A DNA stretch of 64,000 bases, taken from Cylindrospermum sp. FACHB-282. GTDB taxonomy: Bacteria; Cyanobacteriota; Cyanobacteriia; Cyanobacteriales; Nostocaceae. Of the stretch, positions 1-64,000 are shown piece after piece. The position numbers and the translations under genes are program-made. The stretch spans positions 62,001 through 126,000 of the forward strand of contig NZ_JACJRJ010000002.1 of the NCBI RefSeq assembly GCF_014697195.1. The letters are read 5' to 3'. The notes beneath the pieces were generated by a model. The model searched no databases. It was not told the DNA's origin and saw only the letters and a list, made by a program, of their open reading frames with translations. The first letter of the stretch is position 1; the number at the start of each line of letters is the position of its first letter.

Positions 1-1920
1 TCAACCGCTAGAAACCTCACTAGCAGAAAGTTGAGACAATTTAGCTAGGGGTAGTTCTTCAACTTCTGGCAACGTTTCCAGAGACAGGGGAGTAGACTGA
101 CTAGCACCAGATAGACGTTTTAAAAGATTCGGTCGGGAATCATATAACAAATAGATAATGCGATCGCCAATTTCCCACTCTTGGCTGACTTGCATTATCT
201 GTAAACGTTGTTCTCGTTCTACCAATAGCGGTACTAATACCCCAGTCCGCACCTTTTCCTGTATATGCTCCTGTTGGCTAGAAAATTCTTCCTCATTCAA
301 GGTCGTTGTCCCCAACTTCACACGCCCATCATTCAAGTACTCAATCCAGGTCTTAATCGCTAAATCTGAGACAAAAGCTTGATTAACTTTACTATTTACA
401 GAGTTATTCGCTTGTGGATCACGGGGGAACACCGCTAAGACCCGCGGCAGGTTAAATTCCTCAGCAGCCCGTTGGGCCAAAACAAAATTCACCTCACCGT
501 TATTCGTCATCGCCAAAAAAGTGCCAAGAGAGCTAATTCCCGCCTCTTCCAAAACCTCAGCATCCAACGCACTGCTAGCAATCACCCGGAGATTTTGGGC
601 TTCAGCTTGGACAAAATATTCCGAGTCAGTATCAATCATCACTACGTTTTCTCCCCGTTCTTGAAAAAACCGGGCAATCAACAGACTCAAAGGATTACAA
701 CCCACAATCACCGCTCCAGTTGCATCTTTAGAAGTGATTTGCAGCCACTTAGCAACCTGTCCAGCGGTTAGCCCTTGGCAGACAACCGTCATGATAATTG
801 TCAGGAACACCAGAGCTTTGATAGCATCACCACCGTTGAAGCCCCGTTGAGTTAGAGAAATCGCAAACAAAGAAGCAACAGAAGCAGATACAATTCCCCT
901 CGGAGCTACCCAGCTTAAAAAAAGTTTCTGTCGCCAATTGAGGTCACTGTTCCAGGTACACAAGAGAATATTAATCGGACGAACGACTAGCATCAGCACC
1001 AAAACCGTGTATAAACTGCCCCAACCCAAGGCAAATACACTAGCAATTGATAGGTCAGCTGCTAGCAAAATGAACAGTACAGAAACGCTGAGAATTGTCA
1101 GCTGACCTTTAAAGCTCCGCAACAGGCGTTCTTCTGGCACCGAAGAATTGGCAAATACGGCCCCAGCGATCACCGTTGTCATCACTCCCGATTCACTGCG
1201 GATTGTCTGCGCTAAGGTAAACAGACCCCAGAGTACCGCCAGCACCACCAGGTTTTTGAGTTCAAATGACAGAAAGTTGGCGCGTTTAAAAATCAAGCTC
1301 ATCAGATAACCGCCAGCGCCACCAATTGCCCCGCCAACACCCAAACGCATCAGTAAACCGATAATGGCTTTGATGGGGTCAGCATCACCATTCAAAATCG
1401 TGTCCAAGACAACGAAGGCGAGAATAGCTCCCACTGGATCGATTAAAACCCCTTCCCCTTCCAAAAGGGTCGCCACTTGTCGATCTACGTTGATTTGTTT
1501 GAGCAGAGGGCCGACAACCGTTGGCCCTGTCACCACGATGATCGAAGCGTAGAGAAAAGCTATATTCCAGGGAAATTCGCCCAGCCAGTGAGCCGCCATA
1601 CTACCGCCCATTAGTGTGACTAGGGTTCCCAATGTGACGAGCAATTGCAAACTAACTGAAACTTTGCCCAACTCTCGCAAATCCAAGTTGAGTCCGCCTT
1701 CAAACAAAATTATCGCCGTTGCTAGAGCAACTATCACTTCCAGTCCCGCGCCTAGCAAGTGTGGGTGCAACAGCCCAATGCCATCAGAGCCAAGCAGAAT
1801 GCCTAGCAGGAGTAACAAGACGATGCTGGGTACTTTCAGATATGCAGCCAGCACCTGGGCGCTAATGCCTGCGAGAACAGTGGCCACCATCTGTAGGGTG
1901 ATTTCAAATGATGCTTCCAT
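1..1920 (-). CDS. CPA1-type cation:proton antiporter with C-terminal TrkA-N domain
   Basis: A complete 639-residue gene that ends exactly at the window edge (TGA at 3-1). Residues about 10-390 are a run of hydrophobic helices. They carry the CPA1 signatures TGPTVVGP (131-138), the acidic ion-binding segment EGVLIDPVG (156-164, Asp161) and the helix with a conserved Arg near 341 (WVAPRGIVSAS). Residues about 402-520 form a Rossmann-type TrkA-N domain (VIVGCNPLSLL), which in this family senses a nucleotide and gates transport. Expected role: Na+ or K+ exchange for H+ in the plasma or thylakoid membrane; the ion cannot be decided from sequence. It is transcribed away from the tRNA-Glu gene and stands alone. 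The N-terminus fits the family and no upstream start looks better. Confidence 0.9.
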   Translation of the reverse strand: MEASFEITLQMVATVLAGISAQVLAAYLKVPSIVLLLLLGILLGSDGIGLLHPHLLGAGLEVIVALATAIILFEGGLNLDLRELGKVSVSLQLLVTLGTLVTLMGGSMAAHWLGEFPWNIAFLYASIIVVTGPTVVGPLLKQINVDRQVATLLEGEGVLIDPVGAILAFVVLDTILNGDADPIKAIIGLLMRLGVGGAIGGAGGYLMSLIFKRANFLSFELKNLVVLAVLWGLFTLAQTIRSESGVMTTVIAGAVFANSSVPEERLLRSFKGQLTILSVSVLFILLAADLSIASVFALGWGSLYTVLVLMLVVRPINILLCTWNSDLNWRQKLFLSWVAPRGIVSASVASLFAISLTQRGFNGGDAIKALVFLTIIMTVVCQGLTAGQVAKWLQITSKDATGAVIVGCNPLSLLIARFFQERGENVVMIDTDSEYFVQAEAQNLRVIASSALDAEVLEEAGISSLGTFLAMTNNGEVNFVLAQRAAEEFNLPRVLAVFPRDPQANNSVNSKVNQAFVSDLAIKTWIEYLNDGRVKLGTTTLNEEEFSSQQEHIQEKVRTGVLVPLLVEREQRLQIMQVSQEWEIGDRIIYLLYDSRPNLLKRLSGASQSTPLSLETLPEVEELPLAKLSQLSASEVSSG

Positions 1921-2272
1921 GTTGTAGATTTTGAGTGATTTATTTCAAAATCTTTTGTAAAGAACAGTAGATATTAGCTCTACAGGGTACAACAGTACAT
2001 CTCTTGACCCTTGCTGAATTCAGAGATTTTCTCATCCTTGGTTTTTTATAATACCCACTGATCAGCTAGTTAGGGATCAAGTAGGAACTGTTGGGCGTGC
2101 TCTTTTAGTTAGTATCACAGAAAAGATCCCACTGCCCAGCAAACCGCCCTCAATGGCTGCTCTTCCATCAAAGATGTTCTTTGTCTCTGTGATGTTCCAG
2201 TTGAGACCCAGGAGCGTTTTCGGTCAAAAGTTATGGTTATTGGCTGCCTCCAAAACTTTTTTCTAAAAACTG
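1921..2272. other. intergenic region between antiporter and tRNA-Glu promoter
   Basis: I see no coding potential here. The antiporter promoter should lie in this stretch, reading leftwards, but no convincing -35/-10 pair was found. No dispersed repeat was recognised. Confidence 0.4.
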
Positions 2273-2306
2273 TTGACATCTGCTGGAAAATCAGTTAATT
2301 TATAAA
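2273..2306 (+). promoter_or_regulatory. putative promoter of tRNA-Glu
   Basis: A perfect -35 hexamer TTGACA lies at 2273-2278. It is followed by an AT-rich -10 region (TAATTT at 2296 with 17-bp spacing, then TATAAA at 2301). This places a start site about 10-15 nt before the tRNA. The -10 choice is uncertain. Confidence 0.5.
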
Positions 2307-2321
2307 AGGTTTGAGACAGAT

Positions 2322-2394
2322 GCCCCCATCGTCTAGAGGCCTAGGACACCTCCCTTTCACGGAGGTAACGGGGATTCGAATTCCCCTGGGGGTA
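2322..2394 (+). tRNA. tRNA-Glu (TTC), canonical
   Basis: A complete 73-nt cloverleaf. The acceptor stem is GCCCCCA / TGGGGGT with a G1-U72 wobble typical of cyanobacterial and plastid tRNA-Glu. The anticodon arm CCTCC-CTTTCAC-GGAGG gives anticodon TTC; the T-arm is regular; the discriminator is A and CCA is not encoded. This tRNA also supplies glutamate for tetrapyrrole synthesis. It is clearly the housekeeping copy, unlike the second TTC tRNA at 9507. Confidence 0.97.
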
Positions 2395-2494
2395 CTTTTA
2401 AAAAAGTAAGAAGAAAGTCTAAAGCTTTTATCTGAGTGAGTAAAGTATAACTACTGTGGATTTTAGAGATACTTTACTCGCTTTTTCAAGCTTA

Positions 2495-3091
2495 TTAACT
2501 AGGTAGTGCTTCTACCCGCTGACGAATTGCTAACAGGTTTAACCGCAGGTCTTTGCTGAGGCGATTTTCAATGATTGATATTGGCATAGTGAGCTTAGGC
2601 CAAACTTGGATCGTGTAGCAGAGATTTGTGCCTTGGGCTGCACCGAGGGAATAAGGCTCTAAACACCAGCTACCAGAAAAGCCTTTGAAATCTCCCTCTA
2701 CCATCTGGAAATTAATTGCTTTGGGGAATAGTTCTTCTAGATCCAAAACTACACGCGCACAAAATTTGAAATTAAGCAAGCTCTGAGAGCCTATTTGCTC
2801 AAGTCTAATACCGCCCTGGGGATGCTCTAGCAAGCGACTCTTAGCAAGGTTGGGGATGAACTCAACCAAGGCTTCATAATCTGTGAGAATATTCCAGATT
2901 TTTTCCACTGGTTGAGGAATTTGTACTGTGGCCTTGATTTGCCGCTGCCGCTCTGATATTTTCTCAACTTGGATTGCTACATCAGTGGTTATTACAGCAG
3001 CTGGGTTAGCACTCGAAGTTATTTCTAGGTTGGTGTGATCACTAGGGGAGTTGCTATCAAGTCCCTTGATAGTGTTTTGTTGTTTAGTCAC
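2495..3091 (-). CDS. SRPBCC (START-like cyclase/dehydrase) family protein
   Basis: 198 residues starting with GTG (3091-3089). Only 2 bp separate it from the stop of the upstream histidine kinase, so the two are probably co-transcribed. The first 45 or so residues are low-complexity and Ser/Asn-rich. Residues about 50-195 match the cyanobacterial polyketide cyclase/dehydrase SRPBCC fold (IPQPVEKIWNILTDYEAL, then FSGSWCLEPY). Such proteins hold a hydrophobic ligand in a helix-grip cavity. The ligand is unknown and no enzyme role can be assigned. No signal peptide or membrane segment is visible. Confidence 0.8.
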   Translation of the reverse strand: MTKQQNTIKGLDSNSPSDHTNLEITSSANPAAVITTDVAIQVEKISERQRQIKATVQIPQPVEKIWNILTDYEALVEFIPNLAKSRLLEHPQGGIRLEQIGSQSLLNFKFCARVVLDLEELFPKAINFQMVEGDFKGFSGSWCLEPYSLGAAQGTNLCYTIQVWPKLTMPISIIENRLSKDLRLNLLAIRQRVEALPS

Positions 3092-3093
3092 TT

Positions 3094-5142
3094 TCAGCTA
3101 GGTGGTTTACTTGCGTCAGAAAATTGGGGCAGAGTTAAGGTAAAACAGATTTCGCTCAAATGCGAATCCTTTAGGGGAATACTCTCTAGTGAGATCGCTC
3201 CATTCAAATGCTGCACTAAAGACTTGACTAAAGCAAGTCCCAAGCCAGTCCCTGGAATCCAGCGCCCTTTACCGCGACGAAACTTGTCAAAAATATAGGT
3301 TGCTTCTTCTTCAGAGATGCCACGTCCTATATTGGTCACTTTAATAATAACCTGATCAATTTTTTGATCAACTCGGTGAGCCGCTTCCAGGTGAACGATA
3401 CTATCATGCTCCGAGTATTTACAGACATTAGTTAATAACTCTTTGAGAATGCGGTCAAAACTCTCTAGTTCAGTTTGGAGTTTTAACGGCTTATTGGGTA
3501 AATCTACAGCGATGCTTAATCCTTTTTCTGCTAGATTTTTACTAACAGATGCGGCTAAATCCTGAATTTTTAGAGTTACATCAATGGTTTCTAGGTGTGG
3601 AGTTCCTTGATGAGACTCTAGTTTCTGGAGGGTGAGTAAGTCATTAATCAAGTTAATTTCTTTGGTACACTCTACCTCTAGGATATCTAGGTATTTAGCC
3701 TGGCGTTCTGGTGCGATTCCCGGCAGACGCAAGTTTCTGATGGACATTAGCATATTTGTCAGGGGGTAACGTAAGCGATCGCTCATATTGCTCAAAAATT
3801 CATCTTTGAGCTCGTTTAGTTCCTGCAATTGCTCAACATATTGCTTTGTTCTTTCGTAGAGTTTTGCCTGCACTTCCAGACTGCGCTTTAGTTGCTCTGT
3901 GCGCTCATCTACCAAAGTCTGTACTTGCCGTAGTGTCTGTGACTGTATGATGGCATTGCTCAGTTGAGCGCAGACCATTTCCACAATATTTAATTCTGCT
4001 GGTTCCCAACTGCGAGCAACTGCTTGTTGGAGGACTAAAAATCCTAAAACTTTGCCTTGGCTCTCTAATGGCATTAACAACACCGCAGGCATTTCCTCAA
4101 CACCAAACAATGGATTAGGGGTACAGCTATCCTTTTGGTCTTGATAGTCATCAATGACTACTGCTTTTCCCGGTTCTGTGAACACACGCTGGCATAAACC
4201 ACAGTCTGAAAGCCAGTAGGACTGATCTGATTTGTCTGGTTTACTGCTGCGGGAGATGGATTTAACCTGATTCCATTCCCCAATGACAGTGGCTTTTGCT
4301 TTGGGAATTTGTTTTTTAGATTGAGTTCTAAACAGGGGATCTGTATATTTTAGGAGAATCAGCAAACCCTTATCTGCCTGTAGAGATTCGGCAGTTGAGG
4401 CAATAACTAACTGGAGCATTTGATTCAACTCCAAGTTGCTACGGCTCAGTATGGTTAATTGCTTGATTAAGCTTTGATACTGGTTGCTCTTTTGCAGAGA
4501 CTGCTGTTGAGAGGCAATCAACTGTAATTGTGCGACTTGGGAAAATGCGATCGCACAAGACGATTCTATCGCTTTGAGCAATTGTTTTTCTGATTCATTC
4601 CACTCATAGGGTTGGAATTTTATTAGACTAATTATGCCATTATTTTTCCCGCCCAACCGAGTAGGAATTGCTAACACTGCCTTGATTGGGAGTGGAAAAT
4701 ATTGACATCCAATTACCAGACTTTTTTGAATTGTCGAAATGTCTTCAATCGTTAATGTTTCAGCAGCGCACTGTACCACTGGCAAGTTTATCAGCAACTG
4801 TTCCATTGAGAACATTCCGTCTGAGTGAGGCAATTTTAAATACTTATCAGCGCACCAATTAGCCGCAGTCGCTTCACCAGATATCTCACCTGTCACTGTA
4901 ACCATACAGCAACAATCTACTTGAAAGGCTCCTCCTAGCAATTGAGCAATTTCTTGCAACATCGAAGACACCGAACTCTTAGCAATGATTTGGTTAATCT
5001 TTTGTGCCAACCCATCGGCAGTTTTTTCCTGATGCTGCATCAGCTTGACTGGGTATACTTGTCGTTCAAATTCATCTGAACACTTTGGCAGTGACGATAA
5101 ACGCTTTTTCATTCCTAGCACGCTTTTGGATAATGATCCCAT
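3094..5142 (-). CDS. GAF-domain histidine kinase-like protein lacking the phospho-acceptor His
   Basis: 682 residues. A first GAF-like domain spans about 35-200 and a second about 230-410. A coiled coil (about 405-445) leads into a HisKA-like dimerisation helix and a HATPase domain (about 560-675). The N box (LLTNVCKYS) and G2 box (GTGLGLALVK) are intact; the G1 box reads TNIGRGIS with Asn for the usual Asp. The H box reads SNMSDRLRYP, so the expected His is Asp455, and its GAT codon sits inside a HIP1 octamer (3775-3782). It may be a non-phosphorylating regulator or bind a partner kinase. It is followed at once by the SRPBCC gene. An alternative start is Met11. Confidence 0.85.
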   Translation of the reverse strand: MGSLSKSVLGMKKRLSSLPKCSDEFERQVYPVKLMQHQEKTADGLAQKINQIIAKSSVSSMLQEIAQLLGGAFQVDCCCMVTVTGEISGEATAANWCADKYLKLPHSDGMFSMEQLLINLPVVQCAAETLTIEDISTIQKSLVIGCQYFPLPIKAVLAIPTRLGGKNNGIISLIKFQPYEWNESEKQLLKAIESSCAIAFSQVAQLQLIASQQQSLQKSNQYQSLIKQLTILSRSNLELNQMLQLVIASTAESLQADKGLLILLKYTDPLFRTQSKKQIPKAKATVIGEWNQVKSISRSSKPDKSDQSYWLSDCGLCQRVFTEPGKAVVIDDYQDQKDSCTPNPLFGVEEMPAVLLMPLESQGKVLGFLVLQQAVARSWEPAELNIVEMVCAQLSNAIIQSQTLRQVQTLVDERTEQLKRSLEVQAKLYERTKQYVEQLQELNELKDEFLSNMSDRLRYPLTNMLMSIRNLRLPGIAPERQAKYLDILEVECTKEINLINDLLTLQKLESHQGTPHLETIDVTLKIQDLAASVSKNLAEKGLSIAVDLPNKPLKLQTELESFDRILKELLTNVCKYSEHDSIVHLEAAHRVDQKIDQVIIKVTNIGRGISEEEATYIFDKFRRGKGRWIPGTGLGLALVKSLVQHLNGAISLESIPLKDSHLSEICFTLTLPQFSDASKPPS

Positions 5143-5627
5143 TTCTTGTACCCAACCTCTTGCTATGTCCTTTACAGTTAGTTGTATTGCTAGACCCTAA
5201 TAAATTATTTACTAATTTTTTTATGAAAGTTCCTTTCACCTGTTATAGTTCCTTTCTATGTCAGATGAACAAGTTATTTAATATTTTCAACAAATTTCTA
5301 CATAGGCGATAAAAATTCTAGAGGATAGTAAGATTACTCACAAATAGATGCTTTACAGATATTATTTTTGGCATTTATATTTTGAGTTAATTTACTATCT
5401 TTGACCTACAATAGCCTGTCTCTAGCTCTTGTTAAACCGTAATTTCTCTAGAATTTCACCCAAATCTCAGTTAATTGCCTCCGGGTTAACACTGGTACGC
5501 CTACAGTAACACGTAATATTTTTCTCTCACCTTGTCTTGACTGCGGTATCTATCTATTGGGTGTAGTAAAGCCGTGGTTAAGTCGCATATTTTGCTGTAC
5601 TTTACAAATTCAATTTCTATGCCTATG
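5143..5627. other. intergenic, upstream of the kinase operon
   Basis: AT-rich DNA with no supported gene. The promoter of the leftward kinase-SRPBCC pair should be at its left end. Short open frames here have no family match that I recognise and no ribosome binding site. Confidence 0.4.
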
Positions 5628-5788
5628 GGACTTACGCACGGTAAAAATTTATCTTCTATTCAGGCTTTTTGGATGCGTCTCTTTAGCAATCCTACCCGTA
5701 GTGTGCGTTAGGGAACGCACAATCTATAGGACTTTCAATGAATAAAACTGATCTTCATATTTACCATTTTTTGTCAATGCGTAAGTCC
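5628..5788. mobile_element. 161-bp MITE, copy 1
   Basis: Perfect 11-bp terminal inverted repeats GGACTTACGCA / TGCGTAAGTCC bound a 161-bp element. A second copy of exactly the same length lies at 34134-34294. It carries an internal 18-bp hairpin GTGCGTTAGGGAACGCAC at 5703-5720. It encodes no transposase, so it would have to be moved by one elsewhere. TA follows the right end; the left flank is not a clean TA duplication. A short open frame at 5557-5745 overlaps it and is not a gene. Confidence 0.8.
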
Positions 5789-5974
5789 TAGTCTAGACAA
5801 AGACACGCACAGGTATAAGTAATCCCAAATTATTGAGATTTAGAGGGATTGCAGTTTATTCCTAGGTGTCCAAAGACTAATAAAAATTCTATTGAGGGAT
5901 AACTGCAAAGCATCTATGGGGTGGGAAGCAGATTGATAAACTATCGGGACTTAGGCTTTCATCATGAAGAAACC

Positions 5975-6003
5975 AACCGCAAAGGACGCAAAGGACGCAA
6001 AGG
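5975..6003 (+). repeat. tandem AAGGACGCA repeat
   Basis: AACCGC is followed by two 9-bp AAGGACGCA units and a partial third. This matches the common Nostoc 'accgcagaggacgcagag' dispersed sequence. A related stretch in reverse orientation lies at about 63213-63243. The remainder of 5789-6185 shows nothing else recognisable. Confidence 0.6.
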
Positions 6004-6185
6004 AAGAAGGGTTTGAGAGAGTTTTTGCGTAAGTCTTGACTATTTGCCATATCAGTACAATTTAATAACTATATAGCTTTTAAGCTTTAAAAATTAAATT
6101 TATTGATCTTCAAAAACAAAGCTAAATTTTGAGTACAGCCCAGTTGCTATTGAGCTAACTGGGCTGCATTCAACTGAATATGAGA

Positions 6186-6521
6186 CTAGCCAGCCAGACT
6201 CTCGACACTTAGAGGAACCATATCGCCATTCCTCGTTAGTCCTAATAACATCGGTTGTTGTGCTTGAATTAGTTGACCTGTGAGTACACAGCGTTCCTCT
6301 TGCTGGGCTGTAGCAGCTATACTCGCTCGAATGTCAGTTCGTGAAAATCGGGGTTTCCACTCGCCTGATTTTTGCTGGACATAATTCCAGAGGATATCTC
6401 GAATTAGGGCTTGATATCCCTGATTGCCTGCTATTTCTTTGAGTTTATCTTTGAGTTCTCGCTCTAAGCGAATGCTGGTAACTTCCATGTCGGTGGTTGG
6501 GGTGCGAGTAATGGTATGCAT
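6186..6521 (-). CDS. ribbon-helix-helix (CopG/Arc-like) protein
   Basis: 111 residues with a strong Shine-Dalgarno (AAGGAG, about 8 nt before ATG). Residues 13-52 fit a ribbon-helix-helix: a strand (VTSIRLERE), then helices LKDKLKEIAG and YQALIRDILWNYVQQ. This fold binds DNA as a dimer. The C-terminal half (about 55-111) is a short non-RHH extension of unknown role (ERCVLTGQLI, then PMLLGLTRNGD). It is divergent from the HNH operon, so it could regulate that operon or itself; this is inference. No toxin partner is adjacent on its own strand. Confidence 0.7.
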   Translation of the reverse strand: MHTITRTPTTDMEVTSIRLERELKDKLKEIAGNQGYQALIRDILWNYVQQKSGEWKPRFSRTDIRASIAATAQQEERCVLTGQLIQAQQPMLLGLTRNGDMVPLSVESLAG

Positions 6522-6799
6522 GATTTTTTCTCCTTAAAGGTATAGACAGGATAGTAATACAAGTGTAGTATGTTTAAAGGAATGTTCAATAGGTGAAATT
6601 TTCTGTGAAATCCGCTTACCCCATCTCTACTTCTTTGCGAGCTACCAATTGCCGTTTCAGTTGGGAATTAGTCGCTATGGGAGTGGAGTATTTATTTATG
6701 GGTGGCGGCAGCCGAGATCAACGGCATAACACAGAGGGTAATTATGATTTTAGAGATATCAGCATTAATGGGCTGAATGCAAAACCACAACTAGACGCG
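6522..6799. other. divergent intergenic region between RHH and HNH genes
   Basis: Must hold promoters for both the leftward RHH gene and the rightward HNH operon. A short open frame runs across it (6593-6841), but it lacks a good ribosome binding site and overlaps the structured leader, so I do not call it. Confidence 0.4.
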
Positions 6800-6903
6800 A
6801 GAAGCGGGGGGTACAGGGAAAGGAACACTGTATCGATATAAGACCAGAGAACTTTTCGGTCTATTTCTAACCCCCGCTTCTACCAAATAAGAAGCGGGGG
6901 TTT
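6800..6903 (+). promoter_or_regulatory. attenuator-like leader with alternative hairpins upstream of HNH gene
   Basis: Segment A (AGAAGCGGGGG, 6800-6810) is repeated as segment C (6890-6900), and both can pair with segment B (CCCCCGCTTCT, 6871-6881). B-C forms a perfect 13-bp stem (6869-6881 with 6890-6902). A-B pairing would prevent it. This is the geometry of an anti-terminator/terminator switch. The ribosome binding site of the HNH gene follows at 6910-6915. Function is inferred. Confidence 0.5.
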
Positions 6904-6908
6904 CTTTA
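6869..6908 (+). terminator. strong hairpin with short T-rich tail
   Basis: A perfect 13-bp stem AACCCCCGCTTCT / AGAAGCGGGGGTT with an 8-nt loop, followed by TCTTTAT. It could terminate upstream transcription or sequester nothing but mark a processing site. It lies only 20 bp before the HNH start codon. Confidence 0.55.
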
Positions 6909-6922
6909 TAAGGAGTGAAGCT

Positions 6923-7456
6923 GTGACGAGCGGAATGCAAGTGTTAAAGCAATCTGTGGTGGTGTTTTCGCAAAATTACTTGCCACTGTGTCGGATCAAT
7001 ATCAAGCGGGCGATTGTGCTGTTAGTAACAGATAAGGCGGAAGCGCTGGATTTGTCAACGGAAAGCGGATGGCAAGTTCACTCACCCAGCTTGGTACTTT
7101 ATGTGCCAAAACACATCCGCTTAAAAATCGCTTCTACTGAGCGGATGTGGAAAGTTCCGCCGGTCAATCGGCGGGAAGTGTTGCGGCGAGACCATCACAG
7201 TTGCCAATATTGCGGTAGCAACAAACGGCTAACACTAGATCATGTGCTGCCGCGATCTAAAGGCGGCCCACACACCTGGGATAACGTAGTCACGGCTTGT
7301 GAAAGATGTAACTCCCGTAAAGGAGATCGCACCCTTGCTGAAGCTGGTATGCAACTTCGTACTAAACCGAAAGCACCACTTCACCCGGCAATTTCTTTTG
7401 CCGTCCGCGAAAGCACTACACAGTTTTGGAATGATGTGCAAGCAAACCTGGAATAA
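6923..7456 (+). CDS. HNH endonuclease family protein
   Basis: 177 residues. The GTG start is chosen because AAGGAG lies 7 nt upstream; an ATG at 6935 is the alternative. The N-terminus (VVVFSQNYLPL...INIKRAIVLLV) is the usual leader of the small cyanobacterial HNH family. The nuclease core spans about 85-135: Cys94-x2-Cys97, Asp106-His107, Asn121, Cys126-x2-Cys129 and Asn130, i.e. a zinc-stabilised beta-beta-alpha-metal fold. Members are found widely in cyanobacteria without a settled substrate. It is not part of a visible restriction or retro-element system. It is 16 bp upstream of the next gene, which is probably co-transcribed. Confidence 0.85.
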   Translation: MTSGMQVLKQSVVVFSQNYLPLCRINIKRAIVLLVTDKAEALDLSTESGWQVHSPSLVLYVPKHIRLKIASTERMWKVPPVNRREVLRRDHHSCQYCGSNKRLTLDHVLPRSKGGPHTWDNVVTACERCNSRKGDRTLAEAGMQLRTKPKAPLHPAISFAVRESTTQFWNDVQANLE

Positions 7457-7472
7457 CAGGAGAGCATAAGGA

Positions 7473-7865
7473 ATGCTGAAATTAACTTACACCGAAGGGA
7501 GCTTTTATTTAGAGTGTCTCACTCATTCCTTAGAAGAATGGGTGGCACAGCGAGTGATTTTGGCACTGCGAGTCGGGCAAAGTATCTGCATTGAACCGAG
7601 CACTGCTTCCTTTTTGCTTCCTGTTGATTTGCCAGGAGTAGAAACTCTGATTGCTGGGGTGAAACGCAATGATAGTGAAATCATGGCGCTCTCTACCTGC
7701 GATGCTGAGTATATGGAAGTTACTCTGCAAGGTTCTTGGTTAGCAGATGCTTCCGAGGATGGGGTGGGTGTGTTTGTCACCACTTTGAGCGATCGCACAG
7801 AGTTCTTTCTGCAAAAACTTTGGCAGGAAGCGCAAGAAAGCAGCGCCTCTGTAATGAGTGAATAA
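7473..7865 (+). CDS. conserved hypothetical protein, partner of HNH gene
   Basis: 130 residues, with AGGAGA and AAGGA upstream of the ATG. It is 16 bp behind the HNH gene. The sequence is soluble, acidic towards the C-terminus and rich in beta-type segments (LPVDLPGVETLIAGVK, then YMEVTLQGSWL). I do not recognise a domain. Its placement suggests an accessory or alr-type cyanobacterial protein expressed with the nuclease. No catalytic motif, signal peptide or membrane segment is seen. Confidence 0.7.
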   Translation: MLKLTYTEGSFYLECLTHSLEEWVAQRVILALRVGQSICIEPSTASFLLPVDLPGVETLIAGVKRNDSEIMALSTCDAEYMEVTLQGSWLADASEDGVGVFVTTLSDRTEFFLQKLWQEAQESSASVMSE

Positions 7866-7874
7866 TCAAACTAT

Positions 7875-7898
7875 TGGGTTAGGTCTGCAGCCTACCCA
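7875..7898. terminator. hairpin between convergent genes
   Basis: TGGGTTAGG / CCTACCCA can pair with one bulged T and is followed by TTAGTTTT. It lies between two convergent genes and could end both transcripts. Confidence 0.5.
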
Positions 7899-8759
7899 TT
7901 AGTTTTCCATAGATAGTAGTTGGGGAACTGTGACAAATCGGTAGCCTTGCTGTTTGAGTCCTCTGATCATTTCTGGCAATGCTTTGACTGTTCTATAGCG
8001 ATCGCCACCGCCATCGTGCATCAACACAATAGCACCTGGTTTTGCGCCTTTGAGGACATTATTCACAAATGCCTGTGGTTTGGCATGAGGATCAGTATCG
8101 GCTGAAGTTACAGACCACATAACGACAGACTGCTTCTGGCTTTTAGCATAAGCAGCTAATCCGTTGTTTAAAAACCCTCCTGGAGGACGAAACAAAGATG
8201 TTTTTACACCTGTAGTTTTGTACATCAGTTGAGCCGTGCGTTCAATTTCACTCTTAGCTGTGGCTTCATCCATTTTTCGATACCAATGATGCCAAGTATG
8301 GTTACCAATGGCATGACCTTCAGCTACAACTCGTTTAGCAATTTCTGGATGTGCTTCTAAGGCACTCCCTACCCAAAAAAATGTCGCCTTAACGTCATTT
8401 TGTTTGAGTATATCCAACATTTCTAAGGTTGTTTTCGGCCAGGGGCCATCATCAATAGTCAGGGCGATCACTTTATCGCTATTGCTGGGTTGGACTTTAT
8501 AAACGGTTTTTCCCTGAAATTTAGCTGGGACGCTAAAAGTGAGGTTTTCTACTTTAGCTGCTGGCTGTGATTGAGGATTAGCCTGGCTGGTTGCCGGATT
8601 TTCGGGGATAGATACCGAATTGGGTTCGCTTTTAAGCTGTTTTGGCGGGGAGCTTGGGGCAATACTACAAGCGGTTACAAAAAAGGCGATCGCGACAACA
8701 CCAAGAATCTTTTGTCGCTGAAGGTGGTTGTCTGTCAAATCAGGTTTCCAAAGACTCAC
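7899..8759 (-). CDS. polysaccharide deacetylase (NodB/PgdA-type) lipoprotein
   Basis: 286 residues. The N-terminus has a hydrophobic stretch and a lipobox ending FVTAC (Cys31), so it is likely lipid-anchored on the outside of the plasma membrane. A Ser/Pro/Gln linker follows to about residue 80. The NodB domain (about 96-282) shows all motifs: TIDDGP (catalytic Asp103, metal Asp104), HTWHH (metal His154 and His158), RPPGG (191-195) and LMHDGGG (His248). Expected activity is metal-dependent removal of N-acetyl groups from peptidoglycan or another GlcNAc polymer. It is a single-gene unit, convergent with the HNH operon. Confidence 0.9.
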   Translation of the reverse strand: MSLWKPDLTDNHLQRQKILGVVAIAFFVTACSIAPSSPPKQLKSEPNSVSIPENPATSQANPQSQPAAKVENLTFSVPAKFQGKTVYKVQPSNSDKVIALTIDDGPWPKTTLEMLDILKQNDVKATFFWVGSALEAHPEIAKRVVAEGHAIGNHTWHHWYRKMDEATAKSEIERTAQLMYKTTGVKTSLFRPPGGFLNNGLAAYAKSQKQSVVMWSVTSADTDPHAKPQAFVNNVLKGAKPGAIVLMHDGGGDRYRTVKALPEMIRGLKQQGYRFVTVPQLLSMEN

Positions 8760-8860
8760 ATAATCATAAGCTGTAGTTTGACTTTTTCTAGATGCCCTCC
8801 GGTTAAAAGCTAACTACAGCAACAGTTGTAGACAATTTAAAAAATATTTTCTCCAACCCC

Positions 8861-8889
8861 TTGACACCTTTGTAGTATTTATGTAGTAT
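8861..8889 (+). promoter_or_regulatory. consensus promoter of the tRNA array
   Basis: TTGACA (8861-8866), a 17-bp spacer and TAGTAT (8884-8889) make a near-consensus sigma70 promoter reading towards the tRNA array. An 8-bp direct repeat TGTAGTAT (8871 and 8882) overlaps the spacer and -10 and could be an operator. Nothing else between 8760 and 8860 is recognisable. Confidence 0.7.
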
Positions 8890-8933
8890 AAATGTATGAA
8901 GCGTAAAACAAAGCTTCTCAAGACTCAAAAGTC

Positions 8934-9128
8934 ATGTTCTACACAGTAAGAAAGGAAAAACGTTGGCATCAACCAAATTCCCCACCCACTAAAACCCCTC
9001 ACACTTCCAAACCATCTGAAGTAGAGGCAATGAACAAAAAAAGTTCTCAGTTTGCCAAGATAAAAACCATAGAATACATCCGTAATACACGACAAGTTTA
9101 TTACCTTGATCGTCGGTTGTTTTTCTAA
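8934..9128 (+). CDS. possible small leader ORF before the tRNA array
   Basis: 64 codons between the array promoter and BoxA. The product is basic (many Lys/Arg) and has a Pro/Thr/Ser-rich segment at 16-28. There is no clear ribosome binding site and I recognise no family. It could be an unannotated small protein or simply an open stretch of the leader RNA. I list it because it lies on the likely primary transcript. Confidence 0.25.
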   Translation: MFYTVRKEKRWHQPNSPPTKTPHTSKPSEVEAMNKKSSQFAKIKTIEYIRNTRQVYYLDRRLFF

Positions 9129-9158
9129 CAATTTTTCAGACTTAAAAGTAAATCTTCC

Positions 9159-9170
9159 GAACCTTGAAAA
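9159..9170 (+). promoter_or_regulatory. rRNA-type BoxA antitermination site
   Basis: GAACCTTGAAAA is identical to the BoxA element in the 16S-23S spacer of cyanobacterial rRNA operons. The following CTGAATA differs by one base from the D4 box (CTGCATA) that adjoins BoxA there. It lies 76 bp before the first tRNA and on the same strand. Nus-factor antitermination of the array transcript is inferred. Confidence 0.7.
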
Positions 9171-9200
9171 CTGAATAAGAAAAGGGCAACTTCACCAAAC

Positions 9201-9236
9201 ATCTGTGCCCAAATCCCTAAAACTTTAGGCGCAGAT
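9201..9236 (+). promoter_or_regulatory. leader hairpin just before the first array tRNA
   Basis: ATCTGTGCC (9201-9209) pairs with GGCGCAGAT (9228-9236) through 9 bp including one U-G. An alternative 6-bp inner stem CCTAAA/TTTAGG (9216-9229) competes for two bases. It ends 9 bp before tRNA-Asp and may aid processing. Confidence 0.45.
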
Positions 9237-9245
9237 ATCGAACAT

Positions 9246-9319
9246 GGGGGTATAGCTCAATTGGTTAGAGCATTCGCCTGTCGAGCGAAAGGTTGCGAGT
9301 TCAATTCTCGTTACTCCCG
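9246..9319 (+). tRNA. tRNA-Asp (GTC), array position 1
   Basis: 74-nt cloverleaf: acceptor GGGGGTA / TACTCCC with one G-U, D-arm GCTC...GAGC, anticodon arm TTCGC-CTGTCGA-GCGAA (GTC at 9280-9282), T-arm GCGAG-TTCAATT-CTCGT, discriminator G. CCA is not encoded. Structure is regular, so it could be functional. Confidence 0.9.
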
Positions 9320-9325
9320 TGATAA

Positions 9326-9399
9326 CGCAGCGTAGCTTAATGCAAAGCACCAGGCTCATAACCTGGGTGATGTGGGTGCAAATCCCACCGCTGCCACCA
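9326..9399 (+). tRNA. tRNA-Met-like (CAT), array position 2
   Basis: Acceptor CGCAGCG / CGCTGCC leaves C1 and C72 unpaired, recalling the C1-A72 mismatch of initiator tRNA. The anticodon stem CCAGG/CCTGG lacks the three G-C pairs (GGG/CCC) of true initiators. Anticodon CAT is at 9357-9359. Discriminator A and an encoded CCA (9397-9399) follow. It could be an elongator, an initiator derivative or an Ile-CAT precursor; sequence alone does not settle this. Confidence 0.8.
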
Positions 9400-9402
9400 A
9401 AT

Positions 9403-9500
9403 GTAGGGATGGTGTAACGGCAACATCACGGTCTCCAAAACCGTTAGTTCTAGGTACCCTACGGGAAGCCGCTCCGCGTCTACAAATCCTAGTCCCTGCC
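9403..9500 (+). tRNA. tRNA-Trp (CCA) with a 26-nt insertion in the T-loop, array position 3
   Basis: Acceptor GTAGGGA / TCCCTGC (one U-G), D-arm short, anticodon arm ACGGT-CTCCAAA-ACCGT (CCA at 9435-9437), T-stem CTAGG / CCTAG. The T-loop runs 9455-9487, 33 nt instead of 7. The extra DNA (starting ACCCTACGGGAAGCC) resembles Nostoc short dispersed repeats. Discriminator C is unusual for Trp. Unless the RNA is processed or the loop tolerated, it is probably a broken gene. Confidence 0.8.
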
Positions 9501-9506
9501 TTATTT

Positions 9507-9579
9507 GGCCCCATCGTCTAGCGGTCAAGGACAACCAGCTTTCGATTGGTTAACACGGGTTCGATTCCCGTTGGGGCTA
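9507..9579 (+). tRNA. tRNA-Glu (TTC), array position 4
   Basis: Acceptor GGCCCCA / TGGGGCT with G1-U72 as in the housekeeping tRNA-Glu; anticodon arm ACCAG-CTTTCGA-TTGGT with a G-U pair (TTC at 9541-9543); T-arm ACGGG-TTCGATT-CCCGT; discriminator A. It diverges from the copy at 2322 mainly in the D and anticodon arms. Confidence 0.88.
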
Positions 9580-9586
9580 TGGTTTT

Positions 9587-9667
9587 GGGTTGGCTCGCCT
9601 AATGGTGTAGGCAGCACTCTGTAAAAGTGTCCTTTATTGGTTGTAGGTTCAATTCCTACCCAACCCA
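9587..9667 (+). tRNA. tRNA-Tyr (GTA), array position 5
   Basis: Acceptor GGGTTGG / CCAACCC, anticodon arm GCACT-CTGTAAA-AGTGT (GTA at 9621-9623), a 12-nt variable region with a 2-bp CC/GG stem, and T-arm GTAGG-TTCAATT-CCTAC. Discriminator A. The long variable arm expected of bacterial tRNA-Tyr is present. Confidence 0.9.
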
Positions 9668-9671
9668 CTGT

Positions 9672-9782
9672 GGAGAGGTGGCTGAGTGGCTCAAAGCGTC
9701 CTCCTGCTAAGAGGAAACGGGTTTTTAAATCCGTCCCAGGTATGCCTCCGGCACGCTACGCGAACAAATCCTGTCCTCTCCG
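9672..9782 (+). tRNA. tRNA-Ser (GCT) with a 22-nt insertion in the T-loop, array position 6
   Basis: Acceptor GGAGAGG / CCTCTCC, anticodon arm TCCTC-CTGCTAA-GAGGA (GCT at 9706-9708), a long variable arm with ACGG/CCGT, T-stem CCAGG / CCTGT with one mismatch, discriminator G. The T-loop runs 9741-9769, 29 nt instead of 7. The inserted sequence is the reverse complement of the dispersed repeat seen at 38479 (GTTCGCGTAGCGTGCC core). Confidence 0.8.
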
Positions 9783-9787
9783 TTTTT

Positions 9788-9862
9788 GAGAACGTGGTGT
9801 AACTGGATAACATCCCAGTCTACGAAACTGGAGATTTGAGGGTTCAAATCCCTCCGTTCTCG
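9788..9862 (+). tRNA. tRNA-Arg (ACG), array position 7
   Basis: Acceptor GAGAACG / CGTTCTC, anticodon arm CCAGT-CTACGAA-ACTGG (ACG at 9822-9824), T-arm GAGGG-TTCAAAT-CCCTC, discriminator G. Regular structure. A34 would need TadA editing to inosine to read CGC and CGA. Confidence 0.9.
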
Positions 9863-9872
9863 TCTCATTTAT

Positions 9873-9946
9873 CCCCCGGTAGCTCAGTTGGTGAGAGCGC
9901 TTGACTGAAAATCAAGAGGTCGTCAGTTCAATTCTGACCTGGGGGG
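9873..9946 (+). tRNA. tRNA-Phe (GAA), array position 8
   Basis: Acceptor CCCCCGG / CTGGGGG (one G-U), D-arm GCTC...GAGC, anticodon arm CTTGA-CTGAAAA-TCAAG (GAA at 9907-9909), T-arm GTCAG-TTCAATT-CTGAC. The discriminator reads G where Phe normally has A. Confidence 0.88.
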
Positions 9947-9952
9947 CTTCGT

Positions 9953-10048
9953 TGCCTCATAGCTCAATTGGTAGAGCAAGCAGCTGTTAACTGCTTTTGT
10001 TGTAGGTACCCTTCGGGAAGCAAGCTACGAGTCCTACTGGGGCAGCCA
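9953..10048 (+). tRNA. tRNA-Asn (GTT) with a 19-nt insertion in the T-loop, array position 9
   Basis: Acceptor TGCCTCA / TGGGGCA (one U-G), anticodon arm AGCAG-CTGTTAA-CTGCT (GTT at 9986-9988), T-stem GTAGG / CCTAC, discriminator G with encoded CCA (10046-10048). The T-loop runs 10007-10032, 26 nt instead of 7. The insert (starting ACCCTTCGGGAAGC) is related to the one in tRNA-Trp and sits at the same T-loop position. Confidence 0.8.
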
Positions 10049-10053
10049 TTTAT

Positions 10054-10130
10054 TGCCGGATGGACGATTGGGTAAGTCGCTGTCGCTCTGAACGATGGAG
10101 AGGTTGGTTCAACCCCAACTCCGGCATCCA
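10054..10130 (+). tRNA. tRNA-Gln (CTG), array position 10
   Basis: Acceptor TGCCGGA / TCCGGCA, anticodon loop CTCTGAA (CTG at 10088-10090) on a stem with two G-U type pairs, T-arm GTTGG-TTCAACC-CCAAC, discriminator U with encoded CCA (10128-10130). The D-stem is poor. U1-A72 is typical of tRNA-Gln. Confidence 0.8.
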
Positions 10131-10135
10131 TTTAT

Positions 10136-10211
10136 TGCTCTGTGGTGTAATTGGCAACATCTCCCGCTTTGAACGGGAAGATTCCTGGTTCAAACCCAGG
10201 CAGGGCAGCCA
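10136..10211 (+). tRNA. tRNA-Gln (TTG), array position 11
   Basis: Acceptor TGCTCTG / CAGGGCA (one U-G), anticodon arm TCCCG-CTTTGAA-CGGGA (TTG at 10169-10171), T-arm CCTGG-TTCAAAC-CCAGG, discriminator G with encoded CCA (10209-10211). Regular and probably functional. Confidence 0.9.
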
Positions 10212-10227
10212 ATTTTAATTTATATAT

Positions 10228-10304
10228 GCTCCTGTAGCCCAATTGGTAGAGGCGACTGATTCAAGATCAGTAGGTTGTGAGTTCGAGTCTCACCAGGAGT
10301 ACCA
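10228..10304 (+). tRNA. tRNA with Leu anticodon (CAA) but short variable loop, array position 12
   Basis: Acceptor GCTCCTG / CAGGAGT (G1-U72), anticodon arm ACTGA-TTCAAGA-TCAGT (CAA at 10262-10264), T-arm GTGAG-TTCGAGT-CTCAC, discriminator A with encoded CCA. The variable region is only 5 nt (AGGTT), whereas bacterial tRNA-Leu has a long arm. Its first 26 nt are identical to those of the next tRNA. The body looks like a class-I tRNA with a changed anticodon. Confidence 0.85.
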
Positions 10305-10311
10305 AACCCTT

Positions 10312-10386
10312 GCTCCTGTAGCCCAATTGGTAGAGGCTGCCGTCTTAAACACGGTTTATGTGTGGGTTCGACTCCCTCCAGGAGCA
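10312..10386 (+). tRNA. tRNA with Leu anticodon (TAA) but short variable loop, array position 13
   Basis: Acceptor GCTCCTG / CAGGAGC, anticodon arm GCCGT-CTTAAAC-ACGGT (TAA at 10346-10348), 6-nt variable loop, T-stem GTGGG / CCCTC with one mismatch, T-loop TTCGACT, discriminator A. There is no group I intron, unlike the housekeeping cyanobacterial tRNA-Leu(UAA). It is a paralogue of the preceding tRNA. Confidence 0.82.
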
Positions 10387-10390
10387 TCAA

Positions 10391-10463
10391 CGGGGTGTAG
10401 CGCAGATGGCAGCGCGCCTGCTTTGGGAGCAGGATGTCACAGGTTCGATCCCTGTCACCCCGA
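10391..10463 (+). tRNA. tRNA-Pro (TGG), array position 14
   Basis: Acceptor CGGGGTG / CACCCCG, D-arm GCGC...GCGC, anticodon arm CCTGC-TTTGGGA-GCAGG (TGG at 10424-10426), T-arm ACAGG-TTCGATC-CCTGT, discriminator A. Fully regular with C1-G72 as expected for Pro. Confidence 0.93.
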
Positions 10464-10467
10464 CTTT

Positions 10468-10543
10468 GCCCCTGTGACGTAATTGGAAAACGTGGCCAGC
10501 TTAGACCTGGTTTTTTATGCAGGTTCGACTCCTGTCAGGGGTA
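10468..10543 (+). tRNA. tRNA with Leu anticodon (TAG) but short variable loop, array position 15
   Basis: Acceptor GCCCCTG / CAGGGGT (G1-U72), anticodon arm GCCAG-CTTAGAC-CTGGT (TAG at 10502-10504), 7-nt variable loop (TTTTTAT), T-arm GCAGG-TTCGACT-CCTGT with one G-U, discriminator A. A third Leu-anticodon tRNA of class-I shape. Confidence 0.8.
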
Positions 10544-10595
10544 CTGCTCTCTCGTTACCAAATGGAAGACCCAGTAGCTGTAATATTGCTTGAGG

Positions 10596-10601
10596 TATAA
10601 T
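10596..10601 (+). promoter_or_regulatory. -10 box upstream of the coiled-coil ORF
   Basis: A perfect TATAAT lies 33 bp before the ORF start; the -35 is weak (TTGCTT at 10586 is too close). A GGAG ribosome binding site follows at about 10622-10625. These suggest the ORF has its own expression signals. Confidence 0.5.
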
Positions 10602-10634
10602 TAAGACTAACCCTTTAGCCCGGAGTCATTTTAT

Positions 10635-11189
10635 ATGGGATATGTATCTTATAATGAAGACATTCAGGAGCGCAGCGATGAAGTATTGAACTCACAAGTC
10701 AATACTTCTGTTGAAAAAACAGGGATATCTCTTCCAAAAGATACAAGAATTGAAAATCTTAAAAAACATAATAACTTTCTAAACGACGTAAACGAAACTC
10801 TGAGACAAGAAAACAAAAACTTGAGAATACAAAATGAAATTTTATTAGGAAGAATAGAAGAGCTAAAAAAACCTTATGAAACAATTCTTGAAAAAATAAA
10901 TAATGCAGCCAATAGGCGTATTTCTTTAGAAAAGATAAAATGGCAAAAGTCTGTCTCCAAAGCCGCAATAGATAAATTAAACTTTACAATAGATAAATTA
11001 AAAGTTGCAAGAGATAAATTTGAATATTCTTCAAAAAGGAATTTGGATCTAAAAAAATATTGGCAGAAAGAAGCAGAGAAACTCAGACAAAAAAGACTGG
11101 GGGTAATTGGGTTAAGGAAAACAGTCGAAAGGCTCAACCAAGAAATCAAAAACCTCAAGGAAGAACTAGAAAATCTAAGGAATAAGTAA
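10635..11189 (+). CDS. coiled-coil protein of unknown function inside the tRNA array
   Basis: 184 residues, Lys/Glu/Asn-rich, with long heptad-like stretches from about 45 to the C-terminus (LKKHNNFLNDVNETLRQENK, then LEKIKWQKSVSKAAIDKL). No signal peptide, membrane segment or catalytic motif. Base composition is far more AT-rich than its neighbours, which points to separate acquisition. The ATG follows GGAG at about 10 nt. It has a -10 box upstream and an AT-rich hairpin terminator over its stop codon, so it looks like a self-contained insertion between array tRNAs. I do not recognise the family. Confidence 0.7.
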   Translation: MGYVSYNEDIQERSDEVLNSQVNTSVEKTGISLPKDTRIENLKKHNNFLNDVNETLRQENKNLRIQNEILLGRIEELKKPYETILEKINNAANRRISLEKIKWQKSVSKAAIDKLNFTIDKLKVARDKFEYSSKRNLDLKKYWQKEAEKLRQKRLGVIGLRKTVERLNQEIKNLKEELENLRNK

Positions 11190-11200
11190 ACTTATTTTTT
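11181..11200 (+). terminator. intrinsic terminator of the coiled-coil ORF
   Basis: AATAAGT / ACTTATT forms a 7-bp stem with a 2-nt loop and a T-tract. It overlaps the ORF stop codon. The stem is AT-only, so strength is doubtful. Confidence 0.5.
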
Positions 11201-11253
11201 AAAACCAGGGTATAGGCAACTGTAGGGGTTCGATTCCTCCATCTTCCTTTGAT

Positions 11254-11325
11254 GCACTGGAGGCGGGATAGCGACGCACACAGCCGATAACTGTGTTGTA
11301 GAAGGGGCAGTACCTTCCCAGTGTA
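11254..11325 (+). tRNA. degenerate tRNA-Ile-like (GAT), array position 17
   Basis: Acceptor GCACTGG / CCAGTGT (G1-U72), D-stem GCG/CGC, anticodon arm CACAG-CCGATAA-CTGTG (GAT at 11286-11288), T-stem GAAGG / CCTTC. The base 5' of the anticodon is C, not the universal U33, and the T-loop is GGCAGTA instead of TTCRANY. The cloverleaf pairs well, yet two near-invariant features are lost, so function is doubtful. Confidence 0.6.
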
Positions 11326-11346
11326 TTTACTTATTGTTTAATTAAT

Positions 11347-11418
11347 GGGTGGTTAGCAAAGCGGCTATGCAGCGGACTTTTAATCCGCCCTAGAGAGGTT
11401 CGACTCCTCTATCACCCA
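11347..11418 (+). tRNA. tRNA-Lys (TTT), last of the array
   Basis: Acceptor GGGTGGT / ATCACCC (one G-U), anticodon arm GCGGA-CTTTTAA-TCCGC (TTT at 11379-11381), T-arm AGAGG-TTCGACT-CCTCT, discriminator A. Regular. No clear terminator follows; 11419-11593 holds one HIP1 octamer and the presumed promoter region of the permease gene. Confidence 0.92.
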
Positions 11419-11605
11419 CTATCTATTAAAAACAGGAGCGATCGCCACTAATTTTTGAGATGTGAAAGTGGCATGTATGACAGCGTAATCTGCCGCTAGC
11501 ACTAGCTTGTAGCTGAAAAAAGCAGTAAATCGAGGAAGTTTGTTATACTTAGTCATATAAGTTAATATTGTGTCCTCAGTTTAGGCGCGTATTTTGGCAT
11601 CAACT

Positions 11606-12907
11606 ATGAAGACTGTTCTCAAATCAGATCAAGGCCAAGTCACTCGCTTCTTTTCTCACCTGGAATTTGATGGCAAACAGCTAAATCATCAACCAGGCAC
11701 TGTATTAGGCAGTACGGCACTGGTTGCGGGAACCACTGTTGGGGCTGGTATTCTTGCCCTACCTGCGGTAACTCTACCGTCTGGTGTGCTGCCATCTACA
11801 GCCCTGTTGATTGCTGTTTGGCTTTACGCTTTAGTCTCAGGTTTGTTGATTGCAGAAGTGACTTTGAACGCGATGCGTCTGGAAGGACGTCCAAGCGTAG
11901 GTTTGTTGGTAGTTGTTGAGAAGACTCTGGGTAAGCTGGGAGCCAGAATTGCCGGTGGCGCATATTTATTTATGCACTATGCCCTGTTAGTGGCATACAT
12001 CACCCAAGGTGGAGATATTCTAATATCTGCGATCGCTAAAATTTTCGGTATGGAGAACGTTTTACCTACATGGGTGGGAACAACGACTTTCACGCTTTTG
12101 TTTGGCGGCATTATGTATCTTGGGCGAGAAAGATTTATTCAAAAGTTAAACAGCGCCTTTGTTGCCATTGTCATTGTTTCCTTTTTGGGACTATTGTTGC
12201 TGGGAGGGGGGCAAGTTAAGAGCGCCCAAATATTATTTCAAGACTGGACTGCTTTGGGTAGCGCCGTTTCGGTGATGTGTGTAGCGCTGTTCTACCAAAA
12301 CGTTGTGCCAGTGGTTGTAACTCAACTAGAAGGAGATGTGCAAAAGATTCGTCAGTCTATCGTTATTGGTTCCCTGATTCCCCTAATTATGTTCTTGGCA
12401 TGGAATGCAGTGATTTTGGGAAGCGTCAGTCCCGATATGCTAAAGCTGGCATCAGTTGGCGCAACTGTTTTTGACCCCCTGCAAATCCTGCGAGCGGGTG
12501 GTGCAGGAGAATTGTTAGGAGTGCTAGTATCGATTTTCTCAGAATTTGCGATCGTTACATCCTTCATTGGATTTGTCTACGGGTTGCTGGATTTATTCAA
12601 AGATATTTCTCTAATTACACAAGGTGGACTTTCTCGCTTACCCCTATATTCGTTGATTCTGTTCCCGCCGATGAGTCTCGGAACCCTTAATCCCAGCATC
12701 TTTTTTACTGCCCTAGATTATACGGGAACCTTAAGCATTTCCATTTTAGGTGGAATTATTCCAGCATTGATGAGTTGGAAGCAACGTGAAGCACAAGAAC
12801 TCAAAAATAGTATGAATCAACCACTCGTTCCTGGTGGTAAGGCGACATTAATTATCATGATTACAGTTGCCTTAGCCTTGATAGTTAAACAAATACTGTC
12901 AATTTAA
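11606..12907 (+). CDS. aromatic amino acid permease (Trp/Tyr permease family)
   Basis: About 433 residues with roughly 11 membrane segments. The N-terminal helix carries the family motif GTTVGAGILALP. The match to the HAAAP/Trp-Tyr permease family is clear, so proton-coupled uptake of tryptophan or tyrosine across the plasma membrane is expected. The frame opens at a TTG (11594) but the ATG at 11606 is the better start; neither has a strong ribosome binding site. It is transcribed in the same direction as the tRNA array 190 bp upstream, but a separate promoter is likely. Confidence 0.85.
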   Translation: MKTVLKSDQGQVTRFFSHLEFDGKQLNHQPGTVLGSTALVAGTTVGAGILALPAVTLPSGVLPSTALLIAVWLYALVSGLLIAEVTLNAMRLEGRPSVGLLVVVEKTLGKLGARIAGGAYLFMHYALLVAYITQGGDILISAIAKIFGMENVLPTWVGTTTFTLLFGGIMYLGRERFIQKLNSAFVAIVIVSFLGLLLLGGGQVKSAQILFQDWTALGSAVSVMCVALFYQNVVPVVVTQLEGDVQKIRQSIVIGSLIPLIMFLAWNAVILGSVSPDMLKLASVGATVFDPLQILRAGGAGELLGVLVSIFSEFAIVTSFIGFVYGLLDLFKDISLITQGGLSRLPLYSLILFPPMSLGTLNPSIFFTALDYTGTLSISILGGIIPALMSWKQREAQELKNSMNQPLVPGGKATLIIMITVALALIVKQILSI

Positions 12908-13049
12908 ATACTCGGAAATAATTAACACAATTTGTGGAATGATATATTCAGTTTATGGATGTGTGTCATCGCCTTGATAGGTTGCTTCTGGGATTACTAG
13001 AAAACCATGAGTATCTCCCTGATTAAATACCGATAGCAGATGATTACAA

Positions 13050-13595
13050 ATGAATAATTCTCGCCTAGTAAAAATCAGTAAATTTCTCAGCAAATATCTG
13101 CGACACACACCAAATGCAATTGGAATTAAACTTAATTCTGGTGGTTGGGTTGCTGTTGATGAACTACTTATTGCTTGTACTAAAAACAAGTTTCCGATTA
13201 CTCGTCAAGAATTACAGGTAGTAGTTGACTCTAACGATAAACAACGTTTTTCTTTTGACTCTACAGGTACTCTAATTCGGGCTAATCAAGGGCACAGTGT
13301 GGAAATTGATTTACAGTTAGAACCTGCTGTTCCTCCAGATGTCCTTTATCACGGTACGGGATGTAAATCTGTAGAGTCAATTCTCCAAACAGGACTGTCC
13401 AAAATGTTGCGGCATCATGTCCATTTATCAAGGGATATTGCCACAGCAAGAACAGTCGGATCAAGACATGGTAATCCCATAGTTTTTGCTGTTGATTCTA
13501 AGGCAATGCATCAGATGGGTTACATTTTTTACTGTTCTGATAATGGTGTTTGGTTGGTAGATCAAGTACCACCTGAATATCTACAAAAGATTTGA
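13050..13595 (+). CDS. kptA: RNA 2'-phosphotransferase, Tpt1/KptA family
   Basis: 181 residues, close to the usual bacterial KptA length. All family signatures are visible: the N-terminal KYLRH (Arg-His), GWV.VDELL, IRANQGHS (catalytic Arg), LYHGT, the HVHLSRD segment and GSRHGNPIVF. Tpt1 moves the 2'-phosphate from a splice-junction RNA to NAD+, giving ADP-ribose 1'',2''-cyclic phosphate. Bacterial KptA has no firmly established substrate; RNA repair or nucleic-acid end ADP-ribosylation have been proposed. Its place 1.6 kb from a damaged tRNA array is suggestive only. Confidence 0.92.
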   Translation: MNNSRLVKISKFLSKYLRHTPNAIGIKLNSGGWVAVDELLIACTKNKFPITRQELQVVVDSNDKQRFSFDSTGTLIRANQGHSVEIDLQLEPAVPPDVLYHGTGCKSVESILQTGLSKMLRHHVHLSRDIATARTVGSRHGNPIVFAVDSKAMHQMGYIFYCSDNGVWLVDQVPPEYLQKI

Positions 13596-13827
13596 TTTTT
13601 GAGAATGGTTTACGAAGAAGTCCACTTTTTTCCCTAAGTACAGCTTTTAATAAATTCTTAGATTCATTACAAGCTTTGCTCCCAGGAATTACATATTTTC
13701 TACTGCTGAAGAAAAAGTTAATTTGGACACATGAGTCTATTGTTTGCTCATTAACTATCACTTATGGTAGAAGTACAACTCAACTGGAATAACTAATCTA
13801 GTTATAAGGTTTTTGTTGGGTTGAATT

Positions 13828-14100
13828 ATGCTGAACTTTATTGCTTGGATAATTCTAGGTTTGATTGCCGGAGCGATCGCTAAAGCTATTTACCCTGGCC
13901 GTCAAGGTGGTGGAATTGTTTCAACAATGATTTTAGGACTCATAGGTGCGGTCATCGGGGGGATTATTGTGACTCTTTTAGAAACAGGAAGACTACAATT
14001 TACCACTGCCGCACTAAGTATTCCTGGGCTAATTGTTGCCATTATTGGTGCCATTATTGCCATTTTTCTCTGGGGCTTATTTACTGGACGTACCAATTAA
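13828..14100 (+). CDS. GlsB/YeaQ/YmgE family stress membrane protein
   Basis: 90 residues with three glycine-rich hydrophobic helices (about 3-20, 29-49 and 66-86). The KAIYPGRQGGG loop after helix 1 is the hallmark of the transglycosylase-associated/GlsB family. These small plasma-membrane proteins are stress-induced in many bacteria; the molecular role is not known. It is a lone gene. The 230 bp before it contain no supported gene. Confidence 0.88.
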   Translation: MLNFIAWIILGLIAGAIAKAIYPGRQGGGIVSTMILGLIGAVIGGIIVTLLETGRLQFTTAALSIPGLIVAIIGAIIAIFLWGLFTGRTN

Positions 14101-14245
14101 TTATTACTTGAATAGTGAAAATAGCATGGTTAGATCCAAGTTATTAAAAACTAACCTTTTTCTATTTCTAGCCTACATAAATTATCTGCTACCTAGAAGA
14201 TGGTGGAGTATTTAAACATTAAAAAACAATCTTGTGCCCCTAACA

Positions 14246-16372
14246 CTAAGATAAACGCCAAATCTTGATTGTATTATCCTCACTGCCACTAACCAAAGTT
14301 TTACCATCAGGACTAAAGGCGAGGGATGTAACAGTATTGGTATGTCCTTCCAAGGTGGTAATTTCCTCGACCGTGGCGAGATTCCACAGTTTGATAGTGC
14401 GATCACGACTCCCACTAGCCAAAATCTTACCATCGGGGCTAAAGGCTATAGATGTCACGGTGTTAGCGTGTCCCGCCAATATGCGAGTTTCCTTTCCTGT
14501 TGCTAAATCCCACAGTTTAATAGTGCGTTCACCTCCAGTGGGGCGTAGCCCATCACCTCCGTCGTGCTGGAAGCGAACGCGACTTCCACTAGCAAAGGTC
14601 TTACCATCGGGGCTAAAGGCTACAGATGTCACTGTTTGAGTATTCCCCTTGAGTGTGATGATTTCTTTTCCCTTGCTGATATTCCAGAGTTTGATCGTTT
14701 TGTCAAAACTACCACTAGCGAGGGTGACACCATCTTTGCTCAAAGCCACAGACCGCACCCAGAATGTATGACCGACTAAGGTGCGGATTTGCTTACCTGT
14801 TGTCAAATTCCAGATTTTGATTGTGTTATCATCACTACCACTAACCAGGGTTTGGGCATCAGGACTGATTGCTAGGGCGTGAACTGAGTCAGAGTGCCCT
14901 TCCAGGGTGCGAATTTGCTTACCTGTTGCCAGATTCCAGACTTTGATTGTGTTATCATCACCGCCGCTAACCAGGGTTTTACCATCTGGGGAGAAAATCA
15001 CCACATTCACCCTTTGAGAATTCCCACTCAGGCTAGAGATTTGCTGACCTGTGGCGAGATTCCATAGCTTAATAATGCGATCACCTCCGGTGGGGCGTAG
15101 CCCATCACCTCCGGTTGGGCGAAGCCCATCGCTAGTGCTGGCTATAGTTTTACCATCGGGGCTAATAGCGACAGATAAAACCGATTGATCATGTCCTTTC
15201 AGCGTGTTGACTAAGGCAATATTACCCCAGCCAATTTTTGGTGGTTGACTCAGAACCGCCTCACTATTTGAATGGTAATTCGGCCGACTCAAACTAGAGG
15301 GTAGACCAGTTTGCAGACGCATATATTGTCTATACCCAGATTCGCCTAATCCGAATACCAAAATAACAGCAACTATCAATAGTAAATTTCTGAGAAAGAT
15401 ATATTTTTTAGGAACAAAAACTGACCTAAGCTTTGGTTTTTTAACAGATGAATTGGTGGCAGGAGATAATAAATTCCTTTGGTTTTTAGTCAAGTCTCTA
15501 ATAACTTCATCGGCTGATTGATAGCGCTGCCGTATATCTTTTTGTAACAGTTTATCGAGAACTTGAGCTAATTCATTAGTCAAAGGACAATGTAAATATT
15601 GCTGCCAATTTGCTACCCAACTATACCCATGTTCCATCCACAAATGAAAAGGTGAAATTCCTGTTAGTAGATGAAAGCAAGTAGCCCCCAAACCAAACAA
15701 ATCACTAGATGGGTAAGCTTGACCATCTCGGAGTTGTTCAATTGGCGAATAGCCGTGTGAACCAATTGATGTGCCAATTTTATTTTGTACTTTTGCTGTA
15801 AATTGTTTGGATGAGCCAAAATCGATCAGAATTAATCGCCCATCACCTTGACGCCGGATAATATTTTCTGGCTTGATATCTCGGTGAATAACTCCGCGGT
15901 CGTGGATAAACTTGAGGATAGGCAATAAATCTAGCAAAATTGATTGAATATCCCAATCTCTATAGTGCGATCGCAACTGCAATTCTCTTAATAAATTATC
16001 TCCATTTATTAGCTGCTGCACTAAATACAAACAGTTATCTTGCTCAAAGTAAGCTGACAAAGTGGGAATTTGTGGATGTTCTCCCAGTTCTTGGAGTCGT
16101 TTTGCTTCTTCAGCAAACAACTCCATTGCCTTCTTTTGCGACCAAGTTCCTTGAAATTTGGGCGCTAATTGCTTAACTACACAACGTTCATTTAGTTTAT
16201 CTATATCTTCTGAGAGATAGGTTCTGCCAAATCCCCCCTCGTCTGAAAGCACCCGAATGACACGAAAGCGATTTCTCAAAAGTGGTACCAGCGGGGTACT
16301 ACAAGCTTGACAAATTTTTTTTCCATCGGGATTTTGGGGATTTGGGCAATCGGGATTTAAGCAGCAGATCAT
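14246..16372 (-). CDS. Ser/Thr protein kinase with zinc ribbon, membrane helix and WD40 propeller
   Basis: Numbering from the upstream Met at 16399; I prefer the Met at 16372 (MICCLNPDCP). An N-terminal zinc-ribbon-like segment (Cys 12/13, 18, 30, 33) precedes a Hanks-type kinase with Lys76, HRDIKPEN (172-179) and DFG (193-195). One membrane helix lies near 334-353. Seven WD40 blades (about 400-717) follow, probably outside the cytoplasm or in the periplasm. Two blades hold extra peptide made of GLRPTGGD units (about 424-440 and 607-624), encoded by a 24-bp repeat. Such hybrid kinases are common in Nostocales and their targets are unknown. No gene is coupled to it. Confidence 0.9.
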   Translation of the reverse strand: MICCLNPDCPNPQNPDGKKICQACSTPLVPLLRNRFRVIRVLSDEGGFGRTYLSEDIDKLNERCVVKQLAPKFQGTWSQKKAMELFAEEAKRLQELGEHPQIPTLSAYFEQDNCLYLVQQLINGDNLLRELQLRSHYRDWDIQSILLDLLPILKFIHDRGVIHRDIKPENIIRRQGDGRLILIDFGSSKQFTAKVQNKIGTSIGSHGYSPIEQLRDGQAYPSSDLFGLGATCFHLLTGISPFHLWMEHGYSWVANWQQYLHCPLTNELAQVLDKLLQKDIRQRYQSADEVIRDLTKNQRNLLSPATNSSVKKPKLRSVFVPKKYIFLRNLLLIVAVILVFGLGESGYRQYMRLQTGLPSSLSRPNYHSNSEAVLSQPPKIGWGNIALVNTLKGHDQSVLSVAISPDGKTIASTSDGLRPTGGDGLRPTGGDRIIKLWNLATGQQISSLSGNSQRVNVVIFSPDGKTLVSGGDDNTIKVWNLATGKQIRTLEGHSDSVHALAISPDAQTLVSGSDDNTIKIWNLTTGKQIRTLVGHTFWVRSVALSKDGVTLASGSFDKTIKLWNISKGKEIITLKGNTQTVTSVAFSPDGKTFASGSRVRFQHDGGDGLRPTGGERTIKLWDLATGKETRILAGHANTVTSIAFSPDGKILASGSRDRTIKLWNLATVEEITTLEGHTNTVTSLAFSPDGKTLVSGSEDNTIKIWRLS
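14530..14580 (-). repeat. in-frame dispersed repeat inside a WD40 blade (site 2)
   Basis: One 24-bp unit at 14530-14553 (reads GLRPTGGE/D) followed by a half-related stretch to 14580. It adds about 17 residues between the SGS and RTIKLWDL parts of a blade. The core GGGGCGTAGCCC is palindromic. Confidence 0.75.
15081..15128 (-). repeat. two tandem 24-bp in-frame repeats inside a WD40 blade (site 1)
   Basis: Units 15081-15104 and 15105-15128 differ at 2 positions and each encode GLRPTGGD. They add 16 residues to the first blade while keeping the frame. The unit length, a multiple of three, allows insertion without frameshift. Confidence 0.8.
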
Positions 16373-16399
16373 GAGCTGACAGGCGCGACTGCGTAACAA

Positions 16400-16763
16400 A
16401 TTATGCTAATTTGACCCCGGCTGTACCCTGAAAAGAATAGGTTCTCGTCTACTGATGTTAGATGACCCTGTTTTGAAGATTGGAGAATTACTTAATATAA
16501 TCAGAATTTGAAAATAGTAGTCAGTTATCATCAGCAGTAAAAAACCACGAAAGCCATAGGATTAGTTATTTTCCCGATTATATAACAATCTGAATTGAAA
16601 AGCTTGTAAAACTGCTGAGGCTGTAATTTTGCTTGTATATTCGCCACCAGAAAGCTACTGAGTTAAAAGTGAAAACCCTGATTCCTCAAGCATCAATAAA
16701 ATTTAATGCGGTCTAAATATTTACTAATTTTTTTGAAAAATTTAAATAGCTGATGATTTATTG
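16400..16763. other. intergenic between two kinase genes
   Basis: AT-rich; I see no gene, repeat or clear promoter. It must hold the promoter of the WD40 kinase. Confidence 0.4.
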
Positions 16764-17855
16764 CTAATTTGATACTTTAGATTCGTAACGAGAAAAATTG
16801 CCGTACAGCTTTTTTTCCTTGAGCTTTTGTCTCCATTCGCGAATAGCGCTAGCAGTTCTGGCCACAGGTGATACATATACCTGGGGCTGTTTTTCTTCCT
16901 CTGTATAACTTTTACTACTCAATATTTGGGTAGTTAAACAGTTAGTCAAAGTAGGTTGGCTTTCTCTGCCAAGAGCTTCGATTGTTTCATTAGCAGTCTT
17001 AAACCGCTCATCTAAAGAAATTTTCAACATTTTGTCCAAAAGCCTAGCAAAATTGTTGCTGATATTTACCTCTTTTTGCCAACATACCTCACCAGTATTC
17101 ATGTCATATTGAAAATCTAAAGGGCCTTTACCAGTCAACAGATAAAGACAAGTCATACCCAGAGCATAAATATCACTGGCATAAACCGGACTGAGAGAAA
17201 GCTGTTCTGGTGGTGCAAATCCTACTGTACCTACAAAATTGGTACTAGCATTTTTATTGCTTGAGTTTTGACAAGCATCAACTAACTCCTCTTTCACCGC
17301 GCCAAAATCTATCAGCACTATCCGTTGATACTCTTCACACCGCAACAAGTTCTGGGGCTTAATATCCCGATGAATTACATGATGTTTTTGAAGATACTGC
17401 AATACTGGCAATAATTCTTGCAAAAACTGTTTAACTGCGGCTTCACTTTTGGGGCCTGTTCGCCTCACTTCTCTTGCCAGAGTAGAACCACGCACATATT
17501 CTTGGACTAAATAAAACTCTCCATTACCTTCAAAATAGTCTAAAAGCATGGGAATTTGAGAATGGCTACCAAGTTGACCTAATATTTTTGCTTCTTTTTC
17601 AAAACGCTGACATGACCTTTGCCAACTCTTGGCACTAGTTACCTTGGGATAAAGCTGTTTGATTACACATAGAGGGCTACCAGGTAGTGGGGTATTTTTG
17701 GCTAAAAAGGTGACACCAAAACCACCTCTACCCAAAATTCGCACTATTTCATAGCGATCGCGAAATAGCACATTAGAACCACACATCTGAGCAAGCTGAG
17801 TTTGCTGTAAAGTGTAATCGTGCAAATTCGTTATGTTCTGAGAGAAGCGATTCAT
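16764..17855 (-). CDS. soluble Ser/Thr protein kinase
   Basis: 363 residues. The kinase domain covers about 34-310: glycine loop GRGGFGVTF (42-50), Lys66, HRDIKPQN (162-169), DFG (183-185) and an APPEQ activation-segment end. No membrane helix, WD40 or sensor domain follows; the C-terminal 50 residues are basic and probably disordered. It resembles the kinase half of the neighbouring WD40 kinase but lacks the zinc ribbon. Substrate unknown. All catalytic residues are present, so it should be active. Confidence 0.88.
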   Translation of the reverse strand: MNRFSQNITNLHDYTLQQTQLAQMCGSNVLFRDRYEIVRILGRGGFGVTFLAKNTPLPGSPLCVIKQLYPKVTSAKSWQRSCQRFEKEAKILGQLGSHSQIPMLLDYFEGNGEFYLVQEYVRGSTLAREVRRTGPKSEAAVKQFLQELLPVLQYLQKHHVIHRDIKPQNLLRCEEYQRIVLIDFGAVKEELVDACQNSSNKNASTNFVGTVGFAPPEQLSLSPVYASDIYALGMTCLYLLTGKGPLDFQYDMNTGEVCWQKEVNISNNFARLLDKMLKISLDERFKTANETIEALGRESQPTLTNCLTTQILSSKSYTEEEKQPQVYVSPVARTASAIREWRQKLKEKKLYGNFSRYESKVSN

Positions 17856-18012
17856 CGGTTAAAAAGGCTAGTTGAAGTGAAAGAGCTACTCTGGGATATT
17901 TTTAATTTAACTACAATTAGTATTTAGCGCTAGTAGTCTGTAAAATCTTGAATAAATCTGCCTGCGCCTATATTTTTCTCCCTTGGGGAAAACCTGTCCA
18001 AAATTGGTCAGC

Positions 18013-18146
18013 CATTGGCGGTTTTTACAATCTCGTTTTCACCCAAGATTTTGTGTGAAGCCGCCAAAAAGCACCGAGTTTACGCATCTAACCAGTAGAT
18101 TTTGGATCAGGAACCGCCAATGAAAGGATAACTTTAATGAAACCCC
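18013..18146 (+). repeat. dispersed intergenic repeat, copy 1
   Basis: Bounded on part of its length by an 11-bp inverted repeat CATTGGCGGTT (18013-18023) / AACCGCCAATG (18112-18122). The segment 18071-18107 plus 18130-18146 recurs inverted at 46926-46978. Copy 1 carries an extra 22 bp flanked by GGAT. The rest of 17856-18624 shows no gene. Confidence 0.6.
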
Positions 18147-18624
18147 TAGTCCCTTGCCTTCATGCCATTCTCTTCTCATGGCAAAGAAAAGCATAAGCCC
18201 TTTATCGAAACTATACAAAATGGGACAACCGTACCAGAAATTGCCTAAATGTATTTATGTATAATAATAGTTAGGTGTTACAGGAATAGTTTCAGTATTT
18301 TCCTAATAACTAAAGTGTCCAATTGCAAGGATTCTCACTGTTTTTCATGGGTATCGCCAAGTAAAAGTCAGGAATTAGGTATAATTTTACCCATAGTTCA
18401 ATTAGCTATAATTTTATCTAAAGTTCTTTAAAGATTTGATGAAGGTAAATCTATTTACTTGAGTTAACCGTATTACCTAATGTACTGTCTATTCTTAGAG
18501 TAAGATTTAAGAAATGTTACAAAAAGCAAGTTACAAGGACGCAAGTATACTTAGCCTTTGCGTAGTCGTCTGAAATTTTACTTGTTTAGATTTAGCAAAA
18601 ATTTAATAATTTAGAGGCTTTTCA

Positions 18625-19512
18625 ATGAAAATAAATAAGCTCGCTACAGTCGTCACTGCACTGGCCGTGGCAACGATATTTGACCTAATCAGCGTAGCCA
18701 AACCTGTGGCAGCCGCTACTCTGGTAGGTCTAACTGACAACAACACTCTAGTTTTGTTTGACTCCAGCACTCCGACCGCTACTACCAGTACCCAAGTTAC
18801 TGGGCTTAATGGTACTTTGTTGGGCATTGACCGTCGTCCAGCTAACAATAAGATATACGGTCTCACGACTACCAATGAGATATACACAATTAACCCGTTC
18901 ACTGGTGCGGCTACTTTTGTGAGTACCCTCTCCGTACCCTTCAATGGGGGGAATATTTCCGGAGTGGACTTCAACCCAGTACCTGATCGCCTACGGGTCG
19001 TCGGTAGCAATGACCAAAACTACCGCATCAATGTAGATACTGGTGCGGTCATTGTTGACGGCACACTGAACCCAGGAGACCCCAACATCACTGCTGTAGC
19101 ATACACTAATGCAGATATTAACCCGGCAACTGGAACGACGCTGTACGACATTGACTACATCCTCGACGCATTATTTATACAGAATCCGCCTAATAATGGT
19201 ACTTTGGTGCAAGTAGGTTCACTCGGTATTGACATTGACTCGGCAGCAGGGTTCGACATTTTTACCAACAATGGGGTGAATACTGCCTTCGCCGCATTGA
19301 CTCCAGCCTCGGCATCAGGCTCCATTCTATATAACATCAACTTGACCACAGGTGCCGCTACCTCATTAGGCACTATCGGTAGTGAGAAGCGTCTCATCGG
19401 ACTCACGGTTGTTGCTGTCCCTGAACCAAGTATTAGTTTTGGCTCTTTTCTCGGTGTCAGCGCCCTTGCTTTATTAGGTTGCTACCGCCGTCGCCTTAAG
19501 TTAGTCAATTAG
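18625..19512 (+). CDS. DUF4394 protein with PEP-CTERM sorting signal
   Basis: 295 residues. A signal peptide ends near residue 30 (VAAATLVGL). Residues about 32-265 form a DUF4394 beta-propeller-like domain (LVGLTDNNTLVLFDSS, GIDRRPANNKIYGL). The C-terminus is a PEP-CTERM motif: VPEPS at about 268, a hydrophobic helix and a basic tail (CYRRRLK). The protein is exported and probably trimmed by an exosortase, with a role at the envelope or in exopolysaccharide. It is not next to an exosortase gene. A leader of about 100 bp precedes it. Confidence 0.88.
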   Translation: MKINKLATVVTALAVATIFDLISVAKPVAAATLVGLTDNNTLVLFDSSTPTATTSTQVTGLNGTLLGIDRRPANNKIYGLTTTNEIYTINPFTGAATFVSTLSVPFNGGNISGVDFNPVPDRLRVVGSNDQNYRINVDTGAVIVDGTLNPGDPNITAVAYTNADINPATGTTLYDIDYILDALFIQNPPNNGTLVQVGSLGIDIDSAAGFDIFTNNGVNTAFAALTPASASGSILYNINLTTGAATSLGTIGSEKRLIGLTVVAVPEPSISFGSFLGVSALALLGCYRRRLKLVN

Positions 19513-19688
19513 TCAGACTTCTAGTCTCGCCATATAGTCTGCCCCCAGCTTTTTAGCGCTTTTATGGAAGCAGACTGATCAGGCACTCGACGATATAGTC
19601 ATACAAAGCTGGTGCGGAGTTTTTATCCCTGCACCAGCTTTGAAATTAAGGATTAATACTGCGTAAAATGCCGCCTCTATTGCCTGGA

Positions 19689-21923
19689 TTATGGCACCTC
19701 AATGGGAATCAAAGTATTTTCCGGCAAATAGTTACAGAATCGCCCTTCATCCCCAAGTACCAAAATCAGCCGCAAGGGATAATCAGGCGGTACTTGCAAG
19801 TCTGCCCAGGGCACAGCCACCTCTAAACAGGTGTTTAACGCTACTTGAGCGCGGCTGAAACGGGGATGCCATTGATGATTTTCTCCAGCTTCGCGAAACT
19901 GAAGCGATTGCGTCAGCAAATTAATTTCCAGATGGTGGTGGAACAGATAATTAACAGGCCCTGTATCCGGCAAATCTGCTAAGGGAATCGGACTATTGAC
20001 CATTGTTTTGTCTGGATAGAACCACAGCAAACTTAACTCTGTGGGCAACCCCTGACCTGGAAAAACACCATTTTTAAAATCCACCCGCACATAGAAATTC
20101 AGGTGATCCACCCCATACCAAAGTCGCTGGACGAGGCTGCTGTTGTGCATCGTTCCTCTGGCCCCACCGATTTCTATCCGTCCAGCTTTGTCCCAGTCTT
20201 GTTCATCACCCCTACCATCAATTACGGGATGAATAAACCCATCTGGGGTATGGTTGGTGCGTGCTTCGTGAACCTCTAGCGGGTTCTGTAAATATGAAGG
20301 TATTGGTTCATTTAACGCTTTATAAATGCCATAAAGGTGTTCCCGAAACAACTGGTCAAAGATGGCATCTTGATTTGAAGAATGTCCTTCACCAAACCAC
20401 CAGAACCAATCGGAACCTTCGGCAGCATACAAAGCTTCCCAAGCTTCGGGGTTATTTTCTTCTGTGGCTTCGGGATGATTTGCCAGCACTGCCCTAGCTT
20501 GTGCTAGGTAGTCCCAAGCGCGATTTTTGACGGGATCACCTATCCAGGTGGTGAAGCTACCATCCACCCAAGAACCGCTATGCAGTTGCTCTCCGGGGAT
20601 AGTGGCTGTGGCGGGAAATTCTGCTAGAAATTCGGAAACGGTGACGAGTTTCAGATGGGGTTCGTTGCTTAAATTTTGATATAAAGCTTCCAGGAAGGGT
20701 TTGCCGTCTTGAGGATAATATTCCCAGCAATTCTCCCCATCCAAGGCGATGGTAACTAACCAAGGTTGTTCGCTAGGGTATTCTTTTTGCTTTCTGGCGA
20801 TCGCTTGCAGGTGTCCCACTAAGTCAGCTGCTGCTTGTTTTGCTGGCATTGCCCCGTAGGTAAAACCAATCAAATCTGATAATCTGTGATCGCGAAAAAC
20901 AATTGATAAATCACCTGCAGGAGTTTGCAAGCGGTAGGGTTTGTATAGTAGTTCTGGTTGCTGCACATTCCCCGCCCCATCGCGATGGAAGAAGTGTTTT
21001 AGTGTCCAACCCAAAACGGCTTCATCTGAACAAATCCAATTAAAACCTTGCTTAATAATGTACGGCAGAATATCGGGGCTGACTGACTGTTCTGAAGGCC
21101 ACAAACCACGCGGTTCCTGCCCAAAACGGTCTGTATACAAATCCCAAGCTTTCTGCAAGTGACGAGGAATGTCTTCCGCCCACTGAAACCGCTGCCCTGG
21201 TAAATTCATCTGTGGCACTGCTACCCGACCGGAGTTAGTATCCGCTAACAAAGGTAAAATCGGGTGAGTGTAGGGCGTCGTAGTGACTTCTAGTTGCCCT
21301 GAGTCTTGCATTTTACGGTGTTGGGGGATGATGCGGCTGAGAATTTCTCGCTGTTTGGTATAAATTCGTTGGCGATCGCTTAAAGTGAAATTTCGTCCCT
21401 GCTTTAACCAAGTGGCAATTTCCGGGTCATCCCAAAATAGCGGATCAATCCACGCCAGATTGTGCCAAGCTAATAAATCGCTGTAATCTGGCAACTGCCA
21501 ATTAGCCAAACACCAAGCCTGCCCTTTTTCTTGCCTTTGGTAATACAACTGGGCGTACCGGGGATGTGGGTCAATCAGAGTGTGGTGATTGGCATCAAAA
21601 AAGTGTTGGATAATAAATTCCCGCTGTTCCTGAGTTAGATTTTCAGTAGGCGTCAAGCTGGCTGTGAGGTAAGGGTCAAAGGCAGTACCAGCAATATAAT
21701 CTTCTAATTGCAATATCAACGACGGCACTAGATTCACCGTTTGGTGAAGCTTAGGATACCGCTCTAGAATTAATATTAAATCCAGATAGTCTTTAGTACC
21801 ATGCAAGCGTACCCAAGGCAAACGGTACTGTTGACTAGAAGATAGTGAAATGCCGCTGCCAGGGGATTTGTACAGCGGCTGATGTTGATGCCAGATAAAA
21901 GCGACGTAGAGGGGTTGAGACAT
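19689..21923 (-). CDS. glycoside hydrolase family 57 protein
   Basis: 744 residues. The N-terminal GH57 barrel starts with the family motif WHQHQP and continues to about residue 460; motif 3 (GLWPSEQSVS, with the putative nucleophile Glu) and motif 4 (ALDGENCWEYY) are visible. A C-terminal beta-rich domain (about 540-744) resembles that of cyanobacterial amylopullulanase-like members. Expected to act on alpha-1,4/1,6-glucans such as glycogen in the cytoplasm; no signal peptide. Specificity is not decided by sequence. Stands alone, 100 bp before the Nfu gene on the same strand. Confidence 0.88.
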   Translation of the reverse strand: MSQPLYVAFIWHQHQPLYKSPGSGISLSSSQQYRLPWVRLHGTKDYLDLILILERYPKLHQTVNLVPSLILQLEDYIAGTAFDPYLTASLTPTENLTQEQREFIIQHFFDANHHTLIDPHPRYAQLYYQRQEKGQAWCLANWQLPDYSDLLAWHNLAWIDPLFWDDPEIATWLKQGRNFTLSDRQRIYTKQREILSRIIPQHRKMQDSGQLEVTTTPYTHPILPLLADTNSGRVAVPQMNLPGQRFQWAEDIPRHLQKAWDLYTDRFGQEPRGLWPSEQSVSPDILPYIIKQGFNWICSDEAVLGWTLKHFFHRDGAGNVQQPELLYKPYRLQTPAGDLSIVFRDHRLSDLIGFTYGAMPAKQAAADLVGHLQAIARKQKEYPSEQPWLVTIALDGENCWEYYPQDGKPFLEALYQNLSNEPHLKLVTVSEFLAEFPATATIPGEQLHSGSWVDGSFTTWIGDPVKNRAWDYLAQARAVLANHPEATEENNPEAWEALYAAEGSDWFWWFGEGHSSNQDAIFDQLFREHLYGIYKALNEPIPSYLQNPLEVHEARTNHTPDGFIHPVIDGRGDEQDWDKAGRIEIGGARGTMHNSSLVQRLWYGVDHLNFYVRVDFKNGVFPGQGLPTELSLLWFYPDKTMVNSPIPLADLPDTGPVNYLFHHHLEINLLTQSLQFREAGENHQWHPRFSRAQVALNTCLEVAVPWADLQVPPDYPLRLILVLGDEGRFCNYLPENTLIPIEVP

Positions 21924-22033
21924 AGGGAGTAGTTAGGGGCTATTTAGAGATCAGGCATTCATGATAAATTATCAATGATAACAAGTTAATCTTGATCACT
22001 CATCAAACACCCATCGCCCCTAATCCTCAGTCC

Positions 22034-22264
22034 CTACATAATTTGTTCTACTTCGGCAATTTCGGGAATCATTTCCCGTAAGCGTCGTTCAATACCCATT
22101 CTCAAGGTCATTGTGGAACTGGGACAAGAACCGCAAGCCCCTTGCAACCGTAGTTTGACAATTGGCCCATCAAGTTCTACGAGTTCTACATTACCGCCAT
22201 CAGATATGAGATAAGGACGCATTTCATCTAAGACTGTTTCCACGTTGGCGATTGTAAGTTCCAT
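22034..22264 (-). CDS. nfu: Nfu-type iron-sulfur scaffold protein (NifU C-terminal domain)
   Basis: 76 residues, the size of the cyanobacterial NfuA/CnfU protein. The [11 protein letters not shown] motif gives the CxxC that binds a transient [4Fe-4S] or [2Fe-2S] cluster as a dimer. In cyanobacteria this is the main scaffold that delivers clusters, including to photosystem I. It is likely essential. The cysteine desulfurase at 30668 could supply sulfur but is far away. Confidence 0.93.
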
Positions 22265-22392
22265 AGTTTTAGACCTGCTAAGTTAAAGATGGGGAAGTAA
22301 ATTGGAGATTAGGATTGTGATCCATTACCCAAAATATTATTTTCCTGCTTTCAAATCGATCCTACTAGATCCAATGACCGTGAGATTTTGCC

Positions 22393-23067
22393 CTAAACGG
22401 TTACTGGTTCTAGCAGCTTGATATTGGAGTAGTTAAACTCAGTTATGGACAGAGCCTCTTGGGCAGGAGTATCGTTAGCGCACTCTTGATACTCTTGCAC
22501 AACCTGCTTGGTCATTATGTAATAGTCGCCAACTTTTTGATATGTGTCGGCGAATTTTAGGACACTATTAACTTGATTCGATTTTGAGTCGCGGAAAACT
22601 GCATCGTAGCGACTTGCAATGTAGCCAGCACCAGTATTGAAGTTTTCGTGGGTATTAATCACTAAAGCCATGCGACCCATTACCCGAATTTCCTGGCAAA
22701 TTTCCTGGTCTCGGATTTTGTAATGAGAATTTATGGAGTCGCCCTGAACCAAAATTTCTACCACACCACTTTTATCTATCTCGCCTAAGATAAACTCAAA
22801 TTTACCATAGGACTGCTGGAAATCGGAGCGTTTGCAGTGGGTAACCATTTCCTGCAACTGGATATAGATACCTTCTTCTACTTCTGCATCCCTAACATCC
22901 GTCACTTTTACGCTCAAGTCGTGGTTAATGCGTATTTTTCCAGTGTAAACTTCATCCCCCTGTAGCAGCTGCACATCTGCACTGTAGCCAGGAAAGTTTT
23001 CGTCCCAAGTGTAACGACTTTCGTAAGCGGTTTGGAATAAAACACCTGCTGTTGTCTGAACTGTCAT
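22393..23067 (-). CDS. DUF3386 family protein
   Basis: 224 residues matching the cyanobacterial and plant DUF3386 family, recognisable by RYTWDENFPGYSAD and the GDYYIMTKQVV region near the C-terminus. Soluble, no signal peptide, mostly beta. Function unknown; the family is nearly confined to oxygenic phototrophs. A single-gene unit. Confidence 0.85.
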   Translation of the reverse strand: MTVQTTAGVLFQTAYESRYTWDENFPGYSADVQLLQGDEVYTGKIRINHDLSVKVTDVRDAEVEEGIYIQLQEMVTHCKRSDFQQSYGKFEFILGEIDKSGVVEILVQGDSINSHYKIRDQEICQEIRVMGRMALVINTHENFNTGAGYIASRYDAVFRDSKSNQVNSVLKFADTYQKVGDYYIMTKQVVQEYQECANDTPAQEALSITEFNYSNIKLLEPVTV

Positions 23068-23171
23068 ATCACAACTTCGACATCACTTTTATTCAGTGTA
23101 GTTGAAGTACCGAGACCTAGAACGTTATCGGTCTGTTTCTACAACCAGACTATTGACATTCTCCCCAACTT

Positions 23172-24962
23172 CTAAAGGTAGGGTTGTTGAACTACCTCGC
23201 TAGAAGAAAACACCACTGGTTGTTGATAGAGTGGGATGGTGAATGTGACTGTTGAGCCAAGTCCTTCCCCTAGACTATAAAAATGCACTTCGCCACCCAT
23301 CGCCTCTACTAGCTTTTGGGATATTGTTAGTCCCAAACCTGTACCGCCGTAATGGCGAGTGCGGGAGCCATCTACCTGAGAGAATAATTGAAATAGTTTA
23401 TCTTGTTTGTCCAGTGAAACACCGATACCAGTATCTGCCACCCGGACTTTTACTATCCCTGGAAATCCCTGGCTGGGTAATTTTGCCTTCCCCTTTTTCA
23501 GTACTAAATCAGCACTGATGGTGACACCACCTTCATGGGTAAATTTGATGGCATTGCCTACCAAATTGAGCATGACTTGTAGCAGCCGCTGATAGTTGCC
23601 TTGGACGATGATTTCATCGGAGATCGCAGGTTGTTGCATCCGGAAGCTCAGTTTTTTCATTTCTGCTTGGGGACGCATGAAGTTTTCTACATCACTAAAT
23701 AGCTCATCTAGACTCACTGGAGAACAAACTATCTCCATTTTGCCTGCTTCGATTTTGGCAATGTCCAAGATATCATTGAGGACATTCAGCAGATGAATTG
23801 ATGATTTGTGAGCGTCTGTCAAAAACTCATTTTGTTCTTCTGGATCGGTGACTGTGCCGTCCAAAATTAACTGCACAAGATTAATTATTCCATTGAGGGG
23901 GGTACGAATTTCATGGGATACATTGGCCAGAAACTCGGTTTTGAGGCGGGAGGCTTCTTCTGCTTTTTGTCTTGCTGCTTCTAATTCTTTATATAAAGTA
24001 GCATGAGCGATCGCAGTTCCCAGCTGATCTGCTATCTCTTTAGCTAGTTCCAGTTCTATTGCTGTCAACTGGTAGCATTCATCTCGCAAATTCCAGGCAA
24101 TCAATCCATTGGCTTGGTCTTGATAGCAAGTAGCTACGACCAAAATTTTCTGCTGCTGAAACTGACCATGGCCAGTCACTTCCATGATGATTGGTTCTAG
24201 GGTTGCCAGGGTCTGAGCAAAGGCAGGCTCAGAACTGATATCTATATCTGAGCCAATCATTGAACTTTGCCCTGGCTGGTGATACTCTGCTATCACCCGC
24301 ACTTTTGAGCTAGAGGGCTGGTAGGGACAGATAATACAACGCTCTAGCTTTAGCGCTTTGCCTAAACTGTCAACTGTTTGCTGCCAAATAATATCTATAT
24401 CTAATGTCCGCCGGATATTGCTGGTAATTTGATTTACCAGTTTTTGGTGTTGCTGCGATCGCATCGCCAACTCTAGTTGTGTAGGCGTTTTTGTTGCCCC
24501 ATTCACTTCTTTGGCGTTGACTTTAGCTTGCAGCAACCGTCCCATCACCAACACTGTAGTCGCAGCGTGACCCAATCGCGGCATGATCGGAGTGATTGCC
24601 AACTCCAACTCAAATAACTCCTGGCAGTAGCTAAACCAACACTGAACCCTTTCCGGCACTAAACTTGTTAAAATCCGCTGCAACCTTTCCAAATAAGTAA
24701 CTTTGTCTACTGGCACAAAGTTCTCATCCGGATTCAGATCCTCAAGTATTTTCTCAGGGTTTAACACCAGGAGTTCGCTGTGCTGCCAATAAAAGGTCAG
24801 ATAGCGCCCTGCCCCATCTTGGGTATATACCAACTCAGCTCCAGAAGTTGGTAATACACCATCATTATTACTGGTAACAGAGTCCAGATTTTGGGGAGAC
24901 AAATTCGGCAATTGGGTATTGGCAGTAATAGTCATTAATCGAGTTGGGTAGACAAATGGCAT
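23172..24962 (-). CDS. GAF-domain sensor histidine kinase
   Basis: 596 residues (a start at Met10, 24935, is possible). The first 160 residues are a cyanobacterial N-terminal domain of unknown role. A GAF domain spans about 180-325, a linker coiled coil 320-340, then HisKA with an intact H box (ANVSHEIRTPLNG) and HATPase with N (NLVGNAIKF), G1 (VADTGIGVS) and G2 (GTGLGLTIS) boxes. No receiver domain or partner regulator is adjacent. Unlike the kinase at 3094 all catalytic residues are present. Ligand of the GAF domain unknown; no chromophore Cys is obvious. Confidence 0.9.
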   Translation of the reverse strand: MPFVYPTRLMTITANTQLPNLSPQNLDSVTSNNDGVLPTSGAELVYTQDGAGRYLTFYWQHSELLVLNPEKILEDLNPDENFVPVDKVTYLERLQRILTSLVPERVQCWFSYCQELFELELAITPIMPRLGHAATTVLVMGRLLQAKVNAKEVNGATKTPTQLELAMRSQQHQKLVNQITSNIRRTLDIDIIWQQTVDSLGKALKLERCIICPYQPSSSKVRVIAEYHQPGQSSMIGSDIDISSEPAFAQTLATLEPIIMEVTGHGQFQQQKILVVATCYQDQANGLIAWNLRDECYQLTAIELELAKEIADQLGTAIAHATLYKELEAARQKAEEASRLKTEFLANVSHEIRTPLNGIINLVQLILDGTVTDPEEQNEFLTDAHKSSIHLLNVLNDILDIAKIEAGKMEIVCSPVSLDELFSDVENFMRPQAEMKKLSFRMQQPAISDEIIVQGNYQRLLQVMLNLVGNAIKFTHEGGVTISADLVLKKGKAKLPSQGFPGIVKVRVADTGIGVSLDKQDKLFQLFSQVDGSRTRHYGGTGLGLTISQKLVEAMGGEVHFYSLGEGLGSTVTFTIPLYQQPVVFSSSEVVQQPYL

Positions 24963-25111
24963 CCCACCGTGGTTATACTAAAGCTGTTTAAATTTTGGCA
25001 TAAAATTTTACAGCTTTTTCATTTCTAGTTGGCTATATTCAGCTTTTCTGGAATCCAGATCAGCAAACTTCACATTTTTTTAATCTTTGGCTAACAGTTG
25101 GATAGATAATT

Positions 25112-25348
25112 TCAATCGTTCCATTCGCCCCGTGGTGGAACAGGTGTACGCACCGGGGTGCGTGTCAGTTCATCATCTCTGGGCACATCACCGCGTAACC
25201 ACTGGCGGATTGCCACCTCGATCACTTTACTAGGATCATTAGTGAGATGCTGAATTTGTTCTATTAACTCAGAGTCCAGGCGGACAGCTATTTCTACCTT
25301 ATCGGCTTGTCTGTGTCCCGGATCGGTAGGTTTTTCTTGCATATTCAT
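25112..25348 (-). CDS. small ribbon-helix-helix protein
   Basis: 78 residues; the strand KVEIAVRLDSELIEQI and the following helix KVIEVAIRQWLRG fit a ribbon-helix-helix DNA-binding fold. The C-terminal 25 residues are Pro/Arg-rich (RTPVRTPVPPRGEW). No toxin gene is adjacent. Probably a small transcription factor; target unknown. Confidence 0.65.
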   Translation of the reverse strand: MNMQEKPTDPGHRQADKVEIAVRLDSELIEQIQHLTNDPSKVIEVAIRQWLRGDVPRDDELTRTPVRTPVPPRGEWND

Positions 25349-25869
25349 GGGTTTAGATGCTCTGAAATTGTTTTGTCCAAAGCTCTGTCAAGCGTCTATA
25401 TTCATGATTCGGGCTATTTAGCTGACAAATATGAAAGAGTACAGTTACATAGTTCCCCGAAATAGTACCAAAGTAACACTTCTTCAAGTTTCAAGTGGCA
25501 ATTTTCATATAAATCGCTAGACAATAGCTTCTTTAGACATTTTGTCAGTACATCAGAGGTTTTGGGTAATTATCGATGGTAATTGTCCCTGATCTCTACA
25601 TATACTTTAAGTTATATTTATTGTACGCTCCTGGCTGATGAATACCAGCAGCTATAAATAGACTTTCATAAAATTCTTAAAAGTACACCTGTCTCTAGAG
25701 TCAGTTATTAAAGAGTCAATATTTATTAATTTTTCTGAACACTGCCGCTAGTCCCCAGAGGTGGTTCTGAGTTCTCTATCTTTCTCTGGCAGCGTCTTGG
25801 CAAAGAAAGCATTAAAATACATTAAGTAAATTGCTTTCACTTTGGTTGCTGCTTTAGCACAAATAGTAT
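25349..25869. other. divergent intergenic region upstream of lepA
   Basis: 521 bp between the RHH gene and lepA. Promoters for both are expected. I see no ORF, repeat or known riboswitch. Confidence 0.4.
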
Positions 25870-27681
25870 ATGACTGACGTTCCCGCAGTTCGCATTCGCA
25901 ATTTTTGTATTATCGCTCACATTGACCACGGGAAATCAACCCTCGCCGATCGCTTACTACAAGCCACTGGCACTGTAGAAAGCCGACAAATGAAGGAACA
26001 GTTTCTCGACAATATGGATCTGGAACGGGAGCGCGGCATTACAATTAAGCTGCAAGCTGCCCGGATGAACTACACAGCTAAAGATGGTCAGCAGTATGTT
26101 CTCAACTTAATTGATACTCCTGGTCACGTAGATTTTTCTTATGAAGTGTCACGCTCTCTGGCTGCTTGTGAAGGGGCACTGTTGGTGGTAGATGCTTCCC
26201 AAGGTGTGGAAGCACAAACTTTGGCGAATGTGTATTTAGCGCTGGAGCATAACCTAGAAATTATCCCAGTTTTGAATAAAATCGATTTGCCGGGGGCAGA
26301 ACCAGAGCGGGTAATCGGCGAAATTGAAGAAATTATTGGTCTAGATTGCAGTGGTGCAATTCTGGCTTCTGCTAAAGAAGGACTGGGGATTGATGAGATT
26401 TTAGAAGCAGTTGTTGATCGCATACCGCCACCATCTAATACAGTCAATGAACGCTTACGGGCGTTAATTTTTGATAGCTACTATGATAGTTACCGAGGGG
26501 TAATTGTCTATTTCCGGGTGATGGATGGCACAGTCAAAAAAGGCGATCGCATCCATTTGATGGCATCAGACAAAGAATATGAAATTGATGAGTTGGGTGT
26601 ACTCTCTCCTACCCAAAAGCAAGTTGAAGAACTGCACGCTGGAGAAGTAGGCTATTTAGGCGCATCAATTAGAGCTGTAGCCGATGCACGGGTGGGAGAT
26701 ACAATTACCCTAGCTAACGCCCAAGCTGCCGCAGCTCTGCCTGGTTACACCGAAGCTAACCCAATGGTCTTTTGCGGGATGTTCCCCATTGATGCAGACC
26801 AATTTGAAGACTTGCGGGAAGCCCTAGAAAAGCTCGAACTCAACGATGCGGCCCTACACTACGAACCAGAAACTTCTAGCGCCATGGGGTTTGGCTTCCG
26901 TTGCGGGTTTTTGGGGTTACTGCACATGGAAATAGTCCAAGAACGGTTAGAGCGAGAGTACAACCTAGATTTAATCATTACAGCCCCTTCGGTGGTTTAC
27001 AAAGTAATCACCATCAAAGGAGAAGAACTGTACATTGATAATCCCAGCCGCTTACCCTCACCTAACGAACGCGAAAGAATCGAGGAACCCTACGTCAAAG
27101 TAGAAATGATTACGCCAGAAACCTACGTTGGCTCTTTAATGGAGTTGTCGCAAAATCGGCGTGGCATCTTCAAGGATATGAAATATCTTACCCAAGGACG
27201 CACCACACTGACCTACGAGCTACCTTTGGCGGAAGTGGTCACTGACTTTTTTGACCAAATGAAATCGCGATCGCGTGGTTACGCCAGTATGGAATATCAT
27301 CTGATCGGCTACCGTGAAAATCCTTTGGTAAAACTGGATATTATGATTAACGGTGATCCAGTGGATTCTTTGGCGATGATTGTCCACCGAGATAAAGCCT
27401 ACAATGTAGGTAGATCAATGGCTGAGAAGTTAAAAGAACTGATTCCTCGCCACCAATTCAAAGTGCCAATTCAGGCATCTATTGGCAGTAAAGTTATTGC
27501 CAGCGAACACATCCCCGCCTTGCGGAAAGACGTGCTAGCCAAGTGCTACGGCGGTGATATTAGCCGGAAAAAGAAACTCTTACAAAAGCAGGCAAAGGGT
27601 AAAAAGCGGATGAAATCTGTAGGGACAGTGGACGTCCCCCAGGAAGCTTTTATGGCAGTGTTACGCTTAGATCAAAACTAG
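25870..27681 (+). CDS. lepA: elongation factor 4 (back-translocase)
   Basis: 603 residues, the usual LepA length. G1 [14 protein letters not shown]3 DTPGHVDF and G4 NKIDLP are all present in the GTPase domain (about 8-190); domains II, III and V follow, and the LepA-specific C-terminal domain ends with the basic [15 protein letters not shown]. The protein binds stalled ribosomes in the cytoplasm and moves tRNA backwards. Start fits the family ([19 protein letters not shown]). Confidence 0.98.
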
Positions 27682-27725
27682 CTGCTAAAAAAGCCAAAAC
27701 TGGGAACTTTTTACTCCCAGGAGGA

Positions 27726-27765
27726 GAAAGGGGGATTATTGGAGAAATTTCTCCCTTGTCTTTTT
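27726..27765 (+). terminator. probable lepA terminator
   Basis: AAAGGGGG pairs with CTCCCTT across an inner palindrome GGAGAAATTTCTCC, followed by GTCTTTTT. A smaller hairpin (CTGGGA/TCCCAG) lies at 27700-27720. Confidence 0.55.
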
Positions 27766-27807
27766 CTAATACTGAATCTCTGTCAAGCCCAAATCACAGA
27801 TAGTTAA

Positions 27808-27837
27808 AAGCCCGGTTTCTTGAAGAAACCGGGTTTC
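27808..27837. repeat. palindromic hairpin of the Nostoc CCCGGTTTCT family
   Basis: CCCGGTTTCT (27811-27820) and AGAAACCGGG (27824-27833) with a 3-nt loop. Such perfect palindromes are widespread in Nostocales intergenic DNA; it could also act as a terminator. Confidence 0.55.
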
Positions 27838-27977
27838 TGATATAGGTATGCGTAAATCCTAAATGATTGAGAAAAGTGCAGTCAGTTCCATAACCTTGAT
27901 AATCTTTGATCAGATATCGTCTTGCCAAAAAAATTAAAAAATTTTAGATATTTGTAAATCATCAGGGAGTTAAGTCA

Positions 27978-29168
27978 ATGAAGATACTAGTACTGAGTTG
28001 GGAATTTCCGCCAAGGATCGTAGGAGGAATTGCGCGTCATGTGGCTGAGTTGTATCCGGAATTAGTGAAGCTAGGCCATGAAATCCACTTGATCACGGTA
28101 GAGTATGCTCAGGCATCACTGTATGAAGTGGTTGAGGGAGTATATGTGCATCGAGTGCCAGTGTCTTACAGTAACGATTTTTTCCATTGGGTAGTTAACC
28201 TGAATGCGAGTATGGGGCATCACGGTGGTAAGTTGCTTTTGGAGGAAGGCCCGTTTGATTTAATCCATGCTCATGATTGGTTAGTAGGAGATGCAGCGAT
28301 CGCACTCAAACACAACTTTAAAATCCCCTTAATTGCGACAATTCATGCTACTGAACACGGGCGCTATAACGGTATTCACAATGATACCCAACATTATATT
28401 AATAGCAAAGAAAACCTACTAGCTTACAATGCTTGGCGAGTAATCGTTTGTAGCCACTATATGCGACGGGAAGTAGAGCAAGCGTTACACAGTCCTGGGA
28501 ACAAAATTGATATCATTTATAACGGTATCCGCCCAGAAAAAAAACAGCAGCACAAAGATTTTTATGCTCAGGATTTTCGCCGTCAATTTGCCTGTGATCA
28601 TGAAAAAATTGTTTATTACCTCGGTCGCATGACCTATGAAAAGGGTATACCTGTATTGCTTAATGCCGCTCCCAAAATACTCGCTCAAATGGGGGGTAAC
28701 GTTAAATTTGTGATTATTGGTGGCGGAAATACCGACCATCTCAAGCGCCAAGCTGAGGATTTAGGAATTTGGCACAAATGCTATTTCACTGGCTTTCTCT
28801 CCGACGAATACTTAGATAAATTCCAAACTGTCGCCGATTGTGCAGTATTTCCTAGTCTTTATGAACCATTTGGTATTGTTGCCTTAGAAAGCTTTGCTTC
28901 TCGCGTACCTGTAGTAGTTTCTGATGCAGGCGGCTTTCCCGAAGTAGTACAACATACCAAAACAGGTGTGATTACCTGGGCAAACAACTCTGATTCTCTT
29001 GCTTGGGGAATACTGGAAGTGTTGCAAAATCCAGGTTATGGACAATGGCTAGTTGATAATGCTTATGAGGATTTAGGAAGACGCTTTAGCTGGCCGAAAT
29101 TAGCCAAACAAACAGCAGCTGTTTATCAGCGAGTTATGCGAGAGCGATCGCAAGTTGTTTGGTTTTAA
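27978..29168 (+). CDS. glycosyltransferase family 4 protein
   Basis: 396 residues, GT-B fold. The N-terminal domain begins MKILVLSWEFPPRIVGGIARH, as in glycogen/starch-synthase-like GT4 enzymes, and the C-terminal domain carries LGRMTYEKG and EPFGIVALE, the nucleotide-sugar site with the family Glu. No membrane helix. It could make trehalose-, glucan- or exopolysaccharide-related linkages; the acceptor is not known. A leader of nearly 300 bp separates it from lepA. Confidence 0.87.
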   Translation: MKILVLSWEFPPRIVGGIARHVAELYPELVKLGHEIHLITVEYAQASLYEVVEGVYVHRVPVSYSNDFFHWVVNLNASMGHHGGKLLLEEGPFDLIHAHDWLVGDAAIALKHNFKIPLIATIHATEHGRYNGIHNDTQHYINSKENLLAYNAWRVIVCSHYMRREVEQALHSPGNKIDIIYNGIRPEKKQQHKDFYAQDFRRQFACDHEKIVYYLGRMTYEKGIPVLLNAAPKILAQMGGNVKFVIIGGGNTDHLKRQAEDLGIWHKCYFTGFLSDEYLDKFQTVADCAVFPSLYEPFGIVALESFASRVPVVVSDAGGFPEVVQHTKTGVITWANNSDSLAWGILEVLQNPGYGQWLVDNAYEDLGRRFSWPKLAKQTAAVYQRVMRERSQVVWF

Positions 29169-29629
29169 ATTGATTAAATTGTTTTATATGTGACGTTTGG
29201 GACAGCTAATTTTAGCTGTCCTGAGCAAGGCTTGTCTTAGGCAATAAATTAAAAAAATCAAATTCACTTTTTGAAATAAACAGTATTTTTGCTCAATTTC
29301 TATTATATCTTAAATACTTTTTCAAGTCTGCATCAATATTTATTGTAATTCTTAAAAAATGGTTATATACAAAGTGTGATTATCCAAAACACTTGACTAA
29401 AAAATCTGGCCGTGTTTTGTTAGGGTAGAGTCTAAATATAGAGGCTTTATTTCCCATACCTATTACCTCAGGTTATCTAAAACAACTATTTTGGATAATC
29501 TATATTTTGCTACAGAAAATCTACGACCTTTGTTGTTAGATCCTGTCTTTGATCCCCAAATTTAATGAAGTGGAGTTTGAGGATGAAATACAGAAGTGAA
29601 AATTGCAGTTCTATCCAGAGGGCAAGCTG
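29169..29629. other. intergenic region upstream of the cyanophycinase-like gene
   Basis: AT-rich; no gene or repeat recognised. The promoter of the downstream gene is expected here, but no clear hexamer pair was identified. Confidence 0.4.
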
Positions 29630-30619
29630 ATGACAAAGTGGTTCCAGATTGGGGTGGCACTGTTGTTGATTATCGCAGGCTTGCTGGCATTACCTATTGA
29701 AACCAAGGTGAAGCGTTATTTGAAGGGTAACGCTGATGATGTCACTCCCTCCTTAGCTGGCCCTGTCTTTAACTTGGGTGGGGGTGGGCCCGATGTAGAT
29801 GAGGCGATTCAGTGGATGATTAACCAGGTTCGCGGGTGTACTAACTGCGCTACCAAAGTTGATGTTGTAGTTATTCGGGCATCTGGGAGTGATGGCTACA
29901 ATCTACCAATTTACGCCATGAAGGGAGTGGACTCGGTGGAAACACTCTTTATTAACAACAGAGATGATGCTAACAAACCTGAAGTGCTCGATAAGGTGAA
30001 GAAAGCCGAAGTGATTTTCTTTGCTGGTGGCGACCAATGTAAATACATCCGCAACTGGAAAAACACTAAGCTAAAGGCTGCCGTCGAGTCAGTTTACAAA
30101 AGAGGTGGTGGTATTGGTGGCACCAGCGCGGGTGCAATGATCCAAGGTGATTACATCTTTAATGCCTGTGAAAACAGCGTTGATGCTAGGGATGCACTTG
30201 AAGATCCCTACCGGAATATTACCTTTACTTACAACTTTTTCACATGGAAGAATCTCAACGGCACCATCGTAGATACACACTTCGATAAGCGTGAAAGAAT
30301 GGGTCGTTTGATGGCTTTCATTGCTCGTCAGATTAAGGACGGTGTATCGAGTAGCGCTTTAGGGATAGCGGTGAGTGAAGGTACTTCGATAGTTGTAGAT
30401 AAAAACGGTTTGGCTAAAGTTATGGGTAAGGGTTCAGTTTATTTTGTACTTGGTGATCACAAGCCAGAAGTATGCGAACCCAGAACTCCGCTGACTTTTT
30501 CTAACTACAAGATTTGGAAAGTTAGGAGTGGTGGCACATTCAACTTGAAAAATAGACCGATATCAGGGTATTACCTCAGGAGTGTTAAGCGGGGACGGAT
30601 CAACTCAAATCCCTATTGA
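29630..30619 (+). CDS. cyanophycinase-like peptidase S51 protein, membrane-anchored or secreted
   Basis: About 329 residues from the ATG at 29630 (GAGGG upstream); the frame itself opens 9 codons earlier at a TTG. Residues 7-22 are a hydrophobic N-terminal segment: signal peptide or anchor. The peptidase S51 core shows the nucleophile elbow GGTSAGAM (Ser near 166) and the THFDKRERMGRL signature. Cyanophycinases cut multi-L-arginyl-poly-L-aspartate to beta-Asp-Arg dipeptides. An exported form would act outside the cell, unlike the cytoplasmic CphB, so the substrate may differ. No cyanophycin synthetase gene is adjacent. Confidence 0.82.
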   Translation: MTKWFQIGVALLLIIAGLLALPIETKVKRYLKGNADDVTPSLAGPVFNLGGGGPDVDEAIQWMINQVRGCTNCATKVDVVVIRASGSDGYNLPIYAMKGVDSVETLFINNRDDANKPEVLDKVKKAEVIFFAGGDQCKYIRNWKNTKLKAAVESVYKRGGGIGGTSAGAMIQGDYIFNACENSVDARDALEDPYRNITFTYNFFTWKNLNGTIVDTHFDKRERMGRLMAFIARQIKDGVSSSALGIAVSEGTSIVVDKNGLAKVMGKGSVYFVLGDHKPEVCEPRTPLTFSNYKIWKVRSGGTFNLKNRPISGYYLRSVKRGRINSNPY

Positions 30620-30667
30620 TCAATAATGCAAAATGGAAAGATTGAATTCTTCATTTTGAATTGATTT

Positions 30668-31834
30668 CTACACCAGAGTGGTTTGCTTGCGTAAACTTTC
30701 AATAGTAGAAATTGCCTGTTGTGCGACTTTGTCAATTTCTTCTGGGGTGTTGAAACGTCCAATACCAAAGCGTACCGAGGCATAAGCTAGCTGTGGTGAG
30801 TGTCCCAGTGCTGTGAGAACATGAGAGGGTGAAGTGTTTGCCGAGGTGCAAGCAGAACCAGAAGACACTGCCATTACTGGTTGTAATCCGAGGGACAGCG
30901 CGGCACCATCCACCCCCTCAACACTGATATTCAAGTTTCCCGCTAGTCGTTGGGTAGGATCTCCGTTGAGATTAACTCCCCCCAAGCTTGAAAGCTGTAA
31001 CCATAATCTTTGCCTAAGTTCCATTAAGCGTTGGTTTTCTTTTGCTTGTTCTACTAAAGCGATTTCTACAGCTTTCCCAAAACCGACAATTTGCGGTGTA
31101 TACAAAGTCCCAGAACGCATGCCTCGCTCATGTCCACCACCATGCATCTGGGGAGCAATTTGGACTCTGGGGTTGCGCCTGCGGACGTATAGGGCCCCGA
31201 TGCCTTTCGGCCCGTATATTTTATGTGCCGTCATGGACAGCAAATCAATATTCATGCCTTGCACATCGAGAGGAATTTTACCAATTGCCTGAGCTGCATC
31301 TGTGTGAAATAGGATTTGGCGATCGCGGCAAATTTCCCCAATTTTTTCTAAGGGCTGTAATACACCAATTTCATTATTTGCCGCCATCACTGATACTAAA
31401 ATTGTCTCAGGACGCAAAGCTTTTTCTAACTCAGTTAAATCAATCAGTCCATCTTGTTGAACTGGGAGAATTGTAATTTCAAAACCAAGGGTTTTTAAAT
31501 ATTTGCAAGGGTCAAGAACTGCACTATGTTCTGTGGCAACAGTAATAATATGCTGACCTTTGGAAAAATAAGTTTCAGCAACACCTTTAATAGCTAAGTT
31601 ATTAGCTTCTGTTGCGCCACTGGTAAAAACAATTTCTTCTGGTGTGGCGTTAATAGCTGCTGCTAGAATTTCCCGCGTTTGTCTCACAGCCGCTTCTGCT
31701 TCCCAACCGTAAACATGATTATTACTGGCTGGGTTGCCAAAGTTTTCTGTGAAGTAGGGAATCATGGCAGCTAGTACCCGTTCATCTACGGGTGTGGTAG
31801 CGTGACAATCGAGATAAATAGGGCGATTAGACAT
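30668..31834 (-). CDS. cysteine desulfurase (IscS/NifS family)
   Basis: 388 residues, PLP-dependent aminotransferase class V. Motifs: YLDCHATTP, TEANNLAI, the PLP-lysine segment MTAHKIYGPKGIG and the catalytic loop SSGSACTSANTSPSHV with its Cys. Supplies sulfur as protein persulfide for Fe-S, thio-tRNA and other cofactors. Group I (IscS-like) because the long Cys loop is present. No nif or isc genes flank it, so it is the housekeeping enzyme; the symbol is left blank since cyanobacteria hold several paralogues. Confidence 0.93.
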   Translation of the reverse strand: MSNRPIYLDCHATTPVDERVLAAMIPYFTENFGNPASNNHVYGWEAEAAVRQTREILAAAINATPEEIVFTSGATEANNLAIKGVAETYFSKGQHIITVATEHSAVLDPCKYLKTLGFEITILPVQQDGLIDLTELEKALRPETILVSVMAANNEIGVLQPLEKIGEICRDRQILFHTDAAQAIGKIPLDVQGMNIDLLSMTAHKIYGPKGIGALYVRRRNPRVQIAPQMHGGGHERGMRSGTLYTPQIVGFGKAVEIALVEQAKENQRLMELRQRLWLQLSSLGGVNLNGDPTQRLAGNLNISVEGVDGAALSLGLQPVMAVSSGSACTSANTSPSHVLTALGHSPQLAYASVRFGIGRFNTPEEIDKVAQQAISTIESLRKQTTLV

Positions 31835-31994
31835 AAGTAATTCAAAATTTGACCTAATTTTTTTAATATGCTGAGAACTTGGTACAGTTCATTTTCTCCT
31901 GGGGAGAAAGTAAATTTATCAGACGCGGTAATACTTTTATTGTATAATATCTGCTTGGCAGTTTTTAAGTGGTGTGATTAAATATCACCAACTT

Positions 31995-32474
31995 TCAATT
32001 AACTGCTAATTCTTGCAATTTTGTTAACACTGCTTGAGCATGACCTTTGGCTTTGACATTGGGCCAAGCATGGGCGATGATTCTATCAGGGGAAATTAGA
32101 AATGTTGAACGAGCTACACCCATATATTCTTTACCCATAAACTTTTTTAAGCGCCAAGCACCATAGGCTTCTGTCAGAATATGTTCTGGGTCACTCAAGA
32201 GGGTGATTGATAAGTTATGTTTATTAATAAATTTGCAATGGGTTTTACCCGAATCTGGGCTAACGCCTAATATTTTGGCTCCTAGTTGGCTGAAGTCTTG
32301 ATATAAGTCGGTAAAGTCTTTTGCTTCTGTGGTACAGCCGGGGGTGTCGTCTTTGGGGTAGAAGTAAAGGATAATCCACTGTCCGCTTAAGTCGCCAAGA
32401 GTAACTAGGTTGTCATTTTGGTCGGGGGTGGAGAAGTCAGGCGCTGGTTGTCCAGTTTGGGGAATATTGGTCAT
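31995..32474 (-). CDS. bcp: BCP/PrxQ-type peroxiredoxin lacking the nearby resolving Cys
   Basis: 159 residues, thioredoxin fold. The peroxidatic Cys47 lies in PKDDTPGCTTEAKDF. In classical PrxQ a resolving Cys follows at +5; here the residue is Lys, so it is a 1-Cys BCP subtype or uses an external thiol. Reduces H2O2 and alkyl hydroperoxides in the cytoplasm. The downstream cysteine desulfurase is 160 bp away on the same strand and may or may not share a transcript. Confidence 0.92.
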   Translation of the reverse strand: MTNIPQTGQPAPDFSTPDQNDNLVTLGDLSGQWIILYFYPKDDTPGCTTEAKDFTDLYQDFSQLGAKILGVSPDSGKTHCKFINKHNLSITLLSDPEHILTEAYGAWRLKKFMGKEYMGVARSTFLISPDRIIAHAWPNVKAKGHAQAVLTKLQELAVN

Positions 32475-32731
32475 GATGGGATTTTTAGAGATTGGGGCTT
32501 GAGTATTGTAGCGAGATATTGCACTTTGCCACTACAAGGTTTTTTTGTCTCACCCAGAGGCGCAAAACTGATATCCCGGAAGAAAATTAGCAATCAGGGC
32601 GATCGCACATTTTCATCATTTATGACTATAAAAAAGTTATTTCCACCTCAAAAGAGCGATCGCAAAAGTGAAAGTGAAAATGCGATGATAATGTGGTTTC
32701 ACTTCGTCCATTCTCATCCTGCCAAAGTCCC

Positions 32732-33571
32732 ATGACTCAAAATATGCGTCGCGAATTTGCCAACCGTGAGGAATTGGTAGCCTACCTCCGAGAACAATTC
32801 CCCACCGCCGATAACCATATCAGCACGATTGTGGGTGGACGCCAAGCCGGGGAGGAAGTACTGCAAAAAATAGACCCAGCAGTCTATGCAAAAACACGTA
32901 ACTTATTAACTGGCGCAGTAACGCGACTTTCGCCTTATATTCGTTATGGCGTTTTCAGCTTGCGAGAAATTCGCGATTATGTGGTTAACGGTGTCAAGCA
33001 CCCAGACGACGCCACTAAACTGATTAACGAATTGGGTTGGCGTGACTACTGGCAGCGATTATATATCAAATTAAAAAATGGTATTTGGCAAGATCAAGAA
33101 GAATACAAAACCGGTTACGCACCCAAGCGCTATGCAGCAGATTTACCCCAAGATATCCAAGAAAGCACCACAGGACTAGTTTGCATCGACAGTTTTAGCC
33201 GCGACTTACGAGAAACTGGCTACCTACACAACCACCCCCGGATGTGGCTAGCAGCTTACATTGTTCATTGGCGGCAGATTCGTTGGCAAGCAGGAGCGAA
33301 ATGGTTTCTCCAACATCTTCTCGATGGTGACCCAGCTAGTAATAATATGTCATGGCAGTGGGTTGCCAGCACATTTAGCCATAAACCCTATTTCTTCAAC
33401 CGCGAGAACCTAGAACGCTACACCAAAGGCGTTTACTGTCGCAAATGTCCCCTTTATGGTCATTGTGACTTTGAAGGCAGCTATGAAGAACTAGAACAGC
33501 GACTTTTTCCCAATGGGGAATTTAACAAACAACCAAATAGCCAAAGTTGGCAGCGTGGCAAAAAGCGATGA
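32732..33571 (+). CDS. photolyase/cryptochrome FAD-binding domain, encoded alone (split photolyase, part 1)
   Basis: 279 residues from the ATG at 32732; the frame extends 13 codons further upstream. It holds only the helical FAD domain: LSPYIRYGVFS, LGWRDYWQRL, the RETGYLHNHPRMWLAAYIVH helix and DPASNNMSWQWVAST. These are the FAD and substrate-cavity motifs of class I photolyases. The C-terminus adds a Cys-rich YCRKCPLYGHC (C-x2-C-x5-C) that could hold an Fe-S cluster as in FeS-BCP photolyases. No N-terminal alpha/beta domain is fused. Its stop overlaps the start of the next gene (ATGA), which encodes exactly that missing domain. Confidence 0.85.
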   Translation: MTQNMRREFANREELVAYLREQFPTADNHISTIVGGRQAGEEVLQKIDPAVYAKTRNLLTGAVTRLSPYIRYGVFSLREIRDYVVNGVKHPDDATKLINELGWRDYWQRLYIKLKNGIWQDQEEYKTGYAPKRYAADLPQDIQESTTGLVCIDSFSRDLRETGYLHNHPRMWLAAYIVHWRQIRWQAGAKWFLQHLLDGDPASNNMSWQWVASTFSHKPYFFNRENLERYTKGVYCRKCPLYGHCDFEGSYEELEQRLFPNGEFNKQPNSQSWQRGKKR

Positions 33572-33984
33572 ATCAACCAATTGTTTGGATACATGGAGAC
33601 TGTCTTAGCCCCAAAAATCCCGCACTCCAAAAATACCCCAATGCTCCAGCTATTTGGGTTTGGGACGATGCTTTAATAGAAGAATGGCAACTGAGTCTCA
33701 AACGCCTGACCTTTATATATGAATGCTTACTAGAGTTACCCGTTGTGATTCGCCGTGGCAATGTGGCATCAGAAATTTTAGCCTTTTCCCAAGAGCATAA
33801 TGCTAACTTAGTGGTGACAGCAGCAAGTCCCAGCCCCCGGTTTAATGATATCTGCAAGCAAATTGAGCATTCTGTAACTCTGAAAGAGCTAGAGGTAGAG
33901 CCATTTTTTGACTATGACGGCTATATTGACTTAAAGCGGTTTTCGCGCTATTGGAAAGTTGCCGAGAAATATCTTTTTGAATAG
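33568..33984 (+). CDS. photolyase N-terminal alpha/beta-like domain (split photolyase, part 2)
   Basis: 138 residues. It overlaps the FAD-domain stop by 4 bp (ATGA), so the two are translationally coupled. The sequence begins PIVWIHGDCLSPKNPAL and runs through WVWDDALI and ITA-type repeats as the Rossmann-like DNA photolyase N-terminal domain, but without recognisable antenna-binding residues. Together with part 1 it would rebuild a photolyase with the usual order of domains reversed. Confidence 0.78.
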   Translation: MNQPIVWIHGDCLSPKNPALQKYPNAPAIWVWDDALIEEWQLSLKRLTFIYECLLELPVVIRRGNVASEILAFSQEHNANLVVTAASPSPRFNDICKQIEHSVTLKELEVEPFFDYDGYIDLKRFSRYWKVAEKYLFE

Positions 33985-34133
33985 CTAAACAAGAATTATT
34001 TATTATCTATTTGATTCCTGTCTTCACTCTTTAGAAGGTAGGAAGCAAAAGCTATTTGATTTGTGTAAATACAAAATAAGCAAGCTATAGTTAATAAACC
34101 TCAGCTTCATTGAAAATATATGATTTTATTGTA

Positions 34134-34294
34134 GGACTTACGCACTGTACAAATTTACCCTTTTTTCAAGCTTTTTCGATGGGTCTCTTTACGCGTCCTA
34201 CACGTAGTGTGCGTTCCCTAACGCACAATTTATAGGAGTTTCAATGAATAAAATTGATGAACATATTCACCATTGTTTGTCAATGCGTAAGTTC
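34134..34294. mobile_element. 161-bp MITE, copy 2
   Basis: Terminal inverted repeats GGACTTACGCA / TGCGTAAGTTC (one mismatch) with TA on both sides (34132-34133 and 34295-34296), the mark of a TA target duplication. Same length as copy 1. Its internal hairpin reads GTGCGTTCCCTAACGCAC, the reverse complement of that in copy 1. The rest of 33985-34339 is AT-rich and empty. Confidence 0.85.
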
Positions 34295-34339
34295 TATATT
34301 GAATACTTTAAAAAGTGATTTAGCAGTATCTTAATAGCA

Positions 34340-36016
34340 ATGTTATTATCCCATCCGCGTAAATTTTTAACTGCACCAATAGATAAATACAACTGTAAAT
34401 CTGTTATATTTTGGTTAATTAGTAGCCTAATTTTTGCAGCATTTTATGGTATTTTAGGACTACAGAGAGCCTTCAGAAGTGAATATGTCGTTCAGGATGA
34501 TGCGCGAGAATATGTATTTTGGATGCAGCGATTTATAGATCCAGAATTACTGCCTCATGATTTGATTGCCGATTATTTTAAATCCATTACACCATTTGGA
34601 TATGCCGCAGTTTTTAAACTGATGGCAAGTTTTGGCATCAATCCGCTTTTGTTGAGTAAAATTTTGCCCATTGTGTTGGGCTTTATTATTACCATTTATT
34701 GTTTTTGGCTATGTCTTGAATTGTTTCCAGTGCCATCTGCTGGATTTATCACTACTTTGTTACTCAATCAAAGTCTTTGGTTTAAGGATGACTTGGTTTC
34801 TGCCACACCTAGGGCTTTTATTTATCCTTTGTTCTTGGCATTTCTCTATTATCTTTTACGTGAATCCTGGCTAATTATTTGCCTGATAATTATTCTGCAA
34901 GGACTTTTCTATCCTCCACTATTACTTATTTCTCTGGGAATTTTGTGTCTGCGATTACGGAGTAATTATTTTTTGCTGGTAGCTTGCCTAGGATTAGGGT
35001 TTTTAGTAATGTTGCCCTATGCTTTAGCTTCTTCTAAATTTGGCCCAGTTGTCACAGCAACTCAAGCCTGGAAGATGCCAGAACTCTGGACAGGTGGACG
35101 GCATCCTTTTTTTGACCAGAATCCTGGCAGGTTTTGGCTGATTGGACAACATAGCGGCATCCTCCCGCCGTTAATGCCGCCGCTGATTTGGATTGGGTTG
35201 TTTTTTCCCCTGGTAATGCGCTATCGGTTTCGCTTTCCCTTGGTCAGTTTAGTTAAGCTTAAAATTAGATTATTGCCGGAAATTATTATAGTATCCTTGA
35301 CTTTATATTTTGCTGCTCATTTTTTACTACTTAAGTTATTTTTTCCTACTCGGTATACAGTTCATACTTTCCGAATTATCTTGGCAATAGCTGCGGGAAT
35401 CACTTTAATTGTGATGTTGGATAGTTTTTTTGATGCTTATCTACAAAAACGAAGGTTTTGGCAACTGGGATTAACAGTAAGTTTAGTAGGTGTACTCTTT
35501 CTCTACCCTAATTTATCGGGACGCTTTCCAACTACGGATTACAGAGCATCTGGAGAGTCTGCTATATATGAATATCTGCAAAAGCAACCAAAAAATAGTC
35601 TGATTGCTTCTCTCTCTGATGAAGCGGATAATATCCCGACTTTTGCCCACCGTTCTGTTTTAGTGGCTAGAGAATATGCGCTTCCTTTCCATCTTGGTTA
35701 TTACTTACCAATGCGCCAACGCACTACCGATTTGATTGAGGCTCAATACAGTCAGGATTTAGCAAAAGTACAAAAGTTAATTCAAAAGTATGGAGTCAAT
35801 TTTTGGATTCTGGAAAGTTCAGCTTTTAAGCTTGAGTATTTGACCAACAAAACTTGGCTGAAAAGTTTTCAACCGGCTTTTACGGAGGCTTTAAGCAGTT
35901 TGAAACAGGGGGATATTCCAGCGTTAGCGAGGGTAAGTAAACAATGTGCTGTTTTAGAAACTGAACGTTTTATGATACTAAGAGCAGACTGTATTGTTCG
36001 TTCATCTCAGCGATAA
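34340..36016 (+). CDS. multi-pass membrane protein, GT-C-like, unknown function
   Basis: 558 residues. About 11 hydrophobic helices occupy residues 20-405, with a large loop after the first (DDAREYVFWMQRFIDPELL) of the kind seen in GT-C glycosyltransferases; a soluble region of about 150 residues follows to the C-terminus. No exact family assignment. Possible role in polyisoprenyl-phosphate-sugar transfer, by analogy of topology alone. Stands alone. Confidence 0.65.
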   Translation: MLLSHPRKFLTAPIDKYNCKSVIFWLISSLIFAAFYGILGLQRAFRSEYVVQDDAREYVFWMQRFIDPELLPHDLIADYFKSITPFGYAAVFKLMASFGINPLLLSKILPIVLGFIITIYCFWLCLELFPVPSAGFITTLLLNQSLWFKDDLVSATPRAFIYPLFLAFLYYLLRESWLIICLIIILQGLFYPPLLLISLGILCLRLRSNYFLLVACLGLGFLVMLPYALASSKFGPVVTATQAWKMPELWTGGRHPFFDQNPGRFWLIGQHSGILPPLMPPLIWIGLFFPLVMRYRFRFPLVSLVKLKIRLLPEIIIVSLTLYFAAHFLLLKLFFPTRYTVHTFRIILAIAAGITLIVMLDSFFDAYLQKRRFWQLGLTVSLVGVLFLYPNLSGRFPTTDYRASGESAIYEYLQKQPKNSLIASLSDEADNIPTFAHRSVLVAREYALPFHLGYYLPMRQRTTDLIEAQYSQDLAKVQKLIQKYGVNFWILESSAFKLEYLTNKTWLKSFQPAFTEALSSLKQGDIPALARVSKQCAVLETERFMILRADCIVRSSQR

Positions 36017-36144
36017 TATTTAGTTTAAGTAAGATATCAAACACTGTTGTTTGGCAGTGGGACAATTTAAATTCCTTATTCAGTAGTAAAGGTTGCCCAA
36101 AAAAATGCAAAATAAATGTGGTTAGTCATGGTGAATACCTGGAA

Positions 36145-37539
36145 ATGCCGACTACACTTGCTGACGCACAAAATTTGCTTTCTGACTTGATTGCCCGCTA
36201 CGCATCCCGCGTAGACTATCTGATGATTCGCCTGGAAGAAGCTGAAGGGACGGATATCTTGTTGCGTGGCGACAAGGTAGAAACTCTCTGCGAAGGCATC
36301 TCTATTGGTGGGCATATTCGCGCTTGTTATAAAGGTGGATGGGGGTTGAGTAGCTTTAACCAGCTGGCGACGATTAAAGAACGGATAGAGGAAGCGATCG
36401 CAGCTGCGCGAATGGTTGGTGATGAAGAAACTTTGCTAGCCCCCATTGATCCGGTGCAAGTCATCTGCCAGTTACCCTTGACTGGTGTCGATCCGCGCAA
36501 AATTGACCTGAGGCAAAAGAAAGAATTGTGCGATCGCTATACCGACTTGCTCAAAAGTGTTGACTCTCGCATTACCACTACCTCCGTGCGCTACGCTGAC
36601 AGCGCCCAAAAAGTGATCCTCGCTACCTCGGAAGGCACCTTGATTCAGCAATCTTGGGTAGATATGGAAATGCGCTTTGCTGCCACCGCTAGAAACGGCG
36701 AAACCGTACAAACTGGCAGGGAAACTACTGGTTCTCGCAAAGCCTACGAAGATTTAACAGATTTAGATACACAAGTCAAGAGTGCCGCCGAAAGAGCCGT
36801 TGGGGCCTTATCTCTACCATCAGTGAAAGGCAACACTTACAGCGTAGTAATTGACCCAATTCTCAGCGGTTTATTTGTCCACGAAGCCTTTGGGCATCTT
36901 TCGGAAGCTGATATGGCTTACGAAAACCCCGACTTGCTGGAAGTCATGACTATTGGACGGCGCTTTGGCCCAGCAGAACTGCAAATTTTTGATGGTGCTG
37001 CCCCAGAGGGACATCGTGGTAGTTATTTGTACGACGACGAAGGCACACCTGCTACTACTACCCAACTGATTAAAAATGGTGTTTTAGTGGGGCGTTTACA
37101 TTCCCGTGAAACCGCTGGCAAATTGGCGGAAGCACCTACAGGTAACGCCCGTTGTCTCAATTACCACTTTTCGCCCATTGTCCGCATGACCAATACCTGG
37201 ATTGCTAGGGGTAATACGCCAGTTGAAGACTTATTTACTGGCATTAAAGAAGGAGTATATGCCCGCAATTGGTTAGGGGGGATGACCAATGGAGAAATGT
37301 TCACCTTTAGCGCTGGGGAAGCGTGGATGATTAGAAACGGCAAGATTACTGAACCTGTGCGGGATGTAACGCTGTCGGGTAATGTTTTCCAAACCCTAGC
37401 GGATATTGAAGCAATTGGTGATGACTTCTACTGGGATGAATCCGGGGGTTGCGGTAAAGGTGGACAAAACGGTTTACCTGTAGGTTGTGGTGGCCCTAGT
37501 CTGCGAATTCGAGATGTAGTTGTTGGGGGAGAAGCTTAA
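36145..37539 (+). CDS. tldD: TldD/PmbA-family metalloprotease (TldD)
   Basis: About 464 residues; the frame opens at a GTG (36118) but ATG 36145 (MPTTLADAQ) is preferred. The zinc motif HEAFGH (in FVHEAFGHLSEADM) is intact. N-terminal ARYASRVDYLMIRLEEAEGTDI and C-terminal GGCGKGGQNGLPVG loops match TldD. TldD forms a heterodimer with TldE/PmbA and trims peptides; here no pmbA is adjacent. Cytoplasmic. Confidence 0.92.
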   Translation: MPTTLADAQNLLSDLIARYASRVDYLMIRLEEAEGTDILLRGDKVETLCEGISIGGHIRACYKGGWGLSSFNQLATIKERIEEAIAAARMVGDEETLLAPIDPVQVICQLPLTGVDPRKIDLRQKKELCDRYTDLLKSVDSRITTTSVRYADSAQKVILATSEGTLIQQSWVDMEMRFAATARNGETVQTGRETTGSRKAYEDLTDLDTQVKSAAERAVGALSLPSVKGNTYSVVIDPILSGLFVHEAFGHLSEADMAYENPDLLEVMTIGRRFGPAELQIFDGAAPEGHRGSYLYDDEGTPATTTQLIKNGVLVGRLHSRETAGKLAEAPTGNARCLNYHFSPIVRMTNTWIARGNTPVEDLFTGIKEGVYARNWLGGMTNGEMFTFSAGEAWMIRNGKITEPVRDVTLSGNVFQTLADIEAIGDDFYWDESGGCGKGGQNGLPVGCGGPSLRIRDVVVGGEA

Positions 37540-37658
37540 GATTGGGAAATGCCGAAGAACTAGAAGTTGCAGAACCATACAAAGGAAGTTAGCAAGACAA
37601 GGACTAACTTAAAATTCATGGAAAATGCACCTTCCTCATGAGCCAAGTTTAAGTTTTA

Positions 37659-37985
37659 TTACTCAATCAGTACTGGCTTGAGTAAAGCTATCCACATATC
37701 GGCAGGGTCAGAGTAATAATCAATTTCCTCAATTTGATAACGATAAAATTTCCGATCTTGTTGCAAAATAATGAGATCGCCAGGTTTGATACCTTTACCA
37801 AATCCAGTCATACAACCTCGCATGCCTTCATTTAGCGACTCAAATATGTAGTCGCTTCCCCAAACTAATTCGCTGTAATCATGTGCTTTATGCTGCCGTT
37901 TCAATTCATGTTTCGGGCGAAAAAGCACGGTGAATAAACTTAAAAAACTCCAACTTAAGTTCATACCTGTTCTGATAAAAGACAT
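37659..37985 (-). CDS. conserved hypothetical protein
   Basis: 108 residues. The N-terminus has a weak hydrophobic stretch (8-22); the rest (YIFESLNEGMRGCMTGFGKGIKPGDLIILQ) looks like a small beta-barrel-type domain. No family recognised. Ends opposite tldD. Confidence rests on the codon pattern and its isolation, not on homology. Confidence 0.6.
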   Translation of the reverse strand: MSFIRTGMNLSWSFLSLFTVLFRPKHELKRQHKAHDYSELVWGSDYIFESLNEGMRGCMTGFGKGIKPGDLIILQQDRKFYRYQIEEIDYYSDPADMWIALLKPVLIE

Positions 37986-38601
37986 AAGTGAGTTATCCCA
38001 AAGAAGAAGAATATATCTAAAAAATCAAAATTCTGGCTTCTAAGTAGCTCAACCTAATTAAACATAAAACGTTTTTGTACTAACCGTGGGCGGCTCTGTT
38101 TTTAATACCTTCAATAATAGCGATCGCTAGATGAATCTAAATCTTGAGCAGTCACCAATCCGGAACAGAAGGCGTGAAAAATCTAGTCAGTAATCAACTG
38201 GATTATGATGTAATTAAGACAATGAACCACCCAAAAGAACAAAGTATCTACACCCATAAACAGGAATACATAAATTCCCAGAATTTTATTGTAAACAGCC
38301 TTAAAGATTTTTATTGTAATTCAGCACTAAAGAGTAAAAATCATTCTTTTTGAATATTTTATGATTAATTAATATTTTAAAAAAAAATTAAAGATTTAAA
38401 CCGTAAAATTACTACCTTACCGAACTAACTTAAGTAGAGCAACGTAAATAATTACAGGATATTTGTAGTGCAAAATAGCGTTCGCGTAGGGTGCCGTAGG
38501 CTCTATGAGAGAATTTTGAATTGGTATTACTTATTGGGTAAATCTTGTCAAAATATACCTGTGGCAGACTACGCTAAGAAAAAGCTGTTCAAGGTTGAGT
38601 A
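37986..38601. other. intergenic region with one short dispersed repeat
   Basis: 616 bp without a supported gene. A TTG-started frame at 38144-38353 has no ribosome binding site and is rejected. A short dispersed repeat (core GTTCGCGTAGGGTGCC) lies at 38478-38507. Confidence 0.5.
38478..38507. repeat. short dispersed repeat of Nostoc type
   Basis: GCGTTCGCGTAGGGTGCCG is the family member found, reverse complemented, inside the tRNA-Ser T-loop at 9743-9765. Its presence in two unrelated contexts shows that this sequence is mobile or dispersed. Confidence 0.6.
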
Positions 38602-39198
38602 TTAGTCATTACTCCCTTTTTTCAGGGCTTCATCTACCTGCTTCAGTAGTAGGGCTAGGGTGGAAGAATTATCTAAAACAACATCAGCACGAGAGACTTT
38701 TTCGTCCATAGATAATTGGCTGTTAATCCTCGCTATTGCTTGTTCTGTATTTAAATTATTTCTTTGTATTAATCTTTGAATTTGCTGTTGCTGTGAACAA
38801 CTTACTACCCAGATTTCAGTAACCAAATCGGTCATTTCAGCTTCAAATAATAAAGGTATGACTAACACCAGTGTTTGTGCAGGTGATTCAGCAATGGCAT
38901 TGAGAGAGCGCTTTCTTACTTGAGGATGAATCAATCCTTCTAACCAATGGCGTTCTTGTGGAGAATTAAAAATAACTTCCCCTAGATATTGACGGTTAAG
39001 GCTACCATCTGCTGATAAAATCTGTGTCCCATAACGTTGAGCGATCGCACCGAGAATAGGCGAACCTATAGTTACTGTATCTCTAGCATAAATATCTGCA
39101 TCCAAAACCGGCAGATTGTAAGCACTAGCCAAATAATTGGCAACAGTAGTTTTACCAGTAGCGATACCACCAGTTAAGCCGATTAAGCGTTTTTTCAT
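38602..39198 (-). CDS. coaE: dephospho-CoA kinase
   Basis: 198 residues. P-loop GLTGGIATGKTTVA (8-21) and the family segments VLDADIYARDTV and WVVSCSQQQQ identify CoaE, the last step of coenzyme A synthesis (3'-phosphorylation of dephospho-CoA). It ends the leftward operon-like run from 43238, 17 bp behind CobA-HemD. Confidence 0.95.
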   Translation of the reverse strand: MKKRLIGLTGGIATGKTTVANYLASAYNLPVLDADIYARDTVTIGSPILGAIAQRYGTQILSADGSLNRQYLGEVIFNSPQERHWLEGLIHPQVRKRSLNAIAESPAQTLVLVIPLLFEAEMTDLVTEIWVVSCSQQQQIQRLIQRNNLNTEQAIARINSQLSMDEKVSRADVVLDNSSTLALLLKQVDEALKKGSND

Positions 39199-39215
39199 TA
39201 GTCATTAGTCATTTG

Positions 39216-40796
39216 TTACTTAGAATTAGTTGCCCATTTGATTAGTGCTTGAGTTAAGCCTTCTAAAGTATATTCTTCCGCTTCTATATCTACGCGCCCA
39301 AATAAAGCACGGCAAGTTTTTGAGGTTTGGGGGCCAATAGAAGCAATACAAATTTTGTCTGAATAGGTTTTAACTATATTTTCTGCGAATTTACTTGCTG
39401 TTAATTGCCAGAAAAATTGCACAGTTTTAGAACTAGCAAAAGTAATTATATCTATTGTACGGTTTTGTAAAGCTAACTCTGCTGCTGGGGGAATACTACT
39501 GGGACAGTAAGATTCATAAGCGGCAACTTCTATCACCTGGGCACCTGTGGCGGTTAATTGTTTTACCAAAACGTCTCTACCACCGCTTTCAACTCTAGGA
39601 AATAAAACTGTTTTACCTGATATGTCTTCAGGGAAATTTTCCACTAAAGAATCAGCGACAAACCTGGGGGGAATAAAATCTGGTTGGATGCCGTATTGTT
39701 TGAGACTTTGAGCAGTTTTTTCACCAACAACGGCAATTTTGAGGTTAGCTAAGGCACGGGTATCTTTACCTAGGGCGGTTAACCTAGCAAAAAAGTAGTC
39801 TACACCGTTGGTAGAAGTGAGGATTAACCAGTCAAAGTCAGATAAATTAGCGATCGCCCGATCTAACTCTTCCCAACTAGTCGGCGGGCCAATTTCTAAG
39901 GTAGGCATTTCAATTACTGTTGCACCTGATGCAGTGAGGAGATCGCTAAATTGACTCGATTGTCCAACTGAACGTGTCACCAGAATCGTTTTACCAGCGA
40001 GGGGGAGATTGCTTGACATAGCTAACGGACTAAAAATTTTGACTGTAGTTGAATGTTCAGAATATATTTTCTCAGGTTGTAAGTACTTGCGTAACCTAAC
40101 AACTTCCCCAACCACAATTACCACCGGAGAAAGAGATAAACTAGCGGTTTGTTCGAGAATATTCCCCAGTTCAGCTGTCCAGATTTGTTGACTAGGAGTT
40201 CCAGCCCAACGGATAATGGCAATAGGCGTGGAATGCGATCGCCCGTAGCGCCCCAATTGATGGACAATCTCTGGCAGATTTTGCCCCCCCATCAAAATCA
40301 CCAATGTTTCCAACCGTGATAGCGCTTCCCAGTCTAAAACCTCTGGTTCGTGTGCCGTCAACACAGCAAAACAGCAACTGAGAACCGGATCTGTCAGCGG
40401 AATTCCTGCCAATAAGGGTGCAGCAAGGGCTGAGGAAATTCCTGGTATGACTTCAAATTCACAACCCGATGCTTTTAATGCCTCAATTTCAGCAGTACAG
40501 CGCCCAAATATAAATGGATCGCCTGATTTTAGCCTGACAACTTGTTTCCCTTCCTGGCAATATTTTACTAGTAACTTGTTAATTTCAGTTTGGGAAGTGC
40601 TGGGTTTACCACCACGTTTACCGACATCCAGCTTTAAACAATCAGGTGGTACACACTGCAATAATTGGGCATCTACTAAGGCATCATAGACCAATACTTG
40701 AGCCGCAGCTAAGAGATTGTAAGCTTTTACCGTCAGGTATGCGGCGTCTCCAGGCCCAGCACCTACAAGGTAAACTTTGCCTTTTTCTTCAGCCAT
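39216..40796 (-). CDS. CobA-HemD fusion: uroporphyrinogen-III methyltransferase / synthase
   Basis: 526 residues. The first 245 are the SUMT domain (GAGPGDAAYLTVKA, LKSGDPFIFGR, PGISSALAAP), which methylates uroporphyrinogen III at C2 and C7 for sirohaem and cobalamin. Residues about 265-520 are the uroporphyrinogen-III synthase domain (TRSVGQSSQFSDLL, LTSTNGVDYF, FPRVESGG, SIGPQTSKTC). This fusion is usual in cyanobacteria. It lies 17 bp before coaE and 165 bp after the TPR gene. Confidence 0.95.
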   Translation of the reverse strand: MAEEKGKVYLVGAGPGDAAYLTVKAYNLLAAAQVLVYDALVDAQLLQCVPPDCLKLDVGKRGGKPSTSQTEINKLLVKYCQEGKQVVRLKSGDPFIFGRCTAEIEALKASGCEFEVIPGISSALAAPLLAGIPLTDPVLSCCFAVLTAHEPEVLDWEALSRLETLVILMGGQNLPEIVHQLGRYGRSHSTPIAIIRWAGTPSQQIWTAELGNILEQTASLSLSPVVIVVGEVVRLRKYLQPEKIYSEHSTTVKIFSPLAMSSNLPLAGKTILVTRSVGQSSQFSDLLTASGATVIEMPTLEIGPPTSWEELDRAIANLSDFDWLILTSTNGVDYFFARLTALGKDTRALANLKIAVVGEKTAQSLKQYGIQPDFIPPRFVADSLVENFPEDISGKTVLFPRVESGGRDVLVKQLTATGAQVIEVAAYESYCPSSIPPAAELALQNRTIDIITFASSKTVQFFWQLTASKFAENIVKTYSDKICIASIGPQTSKTCRALFGRVDIEAEEYTLEGLTQALIKWATNSK

Positions 40797-40961
40797 GATT
40801 TCAGTTAAGTTGATTAGGAAGAGAAACCCTCATCTGAGCCAAAACAAGAGTCAAACAATTTTAGATTTTGGATTTTGGATTATTTTTCGATTCAAGCCCC
40901 GCCCCTTGCGGAATCTAAAATTTGGTCAACATGACTCATAGAGACTTTCAAGAACATCTGA

Positions 40962-41423
40962 CTACAATTTGCTAATTTCTTGGAGAATTTGTTCAAGCTG
41001 CTGGGCTTTTTGAGGATTGCGCTGTTTTTGGAATAATTCTTTAGCTTGTTGGAGGTTAGTTCTGGCTTCTGCTGGCTTTTCTTGCTGCATGAGAACATTC
41101 GCCAAACGCAAGTAAGCATCAGCATTTTTGGGACTGCGGCTAATTACTTCGCAGAACAATTCCTTAGCTTCCTCTATTTGCCCTTTTTGATTGAGAATAT
41201 CTCCCAAAAGTAAGCGTACCACATCATTAGTAGAGTTGATAGCAATGACTTTTCTAAAAGCTGCTTCTGCACCTTGGTAATCTTTTGCCTGATAAAGCTT
41301 GACTCCTTGTTGGTACAAATTAGATGTGATCAAGGTTTTCCAACCAAAATAACCGAGAATGGCGAGACTGGAACCCACCACAAGAATTGCAATGATATCA
41401 TTTGTGGGCAGACTTTCTGACAT
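40962..41423 (-). CDS. TPR protein with N-terminal membrane anchor
   Basis: 153 residues. A membrane helix at about 9-30 is followed by three or so tetratricopeptide units (LYQAKDYQGAEAAF, NQKGQIEEAKELF, QQEKPAEARTNL) facing one side of the membrane. Four base pairs from the phytyltransferase gene, so co-transcribed. Likely scaffold; partner unknown. Confidence 0.85.
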   Translation of the reverse strand: MSESLPTNDIIAILVVGSSLAILGYFGWKTLITSNLYQQGVKLYQAKDYQGAEAAFRKVIAINSTNDVVRLLLGDILNQKGQIEEAKELFCEVISRSPKNADAYLRLANVLMQQEKPAEARTNLQQAKELFQKQRNPQKAQQLEQILQEISKL

Positions 41424-41427
41424 TATT

Positions 41428-42369
41428 TTAAGCTAAAATGCAGGCAATGGGAAATATTAGATATTCTAGGAAAAAGAGTTTCCAGATAAATTGATAGAAG
41501 CGGGCGATCGCACTTTTATCTTGCAAATTCACCGACCAACTTTGTAACCACATCACAACCAGCAATACCAGGTGAGTGATCACCAGAAATACGGCGTTAA
41601 TGTCAGCAATGCGGAGTACACCAGCGAGAATTACCCCTAAATAGCAGACAGTCAACACCCAAAGCGCCAGATTAAACACTGCTTGCGCCCCAAGTTGGAG
41701 AGTAAAAGTAGTAATATTGTAGAGGCGATCGCCTTCCATATCGGGGATATCCTTAAAAATAGCGATCGCAAAAGTAAACACCAAAACAAACAAAGTCAGC
41801 ACCCAGACCACAGGCGGAATTGCTTGGCTTTGTTGCAATACCCAGCTAAAGTGTAAAAACAGCCCTAAATTTACAATTGTCCCCCGCACAGAAAAAATAC
41901 ACAATGCCGCCCAAAAGGGAAACTGTTTTAAGCGAATCGGGGGTAAAGAATAAGCCGTACCAATCGCCAAACTAATAGCCACCATCCCCAGCAAAAAAGG
42001 CCCAGATAGCCAAGCCAAAACTAGCGCTAAAATCCCAGTAACGATGACAATTAATTGTCCAGTGCGGCGGGAAAAAGCTCCAGATGCTAGTGGTAAATCA
42101 GGCTTATTAATCTTGTCAATTTCAATATCTTCTAATTGATTTAACCCCACAATATAGACATTGCCACACAAACAGGCAATCCACGTTGCCAAAAGTTGTT
42201 CTAGATGAATACTAGAAAATTCTGTTGAAGATACAGCAACGGCAATCAAATACAAACCCAACACACTCAGACTCGTGCCTATAATCGTGTGCGGACGGGA
42301 AAACTTCCAAAAACTATCAAGCCAACTAGCCCGAACACTAGAAGACTTTTGTCCAGAAAACTGATTCAT
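41428..42369 (-). CDS. hpt: homogentisate phytyltransferase (tocopherol synthesis)
   Basis: 313 residues with about nine membrane helices. UbiA-family motifs: NQLEDIEIDKINKPDLPL (first Asp-rich site for the prenyl diphosphate) and KDIPDMEGDRLY (second). This pair and SGAFSRR match the cyanobacterial and plant VTE2 enzymes, which join phytyl diphosphate to homogentisate in the thylakoid membrane. The tocopherol methyltransferase 26 bp upstream supports the pathway. Confidence 0.93.
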   Translation of the reverse strand: MNQFSGQKSSSVRASWLDSFWKFSRPHTIIGTSLSVLGLYLIAVAVSSTEFSSIHLEQLLATWIACLCGNVYIVGLNQLEDIEIDKINKPDLPLASGAFSRRTGQLIVIVTGILALVLAWLSGPFLLGMVAISLAIGTAYSLPPIRLKQFPFWAALCIFSVRGTIVNLGLFLHFSWVLQQSQAIPPVVWVLTLFVLVFTFAIAIFKDIPDMEGDRLYNITTFTLQLGAQAVFNLALWVLTVCYLGVILAGVLRIADINAVFLVITHLVLLVVMWLQSWSVNLQDKSAIARFYQFIWKLFFLEYLIFPIACILA

Positions 42370-42395
42370 TCTTTATCCTCTCTGCGGTTCGTTAC

Positions 42396-43238
42396 TTACT
42401 TCCTGCCACATAACAAACCAAATTTAATCAACCCAGATTGATAACCCCGACTCATCAACCCCAGAGACAACGCCCCTTGGATTGTACTCCAACCCGAAAG
42501 CAGTAACCCCACAAATGCCTGGGGAGTGAAAGCCGAATCAATCACAAAATTCCAAAAAGGGGCCACAGCGGTTGACCAATCAGCAGTGCGGAGATTGCGT
42601 AACGGAAGTTGAAGAGCTAGAGCTTCATACTCTGGCAAAGAAATCACATAAGGCAAACAATACACCCGATAAATATCCTGCAAATGCTTTTGCTCATCTG
42701 CCGTCAGCGGAGACTGATCAATTGGTCGATGACACCAAGTCACCATAATCAAAGTCCCACCAGGCTTTAACACCCGGTAGCACTCTTGCATAAACTTGGC
42801 TTTATCTGGCATGTGTTCACCACTTTCTAGCGACCAAACCAAGTCAAAAGAATTGTCAGCAAAGGGCATTGCTTGAGCATTAGCCACCAGAAACTGACTT
42901 CTATCATTCAAATTAGCCGCTATAGCTCTTTCTGTGGCTCTAGCCGCTTGCACCGGACTCAGGGTAATTCCTGTGGCTCTAGCATGAAATTTTTCTGCTA
43001 AATAGAGAGAACTGCCGCCAATGCCACAACCCACATCTAAGATATTTTCTGCTACCTCTACCCCAGCCCAGTTCAACAGTTCTTCGATTAAATCAATCTG
43101 CGCCTGACGACGGTCTTTTTTCTGAGTACCGTCTGGGCCATAGTAGCCGTGATGCATATGTTCACCCCAAATCTGTTCCCATAGACCAGAGGAAGCATCA
43201 TAAAATTGTTGAATTTGCTGGTAAAGCGTTGCACTCAT
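42396..43238 (-). CDS. gamma-tocopherol-type methyltransferase
   Basis: 280 residues, SAM-dependent class I methyltransferase: motif I LDVGCGIGGSS, with the plant/cyanobacterial VTE4 hallmarks MHHGYYGPDG and WGEHMHHG. Expected to methylate gamma- or delta-tocopherol as the last step to alpha-tocopherol; an MPBQ-methylating paralogue cannot be fully excluded. First gene of a tight operon with the phytyltransferase. The symbol is left blank for that reason. Confidence 0.88.
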   Translation of the reverse strand: MSATLYQQIQQFYDASSGLWEQIWGEHMHHGYYGPDGTQKKDRRQAQIDLIEELLNWAGVEVAENILDVGCGIGGSSLYLAEKFHARATGITLSPVQAARATERAIAANLNDRSQFLVANAQAMPFADNSFDLVWSLESGEHMPDKAKFMQECYRVLKPGGTLIMVTWCHRPIDQSPLTADEQKHLQDIYRVYCLPYVISLPEYEALALQLPLRNLRTADWSTAVAPFWNFVIDSAFTPQAFVGLLLSGWSTIQGALSLGLMSRGYQSGLIKFGLLCGRK

Positions 43239-43480
43239 GAATCCACCAGATTAAGACAAAGCTGCATAAAAAAACATATTGGTAGGCTACCATGTGTGTT
43301 TTTAATTAGATCAGGCTATTTTTACTTCCAGGAAAAGCAAACCCTGGTCTACCCTGCTGGCAAAAAGTTATCAACTTGATCCTGAGCAAATCTAAAACCC
43401 AGAATTTGCATCGAACAAGCAGTCATAATAGTTGCTACAGGTGGTTTGGGCAATTTAAAATTTTCACTTTTGAATTATTT

Positions 43481-44815
43481 ATGACTGTTGCTCGCACGAT
43501 TTGTTTGGGATTTCTGGCTGTCATCCTGGTGGGAACCATGCTGTTGATGATGCCTTTCTCAACTAGCAGTGGTACGTGGAATGACCCGATTGTGGCACTA
43601 TTCACCTCTACCTCGGCAGTTTGCGTTACAGGCTTATCAGTAGTTGATCCTGGTACTTTTTTTTCTTTTTGGGGTCAGTTGTTCATTGCACTGTTAGCTC
43701 AAATTGGCGGTTTGGGCTACATGACAACCTCCACCTTTCTAATTTTGTTAATTGGACGGAGGTTTGATCTACGGCAAAAAGTAGCAATTCAACAAGCTTT
43801 AGATAGACCAGGAATGAGTGGTAGCGCTCAAATTATCCGCTCAATCATTGCTACAACTATGATTTTTGAAATCACTGGAATATTGTTATTACTACCAGCT
43901 TTTGTTCCCGATTATGGATGGAACCAAGGACTGTGGTTGGCAGTATTTCATAGTGTTAATGCTTGGAATAATGCGGGTTTTAGCCTGTTTAAAGACAATT
44001 TAATTGGCTATCAATCATCTTTTTTAGTCGTTGCGACGATTACAGGATTAATTATATTTGGTGGCATTGGTTATCAGGTAATTTTAGATATTTACCTTTG
44101 GCTGCGCGATCGCCTACAAAAAAAGACACAGGCTTTAGTTTTTTCCCTAGATTTTAAAGTTGCTACTAGCACAACCATAATACTTTTATTGCTAGGAGCA
44201 ATTGCATTTTTCTGTATAGAGTTCAGGAACCCTGAAACATTTAGTTCTTTGAGTTTACGTGACCAGTTATTAGTAGCTTGGTTTCAATCAGTTACGCCTA
44301 GAACTGCTGGCTTTAACACCATTGATATTGGAAAAATGACCGATGCTGGTTTATTTATTACAATTGCCTTGATGTTTATTGGTGCAAGTCCAGGTGGTAC
44401 GGGAGGTGGGATAAAAACAACAACCCTGAGAGTTCTTACCAGTTGTACAAAAGCAATACTCCAGGGTAAAGAAGAAGTTTTACTATATGATCGCAAGATA
44501 GCAATATCCTTAATTTTGAAAGCTGTTGGGGTATTGGTGGGTTCAATAGCAACCGTAATTCTGGCAACGATTTTAATTAGTCTCACAGATCCCAAATTGG
44601 AGTTTATTCAAATTCTATTTGAGGTGGTATCAGCCTTTGCTACAGTCGGTCTTTCTACAGGCATAACTAGTAGTGTTTCTATAGCAGCAAAGCTGATATT
44701 AATTATCACAATGTATATTGGGAGAGTTGGTGTTTTATTATTTATGTCAGCTATATTAGGCGACCCCCGTCCCACTAGAATTCACTATCCTGAAGAAAAT
44801 TTACTAGTAGGATAA
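43481..44815 (+). CDS. ktrB: KtrB/TrkH-type K+ uptake subunit
   Basis: About 444 residues from ATG 43481; the frame opens 105 bp earlier at a TTG (43376), but that stretch is AT-rich and poorly coded. Membrane protein with the four M1-P-M2 repeats of the SKT family; pore-loop glycines are visible in TSTSAVCVTGLSV, VNAWNNAGFSL, TPRTAGFNT and AFATVGLSTG. With KtrA it forms a Na+-dependent K+ transporter. ktrA follows 137 bp downstream. Confidence 0.9.
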   Translation: MTVARTICLGFLAVILVGTMLLMMPFSTSSGTWNDPIVALFTSTSAVCVTGLSVVDPGTFFSFWGQLFIALLAQIGGLGYMTTSTFLILLIGRRFDLRQKVAIQQALDRPGMSGSAQIIRSIIATTMIFEITGILLLLPAFVPDYGWNQGLWLAVFHSVNAWNNAGFSLFKDNLIGYQSSFLVVATITGLIIFGGIGYQVILDIYLWLRDRLQKKTQALVFSLDFKVATSTTIILLLLGAIAFFCIEFRNPETFSSLSLRDQLLVAWFQSVTPRTAGFNTIDIGKMTDAGLFITIALMFIGASPGGTGGGIKTTTLRVLTSCTKAILQGKEEVLLYDRKIAISLILKAVGVLVGSIATVILATILISLTDPKLEFIQILFEVVSAFATVGLSTGITSSVSIAAKLILIITMYIGRVGVLLFMSAILGDPRPTRIHYPEENLLVG

Positions 44816-44952
44816 TTCAGCAGACATGGGGAAAAAATGACAAATATAGATTGAGAAAAAGATATCAAGTTTCCACAGCATTAATTTGCAAATTTTCCAT
44901 CAAAATTATAAAATGGAAAATTAAATAACAAACAAAAAATGACTAGTAAATT

Positions 44953-45648
44953 ATGAACCTTTCATCATTAAATTTTTTTCGCACTTTACGTAAAGATAAC
45001 CAGCAATTTGCCGTAATTGGGTTAGGTCGTTTTGGTCGATCTGTCTCTTCTACACTGCATAATTTAGGTTATCAAGTCCTAGCCACAGATATTGATGAAA
45101 AGCGGGTATGCGAAGCATTAACTGAAGAAATAGTCAGTCATGCCTTGCAACTAGACTCAACCGAACCAGCCGCCCTTAAAGAAGCTGGTATTTTTGAATT
45201 TGATACCGTCATTGTAGCGATTGGTAATTATATTCAAGAAAGTATTATTACTACTCTCAATGTGAAAGAGGGTGGTGTACCCCACGTAGTTGCTAAAGCA
45301 TCTAGTGAGGTTCACCGCAAGCTGTTAAAGCGAGTCGGTGCAGATCATGTAGTTTTTCCTGAGTATGAAGCGGGTTCTGCCTTAGCACGTACACTTACCA
45401 AACCATCAATTCTAGAGCGATTTGACCTCGACCCAGATCACAGCATTGTAGAGTTGATTGTTCCTGATGAATTTCAGGGCAAAACCATCACCGAAATCCA
45501 ACTTCGTAACCGTTATGGTTTAAATGTGTTGGCGGTGAGTCAGGATGGTAAATTTCAAATTAATCCTGACCCGACTAAGCGTCTAGAACGTGGTTCGGTA
45601 ATGGTAGTTATTGGCTGCAACAGAGATATTAATCGCTTGCCAATTTAA
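44953..45648 (+). CDS. ktrA: KtrA, NAD(P)/ATP-binding regulator of K+ uptake
   Basis: 231 residues. TrkA-N Rossmann domain (AVIGLGRFGRSV, TDIDEKRVCEAL, residues about 20-140) followed by a TrkA-C domain (IVELIVPDEFQGKTI..., about 155-225). It forms a ring that gates KtrB. Same strand as ktrB, 137 bp downstream. Very similar RCK logic appears in the antiporter at window start. Confidence 0.93.
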   Translation: MNLSSLNFFRTLRKDNQQFAVIGLGRFGRSVSSTLHNLGYQVLATDIDEKRVCEALTEEIVSHALQLDSTEPAALKEAGIFEFDTVIVAIGNYIQESIITTLNVKEGGVPHVVAKASSEVHRKLLKRVGADHVVFPEYEAGSALARTLTKPSILERFDLDPDHSIVELIVPDEFQGKTITEIQLRNRYGLNVLAVSQDGKFQINPDPTKRLERGSVMVVIGCNRDINRLPI

Positions 45649-45654
45649 CCTCGA

Positions 45655-46752
45655 TTATTGATCATTAGTGTCAGTTTTATCTAGGGTTGCATTAGGAACT
45701 GTTAGTTGAGTTGGCTGTTGTTCAACCGTAACAGGTGCAACAAGAATAACTGTTTGACTAGCTTGGGGTGGCTTTTTTGCTCTCTGCTGGTCAATTTGCT
45801 GTATTAGCTGGTCAACTTTCTCAACTTGCTCGATATTGCCTTGCTCACGGTATACTTTGCTGGCACGGTTTAATGCTCTGCTGGCTGTCTTCAGATCGCC
45901 TTGATTGTATAAAGTCACGCCTAAGTTATAGTAAGCTGAGGCAGTCTTGGGATTTTGGCGAATAGCTTGTTGGTAAAGGGAAATAGCCCCAGAGGCTTGA
46001 CCTTGAATTACCATCAAACTCCCCAAGTTGTTGTAGGCTAAAGCATTTTCAGGATCTAGCTTCAAGACTTGCCGATAAGCCGCGATCGCAGATTCTATTT
46101 TACCTTCCCGTTGTAGGGCGATCGCTAAATTAAAGTAAGCATTGGCATTACTGCTATCTAAATTAATTGCTTGCTGATAGGAGGCGATCGCATCCTCTAG
46201 TTGTCCTTGTTGCTGTAGTAGCAACCCTAAATTGTAGTGAGCTGCTGCCATTGTGGGATTTACTACCAAACTTTGACGGTAAGCAGTAATCGCTGCTTCT
46301 TTTTGTTCTTGTCGCTGCAACGCTAGCCCTAAATTATAATAAGCCTCGCCAAGATTGGGACTCAGTCTCACCGCCTCGCCATATTCTTGCACAGCTAAAT
46401 CTAGGCGATTTTGCTGCATGAGGATATTGCCTAAATAATTTCGTGCCGCCCCGATATTGCCATCTCGTTGCAACGCCTTGCGAAAGGCAAATTCTGCACC
46501 CTGCAAGTCTTGACGGTTATAGCGCATAACTCCCTGCTGGAAAAAGCTAGCTGCTTCGAGATCCTGAGAAACCAGGTTTTGTGCCAGTATTTTACTTCCT
46601 GGTAAATCAGTAATTGTTGGTAAAGCCAACACCAAAAACGCCGAGGAAGCAAACAGCAATCCAAACAGGGGCTTTTGCCGAGCAGTACTTCTGCCAAATG
46701 CCACCTTAAACACACCGCTTAACCATTGATAGGCTTGAATATTGTTAGCCAT
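45655..46752 (-). CDS. TPR-repeat protein with N-terminal membrane helix
   Basis: 365 residues. A hydrophobic helix at about 28-47 is followed by eight or more canonical tetratricopeptide units (for example YYNLGLALQRQEQKEAAIT and AYNNLGSLMVIQGQASGAI), and a short Gln/Thr-rich tail. Convergent with ktrA, 6 bp between stops. It is probably a periplasmic or membrane-tethered scaffold. Confidence 0.88.
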   Translation of the reverse strand: MANNIQAYQWLSGVFKVAFGRSTARQKPLFGLLFASSAFLVLALPTITDLPGSKILAQNLVSQDLEAASFFQQGVMRYNRQDLQGAEFAFRKALQRDGNIGAARNYLGNILMQQNRLDLAVQEYGEAVRLSPNLGEAYYNLGLALQRQEQKEAAITAYRQSLVVNPTMAAAHYNLGLLLQQQGQLEDAIASYQQAINLDSSNANAYFNLAIALQREGKIESAIAAYRQVLKLDPENALAYNNLGSLMVIQGQASGAISLYQQAIRQNPKTASAYYNLGVTLYNQGDLKTASRALNRASKVYREQGNIEQVEKVDQLIQQIDQQRAKKPPQASQTVILVAPVTVEQQPTQLTVPNATLDKTDTNDQ

Positions 46753-46925
46753 GGGTATCAGACATCTACTTATAGATAACTCCTTACTAAGTCAGAGTAC
46801 CCATTAAATAAATTAAAACCTCAAAATTACTAAACCAACCCCGTTTCCATTCGGCTAGTACCACTCAAGCACCTAATCTAACTCCGCCTTTGCTTACTAG
46901 GCATTCTTAAAGACTCCGCTGCCGT

Positions 46926-47012
46926 GGGGTTTCATTAAAGTTATCTAAAATCTACTGGTTAGATGGGTAAACTCGGTGTGCAGCGCGGCATCACCCAAGA
47001 TATTGTGTGAAT
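46926..47012 (-). repeat. dispersed intergenic repeat, copy 2 (inverted relative to copy 1)
   Basis: GGGGTTTCATTAAAGTT (46926-46942) followed by a 36-bp stretch to 46978 matches the reverse complement of 18071-18146 without the 22-bp extra piece. A hairpin-like CACCCAAGATATTGTGTGA follows. Other parts of 46753-47172 show nothing. Confidence 0.6.
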
Positions 47013-47172
47013 GGGAATAGGTGGTTTATTTCCGCCAACCTTTACTAGAAAAAGCAGCCACTCCACCTGTGCCAACAGTAAGCGCAATCATTAAGAAATT
47101 ATTAAAAATAACATATAGTTCTTAAGTAATGCCTGAAAATATTGAATAATACATTCAACAACTAAATAAAAA

Positions 47173-47199
47173 TTAGCACTCTCCCCTTGCAAGTGCTAA
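47173..47199 (+). promoter_or_regulatory. CIRCE operator (HrcA binding site)
   Basis: TTAGCACTC-N9-AAGTGCTAA, with one mismatch to the consensus TTAGCACTC-N9-GAGTGCTAA. It lies 141 bp upstream of the unknown gene at 47341 and 420 bp upstream of the leftward TPR gene. No groEL or groES gene is near. HrcA represses heat-shock genes through CIRCE. Confidence 0.85.
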
Positions 47200-47340
47200 T
47201 TATTGACTAAAGTTAAAGACCTATGACATAGACTAAAATTCTACTTTTTTGTATAGAGAGAATTAAGTACTATTTCAGAAAAAAGTTTTAGTGAAAACTT
47301 AAGCTTCGATACAACTGAATTAATCTTTGGGAGAACTAAA

Positions 47341-47691
47341 ATGAAGTACACTTTTGATATTGTTGGAGTATCTCCAGTTTTGTACTTTTTTAATCACCAA
47401 CAGCAAATTCGGCAAACACCACAGCCCCAATGCGTGGAATATCTAGGAACGCATATTTGTACACTGGATGCATTTTTAGGATCTGTAGAATCAGTTACAA
47501 CAACCTGGGGTGGTAATCTAGATCAAGTAATAGAAACAGTAGTTCAATTTTGGTTAAATAACTCAGAGAGCGTTAACTATTGGAAAGCACGTTTAATTGA
47601 TGCTGGTAGGGATAATTTACTAGTAGCCAGGGTAGCCGATATCCAGGGTTTACAAGCTGAATTTGAATCCCTATTAGGTAAAAATTGGTGA
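47341..47691 (+). CDS. unknown small protein downstream of a CIRCE operator
   Basis: 116 residues starting after GGGAG at 8 nt. Aromatic-rich N-terminus (FDIVGVSPVLYFF), then a region with GTHICTLDAFLGSVESV. Probably soluble. No domain recognised. Placed 141 bp behind a CIRCE element, so heat-shock control by HrcA is likely; this is inference. Homologues probably exist in other Nostocales, but I cannot check. Confidence 0.65.
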   Translation: MKYTFDIVGVSPVLYFFNHQQQIRQTPQPQCVEYLGTHICTLDAFLGSVESVTTTWGGNLDQVIETVVQFWLNNSESVNYWKARLIDAGRDNLLVARVADIQGLQAEFESLLGKNW

Positions 47692-47756
47692 TGTTTATCC
47701 TATCTCTTAAATAAATAGTATTTTGCGTTAATCTGCTTCTCTTATTTTCTCTGATA

Positions 47757-47781
47757 GACGCTGCGCGGTAAGCGTTCCCGT
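47757..47781. repeat. short dispersed repeat of Nostoc type
   Basis: AGACGCTGCGCGGTAAGCGTTCCCG, related to the GACGCGGAGC...CCC-type insert in tRNA-Trp, between the unknown gene and the ATP-grasp gene. Confidence 0.5.
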
Positions 47782-47835
47782 TCCTAGAGATATTTTCAGG
47801 TAAATGAACCACACAACAGAAACTCTTTCCCGGTG

Positions 47836-47861
47836 TAGAGACGCTGTATGCAACGTCTCTA
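47836..47861. repeat. TAGAGACG palindrome
   Basis: TAGAGACG and CGTCTCTA with a 10-nt loop, a frequent Nostoc intergenic hairpin. Might act as a terminator between the convergent genes. Confidence 0.5.
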
Positions 47862-47893
47862 TAGTGGTCTAATTAGCCGAAAACTGCTGTAGG

Positions 47894-48910
47894 TTATGGG
47901 GTGGCTGGTATCTCATCTCTACTTACCTGATTTTCAAGCGCTTTGAGAACTTTGAGATATAAATCTTCTACTCTTTTAATTTGAGTTTCACCACTGGCAG
48001 CATAGTGAGATAAGCTAGGAGAACCATTGATTTCAATGATAGTGTAGTCTACCATTGACTGAGTAATATCACTGCTAATAATATCCACACCTGCTAGTCT
48101 CAGGGCCATATCATTTGTGATATTTATTGCTAATTTCTGAAAGTCAGGATGAATACTCTCGGTTAAATCTACTGCTTCCCCTCCGCTAGATAAATTTGCA
48201 TTGTCTAAGAGATAGACAATAGTATTTTTGGGGATAACACTATTAAAATTTAAATCCTGCCTTTGTAATTTTTGATGAATGCGGAAATCCTCAACATTTA
48301 TAAGCTTTTTTCTCCCAGTTTTGAGAAAATTTTCTTGCTTTTGTTCCAGAAGTTCTAGAACAGTAGATTTACCATCTCCCTTGATAGATAAGGGAATTCT
48401 TTGATAAGCCGCGATAATTTCATTATCTAATACTACAATTCTATAGTCATTACCACTATAGAACCGCTCAACGATTAATCCTGAGTTAATTTGCAGGATT
48501 TTCTCAGCTACTTCATAGTATTCTGTTTGATTGTAGACTTTGCTTACTAATAGTCCTTGACTGAGATTTAGTGGCTTGACAATTACCGGAAATCCTATTT
48601 CTTTAGCAAAGCTAAATCCATCATCAATATTCCGGGGATTAGCTATCCTTGCACATATTTTATCATTAAAAAATGTTTGTCCTTCCGTCGCTCTATATCC
48701 AAAATGTTTGAGAAAAAAGTTAGAATAAGCTTTATCTTTTGCTAACTCTGCTGAACCGAAGCCATTAATATTTAGTTTAGTCGTGCTAAAGACTGCCTTG
48801 TTGCCATTTTTAAATGTAATATGCCCCACTAATTTATATTCAGGTTCTACTACAACTACTGCTCCTATTTGAGGGGCTATTTTTTGAAGCATTGATGTCA
48901 CTAATGACAT
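47894..48910 (-). CDS. ATP-grasp ligase, cyanophycin synthetase/GshAB-like fold
   Basis: 338 residues. ATP-grasp signatures: substrate-side KPLNLSQGLLVS, the ATP lysine region and RIVVLDNEIIAAYQRIPLSIKG, ending with IIEINGSPSLS (metal ligands Glu/Asn). The middle looks like cyanophycin synthetase or glutamate-cysteine ligase ATP-grasp halves. It lacks the Mur-ligase half of CphA. An amino-acid or peptide ligase is likely; the substrates are unknown. A PhyH-type oxygenase 1.1 kb further, on the same strand, may be related. Confidence 0.82.
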   Translation of the reverse strand: MSLVTSMLQKIAPQIGAVVVVEPEYKLVGHITFKNGNKAVFSTTKLNINGFGSAELAKDKAYSNFFLKHFGYRATEGQTFFNDKICARIANPRNIDDGFSFAKEIGFPVIVKPLNLSQGLLVSKVYNQTEYYEVAEKILQINSGLIVERFYSGNDYRIVVLDNEIIAAYQRIPLSIKGDGKSTVLELLEQKQENFLKTGRKKLINVEDFRIHQKLQRQDLNFNSVIPKNTIVYLLDNANLSSGGEAVDLTESIHPDFQKLAINITNDMALRLAGVDIISSDITQSMVDYTIIEINGSPSLSHYAASGETQIKRVEDLYLKVLKALENQVSRDEIPATP

Positions 48911-48955
48911 TTTTATTATCCGAGTGTAATTTTAACGCCAAAAAATTTTAACTAA

Positions 48956-48984
48956 TTTGCAAAAAATGGTCAAGATGGTATAAT
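48956..48984 (+). promoter_or_regulatory. extended -10 promoter of an RNA reading to 49436
   Basis: TGGTATAAT (TATAAT 48979-48984 with an extended TG) and -35 TTGCAA at 48957-48962 (spacing 16). Start near 48991. It gives a leader of about 445 nt before the 82-residue gene, or a separate RNA. Confidence 0.6.
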
Positions 48985-48990
48985 GTTAGA

Positions 48991-49435
48991 GGGCTACACC
49001 AGGAAAATATTCTTGTAGCTACCAGAAAATATCTGCAAAAATGAGGGCTAGTTCATTTCAAATATCTCAATAATTCTTGAAAATTTTAATCACTCTAAAA
49101 CAATTACTCTACTAACTAGAGAAAGGCACGAATGCCTGTAGTAGGGTTTGGGAAAATTCCTTACACATCGGTATACCTGGAGACAAGACCAGTACCAGTT
49201 AACCATTTGTCTTCAGCCCTTGTTTTGCGGGCTTAGTTTGTGTAACCGTCAACTTTGCAAATAACCTTCGCCTCAGATGTACTGTTTAGCTGGCGCTAAG
49301 TTGTAGCACTAAGTATTGACAATTCATAAATTATGTAATAACAAGGTGGCATCATCAATTGCAAAGGCGCTAGTGCATCCCCCCGAAGAGACTCATTAAC
49401 GCCGTTTACTACAAGTACATACGGATAACATAATC
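48991..49435 (+). other. long structured leader or small RNA upstream of the 82-residue gene
   Basis: Contains hairpins AGGCA/TGCCT (near 49125), an AGCCC/GGGCT hairpin (near 49220), and paired GGTA...TACC flanking CTGG/CCAG. A second possible TTGACA lies at 49316. No known riboswitch family is recognised. Confidence 0.4.
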
Positions 49436-49684
49436 ATGCCACAAAATACGGATTACAAAGAACCAAAATCAGAAATTCAGTTAGAAAATCAGGCGATCGC
49501 CTACAAAGCGCGTCTGAATGGTTGGGCTATTGCTCGTGTAGTTCCCAATGCCGAACGGGTGATTGTTGCTCGCTTCCGCACTCGTTCTGATGCTGACGGT
49601 TATATGAGACACCTACGCCAAGAGACACCTAATGCTTGTTTTGAGGTTGTTTTTGATCATAAACCTGAAGAAGCTGTAATTTAA
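49436..49684 (+). CDS. conserved small hypothetical protein
   Basis: 82 residues, soluble, with alternating strands and helices (WAIARVVPNAERVIVARFR). No ribosome binding site stands out. Preceded by a long leader with its own promoter. Family not recognised. Confidence 0.65.
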   Translation: MPQNTDYKEPKSEIQLENQAIAYKARLNGWAIARVVPNAERVIVARFRTRSDADGYMRHLRQETPNACFEVVFDHKPEEAVI

Positions 49685-50034
49685 ATTTTCTGGGATATTT
49701 AGCGATCGCTTGATACTAGAGTGCTGCGATAGCGAAACGCCTGCTCAAAAAGCTGAGGCGTTTGCGAGGGTATTAGGGGTGCAATCTATTGACAATTTAG
49801 TGCAGTGTGGCGCGGAGCATAGTGTTAAAAGTGCGATTGTGCTCCGCGCAGGTGGAGGGAAAAAGAGAAAATCTTTATATTTCAGTAAAAACTGCACAAA
49901 CCATGTATTTTAACTGGTTAAACGGTTTTTCAGTAATACTTAACTGTTTGAGAATTTTGATAAAATAACCATCTACCAATTTCCGCCTTGTATTCAATAG
50001 TCCTATCCCCGTAGTGCTACCTAGACTTTTGTTA
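49685..50034. other. intergenic with a 10-bp perfect hairpin
   Basis: GCGCGGAGCA (49810-49819) pairs with TGCTCCGCGC (49840-49849). A 67-codon frame here (49710-49913) starts at TTG, has no ribosome binding site and is not called. Confidence 0.5.
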
Positions 50035-50910
50035 CTAAAAAATAGACCGCTTTTGTTTTTCTGAAAGATTTTTTGCCAGTAAGAGTAAATCTGTATGTGG
50101 CAAGGAAGATGATCCATAAAATGAGTAATTTTTTAGTCTTGGAGTGTAATCAAAAAAGACGGCAAATCGATCTGAGGCTATAGGAATGCTGCCTCGATGG
50201 AAGATATTACTAGTGGCAGCAAATATTACTGTACCAGCCGATCCTATACAGGATTTATAATTTGCTGGTGATATAATCTCTTGCATGGTTTTGTCTAAAA
50301 TGTAGCCTGATGTATATTTGAGAGAGCGAGCTATTTTTGAAGTTAAAGATTGGGGAAGATATTGAAATGGGCCTTGGTTCTCACTTGTATCATGTAAATA
50401 AACTATAATTTTGATTACTTTTCGAGCTTCTTTATCTAGATGCCACAACCTTGACCCTTTCTCTACCTTATTGGCGATGTCTCTACGAAAATATGCGCCA
50501 TGATAGGCTGCTGGTAGACCAAGAAAATTTTCTACAATATTAAGTAGACGTTGTTCTAGCCCCCACAAAAAGACTGCTGGATATTTCATGATTTGCTGGG
50601 AACTAGCATGAATTGCAAATTCATTTTTAGACATAGCAACAGTTTCTGCTATTTCTGACATCAGTTTTTTTGCTGCCTGGAGTAATTGAGGAGTAGATGA
50701 AATTCCCAACTCTTCTAATGAAGTAATTACAACTCCTGACTGTCTTATTCTCTCTACTAAATCTAGGTCAGTGCTGGAAATTACAGGTAAATTTAGAGTA
50801 TGTTTTGCTGCTGCTATTTGATAAGCTATCTCTGATTGATATTCTAAAAATGGAATTGTATAAATCTTTTTCAGGATTTTATTTTGGGTTTTTTGTAGCA
50901 ATGAGTACAT
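50035..50910 (-). CDS. phytanoyl-CoA dioxygenase-like (PhyH) Fe(II)/2OG oxygenase
   Basis: 291 residues. The metal triad is suggested by the HxD motif RLWHLDKEA and the distal FHRGSIP, followed by a 2OG-binding Arg in RFAVFFDYTPR. The fold is the double-stranded beta-helix. Substrate is unknown; related proteins hydroxylate amino acids or lipids. It could modify the product of the nearby ATP-grasp ligase, but they are 1.1 kb apart with an opposite-strand gene between. Cytoplasmic. Confidence 0.78.
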   Translation of the reverse strand: MYSLLQKTQNKILKKIYTIPFLEYQSEIAYQIAAAKHTLNLPVISSTDLDLVERIRQSGVVITSLEELGISSTPQLLQAAKKLMSEIAETVAMSKNEFAIHASSQQIMKYPAVFLWGLEQRLLNIVENFLGLPAAYHGAYFRRDIANKVEKGSRLWHLDKEARKVIKIIVYLHDTSENQGPFQYLPQSLTSKIARSLKYTSGYILDKTMQEIISPANYKSCIGSAGTVIFAATSNIFHRGSIPIASDRFAVFFDYTPRLKNYSFYGSSSLPHTDLLLLAKNLSEKQKRSIF

Positions 50911-51402
50911 AAGTTTCTGCTCTTCACTCCTTCAATTTTGGCGCAAAAAAATTAGATTTACAATTAGTGTAAACTCCATTAATCCATCAGTGTATCAAAA
51001 CCACAAATAGCCGCAACTAGTTTTCCATAATTTAAAATCTAGAATCCCAATTAATCATCGTTTTCTGGCGTTTAACTGTAGATCCTAGAGTTATTGCGTA
51101 GGTAAGTATTAACTAAACCATCGTTAAGATAACTGTCTACTAGGAGTTTTACTATCCTTCTTTAGTCATAGATTTGGGCAAATACTGGTAATTTAAAATT
51201 GTCAATAAAAATTTACACTTTAGTGAAAAATTCTTTATCTTTTTATTAGTTCTAAAGATAAGTAGTCAATTCAAATCGATAGAAGTCTGCATAGTTTGTT
51301 TGCATAAAGAAAGTTGGTTATCAACACCAATAGTCTATTTTCACATCGTTGGATGAGAGAATTTAAACTATCTACCGCTATACTATCGCTGGAGAGTAGT
51401 AT
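50911..51402. other. divergent intergenic region
   Basis: 492 bp between the PhyH and the lipoprotein genes. AT-rich, nothing recognised. Confidence 0.4.
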
Positions 51403-51822
51403 ATGAAAAGCATGGTACGGCTCGTTTTTACGATGATTTTGCTGGTGTTATTGACCAATTGTGGCAGTGTTTCACTAGTACCGAGTAGCGAGTTGGTGCA
51501 AAAAGCGATCGCACTGCAACTAGAACAAACCCAACAGCAACTTAGCCAAAAGCTGGATATAGAGTTCCGAGGATTTGACATTAAGCGGCTATCAATTACC
51601 CAAGAAAAACCCCTAACAATACAAAACCTTTTGTCCTACAAGGTTCAGGGAACTTACGATCTGGTTTTAAAATTACCTAAACAACGAAACTTGACGCAAC
51701 CGCAAAAAGCCTTTGAAGTTTACTTGCAACTTCAGCGAGAACGTAAAACTTGGCGCTTGCTATATCCAGAACAGGGGAGTCAAAATACTCAAGCAATTTG
51801 GCGTAGCTATCTAATAGAGTAA
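51403..51822 (+). CDS. small lipoprotein
   Basis: 139 residues. Signal peptide with lipobox LLTNC (Cys near 21) and a small domain (LDIEFRGFDIKRLSITQEKPLTIQ, then LQRERKTWRLLYPE) that is not recognised. Expected at the envelope. Ends 173 bp before the next gene. Confidence 0.75.
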   Translation: MKSMVRLVFTMILLVLLTNCGSVSLVPSSELVQKAIALQLEQTQQQLSQKLDIEFRGFDIKRLSITQEKPLTIQNLLSYKVQGTYDLVLKLPKQRNLTQPQKAFEVYLQLQRERKTWRLLYPEQGSQNTQAIWRSYLIE

Positions 51823-51826
51823 TTGA

Positions 51827-51960
51827 GTTGTGCTACTAGAAAAACTAGCACAAGCATTTTGGGATTACTGCTAACCCCCAGCTATCTGATGCTGTAGCTG
51901 AGATGTGCTACTAGAAAAACCATCACAGGTGTGTAAGTAGAACTGCTAATCCGCAGCCAT
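51827..51960. repeat. tandem pair of about 75-bp repeats
   Basis: TGTGCTACTAGAAAAAC occurs at 51829-51845 and again at 51904-51920; each is followed by an ACTGCTAA.CC motif. The first copy ends in CTAGCACA, making a hairpin. Confidence 0.6.
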
Positions 51961-51995
51961 GATCAGGGTAATAATTTTACCGGAGATAGAACAAG

Positions 51996-52769
51996 ATGTA
52001 TATCAACTTTTTCATCAGTTCCATTTTGGGAATCGTGGTTACAGTACTGCTAGCTTTTGGTATCCTGCAATGGTTCCACATACCTACTGGCAATTTCCTC
52101 GACTGGGTGATTGGTGGCGCAAGTTTTTGGTGGTTGTTGGTAATTGTTACCGTACCGTGGAATGTGCATTTCCAGGCTAAAGAAGTCTTAGCGGAAGCGG
52201 CGCAATCAGAGGAAAAAGGCATTCCCGTGGATGAGAAACAAGTGAGATATGTCAAGGTTTTGGCAAAGCGATCGCTCTGGGTTGCCATTGCCTTACACTT
52301 ATTCTCAGCGGTTGGTCTTTATACTCTGGCTGCTAGTGGTATTAGTGCTGTGGGTTATATAACTTCTGGTGCGGCTTTATTATTAACCATCCTCCGTCCA
52401 GCTATCCGCGCCTATGAATATTTATACGCCAGGTTGGCAATGATTCGCCAAGAATTTACCTATCCCCGCGAAGATATTATTGAACTTCGCAGCCGCTTCA
52501 ACCAATTGGAACAAAAAATTCAATCTTTAGAGAACCAACTTGATTTAGAACAGCCCTATTCATTACCAGTGACTCAACAACGCTTTTCTGAAGAAACTCG
52601 CAGAGAGTTAGCCCGGATAGTTTCTAATTTAGAAGAATTACGTGCGACAAATCAAACCGAACATGAGCGGCTGTCACGGGAAGCCAGAAATGCGATCGCC
52701 CAACTTTCTACCGATGGGCAATTCCTCGATCATGTCCGGGAAATTATCAGATTTTTCAAAACTGCCTAA
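51996..52769 (+). CDS. membrane protein with C-terminal coiled coil
   Basis: 257 residues. Membrane helices at about 5-25, 38-56 and 105-140, then a coiled-coil region (about 165-235). The ATG has a nearby AACAAG stretch but no strong ribosome binding site. Function unknown; looks like a cyanobacterial scaffold. Convergent with the amidase gene. Confidence 0.75.
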   Translation: MYINFFISSILGIVVTVLLAFGILQWFHIPTGNFLDWVIGGASFWWLLVIVTVPWNVHFQAKEVLAEAAQSEEKGIPVDEKQVRYVKVLAKRSLWVAIALHLFSAVGLYTLAASGISAVGYITSGAALLLTILRPAIRAYEYLYARLAMIRQEFTYPREDIIELRSRFNQLEQKIQSLENQLDLEQPYSLPVTQQRFSEETRRELARIVSNLEELRATNQTEHERLSREARNAIAQLSTDGQFLDHVREIIRFFKTA

Positions 52770-52776
52770 TCAATAC

Positions 52777-54129
52777 TCACAGCATTCCTGCTGATTCATA
52801 TAATCGTTTGACCATTGCTGTAATCTTAGCTCCATATTCTAAATCCGCTGACCAGCGTCCTGATAGCTGATCAATTAATGGGGCAATACCGCGTGTAACA
52901 AAGCGAAACCGGGGATCTACTTCTTCCTGTACCAAAGGTTCTAAGCTGGCGTAAGCTTTCAAATGCTGGATGTGCGCTCTGACTCCAAGTCTAGCGCTTT
53001 TAAAAGATGCGGCCTCTGCACCACCACCAATTGTGCCTAAACCTGCAAAGTTATTTTGCCCTGGTTTAATTTCACCACCAAAGCGTAAAAATCCAGTTTC
53101 TATACACATTTGGCAGAAAGAAATATCATGGTTTATCCCCTCAATAGCGGCTTCTTCCCGATAGAGTTTTGGTAGGTCGGGAAAATTCACAAGAGCATTT
53201 TCATTGTTATTTCTCAGGAATAATTGCAACTGCACTTCTGAGGTATTGCCATTAGAGAGAATCCGGTCAATTTGTGCGGAGCAAACTGTCAAAATTGAGC
53301 GTAAGTTGACAGTGCGAGTTGCACTATCCCAAGTGATAGCAACGTGAAAATCTCGCAGTTCAATAGCTTTGATATAAACTATTTGGCGATAAGTAATACG
53401 ACGGACATCAGGGGCTTTTGATAGGTCAATCCGTAAGCGATCAACTAAATCAATCGGGATGTAAGCATTACCATTAATCAATACCCCTTTTTCAGGGTAA
53501 TTTTGCCCGTTAATATTAATGCTGATGGGATCATAATTAGGTTCTGGGGGAGTGCCCGGACTGGGGTCAATTACCCGACTCCAAGAGGCTAGCCCATCGG
53601 CAATTCCCAAAGCGAAATCACGGCGACGTGTTTGTAATAAGGCGCGATCTTCGGGACTACTGAGAAAGCCTACTTGGACTAACAAAGAGGCGATCGCAGT
53701 TTGACGACAAAATTTTAAACTACCCAAGCCACTATCTGTATCCGGCTTGACTCCCCGATTGGGTAACTGGGGAACGCGTCTCAAAAGTCCCACTAGCAAC
53801 AGTTCAGCATTGTTCTTGCGCTGATTATTATTGGCAATGTAGAAGACGCTAGCACCACGCACTGTAGGACTGTTAGCGGCATCAGAGTGAATTTCGACCG
53901 CCACATCAGTAGCACGAGCGCGAGAATTAATCCAGGCAATGGTTTGGGCAGCACTTAGATCATCGGGAACAGCCAAAACTTCAAAATTACGCGACCTCAG
54001 TTCGGCGACAGTCAAGTCCCGCAGCAAAATCATTTCTTTGGCTTCGGTTGTCCCACCTGCTATTGAGCCTGGATCTGTTCCCCCTGCTTCTTTGCCTCCA
54101 TGAGCCGCTGAAATAAAAATACGTCCCAT
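52777..54129 (-). CDS. amidase_3 + copper-amine-oxidase-like + glucosaminidase protein with altered amidase Glu
   Basis: 450 residues. Residues 1-185 are an N-acetylmuramoyl-L-alanine amidase domain: metal ligands His10, Glu29 and His81 are present, but the catalytic Glu in the ...VEVGF motif is Gln152 (LVQVGFLSS). Residues about 195-280 resemble a copper-amine-oxidase N-terminal stalk domain (VLINGNAYIPIDLVDRL). The C-terminal 170 residues are a glucosaminidase-like lysozyme domain (AAIEGINHDISFCQMCIETGFL, then GQNNFAGLGT). No signal peptide is evident from the start used. It could act in cell-wall remodelling. Opposite dnaG. Confidence 0.85.
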   Translation of the reverse strand: MGRIFISAAHGGKEAGGTDPGSIAGGTTEAKEMILLRDLTVAELRSRNFEVLAVPDDLSAAQTIAWINSRARATDVAVEIHSDAANSPTVRGASVFYIANNNQRKNNAELLLVGLLRRVPQLPNRGVKPDTDSGLGSLKFCRQTAIASLLVQVGFLSSPEDRALLQTRRRDFALGIADGLASWSRVIDPSPGTPPEPNYDPISININGQNYPEKGVLINGNAYIPIDLVDRLRIDLSKAPDVRRITYRQIVYIKAIELRDFHVAITWDSATRTVNLRSILTVCSAQIDRILSNGNTSEVQLQLFLRNNNENALVNFPDLPKLYREEAAIEGINHDISFCQMCIETGFLRFGGEIKPGQNNFAGLGTIGGGAEAASFKSARLGVRAHIQHLKAYASLEPLVQEEVDPRFRFVTRGIAPLIDQLSGRWSADLEYGAKITAMVKRLYESAGML

Positions 54130-54270
54130 CTTCAGTATTTCCTGTTATTAAAATTCAGGGTCAGCAATTCCATATATATGTCTAGTTTGGGCAACAAGAA
54201 TATAATAGCGATCAGTTGGTAAGCGCAAGGCAGCGTTTACTACGGATAGATAACTGATGAATCAACTAGA
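54130..54270. promoter_or_regulatory. short divergent region before dnaG
   Basis: 141 bp that must hold promoters for the amidase and dnaG; nothing specific seen. Confidence 0.4.
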
Positions 54271-56178
54271 ATGCTAATTCCCCGCTTGCACCCAGACACA
54301 ATTGAGGAAGTTAAACTCCGGGCTGATATTGTCGATGTTGTCTCAGAATACGTAGTTTTACGCAAGCGTGGAAAGGATTTTGTCGGTTTGTGTCCTTTCC
54401 ACGATGAAAAAAGCCCCAGTTTCACAGTTAGTCAGAACAAGCAAATGTACTTTTGCTTCGGCTGTCAAGCTGGGGGAAATGCAATTAAGTTTTTGATGGA
54501 TTTGGGTAAGCGACAGTTTGCTGAAGTTGTGTTGGATTTAGCGCGGCGTTACCAAGTGCCTGTGCAAACCCTGGAACCTGAACAACGGCAAGAATTGCAA
54601 CGTCAATTGTCTTTACGTGAGCAATTATATGGGGTTCTGGCGGCGACGGCACAATTTTATCAACACGCTTTGAGACAATCCCCAGGACAAACGGCGCTGG
54701 AGTATTTGCGAAGCGATCGCCAATTGCGAGAAGAAACAATTCAGCAGTTTGGCTTGGGTTATGCTCCCACCGGTTGGGAAACCCTCTATCACTATCTGGT
54801 GGAAGATAAACACTATCCAGTGCAACTGGTGGAAAAAGCGGGATTGATTAAACCTCGCAAGGAAGGGGGCGGTTATTATGATGTGTTTCGCGATCGCCTG
54901 ATGATTCCTATCCGCGATGTTCAAGGACGAGTGATTGCTTTTGGTGGTAGAACTCTCAGCGATGAACAGCCTAAATATCTAAATTCACCAGAAACTGAGC
55001 TTTTCAGTAAAGGTAAAACTTTATTTGCCCTCGATCAAGCTAAAGGTGGAATTGCCAAATTCGATCAAGCGGTGGTGGTTGAGGGATATTTTGATGCGAT
55101 CGCTCCCCACGCTGCCGGAATTACCAACGTTGTTGCCTCTCTAGGCACTGCCCTCAGCTTGGAACAAGTGCGGTTAATCTTACGTTACACCGAGTCCAAA
55201 CAATTAGTCATCAACTTTGATGCTGATAAAGCCGGAACTAATGCCGCCGAAAGAGCAATTGGCGAAATTGCTGAACTAGCATATAAAGGTGAAGTCCAGC
55301 TAAAAATTCTCAATCTGCCCGATGGCAAAGATGCCGATGAATACTTGCGTAGCCACACCCCAGAAGACTATCAGCAACTTTTGACAAATGCTCCCCTCTG
55401 GATTGATTGGCAGATTCAGCAGATGATTTGCGATCGCGATTTAAGACAAGCGACAGATTTTCAGCAAGTCACCCAACAAATGGTAAAATTACTCAAAAAT
55501 ATTGCTAATAAAGATACTCTTAACTATTACATTTCCTACTGCGCCGAAATACTCAGCTTGGGTGACACTAGACTCATACCCCTGCGAGTAGAAAATCTCT
55601 TAACTCAGATTGCACCTGCTAGTCTCCAACCCTCAAAAATTGCAGTCCGCAAGCAGCAACAAAAAGCCAAGCTATCTCTAGTACCTACCGAACGCAGCCT
55701 GTTAGAACTAGCAGAGGCTTTATTGCTGCGAATTTACCTCCATTGTCCCGAACAGCGTCAAGCCATTATTAACGAACTAGAAACCCGAAATTTGGAATTT
55801 AGCCTTTCTCATCATCGCTTTTTGTGGCAACAAATTTTCCAATTAAAAATGGAACAGGTAGATTTAATCTCAAATCTGCAAGATAGATACCTAGAATCGG
55901 CTGAGGAATTGGGTGTAATTTCTCATCTATTTCATTTGAGCGAAAAAACCCACAAGGATATACTCCGCACCAACCAAGTAGTTCAAGCTGCGATCGCTTG
56001 TATGGAAAAGGTGATGCGAGAAAATCGCTCTCGCTACTTTTTGGAACTCTGGAAACAAACTGATCAAGAAGCTGATTCCGAACGCTGGCAATTATATTAT
56101 CAGGCGTTCTACGCTGAAAAAATGCGGCTTCAAGAACTAGATCGACAGCGGCAGTTTTCCATCACAGATTTGCTCTAG
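54271..56178 (+). CDS. dnaG: DNA primase
   Basis: 635 residues. CHC2 zinc finger (GLCPFHDEKSPSF, then YFCFGCQAGGNAI), the RNA polymerase core and the TOPRIM region (VVEGYFDAIAPHAAG, then NFDADKAGTNAA) are in order; the C-terminal helicase-binding domain follows. Makes RNA primers at replication forks. Start as in other cyanobacteria (MLIPRLHPDTIEEVKLRADIVDVV). Confidence 0.97.
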   Translation: MLIPRLHPDTIEEVKLRADIVDVVSEYVVLRKRGKDFVGLCPFHDEKSPSFTVSQNKQMYFCFGCQAGGNAIKFLMDLGKRQFAEVVLDLARRYQVPVQTLEPEQRQELQRQLSLREQLYGVLAATAQFYQHALRQSPGQTALEYLRSDRQLREETIQQFGLGYAPTGWETLYHYLVEDKHYPVQLVEKAGLIKPRKEGGGYYDVFRDRLMIPIRDVQGRVIAFGGRTLSDEQPKYLNSPETELFSKGKTLFALDQAKGGIAKFDQAVVVEGYFDAIAPHAAGITNVVASLGTALSLEQVRLILRYTESKQLVINFDADKAGTNAAERAIGEIAELAYKGEVQLKILNLPDGKDADEYLRSHTPEDYQQLLTNAPLWIDWQIQQMICDRDLRQATDFQQVTQQMVKLLKNIANKDTLNYYISYCAEILSLGDTRLIPLRVENLLTQIAPASLQPSKIAVRKQQQKAKLSLVPTERSLLELAEALLLRIYLHCPEQRQAIINELETRNLEFSLSHHRFLWQQIFQLKMEQVDLISNLQDRYLESAEELGVISHLFHLSEKTHKDILRTNQVVQAAIACMEKVMRENRSRYFLELWKQTDQEADSERWQLYYQAFYAEKMRLQELDRQRQFSITDLL

Positions 56179-56272
56179 ACTGGGCATTAATCTTTTTACT
56201 AGACTCACGGGTTAGGGGCACAGCAATGCTGTACCCTGACGGAAAACTGCTGTAAGTTTAGTGTTCAATCTC

Positions 56273-56791
56273 CTACGGACAAAATAAGGTATCCCGCGTG
56301 TCCCTTAGAGTGATGGGATTAGTACCTTTAGCCAGCTTGCACAATTTTTTTTGCTCATCTTGACGCAGCAGCACATCGGTAAAATCTGCTCCCTCAATAA
56401 TCGCACCATCAAACTTGGCGTTAGCCGCAAAGGCACCTTCCAAAACCGCATTTGTCAAATTTGCTCTAATCAGGCGAGCGGAGTCTAAAGTGGTATTTGT
56501 GAGATCAGCACTCTCTAAATTTGCCGACTCCAGATTGGCTGCAAAAAAGCTGACACCGCGCAGGTTAGCATGGCTAAAATCACTCTGACGAAGATTAGCT
56601 TTAGTAAAACTAGAGTCTGATAGATCACGTCCTGAGAAATCAGCCCCAATCAAAATTTCTTTGTTGTATTCCAGCGCTAAAGCCGTTGGTGCAAAACCTA
56701 CAAACGCCGTGGTGCATAAGATTCCCCAAAGCAATAAACTGAGTATGCTGGACAAAATGCGATCGTCATCGCTTAACTGATTATTCATCAT
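56273..56791 (-). CDS. pentapeptide-repeat protein with N-terminal membrane helix
   Basis: 172 residues. A hydrophobic segment near 15-35 precedes a right-handed beta-helix of A(D/N)LxX pentapeptides (ADFSGRDLSDSSFTKANLR and on) covering about 50-145. Probably exported or thylakoid-lumenal. Function unknown. Divergent from yraN, whose start lies 11 bp away. Confidence 0.85.
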   Translation of the reverse strand: MMNNQLSDDDRILSSILSLLLWGILCTTAFVGFAPTALALEYNKEILIGADFSGRDLSDSSFTKANLRQSDFSHANLRGVSFFAANLESANLESADLTNTTLDSARLIRANLTNAVLEGAFAANAKFDGAIIEGADFTDVLLRQDEQKKLCKLAKGTNPITLRDTRDTLFCP

Positions 56792-56802
56792 ATTTTTAGT
56801 AA

Positions 56803-57309
56803 ATGGCTAACCCTCCTCCATCTCATTATGCTGATATTGGTGAATTAGGAGAAGACCTAGTAGTCCAATGGTTACAATCTACAGGTTGGGTAATTTTGCA
56901 CCGTCGTTTTTCTTGTCCCTGGGGAGAAATCGACATTATTGCCCAACATCACGGGCTAAACGGAGAAGCAGGGGACGAGAATGACAGCACACAAAACTCA
57001 ACACTCGCATTTGTGGAAGTAAAAACCCGCAGTTGCAGAAATTGGGATGCAGGGGGAAGAAGCGCAATCACCCTGAAAAAGCAAGGGAAAATCTGTAGCA
57101 CCGCCAGAATATTTTTAGCTCAGTACCCTGAAAAGGCAAATTACCCCTGCCGCTTCGATGTCGCTATTGTCTACTGTCAGCGAACATCCAAAAAGCTGAG
57201 TGAAGTTACAGATATTTCAAAAACCGTACCTAGTTTATCAACAGACGGATACAAGTTTAAGCTACAAGAATACATTGCAGGAGCTTTTGACTCTCCAACT
57301 GAGAGCTAG
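56803..57309 (+). CDS. YraN family (UPF0102) putative nuclease
   Basis: 168 residues. The family motif GEIDII (in CPWGEIDIIAQH) and FVEVKTRS form the restriction-endonuclease-like core (Asp, Glu-x-Lys). An 18-residue insertion (HGLNGEAGDENDSTQNST) separates the two. Length is otherwise normal. Function of the family is unsettled. Confidence 0.88.
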   Translation: MANPPPSHYADIGELGEDLVVQWLQSTGWVILHRRFSCPWGEIDIIAQHHGLNGEAGDENDSTQNSTLAFVEVKTRSCRNWDAGGRSAITLKKQGKICSTARIFLAQYPEKANYPCRFDVAIVYCQRTSKKLSEVTDISKTVPSLSTDGYKFKLQEYIAGAFDSPTES

Positions 57310-57463
57310 GAATGGTTAATTAGTTATAAATAAAATATGTTAATTACCAAGTCGTTTTGCATCCCCTGTCCAAAGGCCGCATGTGTCACTATGAGGGGCC
57401 ACATACTCAGGGGCTTTCCAACTTCCTCTACTTTGATTGTCAGAGCCTTCTCACACATTAGGA

Positions 57464-57877
57464 TTACGCCAGTGTTTCTGGACAGTAGCCCAATCCCCGG
57501 ACAAACTGTTGCCGGAACGCCTCAATTTCCTCTCTCTCTGGACTACCATGAGAGACGATCGCCACTTGGTAGCGACGCATCACATCTACCGGACACTGTC
57601 CTGCTTCCAAACTCCAAAGGGCCATTTGCACCCTCATTGGTGGCTCGTATCTAATTCCTAACTCATTGAGAAACGCCCGAAAATCCCCATCATCTTGCGA
57701 TGAAACTTGACCGTTAAATTTAATCCTCACTACCCAGCCATCAATTTGATGAATTACGGTGAGAAAGGAAACAGGTGTTTCGAGTCTACTGTTGTGTAGC
57801 AGATGTTGTACAACCCTCAGGGTTAAACTGGCATTTGCCAGGTAATACAAATATTCCATGTTGGTGCTGGGGATCAA
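57464..57877 (-). CDS. conserved hypothetical protein
   Basis: 137 residues, no signal peptide. A start at Met7 (MEYLYYLANASL) is possible. The sequence is well coded but no domain is recognised. Upstream of queA in opposite direction; 57310-57463 holds no gene. Confidence 0.65.
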   Translation of the reverse strand: MIPSTNMEYLYYLANASLTLRVVQHLLHNSRLETPVSFLTVIHQIDGWVVRIKFNGQVSSQDDGDFRAFLNELGIRYEPPMRVQMALWSLEAGQCPVDVMRRYQVAIVSHGSPEREEIEAFRQQFVRGLGYCPETLA

Positions 57878-57926
57878 CGCTAATCCTACTTCTCTATCTT
57901 CGTCAATAAAACCTTGATCCCGGTAG

Positions 57927-57960
57927 GGTAAAAGCCCCCGTTTTTATATGGGGAGTTTTA
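57927..57960. terminator. imperfect hairpin between unknown gene and queA
   Basis: GGGTAAAAGCCCC pairs with TGGGGAGTTTTACCC across a short loop. Could be a bidirectional terminator. Confidence 0.45.
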
Positions 57961-58105
57961 CCCAATTTTATTTTGGTAGTTCTGTGTTACTCAATAATAT
58001 TAATCGTAAAGTCTAGGGATAAAATTGACCACTAATATTTTAAAGTGAGTTTATTGATCTAGAAAGGCTTTCAGCCGTTTTGCAAACAAGGCAGTATAAA
58101 TGTAG

Positions 58106-59266
58106 ATGGAGCAACAAATAACACAAGCCAACTTGAACGAAACATCTAGCCTAGAGGCGCAAAATGTTAAATTAGATTGTTCCTTAGCTGGGTATGACTA
58201 CGAACTGCCGATCGCACTCATTGCCCAAAATCCAGCAGTTCCTAGAGATAGCTCGCGGTTACTGGTGGTGAATTCTCCTAGTACAGGCAAGCATTCACCG
58301 CCATTACACCACATTTTCCGAGATTTACCCCAGCTACTACAACCTGGGGATTTGCTGATCATGAATAATACGAAAGTTATTCCAGCGCGGTTGTATGGTC
58401 ATAAATCTACTGGTGCCCAACTTGAGGTGTTACTGTTAGAGGAGCGGCAGCATAATTGCTGGTTAGCCCTAGTTAAGCCAGGAAAACGCTTTAAACTGGG
58501 AACGAAAATTATTTTTGATCCTAGGGTATCTGGGGAAGCAGAGGGAACACTCAGCACTCAATTAACGGCTACGGTTTTGGCAACAGATGCAGCCACTGGG
58601 GGACGGCTATTGCAATTTGATCTGCCAGAGGAGATGTCTGTAGTGCAAATGCTAGACAGATTTGGGGAGGTACCTCTGCCACCTTACATCACCGCCTCAG
58701 CAGCTGATGATGAACAGTATCAGACAGTGTACGCCAAAGCGCCAGGAGCGATCGCCGCGCCTACGGCAGGGTTACACTTTACCCCAGAATTATTACAACA
58801 ATTAGGCGTGAGCCAAATTAATCAAGCTTTTGTCACTCTACACGTTGGGGTAGGCACTTTTCGCCCTGTAGAAGTGGCAGATGTCACCACCCACCAAATG
58901 CATGAAGAATGGATTGAAGTTCCCACCGCTACAGTAGAGCAGATTCGCGCCACCAAAGCCGCTGGGGGGCGGATTATTGCCGTGGGGACAACCGCAGTAC
59001 GTGCTTTAGAAGGGGCGGCCCAATGTGGAGATTTGCAACCCTATGTTGGCAAAACAAACTTGTTTATTTATCCCGGCTATCAATGGCGGGTGGTGGATGG
59101 TCTAATTACTAATTTTCACCTACCGCGTTCTAGTTTGCTCATGCTGGTAAGCGCTTTTATTGGTAGACAAAGATTATTGAATCTATATCGAGAGGCGATC
59201 GGTTCTCAATATCGCTTCTATTCCTTCGGCGATGCCATGCTAATTTTGCCAGAAGCCGCTAAGTAA
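58106..59266 (+). CDS. queA: S-adenosylmethionine:tRNA ribosyltransferase-isomerase
   Basis: 386 residues; QueA N-terminal [14 protein letters not shown] and DRLVV-type core are present, with GTTAVRALE and [11 protein letters not shown] as family markers. Converts preQ1-tRNA to epoxyqueuosine-tRNA using SAM. It modifies the wobble base of tRNA for His, Tyr, Asn and Asp, two of which recur in the tRNA array at 9.2 kb. Unlinked to other queuosine genes. Confidence 0.96.
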
Positions 59267-59765
59267 GTAGGCGAAAAGAAATCAAACTATGTTAAGCAAA
59301 GTAAAAAATATTGAAATTTGCTCGTAGTCAGGGCTTCAGCCCTCACTACCAACCTTGAATTATGTACGCCAACCTACTTAACAGAGAACTTATGCCAATT
59401 AAAAATTAAAAATTAAAAAAGCTTGATTTGATAGAGTTTCCGGGCTTGTATCTGTCACATTCTTTTTTCAAATTGGTATTATAGCAATCGGATTTGATTT
59501 TTGAAAAAATCTAAGTGTTACGGCTGACCTAACGCATCAACCGAAGGTTTTGGTGCGTTAGCCTATGGCATAACACACCCTACGTGTATTTCAAAAATCA
59601 AATATGAGTCCTATAGTATAAGTTGCTATTTATCTAGTTAGGATAGGTAATGGCTAATAGGTAATGGGTAATAGTGTTTTTCCTCTACCCCAATTACCTA
59701 TTACCTGTTACCAATTTTAGGGACTACAGCCGCCTAACTAGCAACTTGGGTTATTAGTAGACCAA
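59267..59765. other. intergenic region with palindromes and a MITE-like element
   Basis: Between convergent queA and acnB. Holds the palindrome GTAGT-c-AGGGCT-tc-AGCCCT-c-ACTAC at 59324-59349 and the element at 59480-59616. The rest shows a tandem-like 'aatgggtaatag' run but no gene. Confidence 0.5.
59480..59616. mobile_element. MITE-like element with 15-bp inverted repeats
   Basis: ATTTGATTTTTGAAA (59492-59506) and TTTCAAAAATCAAAT (59589-59603) are perfect inverted repeats; outer flanks TATAGcAaTC... and ...GAcTcCTATA continue imperfectly. The core holds an AACGCA/TGCGTT inner inverted repeat. No coding capacity; common in Nostocales. Confidence 0.6.
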
Positions 59766-62426
59766 CTATCTCACCGCAGCAGGCATACCCAAAATATCCT
59801 CAAGCCTCGGCATTTCCTCCAACGGAATTACCCGCCCTTCATCCTCAAAACCGGCGATTTGATCAAAGTTCAAATACTGATACAAATTATCAGCAAAAGG
59901 TTGAATCTTCTTCGCCACAATCTCCAAATATTCTTCCACTGTAGGAATGCGTCCCAACAATGCACAAACTGCTGCTAATTCAGCCGAACCTAGATAGACT
60001 CGTGCATCTTTACCCATGCGATTATTGAAGTTGCGGGTAGAGGTAGAAAACACCGTTGTTCCATCAGCAACTCGCGCCTGATTTCCCATGCACAAACTAC
60101 ATCCGGGCATTTCTGTTCTAGCACCGGCAGCCCCAAAAACGCTATACACACCTTCCTCTTTTAATTGGTGTTCATCCATGCGGGTTGGTGGTGCTATCCA
60201 TAAGCGAGTTTTCACTTCACCTGCACCTTCCAAAACCTTCGCAGTTGCCCGATAATGTCCGATATTTGTCATGCAAGAACCCACAAATACTTCTTGCACA
60301 GGATCATTAGCAACTTCCGATAATAATTTAACATTATCAGGGTCATTGGGAGCAGCTACAATTGGTTCCTTGATTTCATTCAAATCAATTTCAATTATTT
60401 CTGCATACTCAGCATCGGCATCACCTGCTAATAACACCGGATTTGCTAACCATTCTTCCATTTTCGCTATGCGGCGGAGAAGGGTACGCTCATCGTGATA
60501 GCCCCGTGCTATCATATTTGTTAACAGCGCTATATTAGAACGCAAATATTCAGCAACTGTCTCTTCACTCAGCTTAATTGTGCAGCCGGCGCAAGAACGT
60601 TCTGCCGAAGCATCTGTCAATTCAAAAGCTTGTTCCACTTTTAAATCTGGCAAACCTTCAATTTCCAAAATTTTGCCAGAGAAGACATTTTTCTTATTCT
60701 GCTTCTCTACTGTCAGCAAACCTTTTTGCATTGCTACATAAGGAATAGCATTCACGATATCCCGCAGGGTGACACCGGGTTGCAATTCTCCTTTGAATCT
60801 TACCAAAACCGATTCTGGCATATCCAAGGGCATCACACCCAAAGCACCGGCAAAGGCTACCAACCCCGAACCAGCGGGAAAGGAAATTCCCAAGGGGAAG
60901 CGGGTGTGTGAGTCGCCACCTGTTCCCACGGTGTCGGGTAGCAGCATCCGGTTTAACCAAGAGTGAATAATTCCATCCCCAGGACGCAAGGCGACACCGC
61001 CACGGGAGGCGAAAAAGTCGGGTAAATCGTGATGAGTTTTGATGTCTACTGGTTTGGGATAAGCAGCGGTGTGACAGAAACTTTGGATAACCAAGTCTGC
61101 ACTAAAACCTAGACAGGCGAGTTCTTTTAGTTCGTCGCGGGTCATGGGGCCTGTGGTATCTTGGGAACCAACAGTGGTCATGATGGGTTCGCAAGATGTA
61201 CCAGGACGGACACCAGGTAATCCGCAGGCTTTCCCTACCATTTTCTGTGCTAGGGTGTAGCCTTTTCCAGAATCAGCAGGTGCTTGGGGACGAATAAAGA
61301 CGGTACTGGGTGGTAAACCTAATGCTTGGCGGGTTTTGTCGGTGAGGGTACGGCCGATAAGTAAAGGGATGCGTCCCCCGGCGCGGACTTCGTCGAAGAT
61401 GGTTTCGGGTTTGAGGGTGAAGGTGGAAACGACTTCTCCTGCTTCGTTGGTGATTTCGCCTTTGTAGGGATGAATGGTGATGACATCGCCGGTTTCTAGT
61501 TTGGTGACATCGCATTGAATGGGTAATGCACCGGCATCTTCGGCTGTGTTGAAGAAAATTGGGGCGATCGCACTTCCTAAAATATATCCCCCGGCGCGTT
61601 TGTTGGGCACGAAAGGAATATCATTTCCCAAATGCCACAATACTGAGTTAATGGCAGATTTCCGCGAGGAACCTGTACCCACTACATCCCCCACATAGGC
61701 GACGGGATGTCCTTTTTTCTTTAACTCAACTATGGTTTCCAAGCTTCCCGGTTGGCGTGACTCTAGCATCACTAAGGCGTGTAAGGGAATATCTGGGCGG
61801 GTGGTGGCGCTTTGGGCGGGGGATAAGTCGTCGGTGTTGGTTTCACCTCTTACTTTGAAAACAGTAACTGTGATAGCTTCGGGTAATGTGGGACGAATGG
61901 TGAACCACTCAGCTTCAGCCCAAGAGTCAATTACCTGCTTGGCTAAGGGGTTGGTTTTAGATAATTCCAAAACATCATGGTAGGCGTCATAAACCAACAG
62001 GATTTTGCTTAAGGCGGTGGCTGCATAAGCTGCTATCGGTTCCTTTCCTTGTCCCCCCATGACTAGTGGTGTTTCTGAAGAGTCGGATACAGATACGGTG
62101 ACGAGTTGCAGCAAATCGATTAATGATTGCACGTTATAGCCACCTACCATTGTCCCCAGTAATTCTACTGCTTCTATGGGTGAAACTAGGGGACTGGTAA
62201 CTTCTCCTTTAGCAATGGCGGTAAGAAACCCAGCTTTAACGTAAGCTGCTGCATCTACACCGGGGGGAATGCGATCGCGCAATAAATGTAATAATATCTT
62301 TTCTTCACCCTTCGGTGGATTTTTCAGCAATTCGCATAATTGCGATGTTTGCTTTGCATCTAGCGGTAAAGGGGGAATTCCCAGTGATGCCCTTTCGGCG
62401 ACGTGTTGACGGTATGATTCCAGCAT
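59766..62426 (-). CDS. acnB: aconitate hydratase B
   Basis: 886 residues from the likely start [16 protein letters not shown] (62426); the frame extends 4 codons more. AcnB domain order: HEAT-like N-terminus, swivel, and the iron-sulfur part with [25 protein letters not shown] and the Cys-containing [12 protein letters not shown]. Isomerises citrate and isocitrate; can also act as an RNA-binding regulator when the cluster is lost. Length normal for the family. Confidence 0.97.
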
Positions 62427-62698
62427 TCTACACTCCAAGATATTTAGCCAAACACTCGTTAAGTATTTATAATCACTTTCCCAGTTTTAGGAAAATTCAA
62501 CCTCATCAGTCTTTGCAGGGAGAATTAACAGGAAGTGAGCCTCCTTACTTTATTTTTTTGTCTGGCCAGGACTTATAATTATCACTGTATAGCGACTTTT
62601 GTCGATAAAGCTATTTGAAAATAATTCCTTTGTTTGTTCTGTACCTATTTATCAGATAAAATAATTTACTTGTTCGTTGTCACCTGCTACTTTTGTAT

Positions 62699-63019
62699 AT
62701 GTCCAAAACTTACACCGTAGAAATTAACCACCAAGGCACAATTCATACTTTGCAAGTGCCCGAAAACGAAACTATTTTATCAGTTGCTCAATCTTCTGGT
62801 TTGGACTTACCTACTTCTTGCGGTGCTGGTGTTTGCACAACTTGCGCCGGTCAACTTAGCGAGGGAACTGTAGATCAAACTGATGGCATGGGTGTTAGTC
62901 CAGATTTACAAAAACAAGGCTATGTATTGCTTTGTATCGCCAAACCCCTTTCTGATTTGAAACTAGAGACAGAAAAGGAAGATATCCTTTATGATTTGCA
63001 ATTTGGTAAAGGCAAATAA
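62699..63019 (+). CDS. 2Fe-2S plant-type ferredoxin
   Basis: 106 residues from ATG 62699; the frame opens two codons earlier at a TTG. Cluster ligands are in CGAGVCTTC plus a distal Cys (YVLLCIAKP). Soluble electron carrier of the photosynthetic or metabolic type. It is divergent from acnB with 272 bp between; no strong promoter was identified. Which ferredoxin paralogue it is cannot be told. Confidence 0.93.
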   Translation: MSKTYTVEINHQGTIHTLQVPENETILSVAQSSGLDLPTSCGAGVCTTCAGQLSEGTVDQTDGMGVSPDLQKQGYVLLCIAKPLSDLKLETEKEDILYDLQFGKGK

Positions 63020-63314
63020 CCTGAGATCAGGATTAGAGGATTAGAGGATTAACAGGATTAATTTGAGAATGATTAATCTTAATCATCATCCTTATTTGTT
63101 TGAGAATGATTAAGATTAATCCTTATCATCCTTTAATCCTGATTTGTGATTGGTAATGGGCAAAAAAGATTAGATTAAATACTCATTACCAAGCCTCATA
63201 AATTACATATTTCTCTGCGTCCTCTGCCTCCTCTGCGGTTCGTTTAACGAAATATTCCCAAACCTAAGCAGATAGCTGTATTCTAGAAATTACAAAACAA
63301 CAGAATTTACCCCT
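63020..63314. other. intergenic with direct and inverted 'ATTAATCTTAATCAT' repeats
   Basis: Contains GATTAGAG direct repeats, an inverted pair of GATTAATCTTAATCA-like sequences around 63070-63120 and, at 63213-63243, the CTCTGCGTCCTCTGC-type dispersed repeat. No gene. Confidence 0.5.
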
Positions 63315-63497
63315 ATGACCACCCATTTCATTACCGCAGAAATCGACCTTCAAGAAACCCCCACAGAGTTACAAACAGCAATTGAGGCAGAGTTGAAAAA
63401 ACAGGGTGAACCTCTACGTTGGGCAATTACCTCTATAGATGAAGAACAGCAAAAGGCTACTGTGGAAGCTGTTGTGACTACAGCCAGTGCTGATTAA
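63315..63497 (+). CDS. small conserved protein
   Basis: 60 residues; acidic, fits a beta-alpha-beta-like fold (HFITAEIDLQETP, then LRWAITSIDEEQQKATVEAVV). Starts at ATG after an ACCCCT stretch without clear ribosome binding site. It is 48 bp before the DUF3326 gene on the same strand. Function unknown. Confidence 0.65.
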   Translation: MTTHFITAEIDLQETPTELQTAIEAELKKQGEPLRWAITSIDEEQQKATVEAVVTTASAD

Positions 63498-63545
63498 TGA
63501 ATGTTGAGTGCTGGGTAATTATCAGTACTCACAACTAACAACTTG

Positions 63546-64000
63546 ATGATGCAACGTCCTTACACTGCTATTTTAATTGTTCCTACTGGCATTGGAGCAG
63601 CGATTGGGGGTTATGCTGGAGATGCATTACCAGTTGCTAAAGTTCTAGCACAAGTTTGCGATCGCCTCATCACTCACCCCAATGTCCTCAACGGTGCTAG
63701 TCTGTACTGGAACCTCCCCAACACTTTCTACGTTGAAGGTTATGGACTTGACAAATTTGCCGCTGGATGCTGGGGTTTGCGTCCCGTTCACAGCAACCGA
63801 GTAGGTTTGCTTTTAGACCAAGGCATTGAGCCAGAGTTAAGGCTGCGGCACCTGCAAGCCGCAGATGCAGCTAGAGCCACCTTAGGATTAACTGTTACAG
63901 ATCATGTCATCACTGACGCACCATTAAACGTTGAATTGCGTATTTCCCCATCAGGAGCCAGTTGGGGGACAATTGGCAACCCAGACAGCTTATTACGGGC
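63546..64000 (+). CDS. DUF3326 family protein (cut by the window end)
   Basis: Partial: about 151 codons, open to the right edge. Starts at ATG 63546 or 63549. Begins RPYTAILIVPTGIGAAIGGYAGDALPVAK, the N-terminus of the cyanobacterial DUF3326 family, and continues without break. Function of the family is unknown. Likely co-transcribed with the 60-residue gene. Confidence 0.85.
   Translation, partial: MMQRPYTAILIVPTGIGAAIGGYAGDALPVAKVLAQVCDRLITHPNVLNGASLYWNLPNTFYVEGYGLDKFAAGCWGLRPVHSNRVGLLLDQGIEPELRLRHLQAADAARATLGLTVTDHVITDAPLNVELRISPSGASWGTIGNPDSLLR

Follow-up and report, generated by a model that had tools for sequence, protein, structure and literature searches.

One of the distinctive features of the 64,000-nucleotide stretch of Cylindrospermum sp. 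FACHB-282 DNA analysed here (the window) is a CIRCE operator that stands away from any groE operon, in front of a 116-codon gene for an unnamed cyanobacterial protein family. From comparison of sequences, this gene is very probably a third target of the repressor HrcA, induced together with GroEL, and that the operator and the gene belong together is close to certain. The preliminary description of this DNA had spoken of a nearly perfect HrcA site that is not at a groE operon, and this is borne out, with one mismatch in 18 positions; its proposal that the cyanobacterial HrcA regulon has a member outside groE finds good support in the comparative evidence, and hrcA is present. The gene would be a new member of the known HrcA/CIRCE regulon.

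The operator and the gene

The dyad lies at 47173..47199 on the forward strand and reads TTAGCACTC-TCCCCTTGC-AAGTGCTAA. As TTAGCACTC-N9-AAGTGCTAA it agrees with the consensus tested, TTAGCACTC-N9-GAGTGCTAA, at 17 of 18 bases, and the single mismatch leaves the inner pair 9:19 as C:A, not C:G. It is the only match with three or fewer mismatches in the 64-kb window, for which dinucleotide shuffles expect 0.02, a number that already speaks against a chance palindrome. Across the 113 contigs of the genome (6.1 Mb) there are three CIRCE places at the same threshold; the other two sites are perfect, one before groES (L002) and one before a stand-alone groEL (L001), for which we use the name groEL2. 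The repressor is encoded in the same genome (hrcA at G000:C76, PF01628 match, E 7.6e-60). The nine-base spacer of the groES CIRCE, as seen at L002 and at presumed groES sites in other genomes (e.g. G033, G078 and G107), is nearly constant, being AGGAGTTGA or its complement, with AGGAGTCGA in a few; the spacer at the 116-codon gene varies, unlike that of groES.

The gene occupies 47341..47691 on the forward strand, stop codon included, and its ATG lies 141 bp downstream of the dyad. A probable ribosome-binding site, GGGAG (47329..47333, forward strand), stands 7 nt before the ATG, and a GGGA stretch is found at the same place in many rows of an alignment of 28 selected upstream regions. Among 145 sampled genomes of the same family, 134 have a match to the gene, in 129 of these without an internal stop, and identities run from 87% down to 57% with the window's own genome excluded. 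By this evidence the open reading frame is a real gene.

Two candidate -10 elements recur in the upstream alignment, both on the forward strand. The first, an extended -10 TGACATAGA at 47224..47232, appears as TGATATAGG or similar in many relatives and would place the CIRCE just upstream of the -35 region; the alternative, TAATAC at 47147..47152, would place it in the early transcribed region. A promoter consensus scan gave three sites against 3.1 expected and so does not fix the transcription start; neither candidate is among its sites, and its weak promoter-like match at 47091-47119 is at chance level. In Synechocystis the groES transcript starts within the CIRCE loop, according to PMC2662882.

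Conservation in the Nostocaceae

We use the name Nostocaceae for the window's family (f1), a label drawn from its named relatives Nostoc, Anabaena, Cylindrospermum, Fischerella and their kin. Among named genomes a protein search gave 84 relatives; 80 were kept, and all of these carry a CIRCE upstream. In 79 the site has at most three mismatches and lies 113-362 bp before the ATG, inside the 500 bp considered; the remaining one, L070, has a site at 512 bp and another at 557 bp. Because these 80 had been picked by similarity to the query, loci from whole genomes were examined too. Of 48 non-identical loci fetched, 47 have 400 bp of upstream sequence, and every one of the 47 has a CIRCE with at most four mismatches within that distance; shuffles expect 0.15 such sites and give none at three or fewer mismatches. 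The 47 overlap partly with the 80, some of the genomes being the same. Identical loci were dropped from these whole-genome locus counts, here and for the other groups below, and the numbers did not change when copies were removed more strictly; L107 of the window's family and L119 from elsewhere, each with less than 400 bp upstream, were excluded. Conservation in 80 of 80 named relatives and 47 of 47 whole-genome loci refutes the reading of the CIRCE match as a chance palindrome, which had the one mismatch to the consensus in its favour and for which we retain practically no probability.

The three-site arrangement recurs as well. Among the 17 of the 145 genomes that were listed, 16 carry exactly three CIRCE sites of no more than one mismatch, and one of the three lies shortly before the 116-codon gene; the exception is G009, where two sites of two mismatches each stand at the gene. 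The remaining two sites per genome were identified as those of groES and groEL2 in the window's genome (G000) and are presumed to be so in the rest; among the 17 genomes listed, the presumed groE sites are perfect with one exception.

When named and unnamed loci are pooled and the best site per locus is taken, 110 distinct Nostocaceae sites result at the 116-codon gene. Positions 2-5, 8 and 22-26 are invariant across them. The inner pair is broken in 88 (C:A in 55, C:T in 21, C:C in 8 and others in 4) and retained as C:G in 22. The broken pair may weaken the operator in the window's family, and a slightly imperfect operator suggests a lower affinity and an earlier or looser control of the gene. 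The distance from CIRCE to ATG varies among loci, and some loci have tandem sites, two at L070, three at L105 and L166 and at least three at L148. Those upstream of the gene at L148 are identical CIRCE-like sites, TTAGCAGTC-N9-AAGTGCTAA, repeated with a period of 57 bp.

The gene and its operator in other cyanobacteria

With a profile built from close relatives, the gene was found in 79 of 120 genomes of an order sample and in 122 of 291 of a class sample. A wider profile found it in 58 of 194 phylum-sample genomes, all 58 of them in the window's class, the class of 116 of the misses not being given. The gene is also found in the distant family f34, which we infer, with the flanking genes among the bases, to be picocyanobacterial; 37 of its 121 genomes have the gene. 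A CIRCE with at most four mismatches within 400 bp precedes it at 24 of 32 f34 loci, where shuffles expect 0.05, and the dyads sit 85-112 bp before the start. Outer positions are often altered on both arms, as in CTGGCACTC-N9-GAGTGCCAG and TCAGCACTC-N9-GAGTGCTGA, and many of these changes keep the dyad. In 14 f34 genomes picked from the 37 with the gene, the core GCACTC-N9-GAGTGC occurs one to three times per genome, and in 12 of the 14 a core site stands at this gene, G654 and G665 having no core there. A groES site was seen in four f34 genomes (G485, G719, G668 and G665), and these four groES operators have the same kind of outer variants (TTGGCACTC, GAGTGCCAA and GAGTGCCAG). The two targets can differ letter by letter within one genome: in G719 the gene has a perfect site and groES an imperfect one. 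Two other core sites, in G386 and G654 (L305 and L308), lack flanks of this kind, are not accompanied by groES and are probably chance matches.

These variants bear on another interpretation, in which the dyad would be an RNA hairpin or a terminator-like leader element and not an HrcA operator. The dyad can pair as RNA, and many of the outer changes in f34 keep the pairing. What is conserved, however, is the letters and not pairing alone, the inner pair being broken in the 88 of 110 Nostocaceae sites described above; the same element stands before groES and groEL2, and nothing resembling a terminator came up at the dyad in a consensus scan. We consider a purely RNA-level element very unlikely.

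Between CIRCE and ATG, 22 of the 32 distinct f34 loci have a second palindrome, TGTTC-N5-GAACA with no more than one mismatch, some 65-84 bp ahead of the start codon (L231, L233, L235, L269-L276, L279, L280, L284, L286-L290, L292, L293 and L295). It is absent near groES at the four f34 loci examined. A further regulator might bind it as an operator, or it might act at the RNA level.

In the other cyanobacteria, 18 of 110 loci have a CIRCE with at most four mismatches within 400 bp, five of them perfect, where shuffles expect 0.1. No CIRCE lies within 400 bp at the remaining 92 gene-bearing loci, and HrcA control is thus not essential to the function of the protein. A quick tree of 151 proteins requires 18 changes of the CIRCE label, in which gains and losses are not separable, and the figure is rough, the tree being built on few columns and leaving many forks open. 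From the window's family it includes every third row; L159, L170 and L240, rows sharing their first 70 residues and rows with less than 400 bp upstream were left out. Conservation of the pair of CIRCE and gene, which the preliminary description had put forward as a check, thus extends to two distant clades in which the pair is kept, and the pair recurs in others.

Co-occurrence with the repressor gene

In the class sample hrcA is present in 268 of 291 genomes, that is, in 120 of 122 with the gene and in 148 of 169 without it (Fisher p 6e-4, uncorrected for relatedness). The two genomes with the gene and without hrcA are G505, which is 69% complete and has a partial gene, and G013, which is 99% complete and has no hrcA candidate. 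G013 is a single-contig genome of 3.8 Mb from the window's family, and its locus (L147) keeps the gene together with a CIRCE of two mismatches; possibly the repressor was lost there. Of the 145 Nostocaceae genomes, 11 lack the gene. Ten of these were checked and every one has hrcA; the gene is therefore dispensable to the HrcA system. In f34, six genomes that lack the gene were checked, and hrcA is present in three of them and missing from the other three.

This distribution would be compatible with a protein that feeds back on HrcA, as an anti-repressor or a stabiliser, and is in this way itself a regulator of the groE genes. The CIRCE before the gene in distant clades and the near-constant company of hrcA (120 of 122) agree with such a role, but hrcA is common without the gene (148 of the 268 hrcA-bearing genomes have no match to it), and no structure or domain hints at binding to DNA or to HrcA. 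Feedback on the repressor is in our judgement improbable.

The protein

Members of the family have about 107-123 residues, and the window's protein has 116. In an alignment of 98 rows L42 and W71 are invariant, and Y3, F5, G9, F17, Q20, Y34, C40, D43, W58, W81, L85, R97 and L104 are kept in at least 90%. By eye, the sequence shows no obvious signal peptide and no obvious membrane span. The window's protein (P0001) has no Pfam or NCBIfam match up to E 10, and its 98 relatives have no match to GroES or to small heat-shock proteins among the 25 of 28 families listed per library. A ClpS profile matched one of the 98 relatives, at E 0.11, which does not place the family among the ClpS-type adaptors.

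The Pfam and NCBIfam matches of the 98 relatives are scattered; the best (E 8e-5 for a family matched by 6 of the relatives and 3e-4 for one matched by 3) are to unrelated proteins and were set aside. A weak local similarity of about 60 residues to a YbaQ/HigA-type helix-turn-helix regulator (PDB 2eby) was treated as chance, because its E value of 1.2e-4 with 64 close relatives worsens to 2.3e-3 with the 98 diverse ones, and the helix-turn-helix antitoxin phrog_1381 reached an E of only 0.004. The other PDB matches, at E 0.03 or above with the 64 close relatives and 0.7 or above with the 98 diverse ones, include no credible relative. AlphaFold models built on 64 and 36 sequences of the window's family have a mean pLDDT of 47 and 42, and these low-confidence models suggest the order beta-alpha-beta-alpha-alpha-alpha-beta-alpha.

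When the flanking open reading frames were clustered, no operon partner was conserved across groups. Recurrent neighbours are found within families: an ATP-grasp gene in the window's family and AroF/G-like and sigma-factor genes in f34, as we take them to be from their sequences. A transporter-like gene lies upstream on the opposite strand at 57 loci of the window's family and 16 others. As no neighbour is constant, the gene is probably a single-gene unit. Elsewhere in the window, two adjoining genes at 43376-45648 look like a pair for potassium uptake; from the sequences we presume one product to be a membrane protein of the TrkH type and the other an NAD-binding protein of the TrkA type.

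A model for a probable third HrcA target

In the model that the sequence evidence strongly favours, the 116-codon gene would form a heat-shock unit of its own, controlled by the repressor HrcA. Without stress GroEL would keep HrcA active, and HrcA would bind the CIRCE before the ATG and repress the gene; when GroEL is occupied by unfolded protein, HrcA would become inactive and the gene would be switched on together with groESL and groEL2. HrcA binding and feedback through GroEL are established for other targets and would apply to this gene by analogy, and its induction by heat is predicted on the same grounds. The product would then assist or adjust the chaperonin system, either as an accessory linked to GroEL or by handling client proteins. 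An accessory role suggests itself first because the only co-targets are chaperonin genes; its basis is co-regulation, and we propose it tentatively, as a possibility somewhat short of probable. Since a switch of the groEL type precedes its gene in distantly related cyanobacteria, the protein probably belongs to the chaperone response and has been overlooked there.

A heat-protective role outside the chaperonin system is about as likely. The gene would still be an HrcA target, and its product would act elsewhere, for example in protecting a photosystem, the phycobilisome or translation in the heat. That all matches were seen in the class of the window's genome is what would be expected of a phototroph-specific role, and the occurrence of the gene without CIRCE in many lineages and the lack of a neighbour conserved across groups are in keeping with it. 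It is weakened by the fact that HrcA regulons usually consist of chaperone genes; the other targets in this genome are only groES(L) and groEL2, and the CIRCE has repeatedly been gained or lost before this one gene (the 18 changes on the poorly resolved tree). We regard this role, too, as quite conceivable without its being the probable one.

To return to a protein of the chaperonin system, the preferred reading can be extended to a previously unrecognised, cyanobacteria-specific accessory that joined the HrcA regulon, or stayed in it, in lineages as far apart as heterocyst formers and picocyanobacteria and that acts on GroEL or GroEL2, whether as adaptor, alternative cofactor or HrcA modulator. 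The Nostocaceae operator would then be tuned by its commonly broken inner pair, so that the gene would be induced before groESL or would relax differently from it. In this full form the proposal is speculative and on balance rather unlikely. Of what the preliminary description had suggested, membership of the regulon is well supported; a chaperone-associated or protease-adaptor role is a possibility to which no domain, structure or neighbour points.

A third target kept across deep branches would name a specific uncharacterised protein in the chaperonin response, and would bear on the reason for several chaperonins in cyanobacteria and on the helpers of the unusual GroEL2. With one gene and one operator in genera with tractable laboratory strains, it offers a clean test case.

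Comparison with known systems

The K-box, in the pattern that we take it to have, is found exactly before groES in the window's genome (L002:1446-1461) and is absent near the 116-codon gene, where the best match, with two mismatches, lies inside the open reading frame and is at chance level. With CIRCE present and the K-box missing, the gene resembles groEL2, which in Stigonematales is reported to carry a CIRCE and no K-box (PMC5381637).

In the portions of the literature consulted, CIRCE and HrcA are tied to groESL, groEL2 or general heat-shock genes (PMC2662882, PMC4755962, PMC5381637, PMC7760821, PMC8400943, PMC2758279, PMC4390874, PMC4227741 and PMC5904260). According to PMC7760821, microarray data on an hrcA mutant of Synechocystis pointed to effects on additional genes that have no CIRCE. 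The hypothetical protein of PMC7734504 is a different one, similar to the chaperonin 10-kDa subunit. A CIRCE before a gene like this one is not reported in those portions of the cyanobacterial CIRCE/HrcA papers, including PMC7734504 and PMC1978210; a prior listing in subscription papers or regulon databases is possible. HrcA regulons may have non-chaperone targets in other phyla too, possibly in Chlamydiota (PMC12038028, where HrcA and CIRCE are treated alongside a protein outside the classical chaperones); that system concerns a different phylum and a different protein. The closest counterpart is the cyanobacterial HrcA/CIRCE regulon of groESL1 and groEL2, which has the same operator, a genomic set of three sites and the repressor present. 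Unlike groESL1 and groEL2, the target described here is not a chaperonin gene, and the inner pair of its operator is usually broken in the window's family.
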